64,000 nt of DNA from Mimachlamys varia (Eukaryota > Mollusca > Bivalvia > Pectinida > Pectinidae): assembly GCA_947623455.1 (NCBI GenBank), contig OX392545.1, positions 20,558,001 to 20,622,000 of the forward strand, written 5' to 3'. The translations under genes were made by a program, and so were the position numbers. Below are positions 1 to 64,000 of this stretch, one piece after another. Each line of letters begins with the position of its first letter. Position 1 is the first letter of the stretch. The notes beneath the pieces are model-generated. The model saw only the letters and a program-made list of their open reading frames with translations. It ran no database searches and had not been told where the DNA came from.

Positions 1-3000
1 GTGATATAGCTTTAAGTATTAACATACACTCACAGGTTTTTTGTATTGTCTCGATTTTTCGCCAGACGGGATAACGGCAATTCCTGATCGTACAATTAGT
101 CGCCATTGTTGGAAGAGTTTTTTAAACAACCAATCAGTAAAGCCGTTACAAAGAATTGTCGGGTTTGTTATTGTTGTGACGTAATACAAGTCGACCGAAG
201 TGCAATTGACATGTCTGTATGTGGGCCGTGTCCGGAGATCGGTGTTATCACAGACACAATCGAATCGGGTTATTTTTTAAGGTGTCCGCATTATAAGGTC
301 ATCTGTACGGCACTGTACTGGTACGGTCAGCTTTAATCATCAAACTAAAATGTTTCGGTGGAAATCTATCAACATATATACATCCCTTAACGGCACAGTA
401 GACTTGGTAGTATATGTAGGGTTATATACATACTTAGATATAAATGGTACTACTGTTAAGTTTACCGATAAAATGAAAGAAAATCGTCTATATCATAACG
501 TAAGCACACAATACTTGAACTGATTGAAGCAAAAATATGAAAACAGGGTCAATGGGACAATTTGCGATACGAACGTAAGTGTTATATAAAAGACTCCCCT
601 GCACGAGTCATAGAACATTGAAAACAATATAAACTTATCGACTGATTTCAAATTTCATGTTGATGTGTCCACAATTAAGTAGCGAGCGAATGTACCCCGT
701 CGGTGCCTCAAGGTAGATCTCGCTCGCCGATTATACGTCATCAACTGGACAATTGAACCTCATGAATATTCATTATCAATACAATAGGTATATCAAAATA
801 GCTCAAAATGGCCGAATTTCTTGACCACCTCGTTAACATGTACATATCTGCATATTTCAGAGTTTGGTCATTTGAAGCGACATGACATAACGACAAGATC
901 ACGGAATCGGGATATTTCAACAAATTTTACAAAAAGTCCTGTAATTTTATTTATTTCAATATCCTGGAGTGGTTTGTCAACTCTTGGTGTTATTGAGTTG
1001 TATATTTTACAACTCGTGAGGATTTTTTAATTTCAAAAACTGGATTTTGGAAGACATCCCACGGACCTGACATTATGGAAATATGTGTTTTGGAACTTCC
1101 TTTCTAACTTATGGATCCATTAAAGAAGTAGTGATGCAGAATAGCTGTGGATGAAGCACGTGCTTTTGAACCTAACCGACCAACAGATGTGATAATAGAT
1201 CTCGGATTTTCTCAATACGATTTTATAACCCAGTTTTAAAAATCGGGACCGAACATAAACTTAAACTGTTTGTGCTGAAAATGATTCGCAAGCATTATTC
1301 AGGCCAGTGCATCAACTAAATATCTACAGCTTTTAATTTGTCGGTAAGTTGTTTAAATTTGGAAGAAAATCAACACGTACAACAGAAGTTCTCAGAGTTT
1401 TCTGATCTCAATTTGTTCCAGATATCCGACAATATTAAAATGTAACTTCAATTTATACTGCAGCGCTTTGTGTAAGTATTTCACGGACAACACATTAAAT
1501 TTGTGTTTGGAATAATATTATGGAAACTCGAAAAATTAAATTATCTGGTAAAACTTATTTTGTCTGGGAAATGAAACATGATGCATACAAATAATTTTAA
1601 TTCGAACTCTTGACATACTACGAAATTGACTTCATTGTACAAAACTGAAAATATAGCATAAGTTTCAGAAGAGAGCTCTTTTATACTGGTAAATAATGAA
1701 AAGGAAATCTAAAAATAAGATTTTAAAAATATTTTTATAATTAATCTTAATTTAACATGCAGGTTTTCAAGAAATAGTTCATATAATCTTATTTATTTAT
1801 CATAAACCGAATCATGCTACACAATAATGCTACCACTTACCATTATAACTGTCAATGTCTGTTAAACCAAGAACATATATATACATTTACAAATAATTTA
1901 TAAAATTTGTATATCTAAATAACAATTCATACTATTTTTAGGATTAATTAATTTTAAAATAGAAGACATGGGTATCCAGATAATTAACGATTTTGTGGAA
2001 GTTTTCATCAAATTTCAAAATAGAAATTGGTTGAATAATTATATAGAAGACCAGAACTCATATATATATTTTTTATTTTATCTTTTGGAATACAGTCGCT
2101 ATTTATCGACATATAATTTATCCACGTTGTGGACAATTTAAAAAAAAACTGAAAATAAAAGAAATCGTTTGAAATGCAATTTCAAAACATCTACATAAAA
2201 TATTGAGAATAGTATAAATTTCTACATTTGTTGTGTAACCTTTGTTGAATTACACTGATACAAAAAAAAAATCAAAGTTTGTTGAATTATTTAATTCAAT
2301 TTGATATAAATGAATAAATAGGTTGAGTTAATAATGATTATTATCAAGTAATTGTTGCTATGATAACCGCGGCTGACTTGCGGAAACTGGGGCTTATTGG
2401 AGTAATAGAAATCGATATAGGTCAGAGCTAAGAACCGGAATAAGCGAATAATTATAATTAATTTAATTTAACTCATTTAATCAATATGTATCCGGTAATG
2501 AACTGGAGTAAGCGAACAATTATAAATTAACATAACTTATTTAATCAATATGTCCCCGATAATTGAGTTTATCCTGTTTTTACCCTATCCCACACCCTCC
2601 TCTTGATTTTATTCTTATTGAACAAAACAGTTTTCTCACTTTATGCCTTTTAAATCATTAATGCAAAAATGTTCTTGCAGATTTTATGTCAATATTCGTC
2701 ACATATTTACACCTATCATCCGATAGCCAAAATTTTAAATTAAAGTTATTTAGGTCTGGAAATAAATTAAAATGAATTAATAACCATTCTAGCGGTTTTT
2801 AACGTGTAAACTGGCTTGAATTGTTCTTTTCTAAGTCCATGGAATCTTGAGTAATATTATACTCAGTTTTATTATACAAAGACAATATATCCACTTCTTC
2901 CTTTTCATTTAGTTAAAAAAGTAAAAAAAAAAAACCAATTAATTTATGAAATATAGCACAAGATATGTTTTATGAATGTTAAGATCGCTACCACACCTAT

Positions 3001-4787
3001 ATCAACTTTGGAAATATTTTAATTGATTATTAGTTTATAATCGGTAATTATTTCTTCTCTAATTTAAAGAAACAACTATCATTTATGTTTAGTTTAAACA
3101 GTTTGTTTTATTTCAGAATAATAATGAAAATTTAGTTTCGTGAAGAATTTGAAAACAAGCTTGTAGCTTATATAAACACATTTCCTTTAGAAGTTTGTCT
3201 TAATTTATTGGTATATACTGTTTTGTACTAGTATTGAAGAAATTATTAACAAAACGGGACATTTTTCATACGTATTTTTATTACAAAAACAAACTCGAGT
3301 TCGTTTTTGCTTAGATTATACTCCATAAATACTGATCAAAAATATATATTTGAATTCTACTGAATAAGGAATTAGATTGATTTCAGTAGGAACACAAATT
3401 CTATCTCTTTATTCAATCGTAATTTGGTTAACACATATGTTAATGTGGTATTTTGTTGGCGAATGTTTTGACCAAACACAGAGAAAATTGACTGTCTGTG
3501 TTATATAGTGTGACCCCTAGTTTTCCCTTGTTGTATTTTATTTGTTGTGCTTTCACTTATCTTTTGCGAATACAAAAAGTCCAATATTCTTTTGTGATTT
3601 CTTCAATTAACAAATTGATATCTGAATATTTCTCATTATGAAATTTACTATTTGAATTGATAAAATCGCCATCCCGTCAATTTGTCTATTTCATTGAATA
3701 TCCAATTTTCTATGTATAATTTTCTGTCATTGTTCCTGTGTTTTTAGTAGATACTCCAATTTTTATAAGATAAAACTTTTGAGATGTGAAGCATATATTT
3801 TGCCAGATGCTTGTATTAAAAATTATAGACTCTTTACTTTTCGGCAATGTTTTAATATTTAATATGCAAATAATAATAATACAGTAATAATATCATGTAT
3901 TTAGAAAAACAACCTGTTAATAAAAACAAATGTTCCCAAAATCAGGTCCATATTATAATGCATATTAAGTGTCGTTTTCACTGGCAGAACTTGAAATGAA
4001 TTCTAAATGTTGTAAACTGTACTGAACATAGACATTTGTTTTAAAATTGAAATAGTTTAAGTAGTCAATTTAATGAGACCTATATCCTGGATTAAGCTTT
4101 TGAACTCTTTATAACTATGATAACCACTTAGTATGTCCGTATTGACCAATGGCAGGGGGATAGAATATACATGTACTGCATAGTTCTCCGCCATTTTACA
4201 AGATATTTGTGAAGAATTGTTCCATATTTATATTTCTCTATGACTATGTAATGAAGCTGATTTAATATTCAGATAATCATTTTATTTATTAGCGTTATGA
4301 CGCTAGTGTATATAATGATGACCCGTATTTCAATTAGATACATAGGCAAGGCGCATTCGTTGAATTAGATTGCAAAAAACGGATGAAAACATTGAAACAT
4401 TCGTCACGCGAATGGGGTTAAACTTATTTCATTTCCATACCAAGCACAAAGAATAATTGCACAAGTTATGACAATTTATGGGACCATCCCCAATCAACAA
4501 AATATTTTGAACAAATGAAGCACAGGCAACTAACTTCAAATTCAACAGTTAAAATAATTCAATTTTACAAACATGTAGATGGTAACAACGATAAATATAA
4601 AATTGAGTTACATTATTTTGACATACTACATATCTACGTTCTCCTATAGTGGTTTAGTTTTTAAAAAAGAACGTATGAACATGATAGCTATTAGCTATGT
4701 CTATTTAACGTATTTATGTACACAGAATATACAATTTATTTTCCTTTCATAAAGAAATATTCTAAAAGTCGTTTTTATTTATCAATT
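1..4787. other. Upstream AT-rich flank without recognisable genes
   Basis: Only short open frames occur and none resembles a known family. A diverged 70-bp direct duplication lies near 2436-2572. Nothing else stands out. Confidence 0.6.
2436..2572. repeat. Two-copy diverged tandem duplication
   Basis: GGAATAAGCGAATAATTATA and GGAGTAAGCGAACAATTATA begin two units of about 70 bp. Each unit later reads TTTAATCAATATGT. Confidence 0.65.
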
Positions 4788-4925
4788 ATGTACCTTTGGT
4801 GAGGTCAGTATCGTGTTATACCAACCTGGTAAAATCAAATAATGACCAAGGGCGTTAGCTCGAAATCAATATTTTAGATTCTACAAGGTTGGTATAACAC
4901 CATATTGACCGAATCAAATGTCCTT
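4788..4925. mobile_element. Foldback (MITE-like) element
   Basis: Arms of 35 bp at 4803-4837 and 4876-4910 are inverted copies (both contain GTGTTATACCAACCT on their reading strand) with few mismatches, and similarity continues weakly outward. There is no coding capacity. It is probably a non-autonomous DNA transposon remnant. Confidence 0.6.
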
Positions 4926-5807
4926 GATTTTTATATTAGGTATGACGCTTGTTTGCGAAATATGAATTGAGTAGATTGTCGTTTTAATCAACTGTTTGTA
5001 TTCACGTATTTGAAGAAAAGGACGTCGATAAGTTGGTAAAATATATCTAGATTAAAACAACCGAATGAGAAAAATGAAGCGATTATTTGCTACCATGGTA
5101 CTCGACATACAATGTACTAAAGAGTACCATGAATCAAATTTAAGTAAATAATTATTATTTAGTGTAAACGTTTAGAAGTAATGCTATAACTTATTTTTAT
5201 TTTCATCGCTATTACCATCTACATGTATGTAAAAAATGTCTATTTCCAATTCTTGAATTTATGCTATCACTTGTATAAAGTTGCATATACTTGTATATGT
5301 CAAAACGCGTACACTGTAATACAATGGGAACTTTCTCTTCTGCAAAATCTCCAACTGGATATATGTGGTTACCTACATACAAACAAATGTGCATTTTGTG
5401 CATGTTTAAATGCGAAAAAGTGTATTGTACAACTAGCTTAATATGCCTGAGATAAGTATGATGTACAATTCAGAAAGAGAGGGACGCATTAGTGTGATCG
5501 AGAATAAAACCTTTTTATAAACAAATATAATTTCCGTATAGCGTAGTCCCCGATCTGCCTTAAAATTCAATATTGCACGCTATCGCCAAATAAGAAATAT
5601 ATATTGAACATATACATACGATGTATGTCGTATCGAAATTATAACTCGGATTAAAATTAAACTTAAAATTCATTTTATTTATCTTTTTACAAGATAATGA
5701 ATAGAGGAAACACATCTACTATATACATACATACAATTGTTGTAGTGTTCGTAGTCGATACACAGCACAGTTTCCAAATATCTTATTTACATTTGTAACA
5801 AGGAGGT

Positions 5808-6028
5808 TTGGTTCATTTTGTTTTACGCCCTATTAACAGCCAGGGTCATTTAAGGACGTGTCAGGTTTTGGAGGTTGGGAAAAGCCGAAGTACCCGGAGA
5901 AAAAACAATGACCTACTATACGGCCAGTACCTGGCAACTGCTCCACGTGGGATTCGAACTCGCAACCCAGAGGTGGAATACTAGAGGTAAAATGTGGGAA
6001 CACATTAACCACTCGGCCACCGAGTCAA
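5808..6028 (-). mobile_element. tRNA-derived SINE (class II tRNA-like head)
   Basis: On the minus strand the head carries a perfect RNA polymerase III A box (TGGCCGAGTGG, 6009-6019) and B box (GTTCGAATC, 5951-5959). The wide A-B spacing is like tRNA-Ser or tRNA-Leu with a long variable arm. The body contains TTCTCCGGGTACTTCGGCTT, a domain shared with the SINEs near 25,190 and 55,430, and the tail reads GGCTGTTAATAGGGCGT. It may belong to a domain-sharing superfamily such as V-SINE or MetaSINE; I cannot decide which. Confidence 0.82.
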
Positions 6029-6839
6029 GGAGGACAAACTATATTAATTAATCTAATAAAAGAACATTTCCATTATTGGTTTAAGATTAGTTGTTAGATC
6101 ATTAGTTCATAAACATAATACTAATAGGTCTTGACCAATACTATGAGATATAAGACGTAATCAATAGAAGCCCGGGTATCTAGATATAACGTAACATTGT
6201 GATTTCTATGCCTGCCAGAGTACTATACTTGTTCGGAAACTAGAAAATGATATCGACGTTTATTTCACTCCCTGTAATGAGAAACGCCAACATCTGACAA
6301 ATAACAATTTAATAACACCATTTTGCTTAAAATGTGCAAGGTTTTGGCACAGCAAAACCATTTTAAATGCAGAACTTTAAGAATATGAGTAAAAATGATT
6401 TTGTTGAATACATTAATTTAAGTGTAAGAAATTTCTAACAGATCCATTATATATCTATAGCGTAGAACAGCCTGTAAATCAGATGCTGTAATTATTACTG
6501 TAAAGACCGGGAATCTTCATCATGGTCCGCGGTTACATAGCGTGTTTGACGTATAATATAAGGCAGGTTTCACGGGCTGTATATATACATATGTATATAT
6601 TCTGTGTCAGCCTGTCATACGTATTGATTTGTGATGGGACGTAAAATGCCAGGTTTCGTGTCTACGCCAAATTCACTGAACAAATAATATCGTCTTGTAG
6701 GAAAATTAGGCACAAAATAAGATAATTCACGTTACTTGTATGTCTAAAATCGCTCGACTACCATCGTTTCAAACCAATTCGCATCATTTTTCATTTCATT
6801 ATATGAAATTAAGTAGCATTACTTCACTTAAAGGAGCAA

Positions 6840-7315
6840 TTTTCCCGCGCCAAACCCATTTACTCATATTAGAAAAGCTTTTAAATATTGTTCAGAAATC
6901 GCTTAGACGCTGAAAGCCTGTAAGTTAGTGTATCCGACACCCACGGTCGTAGTGATGCTTGTTTCTGCGATGCATGCTGAGAGAAAAATTACTGAAATTG
7001 CTAAACCGACTGAAAACGGTTCCTGTGACGAATGGTGATGGTGGTCGCGGGCATTTCTTAGGTGTTTCAGAGCACGTTGTTCTCCTGTAAACTATACCGA
7101 ACTGGCGAGAATTAAACTAATTTGGACTAATTCCCGTCATTTCAGTTGTTAAGCGCACGATAGCTGTCAGGACGAAATTATCCGCGGGCCTTAAATCTGA
7201 TTGTCAGCCCTAAGGTCCACACGTGATGCACGCAAGCGCGTTGACTTCGGAGTTCTTCTCCGCACGCAAGTTCGAAGCGCCACCTATCATCGGTCTGACA
7301 CGTTCTCGCCAATAG
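6840..7315. promoter_or_regulatory. Less AT-rich unique block, possibly conserved non-coding
   Basis: No repeats or credible open frame are visible. The sequence contains many CpG-bearing words (for example around 7,185-7,300) unlike the AT-rich flanks. Listed only because composition stands out. Confidence 0.2.
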
Positions 7316-7433
7316 GAAGAGTAAATAAACACAAAAAAACGATTGAAATAACCAATATACTTGACGAAGGTTGATTAGAAAACTGAAACTTAATAAGTAT
7401 GCTACTAGCTTCCGTTTAAACGTCTTGGGTAAA

Positions 7434-7885
7434 TGTAGTTCCGGTGTGCTGCTTTAACTACATCCGGTGCGTGCTTCATATACATCCGATGTGCTGCCGT
7501 ATATTCTTCCTGTATGCAGCTTTAAGTACTTCTGATAAGCTGCTGTATTGACTTCCGGTATGCAGCTTTATGTACTTCCTATGTGCTGCTGTATTTACTT
7601 CCGATATGCAGCTTTATGTACTTCCGATGTGCTGCTTTATTTACTTCCGGTATGCAGATTTATGTACTTCCGATGTGCTGCTGTATCTACTTCCGGTATG
7701 CAGATTTATGTACTTCCGATGTGCTGCTGTACTTACTTCCGGTATGCTGCTTGTTGTACTTCCGATGTGCTGCTGTATATACTTCCGGTATGTGCTTTAT
7801 GTACTTTCGGTGTGCTGTTTTATGCACTTCCGATGTGTTGCATATGTACTTCCGGTGTGCTACATATTTACTTGGTATGCTGATT
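7434..7885. repeat. 22-23-bp minisatellite with alternating subunits
   Basis: Alternating units of the types TGCTGCTGTATTTACTTCCG and TGCAGCTTTATGTACTTCCG give a roughly 45-bp higher-order period. Edge units are diverged and central ones regular. The Cys/Tyr/Phe-rich open frames in all plus frames are by-products of the array. Confidence 0.9.
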
Positions 7886-8539
7886 AATGTTCTTCTGTTA
7901 CGCTTCTTTAGTTCCGCTTGCAGTTCTTTACCAGTCAATGTTGTGTAAATCATAGTTAGAAATTATTTTTACTTTTAAGAATTCGTTGTGTGTACATTGA
8001 TTCAAATTATTGATTTCTGTTTCATTATTGCTAGTAAAAAGCAGAACTCTTTTCTAAAGGTGAAACTTTGTGGATTCATTTGTGAATTCTAAAATATATC
8101 GCTTCATAACTTGTCAACGAAGCCCTGATCTTTTATAGTCCGATAAATATTGAAACGAAATAGCTACTACATAAACGTAACTTTGAATGGGAAAAACCTT
8201 AAATGAAAATTTCACGGTGCTTCATAATATATTTCTGTACTTACTTTGTCAATTATTTGAGAAAATGTTGTAGAGCTTTAATCAGAAAAAAGTATTTCTA
8301 TTTGACTTTTGACATGATATCTATTAGCAATAGAAAGTTGGTTTGAATACAGAAATCCATTCTTGAGCACCAGAGCTGTTTCCTGAATACGTGCCCTTTT
8401 ATGAAGTCGGGCTGTGATCCTGGTACAAATCTTGTTGGGTTTCTAAATTGTTTTATAGTTTGAAGTTATTTTTTGTAATATACAACACATTATATTTCAA
8501 TCACACAACCAACAACCGCAAACAAATACTTGATATAGA

Positions 8540-9021
8540 GGTTACACAACGAGTGGTTGTTGGATATGGAATTTATTTCACTCGAGTTAATTATTGTTTA
8601 AAAGTTACAAAAGACACGAGCTATAGCAAGTGTCTTTTGTAACTTTAAAAAAATCATTAACGAGAGTGAGATGAATTCTATATCCAATAACCACGAGTCG
8701 TGTAACCTGTTTCTACCACAATACTATCAGGTCGCAGTGGGGGTGTTGTTTTCTATGAACCGCGGATGATATTTGCGCGAAAACACATCATCTCGTATAT
8801 ATTCCCGCCAATCTGTGACGAAGTCAACAATCGATGACGACTTCAACAATCAGCAACATTGCATTGACCACGTGATTTCCGGTCAAAGTTCAACTTTTCA
8901 ACCAATCAAGAGTCCGGAAAGTCATATACCACTAGTGGTATATAACATATATTTATCCAACAGTCAGCACATTTATACAATGGTCTGAGAGTGGAATAAT
9001 ACAGGGTATTGTGGTAGAAAC
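8540..9021. mobile_element. Composite foldback element, copy 1
   Basis: The first module (8540-8707) is a long hairpin: GGTTACACAACGAGTGG at one end and an inverted, slightly diverged copy at the other, with a nested stem near 8600-8645. It is followed at once by a second module of about 310 bp bounded by TTTCTACCACAATAC and its inverse GTATTGTGGTAGAAA. The second module carries TTCCCGCCAA (8802-8811) and GGTCAAAGTTCA (8881-8892). The same two modules in the same order recur near 22,484 and 62,348. Confidence 0.8.
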
Positions 9022-9168
9022 ATAATTATGCAATGCCCGTTTGACCAATGTATCACATTGAAAGTAAAATCTATTTAAGTCATGATACTTTAGAAATGGT
9101 GAACATGAAGGAGAGAGATTTGTTTTCGTTTTTTAAAGATTAATATTCAATCATTCATTGTATCATGG

Positions 9169-9988
9169 TCTGGCAACAAAGGGCGTTGTTTCCAAATATA
9201 AATATCTGGCAACAGAGGGCGTTGTTTCCAAATATGGATCTCTGGGAACAGAGGGCGTTGTTTCCAACTACGGATATCTGGCAACAGCGGACGTTGTTTC
9301 CAAATATGCATGGATCTCTGGCAACAGAGGGCGTTGTTTCCAAATACGGATATCTGGGAACAGAGGCCGTTGTTTCCAAATACGGATATCTGGGAACAGA
9401 GGGCGTTGTTTCCAAATACAGATCTCTGGGAACACAGGGCGTTGTTTCCAAATACGGATATCTGGTAACAGAGGGCGTTGTTTCCAAATACGGAAATCTG
9501 GGAACAGAGGGCGTTGTTTCCAAATACAGATCTCTGGCAACAGAGGGCGTTGTTTCCAAATATGAATCTCTGGCAACAGAGGGCGTTGTTTCCAAATATG
9601 GATCTCTGGGAACAGAGGGCGTTGTTTCCAAATATGGATCTTTGGGAACAGAGGGCGTTGTTTCCAAATATGAATCTCTGGCAACAGATGGCGTTGTTTC
9701 CAAATATGGATCTCTGGGAACAGAGGGCGTTGTTTCCAAATACGGATCTCTGGGAACAGAGGGCGTTGTTTCCAAATATGAATCTCTGGGAACAGAGGGC
9801 GTTGTTTCCAAATATGGATCTCTGGGAACAGAGGGCGTTGTTTCCAAATACGGATATCTGGCAACAGAGGGTGTTGTTTCCAAATACGGATATCTGGGAA
9901 CAGAGGGCGTTGTTTCCAAATACGGATATCTGGCAACAGAGGGCGTTGTTTCCAAATTCGGATCCTTGGCAACAGAGGGCGTTGTGTT
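9169..9988. repeat. 36-bp minisatellite, about 22-23 units
   Basis: Each unit contains AACAGAGGGCGTTGTTTCCA followed by AATAYGGATATCTGG-type sequence. The 36-bp period is divisible by three and the unit mostly lacks stop codons, so long open frames appear on both strands (up to 293 codons). They have no flanking coding context, so I treat them as artefacts of the repeat. Confidence 0.95.
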
Positions 9989-10046
9989 CACGCAAATGTA
10001 TACGCTGTTACGCTTGAACGTAGAAGGAAATCAAAGTTCTCTCTAA

Positions 10047-11265
10047 TTATCATCACATCTGCTAACTACTAAAGTATGTTCAATTGTTCATAATTGTGTT
10101 GTGTTTTTTCTATTTTAAAGGATAACATTCATGGTCATAAAAAGTAAATAAAAATCATTATACCAATATATACCGACAGTAAATAAATCAATTCCTGCAG
10201 CTTCAAAATCGTGGGAAACAGCGGATTAGAATCAGCAGAGATTAACAAAATGCTTGTTATCCCAAAATGTTCCAATTTTCGCAGCAATTGGGAGTAAAAT
10301 GTGCGTATAACGACAAAAAGGGCTCATACCTAATTAACTAATACCAACAATACGGTAAGAGGCGAAAGAAAAGTAGCTTGGATTTTTCTATTCTGTGCAC
10401 GAGACGATGATAAAGGCAACTTAACGGTTCATTACGAAAGGTCGAGAAAAGTTGCGTTGCTGTTCGGAATCCCTCCGAGAATATTACTTTACAATCCGGT
10501 CGGTTCGCGGAACATCAGACGAAGATTTCAGAAAATTAGTCTCATTGGGATTTGGATAAACCCGACACACAGGCATTTCCCCTTCGTCCTCATTTGTTTC
10601 CCTAATTGGGAAAATATTCACATCAAGCCGTTTTATTTGCTATTACCATGGCTAGTTACTAGTTTATCTTGTCAGAATGCTCGCCGCGAGACCGTCCCCA
10701 GGGGGCGCTGCTCGCACGCCATCCCATAATTAAACATATTCACAAATGACGGAAAACCGTTAGGAAAACAGCCTAATCAATGTGTTCTTTAGTGGGCGCG
10801 TTTATCTAATATTCCTCAATTCAATCAAGAGCTCAGAATTCAATTGTGACTTTTCTTTAGCAAATACAAGCACGAATCTACCCTGGTGAGGTCAAGTGGA
10901 GCTGTAACTAAAAGGAAAAACAACTTCTTAACTGTCCTTCTGTCCGGAAATTTCCGGTAAATCTGTTTAACTTGTGGAGAGAGAAACTTAGTGCAGCTTT
11001 GATATCCTAAATATTATCAGTGTTGCAATAGTTTCACAATTTTAAAACTTGGCTAATGAATATTTGCGTTAATTAATTATTTAAGTGAAATAAAGTTACT
11101 TTCCCTCCGTTTTGTTTTTAATTTTATATACAGCTCGCAAATGGTTGTTATGTGATAAACATGTGTTTCCTTGACAGAAACAAATATTAAACTAGAGGCA
11201 GTCAGAATTGTATTTAGGGCAACCTTATCGTAATGTAACTTAATGTAACACTTGTATAGTATGTA
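10047..11265. other. Flank between the 36-bp array and the hammerhead repeat
   Basis: No gene or strong repeat recognised apart from the candidate regulatory block at 10440-10740. Confidence 0.5.
10440..10740. promoter_or_regulatory. Candidate upstream regulatory block
   Basis: About 300 bp of non-repetitive, less AT-rich sequence about 4.7 kb upstream of the Bsx ATG, with several AATT/ATTA cores near its ends. The 90-codon open frame across it has no recognisable domain and I do not treat it as a gene. Confidence 0.25.
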
Positions 11266-11660
11266 CTGTGCCACTACTCAAATGAGATTAACTGTGGCTA
11301 TGGAGGCTCCAACAAACCTCGGGGACTAAAAAATCCACCAGCAGAGTCTGCCACCCCTTATCATAAAGATCACGTAACACACACATATGCTGCACCTCTT
11401 AAATTTAGTAATAGATACAGTATGCCGAAAAAAAAATGAATTAAACTGCATCATACAGCTGTTTCGTCCTCCTAGGACTCTTCAGTGATGCTAGGGGCCA
11501 AAAGGTAGGAATCCAAAATTTCTAAACTTATGTAGAAGCAGAAGGGTCAGGTGCGTAAAACCCCTTCAATTTATTAATTTAGAAGTAACATTAAACTAGT
11601 TCTGTTTAATTTCAAATCGTGTACTACGAAAATGTGTATATTTAGTACCTATAGAAGGCA
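11266..11660 (-). mobile_element. Hammerhead-ribozyme repeat, copy 1 (retrozyme-like)
   Basis: The ribozyme strand is minus. This copy holds in plus order: a segment around CTCAAATGAGATTAACTGTG and ATCCACCAGCAG, a segment with ACACACACATATGCTGCACC, the hammerhead itself (11448-11491), then GAATCCAAAATTTCTAAAC, GTAAAACCCCTTCAATTTAT and a tail to about 11,660. There is no coding capacity. Similar units lie near 39.7, 40.2, 45.3, 49.4 and 63.9 kb. Confidence 0.8.
11448..11491 (-). ncRNA. Type I hammerhead ribozyme, best-preserved copy
   Basis: Read on the minus strand: GCATCA (stem I), CTGAAGA (fits CUGANGA), GTCCT-AGG-AGGAC (stem II), GAA then ACAGCTGT (GAAA core, stem III), A, and TGATGC (stem I, perfect partner of GCATCA). 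The cleavage triplet is GUA. Stem III is self-complementary and very short, so it would be stable mainly in a two-molecule or tandem arrangement, as known for minimal hammerheads in retroelements. All core bases are present; activity is inferred. Confidence 0.85.
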
Positions 11661-12189
11661 ATTACATGTTCTATCGAACTTGGATATTTTCATTTTGTTA
11701 TATTTTGTAGTTCCATGCATGTGCTTTGACCTTTATCAATTGATCCTCAAGCTGTAAGAACGAAATGATGGTTATAAGTATTTTGTTACTGAATAAATGG
11801 TGTTTTTATTTCTGAAAAAAGAACCCTTAATTTATTTGATTGCTTGTTTTATTTGTATTGATATTTGTTTTGTTTGATTGCTTGCATTTACTTTTGCTTT
11901 TTTATAGTCTGTTATTTTGTTTATGACTTTATTTCTTGATTGAAGTTTTTCTCCTACTCTCTAACTTTTCATTATGGGTATAGTTTGCTGCTTGTTTGTT
12001 GATATTTTTCCTTTCCTTTCATTGCTGCTTGATGACTTAATTGTTGTTAAGTTTTGTACTGTTTCTATTTTTGTAATTTCCTTTTGTTTTGCTGTTATAA
12101 GATTTTTGTTCTAATTGTTTTGTCACAGTTTAAATGATTTTCTTGTCTTTTTTGCCTTTTTCGTCCTATTTCTATTCCCTTATTTTTAC

Positions 12190-12535
12190 GTTGAGTATTG
12201 TTCTCTATTGTCTTTACCTCATTTCTTGTTTTTGTGTTTCCCTCGTTTCTTGTTTTCTGTCTTTTCCTCGTTTATTGTTTTTGTTTTTCCTTCGTTTCAT
12301 TCGTTTTTTCTTTCCTTCGTTTCCTGTTTTTGTGTTTCTCTCATTTCTTGCATTTTGTCTTTCCTTCTTTTCTTGCGTTTTGTCTTTTCCTCGTTTCTCG
12401 TTTTTGTCTTTCCCTCGTTTCTTGTTTTTGTCTTTCCCTCGTTTCTTGTTTTGTCTTTCCCTCGTTTCTTGTTTTTGTCTTTCCCTCGTTTCTTGTTTTT
12501 GTTTTTTTTTTCCTCGTTTCTTGCGTTTTTCCTTA
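12190..12535. repeat. Polypyrimidine minisatellite, about 24-bp units
   Basis: The plus strand is almost pure T/C with units like CCTCGTTTCTTGTTTTTGTC. Long Phe/Ser/Leu-rich frames on plus and Lys/Arg/Glu-rich frames on minus are artefacts. A tract of this kind can adopt triplex (H-DNA) structure. Confidence 0.85.
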
Positions 12536-12741
12536 TCAGTGTAGCAAAACAATTAAAACAAACAATATAACAGCAAAACAAAAGAAAACTTCTAAAATAA
12601 AAACAACAGCTCTCGAAAACTCAACAGACCAGAAACAAATTATATCTAAAATGTCAAACGCAAAAATGTAATAGAAAAAAACTTCCTCAAAGAAACAGAA
12701 ATCAGAAACAAAAGAAAAGACTATAAAAAGGGAAACGGACA

Positions 12742-12975
12742 AGAGGAACGTGCACGTTAGCTGTACTCTTCGTAGATCTGACCCAGAAATACATAACGGG
12801 TGTCGTCGATGATGCAGAAGGCGCTTACCCTTCCGGAACAGCTGGTCTTAGTCTTTTGTACTTTTGAAAGGTTCTTTGCACTCATCTGTCCTTTGTCTGT
12901 TTTGTGATCCTTGTTTAATCGATTTTGAGCTTTGGTTATTATTTGTTAAAGTCTTCTGCTTCGTTGATGGCAACT
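12742..12975 (+). mobile_element. Retroelement 3'-tail fragment (diverged)
   Basis: Matches the 3' region of the RT element at 47.9-48.8 kb: GGGTGTCGTCGATGATGCAG, GCTTACCCTTCCGGAACA, then TTTAATCGATTTTGAGCTT. Diverged and truncated at both ends. Confidence 0.7.
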
Positions 12976-14449
12976 GCAAAGTGAATCTCGAGACCTCAAA
13001 GTAAGAGTTGAGGCATCATTAATATTATCAATCAAAATAAGAAGGCAAATTAAAAAGTATATTCAAGAACGTCGACCTTCATATTAGACAAGAGCAGATG
13101 ATCCTTTCAGTACTCGGCTAGAGCGAAAGGCCTGTACGCCTTACATGTTTATATAATATAGAGGCATGCCCTTGAATGACCTTTACTCTTTATAGGACAG
13201 TAATCTGGGAGCATGAAGTTAATTCCTGGTTCCCAGTTCCGTTTAACAAAAACGGAACTGGGAACTAGACACTAGTTCCGTTTAACATAAACGGATTAAA
13301 TCTCAAATTGTTAGAAATTATAGAACAGGAATTGACTGGTATATTTCTATTCTTATGTTTTCATTCGTTTTGTCCGAACAAACGTTTCTATGGACCTGTT
13401 TCTCAATGAAATGTACCTATATCAAAGTTGCTGAATGGTCCTGGATGTGACGAAGCATTTCAGATTAACATGCTACAAAACAGCAAATCATATTAAAATT
13501 AAAAATATATATTGTGATCATTTTGAGTATGATTATTAATAAAGATATTGAGGGTTGAACTACTTTCAGTTGCGATTAATCAATATTAAATCATTCGAAT
13601 GATAAAATTAACATGATTCCTTGCGTTCTTTGAAAATTACAAAATTCAAATATCCTGCCTAGATTCTCTTGAACGGCAACCTGACGGAGCACTGTTTTTA
13701 AATGTAGTCCGTGGAGGAAATGTACTTACTGTTAACACTGATTAAACCAGTTCATAGTAACTTTATTTAATTTTCTATATTATTATTAATATCATAAAAA
13801 TGTAAAATAGCAATATTTGATAATATATAACTAATTTATCTTGTGTTTTATGACGTCACACCGCGGAGGTATACAATTAATGTCTCGCTTTTGTTTTGTA
13901 TGTTCGTATTACTACTCATTTCGGTTCAAATTTTTATAACCCTAACCTCTATGTACTTAGTTCAAATATAAGCGAATAGTTAACAGTCGAATGATAAAAT
14001 TGATTTAAAGATAACTGTAATCACTATAAAAGCTGGTGTTATTGTTGAAAATTTCGTGTATAGTCGACCCTTTCATAGAAAATAAATTTTTACAACCCAA
14101 TTGTAAATACATCGAAAGATACTTACAATCTGATTAGTGAGAGTAAGCATAGTCAGTTTTACAAGATACACAGTTAATATACACGTAGATGGTTGAATAA
14201 AATTGACTGCTGTTTACGTCCGGTTAACTTTGAGTGTGATTACAACTTTTAAATTTGATAAAAATGGACTGTTATAAAAAGAAATCGTCTTGAAATTCGA
14301 AATAAAAATTACCGCTGTCATTAACATTATATAATTTATGCCTTGTGATTTCTGTCTTATTAAAACACTGTCGCTATAATTATATTAAAGGAGAAACTAA
14401 TAGAGAAAATAGAAAACGTGGAATCCGGATCAAGTCTATTTATTGTATT
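12976..14449. other. AT-rich upstream flank
   Basis: Apart from the hairpin at 13229 I see no gene, SINE or array here. Confidence 0.5.
13229..13265. other. Perfect 16-bp hairpin
   Basis: GTTCCCAGTTCCGTTT (13229-13244) is followed after five bases by its exact inverse complement (13250-13265). Part of the sequence, AGTTCCGTTTAACA, is repeated just downstream. Function unknown. Confidence 0.8.
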
Positions 14450-14985
14450 CTATTCTTCCTAACTTCTTTATCATCCCTACGCGGTTAGCGAGACAAGCAT
14501 CATCTCCAAGTCCGCTTTCGCAATGACACGCCGCCTTTCCTTCCAAGCCGGTCTTCCTAATTAGCCCCATACTCTACACAGAAGCAAAGGGGCTCAGATG
14601 GCTTCATGACAATCTCAAATGATCAGGAATCAACGCTATAAGGCGACCGGAATAGCAAATTACAAGAGGAAGGAGAAGGAAATGATGAATTAGAGTGTTT
14701 TAAAGTGGAATTAACAAGTCCCCTGCGCTGATTAATTTCATCCATTTACTAATAACATTTGATTAACTACACCTCCGGTTTCCTCCGCCATTCTAGGCGC
14801 GTGCTGCCGTCGACAAATAGTCCGGGCGGAGGGATAATTGTGCATTTTGTTGAAGAGGATAGTATTTAGCGATTTGATTTTTATCAGAGTAGAACGCGGT
14901 GACACCGTAGATATTGGCTCACCAACACCTCACACTCTCTGGCTAGTCCGAACGCGACGCACGCACCAACATAGGGAGCTACTCA
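14450..14985. promoter_or_regulatory. Candidate Bsx-proximal regulatory block
   Basis: This stretch, 0.5-1 kb upstream of the start codon, has clearly more balanced base composition than its AT-rich surroundings, no visible repeats and no good open frame. It includes a TAATTA at 14558-14563 and several ATTA cores. Such a block beside a developmental gene is a natural candidate for a promoter or conserved element. A possible splice donor (AAC|GTAAGT at 15045) and a TATATA at 15188-15193 lie between it and the ATG. Function is inferred from position and composition only. Confidence 0.35.
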
Positions 14986-15448
14986 CTTAATGTTCAAATT
15001 GGAATTATTTGTTTAAAAGTTTATCATCTAATTAATTTATTAACGTAAGTTTCTAATCTAAAGGTCAATTAATTAATTTACATTATTAGAGAAAACTTTT
15101 TTGTGGGTTTGTTTTTCTCAGTTTCTCTGTTTTAATTTGTCGTAAGGCAAAAAAACTCTTTGGGAAAAGGTTTCTTTTAAATTTCATTATATACCAATTT
15201 TTTTTTTAAATTCTTATTTAAAACAGGTACATGATAAATTTAGAAAAGTCTTCCGTAAGATTAGAAGAAATTATAATTTACAATATCAATTCTTTTTAAC
15301 ATAAAATATATTTATTTACCATTGTACCCTCTATCAAAATGATATTTTTTAACTTATATTAACGATTATTGTAAGAATTAAATTAAAGTTTAATTTACAA
15401 TGACTTTTAAATGATTTCAGAAATTGGATTTTTGGTTGCCACGACAAC

Positions 15449-15713
15449 ATGAACATCACACCGTTCAGTTCAGAAGGACATTCCGCTCCTCGTCATACTT
15501 CGTTCTTCATCGAAGATATTTTACTTCACAAACCCAAACAACTTTGTCGTGACGTCAGTTCCCTGTCAGCGCTAGTACGTCATCCAGGTCTCTCAGAATA
15601 CGGATACCCATGTCTAGGGGGCGCTCATGTCATCTACCCGCACCAGTTTTTCCAACATGCCCAGGGATTCATGCCAAAGCATTCCGAACACCCGTTTCTA
15701 GTCCCTACTTCCG
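15449..15713 (+). CDS. bsx: Bsx homeobox transcription factor, coding exon 1 (residues 1-88 plus first base of codon 89)
   Basis: This exon encodes the N-terminus of a Bsx/Bsh (brain-specific homeobox) transcription factor, a nuclear DNA-binding protein. Residues 17-31 contain SFFIEDILLHKPK, nearly identical to the vertebrate Bsx N-terminus. FFIEDIL at residues 19-25 fits the eh1 pattern F-x-I-x-x-I-L, which in other homeoproteins recruits Groucho corepressors. A Tyr/Pro/His-rich stretch follows (YGYP at 51-54). The ATG at 15449 has A at -3 and is the first in-frame Met after the TGA at 15401-15403. The exon ends at G15713 followed by the donor GTAAGTA, in phase 1, and joins in frame to the acceptor at 31120. 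A TTTCAG sits just before 15421, so an upstream untranslated exon cannot be excluded. The open frame running past the donor is intron read-through. Confidence 0.92.
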
Positions 15714-15905
15714 GTAAGTATTTCTATGTTTTTATGCAATTCTATTTCTTGTTTGAAAGTGCATCCAATTTTCTTGTCTTATTTACTTTGTCTGTGTTTA
15801 ATATTCTTTGTTTTATCACCTTCGTCTATGTTTCATATAACGAAGCATATTTCAAAATATATTTTGTCCTCGGAATGTTCCTGCTTAATTTTTTTTATTA
15901 ATTAT

Positions 15906-16590
15906 CAATACATGTAAAGAAAGTAAACATTTCAATAGAAACTGAAAGCAACTACTAAAAATTAAAATAATAAATTCAGAGTTCTATTCTTTCTTCAGAT
16001 AATTGATTTAATTATTGAACTATGAAAATTACTTAAATTCTGAATACAATGTAGTTTTATTGTATCCAATCAACAATAAATTATCTTAGCTATATAAACA
16101 AATATAATCTGTCCATTTATCCGTTAGAAAACAACACAGTATGTAGTACTTAGATAACCACACCTAAAGGAAACCGTAGATAACTAATTCTGCAAACAAA
16201 TTATTAAAGTATATCCAAACATAACTTGTAATCATTAAATAATACAAATATATTTATTCATTTCCAATACATATAAAGAAAGTAAAAAAAAAATAATAGA
16301 AACTAAAAGCAACTACTTAAAATTAAACTAATGAATTCAGTGTTCTACCGTAACTTCTATCTTTAGATAATTGATTTCTTTTCTGACATTCAAAGTGAAA
16401 ATACTCATTAAATAACTATTTAACTGTGAAAATTACTAAAATGCTGAATACAATATCGTACTAATTCTATCAAATCAGCAAAGAATTGTCTTAACTATAT
16501 AACCTAATATAATCTGTCAGTCTATCCGTTAGAAAACTAAGATATTAAAGTATATCGAAACATAACTTATAATACAAATATAACGCTAAC
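15906..16590. repeat. Tandem duplication of about 360 bp at the start of intron 1
   Basis: CAATACATGTAAAGAAAGTA near 15,906 and CAATACATATAAAGAAAGTA near 16,267 begin two diverged copies. Shared later landmarks are GAAAGCAACTACT / AAAAGCAACTACT, CAGATAATTGATT / TAGATAATTGATT, and ATATAATCTGTC...ATCCGTTAGAAAAC. Confidence 0.8.
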
Positions 16591-16619
16591 AAATAATGAA
16601 ACAATACATGTCTTATTCC

Positions 16620-17060
16620 ATATCAGATTTTCAAGCAATGCAATACAATGTTATCAAATACATTGTAATGAAACAATACAATGTATATATCTAACGGTAC
16701 CAAATGATAAAGCAATGCAAATATATTAAATAATGCGACAATACATACCTAACCATATCAAATTATAAAGCATTGTAAATTTAACGGTATCAAAAAATGA
16801 GAAAATACACATCTGACCATATCAAATTATAAAGCAATGTGAATATAACGGTATCAAAAAATGAGAAAATACATATCTAACCATATCAAATTATTAAGCA
16901 TTGTAAATATAACGGTATCAAAAAATGAGAATATACATATCTAACCACATCAAATTATTAAGCATTGTAAATATAACGGTATCAAAAAAATTAACAATAT
17001 GTACCTAAAAGTGACAAATTAGTCAACAATACAAATATAACAGTACAAAATAATTTAAAA
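16620..17060. repeat. 64-bp AT-rich tandem repeat (intron 1)
   Basis: AACGGTATCAAAAAATGAG recurs at 16783, 16847 and 16911, and AACGGTATCAAAAAA at 16975: a constant 64-bp period. More diverged units lie on both sides. Confidence 0.85.
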
Positions 17061-20000
17061 TACATATCGCCGTATCATATAATAAAACACTACATTTTTT
17101 AACATTACCAATATTTAAACAATGCGAATCTATTCGCTCTGACGTGATCTTAATCTCTCGACGGTTAACAAACCGTTTTAAAAACCAATGAAATGATTCT
17201 TCTATAAGATTTTTTATTTTTATTATTTTTTTTTTCGAAAAGAATCACAAAGATAACCTGTTCATATGATAGTTTTTTGATGCTACACTTTAGATTTTAT
17301 TGGAAATAAACTCTATATAACCCGGAGGAAATTGATAATCTTTATTTAATATGAAACATAATTCGATGTCTTCTAATATTGTGTAATACGACTATGAATA
17401 AAAACAAAACCACAAAACGTACAAAAATAAGTTTTATATAATATTTTCGGACAGGTTTTAATATAGAAAATATCATAAAGTGAATAAAACAATTTAATAT
17501 TGTCATAAAAAAAAACATAACAGAATAATAGAGAAAATTGGGAAAAAGATCCTATATATATTTAAGAAAATAAAATACATCATGTAGCTAATATCAGAAT
17601 TATGAATTGCACAAATTAACGTAAATTACGTCTTTCTTTTTTTTCTTAATAACATATCAACATTTCAAATTAAGTTAATGTACAAAGCAATTTAGTCGGT
17701 AAAACCTTATATCATAATTAATTACGGCCTGAAACCGAGATCTAGACATATAAATTTTATTCCATTCTAAACATATGTACAATCATTTTGACATTACAAA
17801 CAGAAAATATAACGGAATAGGATCCGAAACCAAGAATTTTGAAAAAAAATACATTAATCCGTTTCTATTAGTGGATAATTTACTTGACATTAATTGACGC
17901 TTTGGTATTTCCTGATTTTTTGTTAGACATGATGGTATAATTCTGAAAGGTATCATAACTGCAGATTGAGAGGTTATGTAGAGTATGAATGGAATAAGAG
18001 ATTTGGAGGAGGTCGGTTAAAAAAGGGTGATGGGGAGGTGGAGATTTAGACAAATAATAGCAATTTAGACATAAAACTCGCCATTATCGGTTGGTATAAT
18101 CATTGTCTCTAATCTGTGTAAATTTCTATAAGCCTGCTATCTGATCTCTTTGATGTATGTCGATAAAATGTTTTGAAATGAAATCTGTGTAATGATCTTC
18201 AGATCGGTAAATATGACTTCGAAGTATGTTTGCACCCTTATAGCCGAAAAAAAGAGAAATACAAATAAACAAACATATAGAATGATGTGTTATCAACTCT
18301 ATATAAACAAGGCATTAATTATCACTAGTAAAAAAACTCATTGCATATACCTAATACAAAAGTAACTCATGGCTCTGAATAAGTCAGTAATATTTCGGCT
18401 CGATTTCACATTAAAAAAATCAGAGAATACCTTAGCGTCAACAAAACCATAATCCGAACTCAAAATCGATTAAACTAGAAACAAAATAGAGACAAAGGAA
18501 AGATGTACATGGAGACTCTCGTAAAAGTTAAAGAGCTTAAGACTTAGTGTTAAAAATGCATTACACAATATGATATGCCTACCCTCTTTCTATCACTTAG
18601 ACAAAGTTTACTAGTATAGTATATTTAACTTTATATTTTTTAATTACGATAATGTCCGGTAGTCAAACTGTCTTTGTATTAATAAAGCTGCGCAGATAAA
18701 CGACTTACATAATCCACGTAACTAGATTATAAATAACACTTTCAACATTACTGTTACTCATTTAATAGAAGCTTTATCATTGCTTCATATCATCCGTATT
18801 TTCAATCATTTACCTTTCATGATTTAAACGTTATTAATGTAATCTGTCGCTTCTTGTTAAGGACTATTGCTGAGCATACCAAACATTAAAAAATAGAGGT
18901 TTTAAATCCTATTTAATATGAATTAAACATATCGTTAAAACAATCATCTCAATTTTTCGTTATTATGAACCTGCTATTGAACTATTTATATCGTATTTAT
19001 TGTTTGATTGGATCCCGTAGTGTTCCAAAGTAAATGAATGAAAACGAAATTTTAGTTGGCGATTTTTCGAAAGCGGATGCAAGTGGATCTGAAACGATTC
19101 AAGTTTGCTAAACCATGCACATTTAATATTAAACACATTATCCTTAATATCTTCGCTGTTAATGAATACTGGGCAAAATGTAGACACCTAAGATAAGTCT
19201 GACTTTGCTAACATATGTGACCATTTTACTCTTATTGTAAACGTGTTAATATGTATTTCTGTTTTATTCTTTTAGTATCAATCGTTATTGTTATAAAAAT
19301 ATCCAATATATTTAGTTCGTTTCTTAAGAGGAGAAGTAAGAATAAACAGTTGCAGAAAATGAAAAACAAACAATGTTACTGTCTGAAATAAACAAAAATA
19401 AAACAAAAACGATCCGGAGTATACACCGTTTTATATAATCCAAGGCTCTCTTTCCTGCGGAGCACCAAAGAGAGTGAAAACGTTTAGCGGTCGTCGTGTT
19501 TTTATTTATTTTAACTTTATACCTACCTTCACATGTAAACAAGCTATTCATCAATATACATAACACGCTTCGAAATATAACGAAATACTTAGCAAGAACA
19601 CCGAACATACATTATAATGTCGGATTATAGATACATAACAAGTACAATTGTATCATAAATAGCAGCAAGACATTTTAGAAAAAAAAAGTTTAACGAGTCA
19701 TAGGTTTTCATTTTACTCTTAAATTAGATCATTTTTATTGCTTCACCAAAGCGACCTGTGCTATTGTTTCATTGTTATCAAAGCCCTATATGCACTCTAT
19801 ATTTTACTTGATATCATGCAATCAGCATTTCTCCACTCCAGACAGAAATGAAGTTGTTTCTCGTAAAAAATTGAAAGGCTTACCATGTAGCACATATTCT
19901 ATCAGAAACAACGTATAAATATAGAATATAACATTGGACGAAACCATAAAACGATTGAGATATGAAACTTCCGTTCCTTTCGTTTAATATTGCTGGTGTG

Positions 20001-22483
20001 AAGTTTAGGCCTGGGGTACATATCTTATCTCTGGTTTGCATCTTAACAACATATCGACATTTTAGTATGATATTTGTCTGGGTTTTTTTTACTTTTGTTA
20101 TACAATCTTGCTGGTTTTTTATGAATACTACACACAACTTGTATTTAAAGTCGTGTTTTCAAAGCTAAGTTAAGTTTTCTTAAGACTGTATGACCCAAGC
20201 TTCTCCACAGATAGACACATACATATGTTATCCAAGTCTCACTTGCATATAAACTTGTACACAAGAAAAAACAAACAAAAACGACAAGATTGACAAACGT
20301 TTCATTTTATAAATGACCGAGATGCAGACAAACATCAAACACAAACAAAAATGATTTCAAAAATATCTTCATTACAAGATAATTTCTTAAACTAATAATT
20401 TACAATAAAGCTTGCCTACAGCAGGTCAGTACAGTTTCATAGTCAGTGATAATACAAGTAGGTACGTGTAATAAAAGAGGGTCTCATTATCAGAATATTC
20501 ATATCTTCAAATATTTTATTTCTGTCTCACTTCATGTAAAAAAACAAAGTACATGCACACAAATATATTCAAATCTACTGACACAATTCAGTTATCAATC
20601 ACAATAAACACATCAGGTTGATAATCATGCAAAAATAAGCCTAAACCGAAATAAACCTTAGTGGTAACTAACAAGAAACTATTGACAGAAAAATCCAAAG
20701 AACTGAAAATAATTCAGATGGGACCCACTTCAACTACAAGCCAAAATTAGAAGACAGTTCAAAATGAAGGCGTGTTTACAAATACCGAGTTTCAACTGCA
20801 TGCTGCTGTACCGGTAACCGTGTAAGAATTCATCTTGAATATTGTTTATATCAGTTAATCTTAACTAAATCTGAAAATATAAAAAGTTATTAAGCTTGAA
20901 TTTCGCTTCAAGCTTTGCCGAAAGTTAAGTATATTGGGCCTTTAAGAGAGAACATACAATGTTGATACACAATAATGTAACCATTATAGAAAATGATATG
21001 GCCTTTTGTTCCGCGCCTCATTAGTACATTGCCACCATGTTCACTCATGGAAACGGACAGCTGTGCAGACTCGGAACTCGGAAATACCGACTTCAGCGAC
21101 AAACATCCTTTGATGAATATAACATTTATTTCATAACTATTACATTTTTTTCATTTACAATAAATGATGTAAAACAATACACAATTGTTGAAGTTAAAGC
21201 TTATAGCAAATATGTTATGTGCATCCTCCTTCAGTTGGGGAACATAGATAAGATTAAGAGACCACGTATTAATGATTTAATATTTCAGAAACAAAATTAC
21301 AGTAATATGTTGAGTATATGAGAATAAAAGAGGAGAATTATTGAAAGGTAGGATATCGATATTAATGAAAGTGGATGTTATACATTCAACACTCTTCAAT
21401 ATCATCATTACTTCTATCTGAGCATAAACATACACATGTAATGGTAACAATAATAAAGATACAGTACTAGTGTGCTTGAAATTATTGTGACAAAATTAAG
21501 ATTATACAGTCCTGCAACATTCAGCTTAAAAAAAAACCAATTGATTAAAACATATTTTTAAAAAATTGCAACTTTGGTTTATTGTTATTTTTCAGAAATA
21601 ACCCGCTTTTGATAATCTCTGACAATGATTGGTCTAAATAAAAGTTTAATTGATTTTCACGTATCTACATGTAATATCAACAATGGTTATCGGCTGATGA
21701 AATGATGAATTACAACGTATATCTTTCAGTCACATGGAGTGAACCAATCGGTCTTGGGGGATATTTGCGGCTTAACATTAAGACGTAATGGTTACACGCC
21801 CTGGTGAAAATAAACAATTTTTTAATTTAGTATTACATCTAGATTATAGTTAGTATATAACTATATGTATATAATAAAAAAAAATAGGAATGTGCTTACT
21901 TTCGGGTAAATTAATTATTATGAAAACTTATCAGACTTTGAGACGTTTTTCGGTGTGCCATAATTTTTCTTCAGTCCAATTTCAATACATGCTACATGCA
22001 TTTCCCTGCTGATGTGCAGATGATTGTAATTAGTACATCATTATATATCTGTGTACATAATAATCTAATCTACATACATTTTCTTGCATGTTTTCATATA
22101 ATTTCATTCTCTTTTGTATAATCATCTTTACAAATGTATGTATCTATCTACATATTTACTATTTGTAATCGTGACTTATTGAGGAATAACAGAGATTTAT
22201 AATAATAATCAAAAACGGTACATTTAAATTGTTTTGTTAAAGAAACTTTACATTAAAATACGATAGTATTTTCAACACTCTGTATATTCTGGTAAGATCG
22301 TTTATACAAATGTATGTCTAAAGTTAGTGGATATTTCTTATATTAACAATGTTAATCTGTTCATGAAACTACAACAATTATAATACATATTGTGTTAAAT
22401 AATGTTGCAGTTTTACATATAATTTATGGATCCAGTGGATAGATGTCAGGGAATTTAGACTATTGGAACAGATGGATTATGTA
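17061..22483. other. Intron 1, AT-rich stretch
   Basis: Mostly unremarkable. It contains one retroelement tail at 18418-18548 and a small hairpin with arms AAGCTTGAA near 20,891-20,914. Open frames up to 94 codons look like chance. Confidence 0.5.
18418..18548 (-). mobile_element. Retroelement 3'-tail fragment
   Basis: AGAGAATACCTTAGCGTCAA, then CAAAACCATAATCCGAACTC and AATCGATTAAAC are the minus-strand image of the terminal 130 bp of the RT element. Confidence 0.75.
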
Positions 22484-22877
22484 GGTTACACAACGAGTGG
22501 TTGTTGGATGTGGAATTTATTTCACCCGAGTAAGTTATCTTTTAAAAGTTACAATAGACACGAGCTTTAACGAGATTGAAAAAAAAATCCATATCCAATA
22601 ACCACGAGAAATGTGACCTGTTTCTACATGTACCACATTCTCAGTCGGAGCCGCGAACTATGATATGTGCAAAATGTATCATCTCGTATATATTCCCGCC
22701 AAGTGGTGACGACGTCAACAATCGATGACGTCGTAAACAATCAGCAAGTGACGTTGTTCCGGTCAAAGTTCATTAAATCAGCTAATCAACATGCGGTATA
22801 AACAGAATGCTATTCAACAGTTGTAATGATTATTTGTTATACTGGGAGTTGAATAACACCCACCTATTGTGGTAGAA
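22484..22877. mobile_element. Composite foldback element, copy 2 (Bsx intron 1)
   Basis: Same organisation as the copies at 8,540 and 62,348, but shorter because the inner stem of module 1 is partly deleted. It retains TTCCCGCCAA (22693-22702), the TCAACAATCGATGACG block and GGTCAAAGTTCA (22761-22772). Confidence 0.8.
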
Positions 22878-23735
22878 AAGGTGTTTAATGATTGAAAGAC
22901 TTATATTTAATTTCATAGAATATAAATTACCATTAATTGAGTTCTTATCACAAATTTACGTAAAAAACTGTTAACTTCCATTAAGCGAGGAAATGGAAAT
23001 TAAATGCCTACAGGGTGCAAAACACTTACTAGATGACTAATAATATGTATTATAATTGTCATAATTTCATCCACAAATTAACATTGGTTATATAAGAAAT
23101 GTCCACTTACAACTAACTTGTCTTAAAATAAAACTGAAATAGTTTCTGGAAATTAAATTGAAGTAATAAAAATATCACCTTAGTTGATATACTACATGTA
23201 AGACTTCTGTTTAAGAATCCGTCACGATTTTTACTTGTTATTTGAAGTCCGATTTTAAACTGAACAAAAACGTAATTTGTTTGTATATGAAAGATAGATT
23301 CTTAATTCCTTGAATACGTTAATAATCATTAATTCACATCATTTAACTAAATAATAAATATACATTTCAATTATGTCGTGATCGCTTTTATATTTAACGG
23401 ATTGTGGGTCTAAATAGATGTCGAAATAAATGAGACTGTGCACGAACAAATAATTAATACAACGATTTCTTTTATTAATCATGAATTTTGTTCCCTGCTA
23501 TAACTCACGCATTGTATTTATTAATATTTATAGAGTGCCTATCTAAATAGTAAATACTGTTTTCAATCGTTTACAAATTAGCATTATCTTTAAAAACTAT
23601 TCAATGTATGAATGAGGTATTGTTCTAATTGACAAGAATTGTCAGCTAGCGTAATTTTACAGTATCTAACTTACATCATTAATGTGATGTATTCTCAATT
23701 ATTAATATGTTTCATCTACATATATCAACTTCAAC

Positions 23736-23812
23736 AGAATTCCTTAAAAATGTCGTGACTTTTAACAGGATTTCTTAAAAATGTCGTGACTTTTAACAGG
23801 ATTCCTTAATAA
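23736..23812. repeat. 34-bp short tandem repeat
   Basis: Two and a half units with the core AAAAATGTCGTGACTTTTAA and CAGGATTCCTT/CAGGATTTCTT. Confidence 0.8.
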
Positions 23813-24109
23813 TCACGTGACAATACGGACCTGGACATTTCCTCAGGATTGACTTTGTCACCTAAAGAAAACATGAGCAGTTGATATATCGACGTTATAA
23901 CAATAATGTACGGAAACTATTTACCGGTGAATAAACACCACTATTTCCATGTCCATTGTGTTGCGAGCTCGGTCACGAAAAAGGACCGCTAATTTGATAA
24001 TGAGGCTGTCAAAATAGAAACTTGAATAACGAAATGTAGAATGTGACGAAGACACAAAGACTGATTTTGATATAATTAATAATTATCAATATTTTGACCG
24101 CTGTACAGT

Positions 24110-24525
24110 GGACATTATGAGGTCCTCCCCGCCGTGTTTACAAACTTCATTGATTGACCACATAATTACATGGACGCACGTGGTGCACGTCTCGCGCGAG
24201 ATAATTGCCGTAATGATCGCATTGTGACGTGTTTAGCTTGCGTTAATACCTAAAATCAATGGATTGTCTGTCGGTGATTTGTCGGGTTATCAAAATAATT
24301 ATATTTGAAGTGCCGTGCATTTAATCCGTTGATTCTCCCGTCTGTTTTTTCACGCCGATTTCGCCCCCTTTCATCAGCTAGGCCTGATTTAAGGGGCGGT
24401 AATCCTCGAACCCGACGTCTTATTTTCACTGACGACCAGACTGACTGAGGGCACTTGACGTGTCGGAGTAACACATAAAAGTGTGGGATTAGACTGTCTA
24501 GCGACATCTTTATAACACTTGTCGG
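24110..24525. promoter_or_regulatory. Candidate intronic enhancer block (intron 1)
   Basis: A less AT-rich, non-repetitive block in intron 1. It contains a forkhead-type TGTTTAC (24135-24141), a PBC/Hox-like TGATTGAC (24150-24157) and a TAATTA (24163-24168) within about 35 bp, followed by CpG-containing unique sequence. The short minus-strand open frame here resembles no family I know. Enhancer function is inference. Confidence 0.3.
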
Positions 24526-25099
24526 TATAACGTACCTTGTTTATTTATACGATTCCGTAAACGTGTGATACAAAACAGCCAATTACCGGCTCGTCTATTT
24601 AATTTTATGTTTTTGTCGTAATCAGCCTTGTTCATCAAATTAATTTAATACCTTATTATACTCTAATATATGAGCACATCTTTAATTTAAGTTTAAACAT
24701 ATTTCTATTGGTGAATTATACAAGCAAAGGTATTGGACACAAGTTAGTTTCAATGTCATTTAAGCCCTCTTCACTTATTGTAACAAACAAACATAATGGC
24801 ATGCAAATAAACTAAACAATAAGTTTGTTTATTTCATTCAAGTTTTTTTCTTCGGATTGATCTCATTATTCGTAGAGGTAAAAAATAACATGCATCTTTT
24901 CTTAAAAACGTGTGAAAATTTATATTTTATCGCTGGTTTTGATGAAAACATGTACATTTGTAAATATTCCCGTAAACTTTATTTTTAATCTCAAGAGATA
25001 ATTGCTCACAATCGCTTTAATATTTCAATGTTTTTATGTGTGCCAATTTACATGTAACTTCTTGTATTGAAAGTATACACTGTAAACATATAAAACATA

Positions 25100-25295
25100 T
25101 TTGGTCGAGTGATACTGTCGATAGCTGATTTGCCGTACACCAAGGCGATACACCAAATTCAATTCCCCTACCGGAGGTGAAAAACGTACAGGGTCACCTG
25201 CCTGATCACAGGGTTTTCTACAGGTACTCCTTCAACAACAATAAGGTCTTTAGCGTGCTAACATTCGGGCCAATTAGAGAAATAAATATAAGTTA
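25100..25295 (+). mobile_element. Degenerate tRNA-derived SINE
   Basis: A decayed B-box-like CAAATTCAATTCCCC is followed by CACCTGCCTGATCACAGGG and TTTTCTACAGGTACTCCTTC, which aligns with the shared SINE domain at 5.9 and 55.4 kb. The tail GCGTGCTAACATTCGGGC resembles that of the SINE at 55.3 kb. Confidence 0.6.
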
Positions 25296-26349
25296 GGTAC
25301 CTTATTTATAATTTATTTACAATAGATTGCTTTTTAAAAAAATAATAATAAAACGAAGAAACCTCGTTTATTGTGTTGTATTTGTTGGTATAATTCTCTC
25401 TTAAAAACATTTTTATAGTTATTTTTTAAACAGAAAATAAAATAATATTTTTTGCTTTGTTTTTCAATCAGATAAAAAAACGTATTGTTAAATTTAGGTT
25501 GTTTTCAGATATCAGCCAAAATATCTATTACTGTTTTGTTTTTTCTTCGTGGAACCCCTTTTCATTTGACAAATAACTTAAAAAATTAAGCTAGCTTTTG
25601 AGATGCTGCACTTTCAATAAGCTTTGATTGACGCATTACTGTTAGTTTCTTTCAAGATTCCCACACAGTTTCATTAATGAAAAATATATCCGTACACCGA
25701 TATCATTTATTTTGTCTTAGAATATATTTAGACGATCGTTTATGCTTATTTTTCTAAATTATAGCACACATGCACTTCATTAATATCACATGAATCATTA
25801 AGATTATAAAAAAAAATACATATTTTTGACATAACCTTTCATTTATACGTCATTCAAAAAATGAATGTTTATAGAATTACCAAGTTTAAATAGCTCATAA
25901 ATAACTATATTAGTATTTCTATTCCATATAATATTATAATGTAAAATAAATAAATAAAAGTCCGTCTAAAGAAGCCAGAGAAGGCAGAAAGGCCTTGCGG
26001 CAAAGTCAAAGTTTTTTTATTGTTTTTAAAATAAGAAAATATATATATTGTTAACTTAAACTTTGGCAATTAAATAGAAAAGGCAAAATTGATCGATTAG
26101 ATAGAAACTTCTATTTATTCCTCACGAATATGTATAGTAACGATGATTTGTATCAGTCCCTATCGAGGAGTTATCTCCCTTCCATTGCGAGGATTCCCCC
26201 GGGACCAATAGTCTGTAGTGTTATCAGTAGTTTACTAAACGTGTACGGACTCAGGTACCCACTCTACCATAATGTATAGCTATATAGATATTGGTAAATC
26301 CAATCTGCAATATGGATTTTAAAGTATCACCTGTATACAACTCTATTGT

Positions 26350-27060
26350 AAAAACGTATTTAGGCCCCAAACAGTAATAAACCACTAATACTGTATAATA
26401 GTTAAAAGAAATAGGCGCCAGCACTGTAATAAACTACTGATATTGTATAGTTAAAATAAACAGGCGCCAGTACTGTATTAAACCACTGATATTGTATAGT
26501 TAAAATAAACAGGCACCAGTACTGTATTAAACCACTGATATTGTATAGTTAAAATAAACAGGCGCCAGTACTGTATTAAAACACTGTTATTATATAGTTT
26601 AAATAAATAGGCTCCAGTACTGTAATTAACAACTAGTATTGTATAGATAAAATAAACAGACGCCAGTACTGTATTAAACCACTGATATTGTAAAGTTAAA
26701 TAGGCGCCAATACTGTAATTAACCACTAATATTGTATAATTAAACATGCAGGCACCAGTACTGTATTAAACCACTAATATTGTATAGTTAATTAGGCGCC
26801 AGCATTGTAATAAACCACTGATATTGTACAGTGAAACTAAGCAGGCGCCAGTTGTAACACACTAATATTGTATAGTTAAATATGCGCCAGTACTGTATTA
26901 AATCACTTATATTGTATAGTTAAAATAAACAGGCTCCAATACTGTAATAAACCACTAATATTATATCATTACATATTTAGGTACAAATACAGCATTTAAC
27001 CACTCACATTGTATATTTAACAATATTTATAGGCGCCAATACTGAAATGCACCACTTAAT
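26350..27060. repeat. 49-bp tandem repeat (intron 1)
   Basis: About 14 units with CAGGCGCCAGTACTGTATTA and CCACTGATATTGTATAGTT. CAGGCRCCAG starts at 26461, 26510 and 26559, a 49-bp step. Outer units are shorter and diverged. Confidence 0.9.
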
Positions 27061-27207
27061 TGTACATGTTATTGGCAAATTAGTGAATTGGTGCATTGTT
27101 ACTGAATTTAACTTGTTACCTTCTTGAACGCACATCTGCATATTGATTAACTTTGTGTCCCTGATAATGTTTTAAATTGCTAAATGACAGATGGACCATT
27201 TTACTTA

Positions 27208-27600
27208 AGTTAAGCAAAACACACGTGTACAAACATTTTATTTTAGTTTGATAAAACACACGTGTACAAACATTTTATTTTAGTTTGATAAAACACACGT
27301 GTACAAACATTTTATTTTAGTTTGACAAAACACACGTGTACAAACATTTTATTTTAGTTTGATAAAACACACGTGTACAAATATTTTATTTTAGTTTGAT
27401 AAAACACATATGTACAAACATTTTATTTTAGTTTGACAAAACACATATGTACAAACATTTTATTTTAGTTTGATAAAACACACGTGTACAAACATTGTTT
27501 ATAGTTTGACAAAACACACGTGTACAAACATTTTATTTTAGTTTTACACAATACTGATGTAGAAACATGTCATTGTATGTTTAGTTAAAAACACACGTGC
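27208..27600. repeat. 37-bp satellite carrying ACACGTGT E-boxes (intron 1)
   Basis: Nine good units and a decayed tenth of the form AAAACACACGTGTACAAACA plus TTTTATTTTAGTTTGAY. Seven of the nine contain the palindrome CACGTG; two adjacent units have CATATG instead. CACGTG is the canonical bHLH-zip site; that the array binds such factors is untested. Confidence 0.92.
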
Positions 27601-27826
27601 ATGCGATTTTTAATATGTAATGAGAGGCAGCTCATTACAAAAATATAAATAGCTACGAGAACTCTTAAAAATACGTTTTGGGGTTTGTTATCCAGAACAT
27701 AATTTTAAAATAAAACGGTAACTTAATACATATAACTTCTAGGTTTGTTGTTTCTTTTATTTGTGTAATTATTCCTTTACAAAATCCTCCCAAAAATGTT
27801 TTTATGATGTACGTTATGTACGTCAT

Positions 27827-27827
27827 C

Positions 27828-27858
<31 letters not shown>
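27827..27858. repeat. (CAT)n microsatellite
   Basis: About ten CAT/ATC units in intron 1; gives the Met run in a spurious minus-strand frame. Confidence 0.95.
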
Positions 27859-28871
27859 GACAAATGGCCAGCAAAGAGTTTGTACTCAATGGTCTGTACA
27901 CAGTTTCCAGGCTTTCTAATTCTGGCACATCTTTGGCAGCATCGATCTTGTCGGTACTTTGTTCGGATATTTGTAAAAATTTTCTTCAGGTTGGAAAGTA
28001 TTTGCTTTCAACAACAACAAAATAGATTGGGCACACGTGAATCTGAGATTACTTTTGTCCAACTCGTGCATATAATTTACCATATGATATACATATTTTA
28101 AGTTTAAACAATCCAATAAAGGTGAAATACACGCACAACTTTTCTTAAATATCTTGCATGTACATACACTGTATATGTATGTGAATGCTCCTAAATTGAA
28201 ATTTCAATTTCTTTGTTTTTGTTGACAAGAAACTGATAATACAGTTGTACCATATGTAGCGTGTAAGTAAGGTTTACGATGTTTATTAAGATAAACGTAA
28301 AATCTGAAATTCTGAATTCGTGATTTACTTTTTCACATTGAAAATGAAAACAAATATAAGTGTTATTTAAACAAAATCTACAATTACAATTGTATAATTT
28401 ACATTACACACCGTTTTTTTAACGAAGTTAAACTTTTCACAATTTCTTTACTACTGTGTAACAGTTGCTCTTCGAGCTTTCGAAACAAATGACAAAATCA
28501 TGTAAATGCTAGACCGAAATAAAGCAAGACTAGAAAATATCTGTAAGCCATGGATGTCACCGAAGCCTTCGATTTTAGAACTGGATAATATTTATGTAGA
28601 AAACAGAGTTTTTTTCATTCTTAATAAAATAATTGGAAGAAAAATAACAGAGCAAGGAATCCTTTTGAATAATTTTGAGACATGGGCAACTATTAATTTT
28701 CTCTCAAATTGTACTAATTTTTTCTCTTGTTTTATACAAATACTGCTGTGGCGAGAATACTTAAAGACTTGTATATTTTCATAAAATGTTCACAATGTCC
28801 ATTGTTTGGCAATAAATATCGTGAAATATGACACAATGACGGGACCGGACAATATTTAATCCGACCAGAAA

Positions 28872-28952
28872 AGTAATAATAATAATAATATACAACATTT
28901 ATATAGCGCTCTATATAATTTGTAAAATTACTCTAAAGCGCTTCACAACATG
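28872..28952 (-). mobile_element. SINE/LINE 3'-end fragment
   Basis: On the minus strand it reads GTGAAGCGCTTTAGAG, then GAGCGCTATATAAATGTTGT and a (ATT)n tail. It resembles the end of the SINE at 38.7 kb (GGGCGGTATCTAAGAATCTT plus ATT repeats), so it is probably a 5'-truncated relative. Confidence 0.6.
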
Positions 28953-29214
28953 TAGATAATAATTTGATACTTACACTGCATAAATAAAGTTATTACAATC
29001 TAAGCTAATGTGATAATATAGAAAATGCATATAAATACGAACTACATCTACTGTAGTTAAACAAATGTCAATATATACATGTCGTCTGAGTTGATACCCT
29101 AATATGCCGACATGAAAAGTCAAAACCATGATACTTTATTGTAGGTATTGCTCACATTTTTTTCTATTTTTTTTTTAATTCCTAATTGCTTTTAATTTGA
29201 CCTAAAAATCGTAG

Positions 29215-29640
29215 AAGAATTAAAACGCTTCTGGCTGGGTATGTGAGATCACGTGACAAGTTGTAGTGTTTATCTCCGGTCACGTGGGACCGTCGTTATC
29301 ACCACGTGTTGTAAGGACGTAAACTTCACATTTCAATCTTATCCCCTGGCGATACCACTCTATCAGTACGACTTACTCGTGTTTCGATAAAGGGGGAGAT
29401 AACTCTATCTTAAATACACTCATTACCACAAGTTTCGTAATGCTACACTCATTGTGTAGTGTTAGGTTGGCAGTTCAGATACGGTATCCATGCTGGTGTT
29501 GGACATCCGGGCAATACTCGACACCGAGGCTGTGACGATACGATAGCACGCTCAATAGCCGTTGTGAAACATTTAAATAAAGACTGGCCGCTTACATCAT
29601 TTAGATAAGACGGTGTTTCCGGTTTCTTGGTGTATGTTTA
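29215..29640. promoter_or_regulatory. Candidate intronic regulatory block with three CACGTG E-boxes
   Basis: CACGTG occurs at 29250-29255, 29281-29286 and 29303-29308, within about 60 bp, in a less AT-rich part of intron 1 some 1.8 kb before exon 2. CACGTG is the canonical site for bHLH-zip factors. The segment around GCCGCTTACATCATT near 29,590 is repeated near 29,912. Function is unproven. Confidence 0.3.
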
Positions 29641-30374
29641 GCTTAACGTTTTACTGAAATATTGTTTAATAATAATTAAATAACCATTAAGTACATACAA
29701 ATATAACTGTCGTATTTTACACTTAAGCTAGTATATGTACAATGCAATATCACAATTATAAATTGCTATCAAGATGAAGGTACCATCGATTTATTTCAAT
29801 CCTCTCTCTGACCATACTGTAGGCAAGTAATCTTGTACAGAACTTCAGCGTAACGTATTGACACCTCCGCCAAGTTAACAGACCCTTAGATCATTACAAA
29901 TATAAAGAGTTGCCGCTTACATCATTAAGATAAATAATGTACATAGAAACGGATAGTTCAATCTGACACGTTACTAACCTGTGTTCATGGTGTTCGTAAA
30001 CGCATTGGTCACTCTTGAAGTATTAAAGAAAACTTCATTTGTTTATTTAAAACTGCACGCAAAAAAGTAAACAATTGAATTATAATTATTATATTTTATT
30101 CAAGCCATCATGTTTTGATAGATACATTCCGTTCACTTGTTTTGTCATATGAAAGCACGCATTATTTCTTCACCTGTGAATGCAATCAAAATGTTTTTCA
30201 AGGTTATAAAAAATTAATTAAACAATATATCGTAACGGGAGTTAAAGAGCACGATGAACACAGTTCCAGTTGCGACATATATATCTTAAACATATATATA
30301 TATACTAAAATTAGCTCTGCTTTGCCACTATATAACACTAACAAGGCCAGTTCCGTGTTATGAGACCATAACAC

Positions 30375-30522
30375 TGGCCCCAGGATCATGAAACAATCTT
30401 AAGTCTAAATTTGTCTTAAGTTTGGACTTAGCCAATCAGAAATAACGTTACAAAAAGTAACATCATACCTGATTGGCTAAGCACAAACTTAAGTCTAAGA
30501 TTGTTTCATGATCTCGGGGCCA
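30375..30522. mobile_element. Foldback (MITE-like) element, 148 bp
   Basis: Begins TGGCCCCAGGATCATGAAAC and ends with its inverse. The inverted arms extend about 70 bp each (AATCTTAAGTCTAA, ACTTAGCCAATCAG), so nearly the whole element folds on itself. No coding capacity. Confidence 0.8.
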
Positions 30523-30699
30523 GGAGTGGTGATTATGACGTCAGTACGATTGTAACGTAATAATCATTACGATGGAGATAGCTGGCCGATACCGGCTGTT
30601 CCATTTATTAGAATTATACCTTAAATTTCAGGATAAATGTAGAATATATGTATAAATTTAAATAGATTTGTCATCAAAATCATTGTGAAAATTAAATAT

Positions 30700-30858
30700 A
30701 AGCATTAAACAACATTCTCTTCGATGTTATGGTCCTATAACACGAAACAGGATTGCAGGCAATTAGTCATAAGGCACTAACTTGCGTTATTCATTTGGTC
30801 TGCAATCCTGTTCTGTGTCATAGGACCATAACACGGAACAGAATGATGTTTAATGCTT
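30700..30858. mobile_element. Foldback (MITE-like) element, 159 bp
   Basis: Arms at 30700-30758 and 30800-30858 are inverted copies that include AAGCATTAAAC, GTTATGGTCCTATAACAC and AACAGGATTGCAG. Fragments of the same words occur near 30,340 and 35,850. Confidence 0.8.
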
Positions 30859-30896
30859 AAATAATGCCATCCGATACTTTCTTCGTTTTCTTCTTA

Positions 30897-30940
30897 GAAT
30901 TGATAGAATTGATAGAATTGATTGATTGATTGATTGAATG
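30897..30940. repeat. GATTGATA/GATT microsatellite
   Basis: GAATTGATA units run into (TTGA)n about 180 bp before exon 2. Confidence 0.85.
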
Positions 30941-31120
30941 ATATGTTACCTACATCAATATGTATGCATTCCTTTGTTCTAAGATCAATTAAGTAACAAG
31001 GCTCGACATCAAAGTTTGACTATTTTGTGAACACGTTCAATCACAAATGAACATTTTAAAAGAATGCGTTTTTATCCTTTTTGTTTTTACATTATTCCAC
31101 ATCCGAATCTTCTTTTCCAG

Positions 31121-31314
31121 CCGGCTTTCCACTAAATCCTCTGTTCCAACATGACACCCCGGGGAAGCACACCCACTGCCGACGGAGGAAGGCGCGCACC
31201 GTGTTTAGTGATCAACAGTTAAATGGACTGGAGAAGAGGTTCGAATCTCAGCGCTATCTCTCCACACCGGAGAGAGTAGAGCTCGCCTCCCAGCTCAGTC
31301 TGTCGGAAACTCAG
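31121..31314 (+). CDS. bsx: Bsx homeobox transcription factor, coding exon 2 (homeodomain positions 1-44)
   Basis: The exon follows the acceptor TCTTTTCCAG and encodes residues 89-153: a short linker ending in PGKHTHC, then the first 44 positions of the homeodomain from residue 110. [11 protein letters not shown], the LEKRFE motif of helix 1, [13 protein letters not shown] and LSLSETQ match the Bsx class closely. The linker PGKH before the arginine-rich N-terminal arm is also typical of Bsx. The exon ends CAG|GTATGA in phase 0, at homeodomain position 44/45, an intron site shared by several homeobox classes. The 194-bp length keeps the frame from exon 1 (phase 1) to exon 3 (phase 0). Confidence 0.97.
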
Positions 31315-31815
31315 GTATGATATACTGATTTCTAGACGTTTCTCCGTGTGATTGCCTATTCTCAGTAGATGTAATTGCTGTCATGGTAACTGTTGTCATG
31401 GTAACTATTGTCATGGTAACTATAGTTACAATGAATGATGTCATTGTATCTATTATTACAATGAATGATGTCACAGTAACTATAGTTACAATGAATGATG
31501 TCATAGTAACTATTGTCACGGTTACTATTGTCACGGTAACCGTTGTCATGGTAACTATAGTCACATTAAGTGATGTCACGGTAACTGCCGTCACGGTATT
31601 GTGATAGTGACTGTTGCTAAGGTAACTGCTGTTACGGGAAATATTGCTAGCTGTTGTCTCGGTTCCTCTTACCGACAGAATGTAATACTACGTCCGAAGG
31701 GCGGTTAATAAAGAGATAAGACTTGTGTACCGTTCGTGATCTATTGTACATTTTCGTATGGAGCATGCGCTTTGTGAATTTTTTTATTGCAAAAATACCA
31801 TTTTAAATGTTACAG
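31315..31815 (+). other. bsx: Bsx intron 2 (501 bp) splitting the homeobox
   Basis: The intron runs from GTATGATA to TTACAG in phase 0, between homeodomain positions 44 and 45. Nearly half of it is a 15-bp-type minisatellite. Confidence 0.95.
31378..31630. repeat. Minisatellite in Bsx intron 2
   Basis: Tandem units of about 15 bp based on GTCATGGTAACTATT, mixed with a related unit GTTACAATGAATGAT. The array creates false open frames on both strands rich in Val, Thr and Met. Confidence 0.85.
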
Positions 31816-32121
31816 GTAAAAACATGGTTTCAAAACAGAAGAATGAAACACAAAAAGTTACAGAAGAAAGGGGACGATGCTGACGACGATGAAAACAGCA
31901 GCGAAATGAACGACGAATCAAACACAGCAGACAATTTCTCGTCTAAACATACTGACAGTTCGCCGGTAGAGGGCATGTCATCTCTATCGAACGGAAGATT
32001 GAATTCCAGTTACGTTCATGCGCAGTCTAGTGCTTCCGGTGTTACCATTTATGATGATTCTGACAATGAGGCAGATGAGGAAATCGATGTTGTAGATTCA
32101 GACAGTGAAAAGATACCATGA
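31816..32121 (+). CDS. bsx: Bsx homeobox transcription factor, coding exon 3 (recognition helix, acidic tail, stop)
   Basis: This exon follows the acceptor ATGTTACAG and encodes residues 154-254. It opens with VKTWFQNRRMKHKK, the DNA-recognition helix, carrying W48, F49, Q50 and N51. Gln50 predicts preference for TAATTA/TAATTG-type sites. After the homeodomain comes an acidic stretch at residues 173-186, a Ser-rich linker, and a second acidic segment near residues 233-251 (DDSDNEADEEIDVVDSDSE). Vertebrate Bsx also ends in an acidic tail, so this part looks conserved in character. The TGA stop is at 32119-32121. The total of 765 coding bases gives 254 residues, close to vertebrate Bsx. Confidence 0.96.
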   Translation, partial: VKTWFQNRRMKHKKLQKKGDDADDDENSSEMNDESNTADNFSSKHTDSSPVEGMSSLSNGRLNSSYVHAQSSASGVTIYDDSDNEADEEIDVVDSDSEKIP

Positions 32122-32187
32122 CTGAATATCACCAGTTGTTCATCACCCTAGTTCATATCATTGGATCCATCAACTTTGTCAATGACG

Positions 32188-32193
32188 ATTAAA
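32188..32193 (+). promoter_or_regulatory. bsx: Possible Bsx polyadenylation signal (ATTAAA)
   Basis: ATTAAA lies 67 bp after the stop codon, with a T/G-rich stretch downstream (GTGTTATAAGTCTGG near 32,220). The first canonical AATAAA I noticed is at 33302, but it lies inside a foldback element. The transcript end is a guess. Confidence 0.25.
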
Positions 32194-32309
32194 CCAATAA
32201 CAGACGCCGTTTTAAATCGTGTTATAAGTCTGGCTGCATTACAACAACATATTGACATAGGTTGTAAACCAGCCTAGATGATTTATTCGATATATAGGAA
32301 TAAGATATA

Positions 32310-32420
32310 TATTGTACTCTTCGCTTGACAAAGGAAACAGACGTTTTCGAAAGCTCGCAAATTAAGTTTTCAATTCCTGTTTGTGTACAAAACAAACTCA
32401 GTATATATAGATCTATTCGA
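32310..32420. repeat. Segment shared in inverted orientation with 51.0-51.1 kb
   Basis: TTGACAAAGGAAACAGACGT, TTTCGAAAGCTCGCAAATTA and CAATTCCTGTTTGTGTACAA here match the reverse complement of 51000-51115 closely. It looks like a piece of a dispersed element lying in the Bsx 3' region. Confidence 0.7.
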
Positions 32421-32629
32421 TGTCTATAAACGATGTCATGCTCCTGCTAAGCGTTCTGGATCTGTCTAATTTGATTGACAAGCTTAACCGTTGATTTAAG
32501 TTAAGATTATATTATTTCATAATATTTTTTCAAAATGTTGTTATCGATGCTTTCACCAAAGAAATGTTTATTTATGTTATAATTATAGACTACGCCATAT
32601 CATTTATCGTGAAATATTCTTTAAATTCG

Positions 32630-32770
32630 TCCTAATGACAACTTTTATTGTCCCCATAAAACATTCTATTTATTTCGTCCCCGCAAATCATTACCTTTCA
32701 TTTCGTTCACATGCAGTATTCCCTTTCATTTTGTCCCCATGAAGCCATCCTTTCATTTCGTCCCCATTAT
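32630..32770. repeat. Short diverged tandem repeat, about 35 bp
   Basis: TTTCATTTCGTCCCCAT-type units repeat four times with drift. Confidence 0.65.
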
Positions 32771-33117
32771 CTACCCCCTCCCATTATCAGACATATCTAT
32801 ATCTCATCGCCTTTCCCGTGTTCATTTTTAATCTCTTGTGCTGTTATTCAATAGGTGCTCAATTATATATATCTAATGACACAACGAGTTCATGTTATGT
32901 TAAAATTAACATAAAGATCGACTTAAACAAGCAGTTTATTCTTATCAGTTTAACCATCAATTTTGAAACATTACTTAACTTAATATTTCGTTTAATTTTG
33001 CTAGATCCTGTGTTATACTGTGTATTTGTTTCATTTGAAACTTAATCTATATAAAAACATAAACATGTGAATATCAATACATTTGCATTACAAATAACTA
33101 GTTTTCTTATTAGCTAG

Positions 33118-33350
33118 TTTGTGCTCTGAACCACAGGGGCATGTGAATTCGTTTAGCTATATTTTGACCAAAGAATATGCGTTTGGAGTAATTTTACATC
33201 AGTTAGAGATTTAGGTCGACTTTCAGTTAAAAGACTTCCAGAAAATCCATCTAAAACCATAAAACATGTAAAATTGCTCTGAACACGTATCTTTAAGTCC
33301 AAATAAAGCTGTAACAGTTGTTTAGGCCCCTGTGATCTGAATTAGGGCTA
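33118..33350. mobile_element. Foldback (MITE-like) element
   Basis: CTGAACCACAGGGGC (33126-33140) and GCCCCTGTGATCTGA (33326-33340) form terminal inverted repeats. The right part (AAATTGCTCTGAAC, GTCCAAATAAAGCTGTAACA) recurs at 43,640-43,765. Confidence 0.65.
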
Positions 33351-33841
33351 TATTTACATGCATACTCCCCATAGCTACATGTATAGTTACAACGCCTATC
33401 AAATATCAAACTTCTTTCCAAAACATTATTTCATTCCTAAACGAATCTACATTCTTATTGATTAAAAAAAAAATTATCAAAGACCTTTATATTTTTTGTC
33501 AATGATGGTCGAATCGCTGTGAATTTTTTTCTTCTTGTGAAATATTTGCGAGAAAAAATAAGTTTCAAGTTTAAAATTGATACTTAAAAAGTTGAGTGGT
33601 AAACGATCTGGAAACACTACAATGTATTAATGATATGCATGCACGTCGCTTTACATTTTAATTGAAATATTAATTAATACGTTCACATTCAAAATCAATT
33701 TAAGACCACTGTTGAATATGATAAGACATGATTTATCACATGACGAGCTAAGGAAGAAGTTTCAAAATTAATAACTATCGTAATTGATTTTATAGTGACA
33801 TCTCGTAAACAGTAGTAGCATTTGAAACGTTCATTCATACC

Positions 33842-34776
33842 TGTATTAACATCTGGTAAAGTAACATCCATACTAGTAAATACATTCGGTAAACTTTATA
33901 TCTATACCAGTAATGATATTTGGTAAACTGTATATCCATACCAGTAATGACATTTGGTAAACTGTATATCCATACCAGTAATTACATTCGGTAAACTTTT
34001 TATCCATACCAGTAATGACATTCGGTAAACTGTATATCCATACCAGTAATTACATTCGGTAAACTTTATATCCATACCAGTAATTACATTCGGTAAACTT
34101 TATATCCATACCAGTAATTACATTCGGTAAACTTTATATCCATACCAGTAATTACATTCGGTAAACTTTATATCCATACCAGTAATTACATTCGGTAAAC
34201 TTTATATCCATACCAGTAATTACATTCGGTAAACTTTTTATCCATACCAGTAATTACATTCGGTAAACTTTTTACCCATACCAGTAATTACATTCGGTAA
34301 ACTTTATATCCATACCAGTAATTACATTCGGTAAACTTTATATCCATACCAGTAATTACATTCGGTAAACTTTATATCCATACCAGTAATTACATTCGGT
34401 AAACTTTTTATCCATACCAGTAATTACATTCGGTAAACTTTATATCCATACCAGTAATTACATTCGGTAAACTTTATATCCATACCAGTAATTACATTCG
34501 GTAAACTTTTTATCCATACCAGTAATTACATTCGGTAAACTTTTTATCCATACCAGTAATTACATTCGGTAAACTTTTTATCCATACCAGTAATTACATT
34601 CGGTAAACTTTTTATCCATACCAGTAATTACATACGGTAAACTTTTTATCCATACCAGTAATTACATACGGTAAACTTTTTATCCATACCAGTAATTACA
34701 TACGGTAAACTTTTTATCCATACCAGTAATTACATTCGGTAAACTTTATATCCATACCAGTAATTACATTCGGTAT
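33842..34776. repeat. 34-bp satellite with TAATTA in most units, about 27 units
   Basis: The unit is CCAGTAATTACATTCGGTAA plus ACTTTATATCCATA. The first few units read TAATGA instead of TAATTA; more than 20 later units carry TAATTAC. Variants TTTATATCC/TTTTTATCC and CATTCGG/CATACGG occur in runs, indicating local homogenisation. There are no unique spacers. Confidence 0.95.
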
Positions 34777-36663
34777 AAATTAAAAAGGTTGTACGTATCC
34801 TTACGTTATAGAAAGTAATCCCAAGCACCACGATCAGACACTTTATGTAGCTACCTACATGTATAGTACCACACACACTACGTGTACCACTAGTGTCACA
34901 AAAGTCACGTGTTCACAGACTGAATGAAGTTAGATTTAAACGTTCAGGTGTACTTATGTAGACTACGCTAACCTTTGTAATTATTGGTCATGCGTATGAA
35001 GTGTTTGTGACAATGCGCGTGCGCATGTCGTCAGATTGAATGTTTATATGGAGGCCCGAACGTACCATACATATCATGTAGATGAACTATAATCGTAACA
35101 TGAACTCTGTAGTTTATAAACTATAATGCTTCCTTCGTCGATTCCCAATGTTAACGGTCCCGTATCCAATGCCGCCCCAAGTTTGGGTATATGTATTGTA
35201 CTCACCCCTTCCACCGCCCTTATAGCGAGGTATTCATTAATTCCCCCTTGTCCATCAACTCACCTACCCCTCCCCATACTGTGTAATCCCCCCACCACCA
35301 GACCCCCACCCCAACCCCAACAGTGCTCTCCACCTCCCCACGTACATGTAACCTCCTCCCCTCAAAGATTTCCTAGTTGTGCAGTAATATTTTCTTTTAG
35401 TTTTTCTTCCGCCATTACAGTCAATGTATATATGTTTACATGTATCTCCAATTGCTCTTGGTGTCAAACAAATACAAAACTGCGTTCGATTACAAAGTTA
35501 GAAGTTTTGATGTTTTATGTTAAGGTTAGTTCACAGAAGATTGATAAGCCACATATTAAAGTGTAAATCGAACACGTCTTGTAACAAACGAGACTGTTAC
35601 GTATCTAGTTAGATGCTACGTTAATTGGTCTAACAAACACAGCATTGTATATAATAAATTCTGTTATTTAGGCATTCATACAAAACGTACGTGGTCCGGC
35701 GTCATACGCTCATGCATGTATGTTATTTCATATCTAATGAGTACTATGTGTGAATGAATGATCGTGCGTGAAATGCATATGTATGTAGTGTAAGACAGGT
35801 TGGTTACAGATGCGTGCTATTTATGCAATGAATGCGTAAACAAATGTTGTTATGGTCCTATAACCCACATTGCTATATTTTGATTATCATTGATGTATGA
35901 CCTATATTTAATATACCCCGATATGGCTTTATGTAAATATGTCAGTAATAGAAATGTGTGGTATAGGACAATGAAACAATTTGCTATACTATTCATTAAA
36001 TATTCAAAGTTACATATTGATAGGATAGTTACGTTATATATATTAGTTATATCGAATAGTTTTTAAAACAGCAAATTAAGTATTGACATCAATGAAAATG
36101 GATGCTGATGAAGTTACGGTAGCAAATGTTGTTATAGTCTGATGACTGCATTTGCTTTTTCAATGTATAACATATGTGATCATGAAAGTGGACCAAATGA
36201 ACATTTCATTGAATATATGTTACATTTCTGTGTTTAATTCTAGATTGTTTCCAATACACTCTAACGATGTATGTACGTCAACGTTTATGCCCTGTCCGCA
36301 CGTGACTTGACTGACATGTGCAAACTTTATGTAAATCATGCCCATCGTAAAATCCCTGTTGCATTTATCATGTTATAGTATTAGTGCTTAAACTATTTTG
36401 TTCTGAAACTCGACGAGAAATATTGAATCTAGAAATAAATTAATGAAAAATAAGTTTGTTGTCTCTTGTGTTTTTATTATATGACTCTTTATTTTTTTTT
36501 ATCGGACTGTTCTCAACAATTGTATGACGTCATAGCAACAATATGATGACGTCACGGCAACAATACAATGGCGTCACGTCAACACCTCAATCACATCACA
36601 TCACCATTGCCTTGCATTGATGTAACGTCAATATCAGATTATACCTGAGGTTAAGAGAAAAAT
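34777..36663. other. 3' flank with C-rich tract
   Basis: Mostly unremarkable. A C-rich stretch of CCCCCACC/CCCCAACC words lies at 35275-35345. GTTATGGTCCTATAAC near 35,850 echoes the foldback arm at 30,726. The 146-codon frame at 35126-35566 is low-complexity and not convincing. Confidence 0.5.
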
Positions 36664-36796
36664 AATCATTCACCTCCTTGGTAGTGAGACAGCAGATCTC
36701 AACCCTCCGGGTAAGTTTCTTAAGCTGTTGGCAACTTAAGAATCTTACCCCTCGGATTCAAATTCCTCTGTCTCATTCCCAAGGGGATGAAAGATT
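36664..36796. mobile_element. Foldback (MITE-like) element, 133 bp
   Basis: Arms AATCATTCACCTCCTTGG and inverse of AATCTTTCATCCCCTTGG enclose GGGTAAG and TTCTTAAG pairs. A relative lies at 59645-59812. Confidence 0.75.
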
Positions 36797-37156
36797 CTTT
36801 TAGTCTTGGTATTCAGGGCAAGTTCTTAAACACTAAATGTTAAGGAAATGTGATGCTATTGAAAGGTCAATTATTTTCGGTTACCGCAAAGCTTAGCATC
36901 AGGCTTTCCATATTGGTTACTTTGTAAGTAAATATGACAATGTCAGAAATAGGCTGTGGTACATTTTATTAAAGTGGTTAAAGAAATCGAAACATACACA
37001 GTGCTAGATGTACTAGGTTCGAAACATACATAGGACACTAGATACCGCCAGAACGTTTTTTTTCAAGAAGATCTGAAAATTTTCCACCACCAAAACCTGG
37101 AACACAAACAAACCAGGCTTAAGTCCATAACTGTATGATACATATTTAATGATCGT

Positions 37157-37840
37157 ACCTCATTTTGACTGCGTATACGGTAGTATGCCCGCAGTTGGCA
37201 ACGAACATATTCTATGGTGCGCGTTAGCGTATACGCAGTCAAAATGAGGTAAAATCCTTATATTTACATCATTATTCATTTTCAAGTGATATACGAAGAA
37301 AAAAGCATTCGAAGCGGGTTGCTAAGATGGTAACTACAATGGCCGTGGTTGCTAAGATAATATAGCCCCATTTGATTTCATCAATATATTGATAAATTTA
37401 GAAAATATACAGTGAATAACACTATTTTCCTTCATAACAGTATATGTAAATTTGGTATTAAATAATATTTCTAGCATGTCGAATTTATTTCTTTATTCAT
37501 AACGGTCGTTACGTATACGCATTGATACAGTGATCTGGTTGTGACGCGGTTCGAGGTCAGACGTTACAACTGCAGGGCGCCGCCATGTTTGCGTTTCCGT
37601 CAAAGAATTTCGAATGCGCATAATTTGGAATCAAAATTTTGCTAGAAACCATTTATTGTTTAATCACAGGAAATTGATCTATATATGTTCCATGTTTCAA
37701 AATCTTGTAGGAAACAAACAATGGCCGACAGCGAATACTTATTTTTCTGAATCTTGAACGACGCCATATTTGAACAAATATCAATCCGCCGAGCCTTTTT
37801 TCACTGCGTATACGCTAATATATTCGCAGTCAGAGTATAG
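37157..37840. mobile_element. Possible element with 23-bp palindromic arms and a terminal direct repeat
   Basis: Perfect 23-bp inverted arms lie at 37157-37179 and 37228-37250 (core ACTGCGTATACG). A diverged direct copy of the left arm and its following sequence occurs near 37,800-37,835 (CACTGCGTATACGCTAATAT). The interior is non-coding. Boundaries are uncertain. Confidence 0.5.
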
Positions 37841-38605
37841 ACTCGAGGTTGATAAGGTGCTATTTTGAATGTCCCTTTATTTTTCGCTTGGTGCACATGA
37901 AAGATTTACGCCTATATAAACATCAAAAATTAAGATAAAGAAAATGTGTTATTGTACTATACGGTGAATTTGTCAATGAATTTAACTGAAAACAAATGCA
38001 TTGTCTTTCTTATTTCCGGAAACAACAAGAGGTTTATAACAAACTGTAAAAAACACCCACGTGACAGTATATATGACGTCACTGTCGGGTCAAACAAGTC
38101 TTTTATCGTTACAAACATAAGAATTGCATTGAGTACCATGCATGACGCATGCGCAACCGCCAAACATTGCGGAAGCAATGACTTGTTGATGGTTGCAATT
38201 ACTGAATGAAGAAGACTACGAATGTTTTCGTTGCAACAAAAGAGGGATATTATTCCCAGATGTGAAAGGTTTTATCTGTGGAAAACAAGACAAATTTACT
38301 TGTGTTTGTCAATTTTATCAGCAAATTAATATCTTTTCAGTAAACATACAAAAATAAACACGTATTTCCTGCCTGTTCTGTCAAATTAAGGACACTATAA
38401 CATAACAATTCCACATAACTTGTCAATTTAAAAAAAAAGTAACATTCACGTGTCAGCGATTTGTTTCTGTAAGTTCCCACTTGTAATGACCACTACAAAA
38501 ACAGTTTTGAATATCGACAGTTTACAAGGAAGGTGCGATTGGTACTCGCGTCCTCGAAAAACTAGACACACAAACAATCAATATTTATGCAATAAGAAAA
38601 TAAAA
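37841..38605. other. Unassigned AT-rich stretch
   Basis: No repeat or gene recognised. The 87-codon frame at 37946-38209 has no known domain. Confidence 0.45.
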
Positions 38606-39090
38606 ATCAGAGAATACCGACGCGTCAACAAAAACATTATCCAAACTCCAAATCAATTAAACTACGAAGAACAAAACATGTTCAAAATAAACACTAACGG
38701 AGACACTTGATATTGGAGGCACAGTGGTCTAGAAGTAGGACACTAGGCTCGTGATCGAAGGGCTGCGAGTTCGATTTCCGGCCACGGCACTTGTGTTGTA
38801 TCCTTGAGCAAGGTACAATGTACCTTACTCCGCTTGTTCCAGTCTACTCAGCTGTAAATGAGTACGTGGTTTGGCAGCAGCGCTAGAAATTGTAGAATGC
38901 TAGCTGCGACCACTGATAATTATTAATTTGTGATAGGGCGGTATCTAAGAATCTTGAGTTATTATTATTATTATTAAAAGGTAAAAGAAAATAAAACATG
39001 GTGTTCCGGAAGGGTAGGATTTTCTTGCTTCATCGTCGACATCCGACATGTACATCTTGAACGCATCCACTTTAATGTCACGTCCTCAAA
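38606..39090 (-). mobile_element. Retroelement 3'-tail copy interrupted by a SINE
   Basis: 38606-38711 (AGAGAATACCGACGCGTCAA) and 38973-39090 (GGTGTTCCGGAAGGGTAGG, CATCGTCGACATCCGACATG) are consecutive parts of the same minus-strand retroelement tail. They are separated by the SINE at 38712-38972. Confidence 0.75.
38712..38972 (+). mobile_element. tRNA-derived SINE with ATT tail
   Basis: The head has a fitting A box (TGGTCTAGAAG) and a near-perfect B box (GTTCGATTT). The body contains ATCCTTGAGCAAGGTACAAT and CAGCTGTAAATGAGTACGTGG-type sequence, a block I know from SINEs of several invertebrate and chordate genomes (possibly the Nin or a related domain). The 3' end is (ATT)n. It sits inside a retroelement fragment. 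Confidence 0.8.
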
Positions 39091-39659
39091 CGGAGATTAG
39101 AGGTATAAAACCCTGTATACAGGTCTTTACCGGCACTTTATTACATCGTTATAAAATTATGACATTCTTCTAGGCCAATATACTATATCAAGCTAAGAAA
39201 ACATGTCAATACAAAAATCTAAACAGTATGATACTTAATGGAGAAAATCATTGTCTGCATAATTATACTTCCATATAGTTCCATATAGTTTAGCTGGTAT
39301 ATTTAAAATCGCAGGACTTACAGAATATCGCCGTTTTATCTATTCCCACCAACATACAGCTTACATTTTTTATAATAAAGTTTAAACACTACTTTCTGCC
39401 TCTTATTCGTTAAGTCGTCTATGGAGTTTGTATAACATTTGTTATTGTTTCCTGTTCTTTTAACTCCAATGCTAATTATTTCCGCGATGTTAAGGTTCGA
39501 TGATTTTATTGTGATTTTAAGTGTTCATTTCTGTTTTGCCTTACCATATATCTCGTTGTGATGATATGGTATTTCTATAATTCACTTCCGCTTATCTTTC
39601 AGGAACGCATGGTCCTCTGTTCCCTTTTTGTAAATAATTTCTTATTTCAGCTTAGTTCA

Positions 39660-39850
39660 GCCACATACATCTATCGGCTTTTACGCATCTGACCCTTCTG
39701 CTTCTACGTTAGAGTTCGATTCCACTTTATCTACTTATCTAACATCACTGACGAGTCCTTGAAGGACGAAACAGCTGTATGCTGCAGTTTAATTCATTTT
39801 TTTCGGCATACTGTATCTAGTTGTCAATTTTAAAAGGTGTAACACAAGTG
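39660..39850 (+). mobile_element. Hammerhead-ribozyme repeat, copy 2
   Basis: Same family as 11,266 but plus-oriented: GCATCTGACCCTTCTGCTTC, the hammerhead (39742-39785), AGTTTAATTCATTTTTTTCG, GCATACTGTATCTAG, then a diverged end near TAACACAAGTGTGTT. Confidence 0.8.
39742..39785 (+). ncRNA. Type I hammerhead ribozyme, weakened stem I
   Basis: CTGACGA, stem II GTCCT-TGA-AGGAC, GAAA and ACAGCTGT with a GUA cleavage triplet are intact. Stem I (ACATCA with TGCTGC) has two mismatches, so folding is less certain than in the 11.4-kb copy. Length is 44 nt, as in the other good copies. Confidence 0.78.
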
Positions 39851-41344
39851 TGTTACATCATCTGTCAAGACAACGGAAATATTGTGTAAGTGGAGTGAGA
39901 ATGAAAAGTACATGTATATCAATTGTTTGAGGTTTAAGATCTAAGCAATGTTTTATACGACTGGTTCAATGCACATTATATACTTGTATCTGACCACGTA
40001 CAAATTTTTTGTTCCAGTATGTAGATTTTCGTAATAAAAGATCGTTAAATGAACATCAGAAAGCGTCATGAAGAAGCATGCGGGATGAAGGTTTTTCGTG
40101 GCAGCAAAAGTACTTAAAGGGTGATACATAGACGGGTATACTAAAGCATTGGTCAAAGGACGCACAGAAGAAGAACGCTTTCATCATTTAGGAAATGATG
40201 CAGAAAAACCAAATGCTTATTTAAACTGCACCATGCCGCTGTTTGTCCTTGTAGGACTGTAAAATTGATAAGCTGTAATGCTTAAGATTAATAAAAGAAT
40301 TGAATTGACTCGAAAGTGATGCTAAGCAAGGTCGCCTAAAATGTGAAGCCTATGATAAGATAAATATGATACATATTTTAGGTTTATCTGATGGTATCAT
40401 AATTTTAGATATTATTTGTATTTAAATATGTCAAAATGAGGTGTGACCTTTACATAAAAGAGCGGAACTTACGTCATATACCGATGCGTGAATTGTGTGT
40501 GTGCTTTTATCGTGTACAGAATGTAAACATCTTTTGTACCTTTAATGGCGGTCACCTGTCCATGTCTTCACACGGAGACCCGACTGTACCACACATCAAA
40601 GTGCTAATTGTATTTATATGTTGACGTCTGACTTCGGCAGTCAAACACACAAAGTAACGCCACGCTGTGACAATAAAAGCGAACCTTTATTAAACAGTTT
40701 AAAAACCAACAGAAACATTTCTGTGTTTGCGAATTAGAAGCTTTATTTAATTATTGATAGAGACACATTCACAAACATACTTAGGACAATGATTACATTA
40801 ATGAAGTTGACAAACACGTTTTAAATGTCGCTCACTTATACCATTTAACATGGAAATCCTTCAGCACACTTAGCATAACGAATGTAAAGGAGGTGTAATT
40901 GCCTGACCAGGAGAGCGCACCTGTCCCTGGGACTTGTTATAGAAACAGGAGTGGCGGTGTATTGATCGAGAGCCGAAGGACCAACCAGCTACTGGCTGAC
41001 GGGCAGTGGTATTGTAATGTTATATGCAAATGACACACGGTTTCCTACCATCTCTCTGAAATGAGCTTCGACGAGTTCCAATGCTTCTGTAGGGACGCGA
41101 AACAACACTCGACAATAACTATCTAAATGTCAATGAAGAAAACAAAACTTTGAAAATAGTAAAATATTGCATAAATTTTAACACAACCTTGTATTATCCG
41201 TCTTATTACATCGCCTCTGCAGTATAGACTTTTAATGCAAATGCGATTAAGAGAGTGGCATAAATATATATTACGTTGAGAATATTGCTTCAGTTCTCAC
41301 TTTGAGGTCATGACAATTACTTATTATTTATTCTCTTATTCTTT
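39851..41344. other. Unassigned stretch
   Basis: Apart from the decayed hammerhead fragment I see no gene or array. Confidence 0.45.
40205..40275 (-). mobile_element. Decayed hammerhead repeat fragment, copy 3
   Basis: AAACTGCACCATGCCGCTGT, then TTGTCCTTGTAGGACTGTAA is recognisable as the inverse of a hammerhead core, but the CUGANGA side is lost. Confidence 0.6.
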
Positions 41345-42110
41345 TTCAAGAGTCTCCGGGTAAATTTGCATTTGTTCATATTTTTTCCCTGGTTTAATCG
41401 ATTTTGAAATATCAGATTATTGTTTCGCTGACGCTTTTTTGAGCTCTCTGATGTTTTAGGTAGATTGAATAGGTAGTCAGTATGTTTATGCAAAAACGTT
41501 TCTGTGTCAATCTATATGGTTAATATTGTGTATAACCGTCCATTAAGCTATGTACTTTAATTGCAGTTTCTCCAGTGAAATAGATAGAGGTAATTCAATG
41601 GTTTCCCGTTAAATATATGATATATTTCACGAGTATTTTTTTTATATTTTCACCAGTGGGTAGTACGAATGAAAATGTATTTTAAATCTGCCATACGAGT
41701 GAAATATATCTGATATTTATTGGGAAACCATTGAATTTTCTATTTATTACATTTTCAAAATTCCCGAAAGTCTGATTTCATTTACACAATTTGCGGTTAC
41801 AACTGATCGGGACGGAGTATCTAAGGCTTATAGAATAATAACACTCCACAGGGTGAAGTTCTATTTTTTCAAATATATTAAAGATACAAAAAAACAATAT
41901 AAATACAATTCATTAAATATCTATTAATTTCCAAAATACTATAAAGGTTTTTAATTTCCTTACTTTATGTGATTGGATTCTAAAATAAGGAAAAATAGTA
42001 CACAATAGTGCTGAATGATTACGGACCGAAACATTTATCATTACTAGTGATGATATAAGTTTAATCAAGTTGATATTTTCTGATATCTCACTGGCAAAAA
42101 TGTAATAACA
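41345..42110 (+). mobile_element. Retroelement tail plus foldback, copy 1 of a duplicated segment
   Basis: A tail fragment (TTTAATCGATTTTGA, CGCTGACGCTTTT) at 41345-41470 is followed by a foldback (41577-41750) with 55-bp arms containing TTCAATGGTTTCCC. Next come TTTGCGGTTACAACTGA, CTAAGGCTTATA and ATCATTACTAGTGATGATA. The same order recurs at 44,155-44,745. Confidence 0.7.
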
Positions 42111-43629
42111 AAATTATCATCTAGATAACTTATAACATCACTAGAGATGATACAGTGTATCAGTTAAGGTCCGATATCACTGCGCACTGTTTGTGTACCA
42201 TATCTTCATTGTCCAACAATCAAATTATATCATATGAGGAAAAATTTCAAACCTTCAAAGACTTTTGAAACTGCATGTAAATTTTTCCTTTGTTCATATT
42301 TTGTCCCTGGTTTAAAGAGGCATCACGGTAAAACTATATTTTTTTATGCTTATTTTGAATTATTGTATATATGAATTAAATGTATACTCTTGTGGAAAAT
42401 TAATGGGCGACTTACGCTGAAATATGTTCACAAAAATTTTAATTAATAATTAAAAAAGGGAATCACTATTCGTTGATCAACGATTTGGACATGTAAATTT
42501 TTTTGCATCACATATGATAACGCATGCGCATAACAAGCTACATCGGTAAACAAAAAATGGCGATCCGCGTGACCTACATGTAACTACCAAGCGAAAAGTG
42601 GCCGAATGGTCAAATTTTAACGTAAGGATTATATTACGGAAGCATAATGAGGGATGTGAAGTATTCAAGGGAGAGACTAACAGCCAAATTGTTTGCAATG
42701 TTACAGTTTTCTTCTGGATAGCCGGTGACACAGGGATAACTCTTTCATTCCTCTGTTACATGAAATGCGTGTGTAAAACTTGAAAGCGTGTATTGTAATA
42801 TTCCCTTTATAATATTCCAGTAAAACGGCATTATTGAATTATATTGCTGAAGAGAAAGACCTTTTCACATACAAGAAAAACCGTAGGGGGGGGGGGGGTT
42901 ACGTTATAAAACGCCGGTATCCCGGGTGATTGAGTTTAATGTATACGGATTCAATTTGGACAAAATGAATAAATTTATGTCATCATGTGCGGATAAAAAA
43001 ATCTTGTCATACCTAATCTATAAGATACGGATTGTACAAATATTATCGGGTTTGGACCCCGGTATTAAATTTGATATGACCCAAAATATATGCATTATAT
43101 AAGTGAAGTCATTAATTCATAAAAAAATCATATATATGTATGTCCCATATCTGCAGTTGTGTTGAAAATGTTAACGAACCTTTAAATTTACATAAAAAAG
43201 TAAAGAATCATAACATTTATAAATGGATTAAGTATTGGACAATTATCTTCTCGACTAGTTCCAAATTTGAGATATATATTATACATGTATTCTACATGTT
43301 TAGTGCGTGGTGCGTCATATGAGTGCACGGACTTCCGTGATACATATATAATTGTAAGTGTTAAAGTATGTTGACGCTGAGATTTGGATAGATTTTAGAT
43401 GGTTATATAGATAGTCTGAAAAAAATCTTCAATACATCGAGTTGTATAAAAAAAAATCGGAATCATTTCATTTATTTTTTTACTTTTCAATGCATGCACA
43501 CTTTTGTGAAATGGTTCTAAATCAGGATTCGTGAAGATAACTTTTTACAGAAATTAAGGTTTGCCCTATGGTTGTCATCGTCGGAAACCCACATGACACT
43601 GTTAAACGTACAATGTAAGAGTGCAGTGT
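42111..43629. other. Unassigned stretch with poly-G run
   Basis: Contains a short retroelement tail scrap near 42,270-42,320 and a run of 13 G at 42886-42898. No gene recognised. Confidence 0.45.
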
Positions 43630-43765
43630 AGCTTTTATGACCATTGAGGGGGCATTTTTATCGAAAATTGATCTTAACCCCCCAAATGTGTAAAATTACT
43701 CTAAACATCCTATTTTAGGTCCAAAACTAGCTGTAACAAATTCTCAGGTCCCTGTGATTTGCATC
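43630..43765. mobile_element. Partial copy of the foldback at 33,118
   Basis: Shares the right half: AAATTACTCTAAAC, TAGGTCCAAAACTAGCTGTA, GGTCCCTGTGATTTG. Confidence 0.55.
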
Positions 43766-44154
43766 GGTTTCAGTCAGGTACTGATGTCGATAAATGATGC
43801 AGAGATGTCGACATAAATTTATTCATATGCATATCGTGTGTAATTAACGTTTGATTATTAATGTGAATGTGATTCAATAAATTTATACACGGACTTTGTG
43901 TCTGGTTCATCATCGGACCTGTACATTACGTATCCCCTCCCTATGGGCCCCTCGTCGACTTGCGACAAAATAGTCACGTGATTGACGCGTGATCAGCGCT
44001 ATTTTTATCGGGCTTTCCCAAGGAATGCAATTTTGCAAGTGGCTAATAAACACATTTTGAGTGCGCTTTGAATATTGAAATATCAGGAAAATGTATCTGG
44101 TAGTGCAGACAGCATGTACATTCAAGAACTTCATTGTAGACTTCCCCGGGATGC

Positions 44155-44745
44155 CCCTTTAATCGATTTTCAGTTCGGATTATGATTTTGTTGACGCTTT
44201 GGTACATTGTATTCTCTGATTTATTTTTAGGTAGAGGCTATTCAATGGTTTCCCGTTAGATATCAAATAAATTTCACAAATAAAGTATATTGTTTTATAT
44301 ATTAAAATATTTTTAAAAATCTGCCGTACGAGTGAATACAGTTTTGATATTTAATGGGAATCCATTGAATTTCCTTTTTATTACATCTTTAAAATTCCAA
44401 AGACATCTGATTCATTTTTTTAATTTGCGGTTACAACTGAACTGGATGGAGTGCCTAAGGCTTATAAAATATTAATACGCAAACAGGATGAAGTTCTATT
44501 TTTTGTTCAAAATATAGTAAAAATAGAAAAAAAACTAAACAAAAACCATTAGATAATATTCATTTCAAAAATACTATAAGGGTTTTTTATTTTCTTACTG
44601 TATATGAATTGAGTCTAGAATAACAAAATTGTACACAAATAGTGTACAGTGATTTCCGACCGAAACCTATATCATTACTAGTGATGTTATAAGCATCCAT
44701 GATATAACTTTAGTTGATATTTTCTGATATTTTACTTTTAAAATG
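44155..44745 (+). mobile_element. Retroelement tail plus foldback, copy 2 of a duplicated segment
   Basis: AATCGATTTTCAGTTCGGAT and the tail end are followed by a foldback (44235-44385, TTCAATGGTTTCCCGTTA with a diverged inverse), then TTTGCGGTTACAACTGA, CTAAGGCTTATA and ATCATTACTAGTGATG. Parallel to 41,345-42,110. Confidence 0.7.
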
Positions 44746-44933
44746 AAAAAAAAAGTTTTATTATAGATTAACCTGCAACAGAAATATGTAAAAGATAACC
44801 TTTAATAACGCGTCCACGTGATATACTAATTTATAACTACACCATACTGCCTGGTATTGATATACATTTGTAGTTGTTGTAATTCTATATTGTAAAAGAC
44901 ACAATATATTATTTGAAAAAGGTATCACGGAAA

Positions 44934-45180
44934 ATTGTAAAAACCGATATTTTTGCGAATGGAATTTTTCGCTTACTCAGCTTTCAAATTGTTCGCAATA
45001 TGGATATGTTTTACTGTCAGTCGAATTAATTTGCTATGTGTGTAAATTAAATAATACTGTTTTACACTGTAGAGTTTAAGTGGTGTTTAATATATTCGTA
45101 TGTAGATATATTTGCTGAGATTTAATGCAAGCGAAGTAAGCGAAAATTCCCACATCACGAATTATTCCATTTTTACAGTT
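44934..45180. mobile_element. Foldback (MITE-like) element, relative of 58,433
   Basis: ATTGTAAAAACCGATATTTT at one end and the inverse of TTCCATTTTTACAGT at the other. Internal words TGGAATTTTTCGCTTA and AAGCGAAAATTCCCACA match the 58.4-kb element. Confidence 0.65.
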
Positions 45181-45239
45181 TTGCTTAAATGTTTGACCAG
45201 ATTTAATAAAAACAAAATATATACACGTTATGTTATTAA

Positions 45240-45660
45240 AGATGACTTAACACACACATGTGCTGCACCTTTTAAAGATGACGTAACACACACATATGCT
45301 GCACCTCTTAAATTTAATAGATACAGTATGACGATGATAATGAAATAAACTGCACCACACAGCTGTTTCGTCCTACTAGGACTCTTCAGTAATGCAAGGG
45401 ACCAAAAGGCTGGAATCCAAAATTTCTAAACTAATGTAGAAGCAGAAGAGTCAGGTACGTAAAACCCCTTTAATTTATGAATTGAGGAGAAAAAAATAAA
45501 CTAGTTCTGTATTATTTCACAAATCGTGTACTTGTGTGTATATTATGTATCATGCCACCACTCAAATGAGATTAACTGTGTGTAGGGAGGCCACGGGGAC
45601 TGAAGAATCCACCAGCAGATTTATTCAATGAGAAGGGGGTATTTTCATTTTTGATATTAG
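45240..45660 (-). mobile_element. Hammerhead-ribozyme repeat, copy 4 (permuted)
   Basis: In plus order: ACACACACATATGCTGCACC (itself locally duplicated), the hammerhead (45352-45395), AATCCAAAATTTCTAAAC, GTAAAACCCCTTTAATTTAT, ACTAGTTCTGTATTATTTC. After these come CTCAAATGAGATTAACTGTG and ATCCACCAGCAG, which precede the hammerhead in the 11-kb copy. The order is thus a circular permutation of copy 1. Confidence 0.8.
45352..45395 (-). ncRNA. Type I hammerhead ribozyme with altered cleavage site
   Basis: Minus strand: GCATTA (stem I), CTGAAGA, GTCCT-AGT-AGGAC, GAAA, ACAGCTGT, then G and TGGTGC (stem I, paired with wobbles). The core is intact but the cleavage triplet is GUG, which violates the NUH rule, so self-cleavage is probably lost. 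Confidence 0.78.
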
Positions 45661-45784
45661 AAGAGAAACATATGCTATAATAACGTAGTGGATTTCTGGT
45701 CAGCTTTGTGAAAGCTTACCAAGGGTATTTAATTACATTACAGCAATTAACAAAACTACATTAATTAATTTCCCCATTCACTTA

Positions 45785-46195
45785 TGTAAAGCTTTCCGAT
45801 GGAGATTTTAGAAGGAATCCATACCCATAGTGGTAAAAACAAATCTACACAATAATGAAGCTAACAAGATTTCACTTCTGAAATGCTTTCCTCTGGAGAT
45901 TCAAGGAACTTTTACAAAACTGAGATCGGTATCCTTAATGGTAACAGATGATCTTCAGAAAAATGAGCCTAACAGTGCTACATTTATGTACTGCATCCTA
46001 TGAAGATTTAAGGAACAACCACGAACTTGAGATCTTTACCCGTAATGGTGATCTATGTTCTACCCAACAATGAAGCTAACAATGCTACATGTCTGTAATG
46101 CTTTCCTATGGAGATATAAGGGATATCTACGAAACTGGCGTCTTTACCCCTAGTGGTAACATATATTTAACTCAACTATGAAGCTAACATTGCTT
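45785..46195. repeat. 108-bp tandem repeat, about four diverged units
   Basis: ATGAAGCTAAC-type words start at 45855, 45963, 46070 and 46178 (spacing 107-108). Each unit contains a CTATGGAGAT-like and a TTTACCC-TAGTGGTAAC-like segment. Confidence 0.8.
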
Positions 46196-46804
46196 TATTG
46201 ATAAAGTTCAATGTCCGTCCAGGTGAGACTAAGCCCACTTTGGCCACCACAATGGTCAGCACAATGAGTGGTCAGTGTAACGAGTTAACGTGCCGGTCAT
46301 TAGGCTGGACGTGTTGTCCGTGTTTAAACGCCGTCAAAAAGAATTAAAATCAACACCCAATTTACATAATGGGATTATTGTTAGCCCGAGGCTGCCTCAG
46401 GTAGGTAGGGTAGGCTTAAGGTATCACCTTTTGTAGCCAGGTATTATGTGGTCGGAGAGGTGTTACGTAGTCCTCACCTAGGTAGAAATATAGTCACCTT
46501 TAATACTATGTCAGGGTCTGTACTCACCCCAGTCCCGCCAAATCTCAATCACCTCTCTCATAAATTGAACTACTTTAGTGACACGTTAACAGAATAACTA
46601 ATACAAGCTTTAACGTTGGTTATAATTGACTTGTCTATATTAACTCATTTATCCCTTCAGACACATTTTAACTCTTCCAATGGAAAGATTTAACTAGTCC
46701 ATTATGGAATTTCAGGGAGAAGTGAGTCACACCTGTCATTATATTGTCATCACTTCGGTCATACAAAGGAATAGCCAAACATCACGTGCCCGACGAATAT
46801 TTAG
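46196..46804. other. Unassigned, less AT-rich stretch
   Basis: Non-repetitive; several ACAATG words near 46,250-46,265. No gene recognised. Confidence 0.4.
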
Positions 46805-47118
46805 TTCTAAGGAAAACAAAATCAGAGAGTATCAAAGCGTCAACAAAATCATAATTCGAACTCAAAGTCGATTAACCTAGGGGCAAAATAGGAACAAAAG
46901 AAAGATTTACATGGAGACCCTTATAAAAGTACAAGAAAATAAGATCAGGTGTTCTAGAAGAGTAAGCGTATTCTGTTTCATCGACAGCACCCGCCATGTA
47001 AATCTTTGTCAAATCCAAGTAAACATCAAGTTCTCAAAACAAGAACAGAGTATCATTGTCAATGACAAAAAGTTATTCTTGTAAACTATATATTTTTGAC
47101 TTGGAAAAAGATCGAATG
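46805..47118 (-). mobile_element. Retroelement 3'-tail copy
   Basis: AGCGTCAACAAAATCATAAT, CGATTAACCTAGGGGCAAAA, then AGTAAGCGTATTCTGTTTCA and CACCCGCCATGTAAATC run in minus orientation, nearly the full tail. Confidence 0.8.
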
Positions 47119-47139
47119 TTGTTTTTAAAAAACCCAGAA

Positions 47140-47500
47140 AATACCGAAGCGTCATGAAAACCAGTATTCGAACTCGAAATCGATTAAACGAAAGACAGCA
47201 TCAATCTAATTAAAATACAGAGCCTCACTATTACAATCGTGTGTACCCGAACAAGGATAGTTCTACACGAACAACGTTTAAAAAGTACACGATAAGACCA
47301 GGTTTTCCGGAAGAAAAAAGCGTCCTCTACTTCAAGGACGGCATCCGCCATGTAAAACTAGGTCAGTTTCAAGTAAATTTTTTGTCCTCAAAGTGAAAAC
47401 TTACGCATCATTCTCAATCGCTACAAAAAGGCACCCTAATGAGCATTTTCAAAAACGCAGAATATTTCTCAATGAGATCAAGAGGGCGACCATAATGCTT
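47140..47500 (-). mobile_element. Retroelement 3' copy reaching the RT C-terminus
   Basis: Second, adjacent minus-oriented tail (ATACCGAAGCGTCATGAAAA, GGTTTTCCGGAAG, CGGCATCCGCCATGTAAAAC). It continues into the image of the RT C-terminal codons (GAATATTTCTCAATGAGATC, GGGCGACCATAA). Confidence 0.75.
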
Positions 47501-47889
47501 CCTAACAGTGTTCATTAACCGACATCTTTCTATTCCCGGTGTCGTAAATTTGTTCTTCAACAGCCAACGTATCCTTATACATACACACATGTCAATATAA
47601 TGAGAAATGGTAAGATTTAGTCTTATTGTGACACTGTATACTCCAGGAGTGGAATTAATGGGATGTTGATTTTGAAAAACTCGAAAGTCTTTTGATCAAT
47701 CTTGAACACACCTCCTAAAAAAATCTTTTCGTGCGAAACATTTGATTTTTCGACCCTGTACACTACCTTACCGCATACAAAATTCGATCTCTTGTTATGA
47801 GAGCTTTCTTTTCTTAGAAAGCCGGACGACAATACAAATATATGGTAGTGAGCTATCTTGGAGCATACTTTGTGAAAAACACGACAAGA

Positions 47890-48520
47890 TATACTAAGGA
47901 TGATTGAATTCCTGGTCGACAATATTTTTGTTGAGTTCTGGGGAAATATTTTCCAGCAGACTGTTGGTATTCCAATGGGAACAAACTGTGCCCCACTCTA
48001 ATTAGCTGACTTATTTTTGTTTTGATACGAGGCTGAGTTTATGGAAGAGCTAATCAGGACAGGTAACAAAAACCTTGCCAAATCTTTTGATTTTACTTTC
48101 AGATATATCGACGATGTATGTTTTTCTATAAACACCAAGAAGTTTGCTGACCACGTCGATCGTATACACCCTCTGAACTTGGAATAAAGGACACTACAGA
48201 CTCTTTTACATCTGCTGCTTACCTCGATCCCTACGTAAACTACGACCAACATGTACAGCTTACTACTAAGTTATACGATAGACGTGATGATTTCAATTTT
48301 CCGATCGTTACCTTTCCATTTCTTGATAGTAACATCCCTGCTTCTCCAACCATGGTGTTTACATATCGCAGTTGATTCGTGATTTTCATATGATTGATGT
48401 CGATTGCTGATAAACAAATTAACAACACAAGGAAATCGAGAGATGCAGGTTGATTAGAACTATGAGCAAGTGTTATGGTCGCCATCTTTATCTCATTGAG
48501 ATCTTTAAGTGATATGAAGA
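47890..48520 (+). pseudogene. Reverse transcriptase fragment, Penelope-like retroelement type (broken)
   Basis: Plus-strand translation gives NIFVEFWGNIFQQTVGIPMG, then TNCAPL, LADLFLF, YEAEF and, at 48104-48115, the catalytic YIDD (context FRYIDDVCFSI). Further along come YLDPYVNYD, KLYDRRDDFNFPIV and FPFLDSNIPASP. An RT palm/thumb region is clear. The frame is broken by TAA at 47999-48001 and TGA at 48023-48025, and frame shifts after 48,180, so it is dead. The family resembles Penelope-like RTs common in marine invertebrates; assignment to that group rather than another non-LTR class is from memory. It leads directly into the 3' tail at 48,520-48,815, which identifies the many dispersed tails in this window. 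Confidence 0.82.
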
Positions 48521-48815
48521 TGGACGTTTTTTGAGTATGCTCATTAGTGGGTTTACTTGTGATTGACAATGATACTCGGTTCTCGTTTTGAGAACTTGAT
48601 GTTTACTTGGACGTGACGAAGATTAACATTGCGGGTGTCGTCAGAGAAGCAGAAGACGCTTACTTCTCCGGAACACCTGGTCTATTCTCTTGTACTTTAA
48701 AAGGGTCTCCATGTAAACCTTTCCTTTGTTCATTTTTTGCCACTGGTTTAATCGATGTTCAGTTCGGATTAGGATTTTGTTAACGCTTCGATATTTTCTA
48801 ATTTATTTGTATGAA
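48521..48815 (+). mobile_element. 3' untranslated tail of the RT element
   Basis: Follows the RT remnant without a gap: TTTTGAGAACTTGATGTTTA, GGGTGTCGTCAGAGAAGCAG, TTCTCCGGAACACCTGGTCT, TTTAATCGATGTTCAG and TTTTGTTAACGCTTCG. This defines the tail seen repeatedly elsewhere. Confidence 0.82.
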
Positions 48816-49339
48816 CTCTATATGAATACGTACGTGTAAAAATATATTTGCATATTTCAGCCACAGACGCATCCCTTAAAACATCTTATTTGAAACATTT
48901 CTTGATCTCCGCACCGTTCCGTAAACTTCTCTCTGCTGCGTCATGATCTGACAACATCCCATTGGAGGTAACGTTAAGGGAACCTCTTGCTTTAGCCAAT
49001 TAAATTACTACTTTGAGAATACTGTCTGTACATTTTTGAGGCGTCTTGTCTTGTCTCGTCTTTCCAAGTGATGTCTTCACAATCATGTCACGATCAGGAC
49101 AACACGAACATTTTTTAGGTCACAAAAACCGTTAATTTTATTTATTTTTTTTTAAATATTTTTCCGTACGTTGAGAAAAAAATATATATATAAACAGTGT
49201 TCAATCCTGACATATATTTTGTTTTCATTAATCACGACTTAAGTCTTGTCTTCACAATCAGGTCACGATCAGGACAACACGAACATGTTATTTATAGACA
49301 AAGTTTTATCAACAAGTCCTGTACAGTAGATAGCGTGTC
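48816..49339. other. Unassigned stretch
   Basis: A phrase around CAGGACAACACGAACAT occurs twice (near 49,095 and 49,270), each after TCACAATCA. Otherwise nothing recognised. Confidence 0.45.
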
Positions 49340-49414
49340 TTATTCATGACGTAACACACACACACATTTTAAATGTAGTAATCTATACAGTATGCCGAAA
49401 AAATGAATTAAACT

Positions 49415-49458
49415 GCACCTTACAGCTGTTTCGTCCTCCTAGGACCCTTCAGTGATGC
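49415..49458 (-). ncRNA. Type I hammerhead ribozyme with core mutation
   Basis: Minus strand: GCATCA, CTGAAGG (last core A changed to G), GTCCT-AGG-AGGAC, GAAA, ACAGCTGT, A, AGGTGC. Stem II, stem III and the GUA triplet are kept; the core change should reduce or abolish cleavage. Confidence 0.75.
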
Positions 49459-49517
49459 TAGGGGCCGAAAGGTGGGAATCCACATTTTCTAAACTATTGT
49501 GGAAGCAGAGGGGTCAG

Positions 49518-49753
49518 GGCCCAGTTGTTCAAAGGATGATTAGCTAAATCACTATTTAACGACATTTTTCAAACTTTAATCATTCTGTCAATGTACAAGG
49601 TAAAAGCTTCAAATTTTGTATGTAAATTGTCACTATTAGATATTTGATATTAGTAACGTTGTAACACAGTATATTGCTTTATGTCAAAATTACAGGATAA
49701 TTAATATTTACACTAATCACTGATTAAACTAATCACCTTTTGAACAACCGGGC
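49518..49753. mobile_element. MITE nested in a hammerhead repeat, with target duplication
   Basis: Begins GGCCCAGTTGTTCAAAGG and ends with the inverse of GGCCCGGTTGTTCAAAAGG. CAG at 49515-49517 and 49754-49756 is a 3-bp target-site duplication, and removing the insert restores the uninterrupted sequence seen in copies at 11.5 and 45.4 kb. Inner TGATTAG words are also inverted. A three-base duplication fits Harbinger-like elements, but the TWA preference is absent, so the superfamily is open. Confidence 0.82.
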
Positions 49754-50142
49754 CCAGGTGCGTAAAACCCCGTCAATTTAGGAATTTAGAAGTAAAATGG
49801 AGATTTCCGATGTTTTATGTGATAAGGTCTTTTCCCCATCTTATAAAGCTGTTGTATTTTGTATTCTGAATCTTGCTTTGTTGTAGACGCCTATTTATAC
49901 TAATCATCTTGAGTATGACAATGTACACATATATAGCATGAAGAGTACATTAGACTACACTAGTACATACGTCTGGTCTACAGAACTGCTGCGTCATCAT
50001 GACCTACTCTGTGATCGGTTAGTACGAAAAGGTCGGTATCGTATCATTCTCTCATGAGAACTACCGCATTACAGGTTATTTATGCCACTCGCGAATTTCG
50101 CCGTTTGCTACTTAGAACGGAGTATCTAATAAAATAAATAAA

Positions 50143-50500
50143 TAAAGAATACCGAAGCGTTAACAAAACCATAATCCGAACTCAAAATCGATTAAACCAG
50201 GGACAAAATACGAACAAAGGAGAGATTTACATGGGGACCCTTGTAAAAGTACAAGATAATAAGACAAGGTTTTCCGGAAGAGTAAGCGTCTTTTGCTGCA
50301 TCGACGACACCCGCCATGTAAATCTTGGTAACATCCAATTAAACTCCAAGTCCTCGAAATGACAACCGAGTCATTGTCAATCACAACAAGTAAGCTTACT
50401 AATGAACAAACTCAAAAACTTCCATCTTCATATCACACAAAGATTCAGAATATTTTTCAATGAGACAAAGATGGCGACCATAAAATATAATTTTAGCCAT
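50143..50500 (-). mobile_element. Retroelement 3' copy with RT C-terminal remnant
   Basis: Nearly complete tail in minus orientation (ACCGAAGCGTTAACAAAACC; TGCATCGACGACACCCGCCA). It is preceded on that strand by the C-terminal RT codons (TATGGTCGCCATCTTTGTCT). The minus-strand open frame at 50160-50384 is a translation of the tail. Confidence 0.82.
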
Positions 50501-50794
50501 GTCACATTTTCGCCATTGATGAGCAATTGCTATGAAGTACAGTAACTTGTGCTCGACTTAAATTCGCGTGTTTAATTTTCACCCAATATTAGATACGAAC
50601 AAACCCGTTATACAATGGTTGATGGCCTATCAATATAAAATGGCATTCCTAAATGTTTCAGTAGGTATTGTGTAGTATGGTTTTCTATAACACTGATTAT
50701 GTTATCTGGTAATTTTTAACAGTACATAAACTCTTTATGATATTCAGGATAATATAATTACAACCACTTAAAAATACTGGAAAAGAACAAAAAT

Positions 50795-50990
50795 AAAAAT
50801 TCAGCGAGTACGGAAGCACAAACACAATCATAATCCGCACTTCAGTTAACCTAAGGACAACATATGAACAAAGAAATATTTACAAGGAGACCTTTGAAAA
50901 AGAACAAAAGAATAAGACCAGGTGTTCCTGAAGAGCAAGCATCTTCCGCGTCATCGGCGAAACCTGTCATATAAATATTAGGAATAAGAT
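50795..50990 (-). mobile_element. Retroelement 3'-tail copy
   Basis: AGTACGGAAGCACAAACACA, GACCAGGTGTTCCTGAAGAG, CAAGCATCTTCCGCGTCATC; truncated before the RT part. Confidence 0.75.
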
Positions 50991-50999
50991 TCATCAGTT

Positions 51000-51115
51000 T
51001 GGTATGAATGATATATACTGAGATTGTTTCTTTGTACACAAACAGGAATTGAAAACTTAATTTGCGAGCTTTCGAAAACGTATGTTTCCTTTGTCAAGCA
51101 AAGAGTACAATAGCC
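51000..51115. repeat. Inverted partner of the segment at 32,310
   Basis: AATTTGCGAGCTTTCGAAAA and TTTCCTTTGTCAAGCAAAGA are the reverse complement of words downstream of Bsx. It abuts the retroelement tail at 50,795-50,990. Confidence 0.7.
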
Positions 51116-51439
51116 GAGTGTCGGTGTTCTGACCGCTGAAATCAGCTCACTACCCAACATAGGGCGAGTTGGAGAAGTCAGCTGTCAAAAACGTAGGGCG
51201 ACATTTCGTCCAAATGTACTCTAGTACTACAGGTAGACAGAGGGACGGGTAAGATGTTTACCCATTCCGCCCCTTATTGGGTACATATGGATTCTTTAAT
51301 CCAGTTGCCTCTTGCATTTGCGTTCGATTTCGAATATTGATTTTGAGTTTGGATACAGGTTTGTTGACTTTTCGGTATTCTCTAATTTTCTAAAAACAAT
51401 ATCCGAAATATACTTCGCGTGAGTAAGAGTATTGTTTAT

Positions 51440-51735
51440 CAGTATTAGTTTGAGGTTGAGTATGTTCATAAGTGTGATTACCTGTTGTGATTGAGAATGA
51501 TCACTCGGTTCCCACTTTGAGAACTTTACATTTGCTTAGTTGTGACGAAGATTTACATGGCGGATGCCGTCGATGAACCAGAAGAATCTTAAAATTCCAG
51601 AACACATGGTCTTATTCTTATTATCGTAAACCTAACAAGGGTCTTCATGTCATTCATATTTTGCCCCTAGGCTGATCGATTTTGAGTTTGGATTGTGGTT
51701 TTCTTGACGCTTCGGGTTTTTTTTTTAATCTGCCG
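51440..51735 (+). mobile_element. Retroelement 3'-tail copy
   Basis: CCCACTTTGAGAACTTTACA, TTACATGGCGGATGCCGTCG, then TTTTGAGTTTGGATTGTGGT and TTGACGCTTCGG in plus orientation. Confidence 0.8.
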
Positions 51736-52914
51736 CCTTCAAAGGATCCGCCGAACAACTTCAACAATCAAAACTTTATTACAAAATACCGCGCCAAACA
51801 TGGCGGTATATGACATAATCACTTTTTGCGTTGTCTTATTTTTGAGGGTTATACGATATAACCTAAAAAAATTAACATTGCGGGAATAGGGAAAATTAAA
51901 TTATAAAACAAGAAAGGAAATAATGCCAGAGCCATTAAGCCATATAATGTTTCCTTTAAGCAGTACGTTTACCTACTCGTTCTGGAATATTTAACAAGTT
52001 ATTCAAATTGAAGACACGCGGTATGTTAGTTTAAAACTAGTTAGTTCAATCGGGTTGTTGCGTCCAACTATATTTTTATATATGCAATTCATAACTCCAT
52101 AATTTCAGCACATCTTATTACTCTAAAACGCATAGCAAACGTTAGAAACCTACATAAATTGCCTACCATGATTATCCAATCATCAAAAACAAGCACATGA
52201 TTATATATATTTATCTCAAGATGATTATATCTGATAATTAAAATATCGGTACGTATTTATAGACGGATCATAACCCCGCGATAATAACGCGTTAATAAAT
52301 CTGATAAGTAAGTGGATTACCCGAGTACCGACTTATAAGTGGAGAGCTCAAGTATTCCTGAATGGCCATTGATATATTAAAATCTATTTAAGAATATATT
52401 ACGAACACCTGCATGAATACATTGTAAGCAAATCCATATTAAGAACACGTGCATGATCGGGAATGCTGAATATGATATTAGGTAAGATTATTGTTAATCG
52501 TCCCCTTTAACAGTCGCTTATCCGATAATCAGTTTGGAGTTAAGTGATTACTCGGTGGCTTTCACACTAATGTTCCTCCATACAAAACGTTGGTTCTCCT
52601 TGGCCTGTGTAGCAGCATGAGCAGCCTGGTTCCCGTTTCTAGAATAGTATACAGATATTGAAAAAATAGTAAAAAAAATGTGTTCTCTTGGATGACTATA
52701 CATATATTGAAAAAATAGTAAAAAAAAATGTGTTCTCTTGGATGACTGATTCGATAGTTTGAAACAAGGGGGAGATAAGCTAGGAGTAAAATAAAAAAGA
52801 GAAACTCTCTTTAGAATCTTAGCCAGGCTACAGCATGAGTAACGGTAGAGAAAACAACGGCTTTGTTTATTTGTGTTACTCTCCTGTGCATAAATTGTAG
52901 CACATATCTATTTT
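51736..52914. other. Unassigned stretch with a 50-bp duplication
   Basis: A direct duplication at 52648-52696 and 52697-52746 (ATTGAAAAAATAGT, ATGTGTTCTCTTGGATGAC) is the only clear structure. An AAGGGGGAGATAAG word lies near 52,767. Confidence 0.5.
52648..52746. repeat. Two-copy 49/50-bp tandem duplication
   Basis: Both units run from TATACA-ATATTG to TCTCTTGGATGAC and differ by one substitution and one A in a homopolymer: a recent duplication. Confidence 0.9.
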
Positions 52915-53025
52915 TAATTTTACAAGAATCTCCATGCAAATCATGCATTTTTTTATATATTGCCCCTAGTCTTACCGATTATGAGTTCGTATGATTTGGT
53001 GACGCTTTGGTATACTCTACTTTTT
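52915..53025 (+). mobile_element. Retroelement terminal fragment
   Basis: ACAAGAATCTCCATGCAAAT, ATTGCCCCTAGTCTTACCGA, GGTGACGCTTTGGTATAC. It meets the opposite-strand RT fragment at 53046 about 20 bp later. Confidence 0.7.
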
Positions 53026-53045
53026 CAACACACATACGGTGTGTG

Positions 53046-53315
53046 TTACGTCAGCTTCATATCACACAAGGATATAGAATATTTCTCGACGAAATGAAGA
53101 TGACGACCATAAAGTTTGCAAATAGTCTTCATCAACCTCTCGAATCCCTGTGCCGTTAGTTTGTTTGTCAGCATCTGACATCTGTCACGAAAATCTCGAT
53201 ATTCAGAGCAAGCCGTGGAATAACGAATCACCTGCGACATGAAAAACACCATAGGATGGAGAAGCAGGGATGTTACTATCAAGAAAAACACGAGTTACTC
53301 GTCTCAAAGAAATAG
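53046..53315 (-). pseudogene. Reverse transcriptase C-terminal fragment (same family, broken)
   Basis: The minus strand encodes MSQVIRYSTACSEYRDF, then RDRCQMLTNKLTAQGFERLM and YGRHLHFVEKYSISLCDMK, the C-terminal region typical of this RT family and colinear with the remnant at 48.3-48.5 kb. Upstream codons (LDSNIPASPSYGVF) are in another frame, showing a frameshift just before MSQV. No catalytic part is present, so it is a truncated dead copy. Confidence 0.8.
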
Positions 53316-54470
53316 TTATGATATTAGATTAAAGAGCTGCTAGACAGTCACATGTAAAACTTACTGGGCCATAGTCATGTTCACACACGTAATTACTGCA
53401 TTATGAAGAAAACATGTTTAAATAAACGGAAATGAAAATAAAACTGATCTTAGATAAATATTTCAGGAAAAGCTGTTTCCGCACATTAATATCTCAAATA
53501 GAACACGTTTTGTTAGTTGTTTATTTTAGCTCCTGCAAACAGTTTAGACTTTAAAATTGTTACTTAAATATTTATTTGAAATTTATAATTGGCAAATGCT
53601 TGATGGTTCACATTTTCACATAATGACGCTAATGGGTGCTGAAACACTGAAGTTTCTATTCAAGCTTAACCCCAAGTTAGAGAAATATTTACAGTTTGTA
53701 CTAGAATTACATTGGTTACAGTGTAAACTAAACACGAGCAAAGCCACAGCAGTGTTGTATAGAATTCGACACAAAAGCCGGGCGGATTAATCCGGCTCTA
53801 GAAGTGCCTGGAGCTGTACGTCTGATTTAGCCGTCATACTTATGGCCGTGGTAGAGTCAAGCGGTCAATCTCGCCGGAGTGGACAGAAGAGGCCCTCAAC
53901 TACCTAAACAAGGAACCCATTACACTCGTCACGCGGTCACTTGTGTGACCGGTTATCCTCTTGAGCTTCGAGTGTTTTACAAAGGTTTTACTTTCGATAT
54001 AATGAATGGAACATGGCGCCTCGTATTTCCTCTTGACCACTAGGTGACGTCCGATTTTACCCCGTCATGTACTATCACTCATGTGTTTTTTAAGGATTTT
54101 TATAATTGAATGTTTTATTTTGATTTATTTAATGATTTTCCTTACTATATCTATTTTTTTAAAGATTGTTTTCTTTATTTTGAATTCTTTTGTTTCTCTT
54201 TACTGATTTACAATTGTTTTAACTCCCTACATAATCAATGGAACATGGCGCCTCATATTTCCTCCTCACCACTAGGTAACGTCCGATACCAACCCGTCAT
54301 GTACTATCAATCATGCTTTTTTAAAACATTTTTAAATTTAATTTAATGCTTTTTATTTTAATTTATCCAGTTATATATGTATTTTTTCATTACTAAATTA
54401 AGCCCAAGACTAGGATGAATTTCGAACCAACCTATACGCAACGCATACACTAAAGTTAAATATGTACTTT
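53316..54470. repeat. Unclassified stretch with a 226-bp-spaced duplication
   Basis: AATGGAACATGGCGCCTCGT near 54,003 and AATGGAACATGGCGCCTCAT near 54,236 start two units that share CCACTAGGTRACGTCCGAT and CCCGTCATGTACTATCA. The less AT-rich sequence at 53,780-53,990 may belong to an element I cannot name. Confidence 0.55.
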
Positions 54471-55080
54471 TATGTAACAATTCAATAAATCAAAATAATA
54501 TCACAATTTAATAAGTAATCAACATTATAATTTATTGAAATGAAATAAACAATAAAGCAATTCAGTAATGTTGACATTATACCAATTCATTAAAATAAAC
54601 AATATGACAATTTAACAAAGTTTACAAGATGATTATTCAATAAATTAAAAATATAACAATTCAATAAAGTTTAAAACATATAACAATTCAATAAAGTAAA
54701 ACATTTAACAATTCAATAAAATAAAACAATATAACATTGCAATAAAGTCAACAATTCAACAATTCGTTAAAATAAACAATTCAATAACGTTTACAGTTCA
54801 ACAATTCAATAAAATAACATAACAATTCAATAAAGTAAACAATTCAACAGCTTAATTAAGTCAATAATATATAAATTTAATAACAGTAAACAGTTCAACA
54901 GTTTAATTAAGTCAATAATATATAAATTAAATAACAGTAAACAGTTTAACAATTCAATAAAGTAAACAATTCAATAATTTAAAAGTAAACAATTCAACAA
55001 AATAAAGCAACATAAACATTCAATAAAGTAAACAATTTAACAATTCAATAACGTAAACAATGCGATATTTCAGCGTAGTA
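54470..55080. repeat. Degenerate AT-rich tandem array
   Basis: AACAATTCAATAAAGTAAAC-type words recur about every 20-40 bp over 600 bp. Confidence 0.75.
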
Positions 55081-55309
55081 ATCAATATGATAATTCATTA
55101 TATAAAATAACCACAAGATATAAAGTAGTCGACCAAATGAATAATAGATATAAAGTAAACAACACGATAATTTAATATCGTAAATAACATAACAAGCACA
55201 TTCAGAGTAAACAAAATAATTAGTCAATATATTGAATACAACAAGACCATACTTATTCAATAAGCAAACAATATGATAATTAAATACAGAAAAGGACATT
55301 ATGACTCAC

Positions 55310-55495
55310 TAGGTTGGCCAGGTAGCGCAGTGAATACCGCACTTGCCTTTCACCAAAGCGGCCAGGGTTCGATTCGGACGTGAAAAGGTATGGGTTTACC
55401 TGCCCGACAACGTGGATTTTTCTTCGAGTACTTCGGCTTCCGCCCAAAAAAACAATATCAACTCGCAAGTTAGCACACGGGCAAATATACACTTA
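55310..55495 (+). mobile_element. tRNA-derived SINE
   Basis: Near-fitting A box (TAGCGCAGTGA) and perfect B box (GTTCGATTC) about 45 bp apart, like a standard short-arm tRNA head. The body has GGATTTTTCTTCGAGTACTT followed by CGGCTTCCGCCC, the same domain as the 5.8-kb SINE, and the tail is AAGTTAGCACACGGGC. Confidence 0.78.
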
Positions 55496-55778
55496 TTGGT
55501 ACAAGTTATATAGTTTATTTCATAATTGTTATATGATAAATAACTTCAACAACATGACCACTCAAATGAGTAACCAACATGATAATGATATATAATTTAA
55601 TCTTGTTTGAAACAAGCATTTCCATTGGCTTAAACATTATATTAACAGCCCATAACGTTAAAAATAACGTCGCCGTTTAAAATGTCGCTTTTGATTGGCT
55701 GATGCAGCAGCGTAATAATTTGTAAGATAAAAGAATCCATCAAAAAAGTTATTTTTTGCAGGGTATAAATTAAATTAT

Positions 55779-55932
55779 AAGGATTAACTTGAATCTATCT
55801 TTTATGTTATGGGTTTATAGCACAAAAAAACGGAGTGTACTCTAATCATAAACCGCTTCGCGGTTTATTTACAGTACATTCCGGTAGTGTGTTATACCCT
55901 CATAACATGAAAAATGATTTAAGTTAATCCTT
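55779..55932. mobile_element. Foldback (MITE-like) element with perfect central hairpin
   Basis: Arms begin and end with AAGGATTAACTT and its inverse and pair along almost all 154 bp (TATGTTATG, GTGTACT/AGTACAT). The centre is AAACCGCTTCGCGGTTT (55850-55866). Confidence 0.78.
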
Positions 55933-56689
55933 AAAAAGTTAACAAATGTAGTAATTAGATATAGTTAAAAACATGATACTAGTATTTTTTTTTCACTTTG
56001 TAATCAACAACATGATAATTTAATAAGAAAATAATACAATCATTTAACAATATATTTCTGACTGTAGGCTATGCGGGGTGGGGTTGAAATAAACCGACCT
56101 ATTTGTTTTTCATATCAATTTAAGGTGGTGTCGATTTTGTTATGAAAACCTGCAATAGTTGCATTCGGAAATGGGTGTTAAGTTTTAGGATAAGTTTTAG
56201 GATTTTCTACTGTCTTCTGAGAAAGGAAATTCACTCCAAACGAGAAGGGAAAGCTGTGGATGACGCAAAAGCATACCCACAATATTCCTGCCCATCCTCA
56301 TTCGATTTATATCAATAAGACAGGTGCTACTGAAAAAAATCCTACTTGTACAATTTATACTACAGAGACAATCATATGATGTCATAGAGACGTCATTTAT
56401 TTACGACGTCATTAAAGTGTTATTGCACATGTGTAATACTAAACTAATGACATGACCACATAACATGACTGAACGTGTCAGTTATGTGTTAACATTAAAA
56501 ATAACTTAATGAGTAAAACAAAACCATGATAATGCAATCGAAAGAAGCCATAATTCAATATGATAGGTAAATGACTTTGGTATATGGTAACTTTTTATAG
56601 TCAACAACGTGAAAATGCAATTATTCAACTAAACGATATAATCACTATATAATCAACAATAATGTCCTTTGATATTGTACACAGTGATT

Positions 56690-57230
56690 CAATACTGTGA
56701 GCAAGATGAAAATTAGATACTGTTAACAACATAGCAATTCGATAATGTTAATAAGATAGCAAATCGATAATGTTAATAAGATAACGATTCAATACTGTGA
56801 ACAAAATAGCGGTTCAATACTGTGAACAAGATGACAATCGAATACTTGAAACAAGTTGACAATTGAAAGATGTAAACAATATTGCAATTCAATGCTGTAA
56901 ACGATTGCAATTCAATGATGTTTTCAAGATTGAAATGTAATGCTGTTAGCATGATTGAAATTCAATGCTGTTAGCAAGATTGAAATTCAAAGCTGTAAGC
57001 AAGATTGAAATTCAATGACGTTAGCTAGTTTGATATTCAATGATGTAAGCAAGATTGTTTTTAAATGCTGTAAGTAAGGTTGAAATACATTGCGTTAGCA
57101 AAATTGAAATTAAATGCTGTTAGCAAGATCGAAATGCAATGTTGTAAACATTATTGAAATTTAATGATGTTAGCAAGATGCCAATTTAATACGATGACAA
57201 ATAAGACAATTCAATGCTGTAAATTCAAAA
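56690..57230. repeat. 25-bp-type degenerate tandem array
   Basis: AAGATTGAAATTCAATGCTG with TTAGC recurs over 500 bp; the 5' part is shorter-unit and diverged. Confidence 0.8.
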
Positions 57231-57419
57231 AGCAATGGAATACTGTGAATAATGGTAATTCATTTAATAAATGTGAATATTTTAGAAATGGCATATTCAA
57301 TACTCTACACAAGATGGTTTTGTTTGGCATTAATGTATGTTTATTTATTTATTTAGTTTTACAAATGCAAACAAAAGTAAGTTGTGTAATACAAATAATG
57401 TCACTATTGTTATCATGTA

Positions 57420-57990
57420 TTACAGTCCCGGCTCGATTCGATCAGAAGGCTGTAGTGACTCTATAACAATCATTATGACGTCCATATACATATAAGTGCT
57501 GATAACATTATCACTTGTCAGCGCTAAGCGAGGGATCATTTTGGAGCTAGTTACGGGCTGAAAGAGCTGCAGAGATGGTGTTCCCATGGGCATCAAAGAT
57601 TTGCAGCAAAATCGCCAATTAATTAAAGAGACTGAGGCAGTCATAGACCCTGTCACTGATGGCGGTGTCTGCGCATTTATACAATAGCTTGTTATCAAAC
57701 CCTGGCGGAGTAGAGGAGAAGGCGTGAAATGTCAAATTATAATCCGAATGTGTTAGTAATGGTTTTAGTCCTACCATACTGCCAACTAATTGACGCTGTG
57801 CGTGCGATTTATTGTACAAATGGTTCATTCGATCCCTATTTGTGCATTTTATCAATTTGTAAGAGATGAATGGACGATAGCTGCGTTAAACACGATGCCG
57901 TAAGCAGAGCAATTAGCACGGATACCGAATACTAACATAATAACTGAGAGTTGCAGCATCTACAGACTCGACAGCTTCAGCTCTCCTAGG
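57420..57990. promoter_or_regulatory. Unique, balanced-composition block; possible distal conserved element
   Basis: This stretch about 25 kb downstream of Bsx lacks repeats and differs in composition from the surrounding AT-rich tandem arrays. Two overlapping minus-strand frames (92 and 78 codons) show no family features. A non-coding conserved element is one explanation; an unrecognised exon is another. Confidence 0.22.
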
Positions 57991-58432
57991 TAAACACTGG
58001 TACGCTACCCTATCGAACTTTACTACCGATTTCGTAATTAACCTAACAACTGGAATATAATTTTATATAAGCATATTAATTAAGCCAGCAATGTTACGTG
58101 TAGTTCTGATTTTACTCGCCACTGTGCGCAGCGTTAAGCTGACTGAGTTACAAATGTACGCTGCCTGGGAAATACCTTTGTATTAATCATGTTTCGTGCA
58201 CCACTTTTGAGTTTTAGAAAACTCAGTTTCCAAACTGAGCATGAGCGATACCCTTAGTTGTAATAAAAAAATTGAAAACAGTATTGAAATTGAAATTAAT
58301 GTGTATGATTATACAGAAAAACAAAGTGGTTCCTGTTGACAAAATAGAGGTGACGTTTCGCAGCAGTCTATTTTAAATGAAATGTTCAAACATAGTGGTG
58401 TTACTGCTATGGTAATATTATCTTTGAAGGTG

Positions 58433-58706
58433 TACTGTAAAAGCAAATATTTTCGCACGTGGAATTTTTCGTTAAGTCAGTCTCCAAACTGTTCGAAATG
58501 TGGAAATGTTCGCGCTGTCAGTCACGCTGTTTTGTTAACACTTCGGTATTCCCTTATTTAAATTCACAGTGATCCCATAATATTTTTTTACATTGTAGAG
58601 TATGAGTGGTGGGAAGTATGATCGTGTGTGTTTTTTATTTGCGGAAATTCAATGCCAGGGAATTAAGCGAAAATGTCCACACCGCGAAAAATTCCATTTT
58701 ACAGTA
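58433..58706. mobile_element. Foldback (MITE-like) element, 274 bp
   Basis: Termini TACTGTAAAAGCAAATATTT and the inverse of AAAATTCCATTTTACAGTA; inner TGGAATTTTTCG and CGAAAAATTCCA are also inverted. Relative at 44,934-45,180. Confidence 0.75.
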
Positions 58707-58994
58707 TTCTATAATCAAATATTTATACAAGGAAGGGATTTGCTGAATTTTCCTTATATTGTTGCTAGCCTACAAACTATTAAATAATTGTTTTCTTCTA
58801 TAGAAATGTTTCTTTCCCGCATTTCCTTTACTGTATAAAAGGGCCTAAGAACTCGTTACAGTTCTGATAATTGTAGACTGAGCAGGGTTGTCGATATCTA
58901 TTGTCGATACAAATGATCCCTTAATTAGAGTTGGTCGAAAAACACTCGATATCGAAAAAACGACCCCACTAATCTTTCTTTCAAAAACATCCAA

Positions 58995-59300
58995 TATGGA
59001 GAAAAATAATTAGAGAATACTGAAGCGTCAACAAAACCATTATTCGAACTCAAAATCTAATAAAGTTGAATGGAACGAAAAGAAAAAATTACATGGCGAC
59101 CCCTACAAAAGTACAAGATAATAAGACCCGGCGTTCCGGAAGAATAAGCGTTTTCTGCGTAATCGACGACATCCGCCATGTAAATCTTTGTCACATTCAA
59201 GTAAACACTAAATCCTAAAAATGAGAACCGAGTCATCATTGTCAATCACAACAAGTATGCACACCAATAAGGAAACTTAAAAACGTCAAAGATACAAACT
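58995..59300 (-). mobile_element. Retroelement 3'-tail copy
   Basis: TGAAGCGTCAACAAAACCAT, GGCGTTCCGGAAGAATAAGC, ACGACATCCGCCATGTAAAT in minus orientation. A minus-strand open frame at 59057-59245 is part of the tail. Confidence 0.8.
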
Positions 59301-59644
59301 GTTCAGAATACCAGTCTTTAATCACAAGTCCTTGTTTAGATGATACGACTAACGATCGACTAGGCATTTGATTGCAGGCTACAATGCCTATTTAGTTATT
59401 GCATGGTTGGCTATGAACGGGTGGATACCACTCACAGATCTTTTAGACCACCCGCTGAGTGGAATCAAGCCGGCTTATAAAAACCAAGGTTCGTACACTC
59501 TTGTATGCTTTTCTATTTGTATTTAATTTACTTAGATTTTCAAGATGACAAGACAAAACAGAGGAAGGATGAATATGTTACGTGATTAGTGAAGGTTAAA
59601 TACGGGAATTTATGAGGTCGGTGTAAAAGTCTCATAATAGAAAA

Positions 59645-59812
59645 TATCATCCCCTTACTGGTGAGTCAAGTGGATCTTAACACAAGGGGTACGTTCAAAA
59701 GTTGCCAAACACGAGGCTTGCCAAATGTTTGGTACGTAGCTTAAGAATATTATCCTGGAGTTGAAAGCCGGCTGTCCCTCCACCAAGGAGTGAATGATTT
59801 TTTTCTTTTACC
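59645..59812. mobile_element. Foldback (MITE-like) element, relative of 36,664
   Basis: ATATCATCCCCTTACTGGTG at the left pairs with CACCAAGGAGTGAATGAT at the right; the inner part also folds (GGTACG...CGTACC-type words). Arms match the 36.7-kb element. Confidence 0.65.
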
Positions 59813-60084
59813 CTGTGATATTTTAAGGGGATATAATATATTCAATATTGCGATACATCTATTCAAGCCACTGTTTATGTGACAGAAGTGAATGTACAAG
59901 TATTGTTGCTATGACGTCGTACGATCATTGAAAACGTGCAAAGAGCACATGTAGCTTGTCCCAACACTAGGGTGAAACATTAAAATCTCACACTTTTTTT
60001 AAGTTGTAGTTGTCAAGAGAAAGTAGTATGAAAGAAACAATCTTTGAAATGAAAAGTCATACAAGAATAATGAATGAATATATA

Positions 60085-60195
60085 ACAAGGGTCTCTTTGT
60101 GAATCTTTCCTTTGTTCATATTTTGCCTCTGGTTTAATCGAATTTGAGTTAGGATTATGATTTTGTTAACGCTTCGGTATTCTCTAATTTATTTT
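60085..60195 (+). mobile_element. Retroelement terminal fragment
   Basis: GGGTCTCTTTGTGAATCTTT, TTTGCCTCTGGTTTAATCGA, TTTTGTTAACGCTTCGGTAT. Confidence 0.78.
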
Positions 60196-61494
60196 CGCTA
60201 TATTCACATCGGTATGTGCAAAATGCAAATATGGATGCACCTCATAATGTAACACCTTAAATAGTCTGTAAGTAATCATTGCCATAAAAGGCCAATTCCG
60301 ACCTCTTTGGACACTAACGAGACTTTCAATCAATTGTTTTCTACTACAATATACAACTTCTAAAACTATTGCATCACAAATAAAAACATAAAAAAAAAAA
60401 TTTTGATGAAAAATGGTTATCTATAGATTGAAACATCTTCACATCTACATTGAATATCTTAAACGTTTATCTATGGAGATTGGAAATTCACTACCAAGTA
60501 GATTTAGTGGAACACATGTTTCTCTTAACGTTAATGTTAATATTCGTATTGATAATGATAAGTGTGTTACTCCAACTCCAAATAAAAAAACGTTTGGAAA
60601 TTGAAATGGCCATCGTAGGGGATATTTAATGATACTGATGAGAATGTTCAATTCAAAAATGATGATAACATATTTAATTACAAACATCAAATAACATTGA
60701 AATTTCCAACACAGGTTACATTCAATGATAAGAATAAACATGTTCAATTTTGTAAGTCACATGACATTGAAATGCCCACCGAGGGAACAATGATAAAAAT
60801 AAACATGTTCAATTTCCATCACTACATAACCTTGACTAACATCCAATTAAAATTGCCAGAAATTAGCACATAAAACTAGTATCCTATCAAAATCATAACA
60901 TTTCGCCCTAACTATTTATCAAATTCCATCAAAAATATGGAGGATTTCAAATTTCCTTACACCGTATAACTTGATTAAAAATATTGCGCAATTATATCAC
61001 TTATTATATCATCACTAGTGATGATATTAGCAGTAATGGTAGTGATAGTGGTGATGATGAAGTATTATTTAATTTTTTTTTTTTTATATATCACCGATTA
61101 AAGTTTATGTTCACATGGATAGAACTTAAAGAATGATATTATATACACAGGTTTTGAACATGGCTCAATGTACATTGTTGAAACTATATAGATCTGGATT
61201 ATTTGGAATAGTGTTTTGATGCCAGATTATATACCAGATCGTAGACCCCTTTTATGTTACTGATTGTAGAATTTCGCATTGATGAAACATAGCATTTAAA
61301 GGGACACAACTCCAACTATATATGGATTGTTTCCCTTGTCTCAACTTCATGTGATTGAAAGACAAACGAAGCACACACACACATGTGTTTGTAATACTAC
61401 GATGATATTCACCGTAAAACGAACACGTATGTTTTATTATTATTATTATACTACTGAAGATAAATGCTAAACATTCTCAGCTCATCAAAATTGA
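60196..61494. other. AT-rich stretch without recognised genes
   Basis: Some phrases around AATAAACATGTTCAATTT recur near 60,733 and 60,800. An ATCATCACTAGTGATGATAT palindrome lies near 61,010 and echoes 42,040 and 44,680. Confidence 0.45.
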
Positions 61495-61750
61495 CAATGA
61501 TGGTTTGGTTTTCATTTCGTGGGTTGATGTTTACTTGGATGTGACAAAGATTTCCATGGCGGGTGTCGTCGATGAGTCAGAAGACGCTTACTCTTCCTGA
61601 AAACCTGGTCCTATTATCATGTGGTTTTACAAGCGTCTACATGTAAATCATGCAAATCTTCCATTTTTTCAAAGTTTGCCCCTTGTGTTATCGATTATGA
61701 GTTCAGATTATGGTTTTGTTGACGCTTTAGTATTCTTTGATTTTTTTTTT
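61495..61750 (+). mobile_element. Retroelement 3'-tail copy
   Basis: TTGATGTTTACTTGGATGTG, ATGGCGGGTGTCGTCGATGA, CAGAAGACGCTTACTCTTCC, then TTTTGTTGACGCTTTAGTAT in plus orientation. Confidence 0.82.
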
Positions 61751-62347
61751 CATTATTTTTTTCTATTGGTTATTCCATATATGCAGAGAATGTAAATGAA
61801 CGTAGCCCTAGGATATTGAAGATGCCATTCTAATTGCTAAGCTCGACCAATTAACTTGTGCCTTTGCATACTTTCATACAAGACATAAAAGTAAACTTTG
61901 AGAACATCTCGAAATATTAATGGGTACATATGTTTAATTCATTCAATTAATAACACAAGATTTTTTCTTCATAATTTAGATGTATTGTGTAACATCAAAG
62001 CTGCTGACAATTTTTTTTAAAAATTGAATGATGAAACTAAACCGCTGGATAAATTAGTGAAGGTACACTTGAAATTTTTAAACACATGAGGAATACACAG
62101 TTAGTCATCAGTCTAATTTATTATCACATGCTTGAAATTTAACATTGATAAATATATAATAATAATGATAAGCATTCTCTTTTTAATCCAAGTGTTAAAC
62201 TGCTTTGAAAAACTTTAGATATGGTTTCACACTTTTCTTTTAAAAAAATAAACGCATTTCCTTTATGAATAAATATGTGATGAAATATATAATAAACATC
62301 ATTGGCAGCTGTCCATAACTATTATAACTTCGAGTGGGTAATATAGA

Positions 62348-62816
62348 GGTTACACAACGAGTGGTTGTTGGATATGGAATTTATTTCACTCGAGTTAATT
62401 ATTTTTTTAAAGTTACAAAAGACACCAGCTTTAGCGAGTGTCTTTAGTAACTTTTAAAAAATAATTAAAGAGAGTGAAATAAATTCCATATCCAATAACC
62501 ATGAGTCGTCTGACCTCTTTATATCACAATACTATTAAGTCGCAGTGGCAGTTTTGTTTTCTGTGAACCGCGGATGATATTTGTGAGAGAACACATCAAC
62601 TCTTATATATTCCCGCCAAATTGTGATGGCGTCAACAATCGATGACGACGTAAACAATCAGCGAGTGACGTTGTTCCGGTCAAAGTTCATCATGTCTGCC
62701 AATCAAAATGCGTTTAGAGTTTAATCTACGTGTGGTATAAACAAATTGTTATTCAACAGTTGTAAAGATTATCTGATACACTCAGAATTGAATAACACCC
62801 ACGTATTGTGGTAGGA
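62348..62816. mobile_element. Composite foldback element, copy 3
   Basis: Module 1 spans 62348-62515 with an inner stem around GACACCAGCTTTAGCGAGTG. Module 2 ends with GTATTGTGGTAG near 62814. TTCCCGCCAA (62610-62619) and GGTCAAAGTTCA (62678-62689) are conserved with the other two copies. Confidence 0.8.
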
Positions 62817-62927
62817 ATATATATTCTGGACATCATCATGTTGTATTACCATGGAAACCAATAAACGTGATTTTGTCTTTGATCCCGATGTTTTAATGGT
62901 GACTGATTTCATCATAGAAATTATAGT

Positions 62928-63079
62928 ACTCTTTCATGACCAGGGATGTAAGATAGGGATCTTCCACCCGAGGGGTTTTCAAATTTGTTAAAACCCGAGG
63001 CTATGCAGAGGGTTTTGCCAAATTTGAAAACCCCGAGGGTGCAATTTCCCTATCTTAAACATTTGGTCATGAAAGAGTC
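62928..63079. mobile_element. Foldback (MITE-like) element, 152 bp
   Basis: ACTCTTTCATGACCA at the left and its inverse at the right; arms also pair through AAGATAGGGA, CCCGAGGGGTTTTC and AAACCC. Nearly the whole element folds. Confidence 0.78.
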
Positions 63080-63840
63080 TTTTTCTCTCATATCAACTTT
63101 CCGAATAAGCTCAAAAACCAGGAAAATACGTTTTGACTGGCTACCATTTTGACGAAAACTAATTAGACAGTGAGATTAAAAATACCCTATATTTGCAAAC
63201 GAAGTTTGCGCAGAAAAAAATATCTCACCTTTCTGGTGATTTTGGTTAAAAATTGTGTGAAAGGTTTTAATTTCATTACGCCGTCGTTTTCTCTTGCCAG
63301 CACCGTATTCCTGACGTCACGTCATTGTTGACCCATTGTAATCTCACGTTGTGTGATGAACTGTGTAAAATAGACTTTTCTTACATAGTTGTCTTACACG
63401 GGCACACTCTATCCAATATGGCGAGATATGAGACCAAAAATGATTAACTGTGTTTATTCGACCTTGTTCAAAGAAATATTATTAATATCGGGTGCAACAT
63501 GGCGACATTATTAATAACATGAAGCAAACAAACTGCTCTCACGGTCATCACGATCTGAACAGATTTGGATTTTAATTAAATAGTATATCAACAGTCTTCT
63601 TAAGAAGAAAATGTGATGTAAATCTTCCATGTTGACACAAGTGGACAGATTTACGGGTTTCTTTCTCTGACGTATCTGTTTGATGTTTTTGTACCTGTCC
63701 TTGATTTAAAATTGGCTTCATTGTCATCACAAGAGGATGCTCTATCAAAGTAAATAACCCTCATCACCTGTGTGCATCTGCTGATCGGAATATGCAATCA
63801 TGCTGATGTTTCCGTTTTGATCTTAATGAGGGACTTAAGT
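63080..63840. other. Terminal stretch without recognised genes
   Basis: Non-repetitive by eye; no credible open frame. Confidence 0.4.
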
Positions 63841-63849
63841 AATATTTAA

Positions 63850-64000
63850 CCAAATGTAATCAATTTTTAGGAGGAGAAAACATCCGCATGATGCAGTTTA
63901 ATTTAATTTTTTTCTGTATACTGTATACATTGTATATTACTTAATTGAAAAAGGTGCAGCATACAGCATGTGTGTGTTACGGCATATTCGGACATTTTCG
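63850..64000 (+). mobile_element. Hammerhead-ribozyme repeat, copy 6 (partial, runs off the window)
   Basis: TAGGAGGAGAAAACATCCGC aligns with the stem II to GAAA part of the ribozyme, followed by ATGATGCAGTTTAATTTAAT, CTGTATACTGTAT and AGGTGCAGCATACAGCATGT. The CUGANGA side has decayed. The element continues beyond the last base. Confidence 0.6.

What the first reader, a model, noticed from the sequence alone, without database searches (positions are those of the whole stretch)
11448..11491. Dispersed repeats encode a complete type I hammerhead ribozyme
The 44-nt minus-strand segment has every element of a hammerhead in order: stem I strand GCATCA, CUGAAGA, stem II with a triloop, GAAA, a self-complementary stem III (ACAGCUGU), GUA, and the stem I partner UGAUGC. 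The same layout, also 44 nt long, recurs at 39742-39785, 45352-45395 and 49415-49458. Small hammerhead-bearing repeats (retrozymes) and hammerheads in Penelope-like elements are known in animals; this unit near Bsx looks like such a family.
Basis: partly seen in the sequence, partly recalled or inferred. Interest (0 to 1): 0.88.

Follow-up and report, generated by a model that had tools for sequence, protein, structure and literature searches.

The report
Self-cutting RNA element in scallop genome
A repeat family of about 380 letters, spread through a scallop genome, carries a complete hammerhead ribozyme, an RNA predicted to cut itself, and most sampled copies end about 86 letters past the predicted cut, much as in the Penelope-like elements that likely move it.

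Summary
In detail: four 44-nt segments are as stated, 0 expected by chance. Only 11448-11491 is intact; the other three have stem, core or cleavage-triplet defects. The ribozyme sits in a noncoding ~380-nt unit found circularly permuted and sometimes longer than one unit: a non-LTR retrozyme, as published for mussel (350-390 bp). Its core pattern occurs 3,898 times, 0 in the reversed control. New here: most sampled copies share one 3' end, median 86.5 nt past the predicted cut (26 of 30 and 29 of 39 within 12 nt of it), with scattered 5' ends and no pile-up at the cut. Two Penelope-like (PLE) families in this genome carry hammerhead-like motifs and end 82-85 and 65-80 nt past theirs (near-identical copies); published Anolis PLE numbers give 85-92. 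I infer PLE-type internal priming on circular or multimeric RNA. A sister family carries 7-23 hammerheads head to tail at 45 nt. Cleavage, circles and the helper are untested.

The parts
11253..11649 (-). Retrozyme copy, one full turn of the ~380-nt unit plus about 15 nt (unit positions 102 to 116)
   Evidence: 90% identity to a real tandem unit (L034)
11448..11491 (-). Type I hammerhead: stem I GCAUCA/UGAUGC, core CUGAAGA, stem II GUCCU/AGGAC with triloop, GAAA, palindromic stem III ACAGCUGU, GUA; predicted cut between 11454 and 11453
   Evidence: RF00163 32.4 bits, E 0.00036
39664..39870 (+). 5'-truncated copy (unit 176 to 8), ending at the common 3' end
   Evidence: 78% identity
39742..39785 (+). 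Hammerhead with 2 of 6 stem I pairs broken
   Evidence: no RF00163 match up to E 10
40188..40258 (-). Remnant of the hammerhead and downstream part (unit 272-343)
   Evidence: 74% identity
45272..45622 (-). Full-turn copy (unit 21 to 5) ending at the common 3' end
   Evidence: 82% identity
45352..45395 (-). Hammerhead with GUG in place of NUH; predicted not to cut
   Evidence: RF00163 31.9 bits
45224..45273 (-). Second short tail (unit 348 to 17) right behind the 3' end of the 45272-45622 copy, compared with the optional tail of PLEs
49346..49518 (-). 5'-truncated copy (unit 200 to 379), ending at the common 3' end
   Evidence: 85% identity
49415..49458 (-). Hammerhead with a changed core base (CUGAAGG) and one stem I mismatch; predicted not to cut
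49729..49798 (-). Fragment of the unit (160-229)
   Evidence: 76% identity
63868..63988 (+). Truncated copy (unit 277 to 2) lacking the 5' part of the hammerhead, ending at the common 3' end
   Evidence: 75% identity

Best explanation
The 44-nt motif is the type I hammerhead of a noncoding retrozyme of about 380 nt, whose RNA would cut itself and is likely copied back into the genome by a Penelope-like reverse transcriptase that starts about 86 nt past the cut. Shown: a repeat unit that closes on itself, is found circularly permuted and sometimes exceeds one unit; one preferred 3' end in most sampled copies; 5' ends spread all round the unit. Predicted, not tested: the multimeric transcript is cut at each GUA, and the monomers are joined into circles by a host ligase (as published for mussel). 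Inferred: a PLE protein opens the target DNA and primes inside the RNA near unit position 3, the cDNA runs back through an uncut or resealed hammerhead site, stops at a variable point, and so leaves a copy with a fixed 3' end and a variable 5' end, or one or two turns of the circle. The 45-nt all-hammerhead arrays of the sister family are inferred to come from slippage or repeated turns on the ribozyme module.
For: Core pattern 3,898 times in the genome, 0 for the reversed pattern. HHR-to-HHR spacings 340, 340, 350, 374, 380, 380 in six multi-unit loci. Two window copies are full turns of one circle opened at different points (11253-11649 and 45272-45622). Sample B (first 30 chr1 matches of a downstream pattern, not selected on the ribozyme): 26 of 30 end within 12 nt of one point. 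Sample A (40 chr1 loci selected on the ribozyme, 39 mapped): 29 of 39. The median offset from the predicted cut is 86.5 nt in both among ends at 74-98 nt (28 of 30, 30 of 39). Seven loci are in both samples. Longer than one unit: 5 of 30 and 10 of 39. Only 1 of 30 5' ends in B lies within 5 nt of the cut. 40 of 42 listed matches to a junction probe run straight into the next unit (ranked by score). In the same genome two RT + GIY-YIG families have hammerhead-like motifs behind their ORFs: five near-identical L104-type copies end 82-85 nt past the cut, five L105-type copies 65-80, commonest 71. Anolis PLE PAc: cut 26 nt and RT start 111-118 nt into the ORF, i.e. 85-92 apart (PMC11167929, passages; the subtraction is mine).
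Against: No shared tail sequence between the window retrozyme and either PLE was found: L103, L104 and L105 gave no convincing match. An offset of 65-95 nt would come up by chance for one arbitrary 3' end in about 8% of cases. Rfam did not call the L104/L105 motifs (0 matches up to E 1); they were read by eye. Stem covariation within the retrozyme family does not exceed shuffles. The isolated 44-mer's minimum-energy fold is not the catalytic one (-13.6 against -8.7 kcal/mol). Target-site duplications are weak: 3 of 60 copies share 8 nt or more. In PAc, hammerhead mutants still inserted in vitro, so cleavage may not be needed for insertion. Nine of 39 ends in A lie more than 18 nt from the common point. 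Uncut tandem transcripts would explain multi-unit copies without circles. No RNA data.
Confidence: 0.7

Rival explanations
1. The repeats are remnants of the pseudo-LTR of an autonomous Penelope-like element whose coding part is lost or elsewhere.
For: PLEs carry hammerheads in their repeats (PMC7761336, passages). PLE families in this genome have a hammerhead-like motif and a similar 3' end. The 1.41-kb L107 tandem unit shows a shortened PLE with this module.
Against: The unit closes on itself at ~380 nt in many places with no RT frame: longest open stretch 96 aa in a doubled unit. No PLE with the retrozyme tail was seen, though only three PLE loci were read.
Confidence: 0.15
2. It is a SINE-like element moved by a LINE, and the hammerhead merely trims the RNA.
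For: Fixed 3' end with variable 5' truncation is also LINE/SINE behaviour.
Against: Full-turn and more-than-one-turn copies, an optional second tail, no poly(A) or microsatellite tail in the flanks shown, and an offset from the hammerhead close to that of PLEs.
Confidence: 0.1
3. It is ordinary DNA satellite spread by recombination, with a hammerhead that no longer matters.
For: Most copies are damaged; stem covariation within the family is absent; the 45-nt arrays could grow by unequal exchange or slippage.
Against: Thousands of dispersed copies with one shared 3' end at unrelated sites point to RNA-templated insertion. The hammerhead is somewhat better conserved (0.934 majority agreement) than the rest (0.899 and 0.925). 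Element families with different ribozyme sequences keep the layout.
Confidence: 0.04
4. Chance resemblance to a hammerhead.
For: No window match reaches the Rfam gathering score.
Against: 0 in 100 shuffles, 0 in the reversed-pattern control, 35 listed genomic matches over the gathering score.
Confidence: 0.01

Closest known systems
Metazoan non-LTR retrozymes, especially of the mussel Mytilus galloprovincialis (Cervera & de la Pena 2020, PMC7229834)
   Same: Type I hammerhead; noncoding unit (mussel 350-390 bp, here ~340-380); low GC; thousands of copies (mussel ~5000); tandem or multi-unit copies
   Different: Different host; RNA circles and self-cleavage are shown there but not here; most copies seen here are dispersed and 5'-truncated with one fixed 3' end, a feature I did not see in the parts of that paper that I read
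Penelope-like elements with minimal hammerheads (PMC11167929, PMC7761336; Cervera & de la Pena 2014 and Lunse et al. 2017 seen only as references)
   Same: Minimal hammerhead with a short palindromic stem III; 3' end a set distance past the cut; tandem or partial-tandem copies; tandem minimal hammerheads are reported in PLEs, e.g. of the axolotl (PMC7229834, passages)
   Different: The window element has no RT or GIY-YIG frame and closes on itself at ~380 nt
Newt and axolotl satellite hammerheads (PMC6155905, PMC7229834, passages)
   Same: Weak stem III made of a palindrome; two neighbouring units can pair stem III, as in dimeric hammerheads
   Different: Repeats of ~330-350 bp there; the sister family here has 45-nt spacing, i.e. 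essentially ribozyme only
Plant LTR retrozymes (PMC4918200, search listing; PMC7229834, passages)
   Same: Noncoding, circular RNA intermediate proposed
   Different: Type III hammerheads in LTRs, 600-800 nt; here type I, and no LTR was looked for beyond the unit itself

Membership tests
Metazoan non-LTR retrozyme | Type I hammerhead motif | tested here: met
   RF00163 E 0.00036 (below gathering in the window; 35 of 40 listed genomic matches above it)
Metazoan non-LTR retrozyme | Unit of about 150-450 bp between hammerheads, in dimers or multimers | tested here: met
   spacings 340, 340, 350, 374, 380, 380; 40 of 42 listed junction-probe matches cross into the next unit; window copies themselves are single
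Metazoan non-LTR retrozyme | Noncoding and low GC (<45%) | tested here: met
   GC 38.4% (L034 unit) and 37.8% (window copy); longest open stretch 96 and 59 aa
Metazoan non-LTR retrozyme | No LTR, primer binding site or polypurine tract | not tested
   No dedicated search was run
Metazoan non-LTR retrozyme | Self-cleavage in vitro | not testable with these tools
   -
Metazoan non-LTR retrozyme | Linear and circular RNAs in tissue | not testable with these tools
   -
Penelope-like element | RT (usually with GIY-YIG) reading frame | tested here: not met
   No long frame in the unit. Filed as working like a PLE in its insertion, not as a PLE.
Penelope-like element | 3' end fixed by internal RT initiation downstream of the hammerhead | tested here: met
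   26 of 30 and 29 of 39 copies, median 86.5 nt; that internal RT initiation causes it is inference
Rfam RF00163 Hammerhead_1 | Score at or above gathering (34 bits) | tested here: not met
   window copies 32.4 and 31.9 bits; other genomic copies reach 45 bits

The most novel reading that the evidence does not exclude
Retrozymes are parasites of Penelope-like elements, and the hammerhead sets the register: in three element families of one scallop, and in the Anolis PLE, reverse transcription starts about 70-90 nt downstream of the hammerhead cut, on RNA whose cut site is whole, so the ribozyme makes and reseals the circular template that the PLE enzyme then reads for one or more turns. In the sister family this has been reduced to a 45-nt, ribozyme-only unit that would release the smallest known self-processing element RNA.
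Probability: 0.4. Interest if true: 0.75.

Novelty: new member of a known kind. Interest (0 to 1): 0.5.

Why it matters
Which enzyme moves animal retrozymes is unsettled in the papers I saw: PMC7761336 names PLEs and Terminons as likely candidates, and PMC7229834 proposes an RT primed on circular RNA. Insertion ends in a chromosome-level genome give a direct test. They show one preferred start point, a place relative to the hammerhead close to that measured for a PLE in vitro, and read-through of the cut site. If it holds in other animals, the helper question becomes testable by counting ends, and hammerhead position becomes a landmark for finding PLE parasites. The 45-nt arrays offer natural chains of neighbouring hammerheads for testing dimer cleavage.

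Tried and rejected
Chance and DNA-only satellite were set aside for the reasons under rivals. Covariation within the family was tried as evidence of function and failed: paired percentages do not differ from shuffles, so it is not used. Target-site duplications were sought: mean longest shared string 5.22 nt against 4.78 (sd 0.13) for shuffled flank pairs, 60 copies, only 3 with 8 nt or more; a weak excess, not used. The subtelomeric PLE (L103) was tested as helper and shows no hammerhead by pattern or Rfam. One search was meant to sample 3' ends but ranks by score and so picked junction-crossing copies; it is used only for those. PMC4209133 and PMC5785218 are not held.

Row dropped before a count: L029 from sample A (its match did not cover the locus centre). 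L076 was left out of the conservation count, and seven duplicate loci out of the flank test. Copies whose 3' end lay more than 12 nt from the common point, or too near a locus end, were also left out. Sample A is the first 40 chr1 loci, drawn from a list that itself showed only the first ~100 of 3,898 matches; sample B is the first 30 of 1,865 matches. Both are chr1 only.

Full report
OBSERVATION. A pattern for their shared core gives 4 exact matches in the window and 0 in 100 dinucleotide-preserving shuffles. Rfam scores 11448 at 32.4 bits (E 0.00036) and 45352 at 31.9 bits, below the 34-bit gathering score; a gathering-level scan lists nothing. Read against the hammerhead rules (recalled: CUGANGA, GAAA, NUH), only 11448 is unbroken. 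39742 has two of six stem I pairs broken, 45352 has GUG at the cleavage triplet, and 49415 has CUGAAGG and an A-A mismatch (sequences and pairs).

WHERE IT IS. The window is contig C19 of a 975.3-Mb assembly. The contig lengths that I saw fit the chromosome table of Mimachlamys varia xbMimVari1 (PMC11252643, passages; contig lengths). That paper gives 82 scaffolds and 975.4 Mb, against 71 contigs and 975.30 Mb here.

THE UNIT. The ribozyme lies in a unit that closes on itself. Hammerheads follow each other at 340, 340, 350, 374, 380 and 380 nt in six multi-unit loci. Taking one real tandem unit (L034, 380 nt) as a ruler, the window copies are 11253-11649 (a full turn, unit 102 to 116), 39664-39870 (176 to 8), 45272-45622 (21 to 5, a full turn), 49346-49518 (200 to 379) and 63868-63988 (277 to 2), plus three fragments. 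Two full turns opened at different points are what copies of a circular or tandem template look like. The unit has no long reading frame and 38% GC. The core pattern occurs 3,898 times in the genome, 0 times reversed. This count includes the 45-nt arrays.

THE FIXED 3' END. In sample B (first 30 chr1 matches to a pattern downstream of the ribozyme, so not selected on it) 26 of 30 copies end within 12 nt of the same unit position. In sample A (40 ribozyme-selected chr1 loci, 39 mapped, seven loci shared with B) the figure is 29 of 39. Counted from the predicted cut after GUA (unit 297), 28 of 30 and 30 of 39 ends fall at 74-98 nt, median 86.5 in both. Other ends in A lie at 2, 13, 15, 22, 32, 38, 51, 52 and 261 nt, in B at 195 and 207. 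The 5' ends are spread over the unit, and only 1 of 30 in B lies within 5 nt of the cut. Lengths exceed one unit in 5 of 30 and 10 of 39. In the window 4 of the 5 main copies end at the common point; the intact 11448 copy does not. Of 42 listed matches to a probe across the end point, 40 run on into the next unit, so multi-unit copies are common, though that list is ranked by score.

PENELOPE-LIKE ELEMENTS IN THE SAME GENOME. A GIY-YIG scan listed 56 places (150 of 241 candidates scored). Three were read. L103 is a subtelomeric tandem PLE with no hammerhead found. L104 and L105 have RT + GIY-YIG frames and a second zinc-finger-like frame, and behind these a hammerhead-like motif that I read by eye. 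L104 has stem I UGCC/GGCA, palindrome ACCGGU and GUC. L105 has stem I AUUGUC/GACGAU, palindrome ACAUGU and GUA, with an extra C before stem II. Rfam reports neither up to E 1. The L105 motif is supported by a relative, the noncoding 1181-bp tandem unit L106, whose stem I is GUCGUC/GACGAC: one pair changed on both sides, one on one side. Matches to the 3' part of L104 end at one place: five near-identical copies end 82-85 nt past the cut, and 26 of 35 non-self matches end 75-93 nt past it. Five near-identical L105 copies end 65-80 nt past theirs, commonest 71, and 42 of 43 non-self matches end 62-82 nt past it; several of these are units of tandem arrays, so they are not all independent. For the Anolis PLE PAc the paper puts the hammerhead cut 26 nt and the RT start 111-118 nt into the ORF, which makes 85-92 nt (PMC11167929, passages). 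The same paper reports an optional 30-40 bp tail; the window copy at 45272 has a second tail of about 50 aligned nt at 45224-45273.

MECHANISM. Shown here: the hammerhead sequence, the self-closing unit, the preferred 3' end, the spread 5' ends, and that inserts carry the cut site whole. Predicted: self-cleavage of 11448-like RNA. Inferred: circles, a PLE enzyme as helper, priming near unit 3. Read-through of the cut site means that the template was either circularised or never cut; these data cannot choose. In PAc, hammerhead mutants still inserted and no reads began or ended at the cut (PMC11167929, passages), which warns against making cleavage essential. The offset by itself is modest evidence (about 8% by chance for one element); the weight comes from its meeting with full-turn copies, a second tail and PLE-like partial tandems.

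THE 45-NT ARRAYS. A sister family with its own flanks has runs of hammerheads at 45-nt spacing, occasionally 44 or 46: nine loci held, 7 to 23 units by array length; a strict junction pattern counts 207 junctions genome-wide. The four longest right-flank similarities among array pairs reach 81-83 nt, i.e. 86-88 nt past the last predicted cut; the other pairs are shorter. One pair of neighbouring units folded by minimum energy gives the 8-bp inter-unit stem III and both stem IIs of a dimeric hammerhead, but with stem I shifted two bases into the core. Tandem minimal hammerheads are reported in PLEs (PMC7229834, PMC7761336, passages), so I do not claim the idea as new. In my literature searches (open-licence PMC papers only) I saw no report of the fixed retrozyme 3' end or of a scallop retrozyme in the listings and passages shown.

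RESULTS AGAINST. Stem covariation within the family equals shuffles. The 44-mer's minimum-energy fold is not the catalytic one. Conservation of the ribozyme over the rest of the unit is slight: 0.934 against 0.899 and 0.925, 29 copies. Target-site duplications are weak. No PLE with the retrozyme's tail was found, with only three PLE loci read.

VERDICT. A real hammerhead, one intact copy in this window, in a scallop retrozyme: a new member of a known kind, with an insertion signature that points to PLE-type priming.

Noticed in passing
L103 (chr17:47900-53150) and one search places: Subtelomeric tandem Penelope-like elements: 741-aa RT + GIY-YIG frames near ends of several chromosomes, on chr17 in 4,972-bp head-to-tail units with two further frames; no hammerhead found.
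   Followed up: partly
L106 (chr7:47449700-47451150): Noncoding 1,181-bp tandem units that share about 107 nt of hammerhead and tail (83%) with the autonomous PLE L105; look like another hammerhead-bearing parasite of a PLE.
   Followed up: partly
L107 (chr13:4027200-4028700): 1.41-kb tandem units with a 323-aa RT-like frame and the L104-type hammerhead and tail (91%).
   Followed up: partly
chr3:14920200-14923200 (L069) and eight other loci held: Arrays of hammerheads at 45-nt spacing, 7 to 23 units long.
   Followed up: partly
L035 (chr1:4617850-4620250): A copy whose 3' end lies 2 nt past the predicted ribozyme cut; may be a chance end or a copy of cut RNA.
   Followed up: no
window 62962-63044: Hairpin with a sub-threshold mir-85 match (35.1 bits, cut-off 68, E 0.004), probably an inverted repeat.
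   Followed up: no
window 7433-7895, 9169-9985, 26374-26966, 33866-34775: Several long minisatellites (46-, 36-, 49- and 34-bp units).
   Followed up: no
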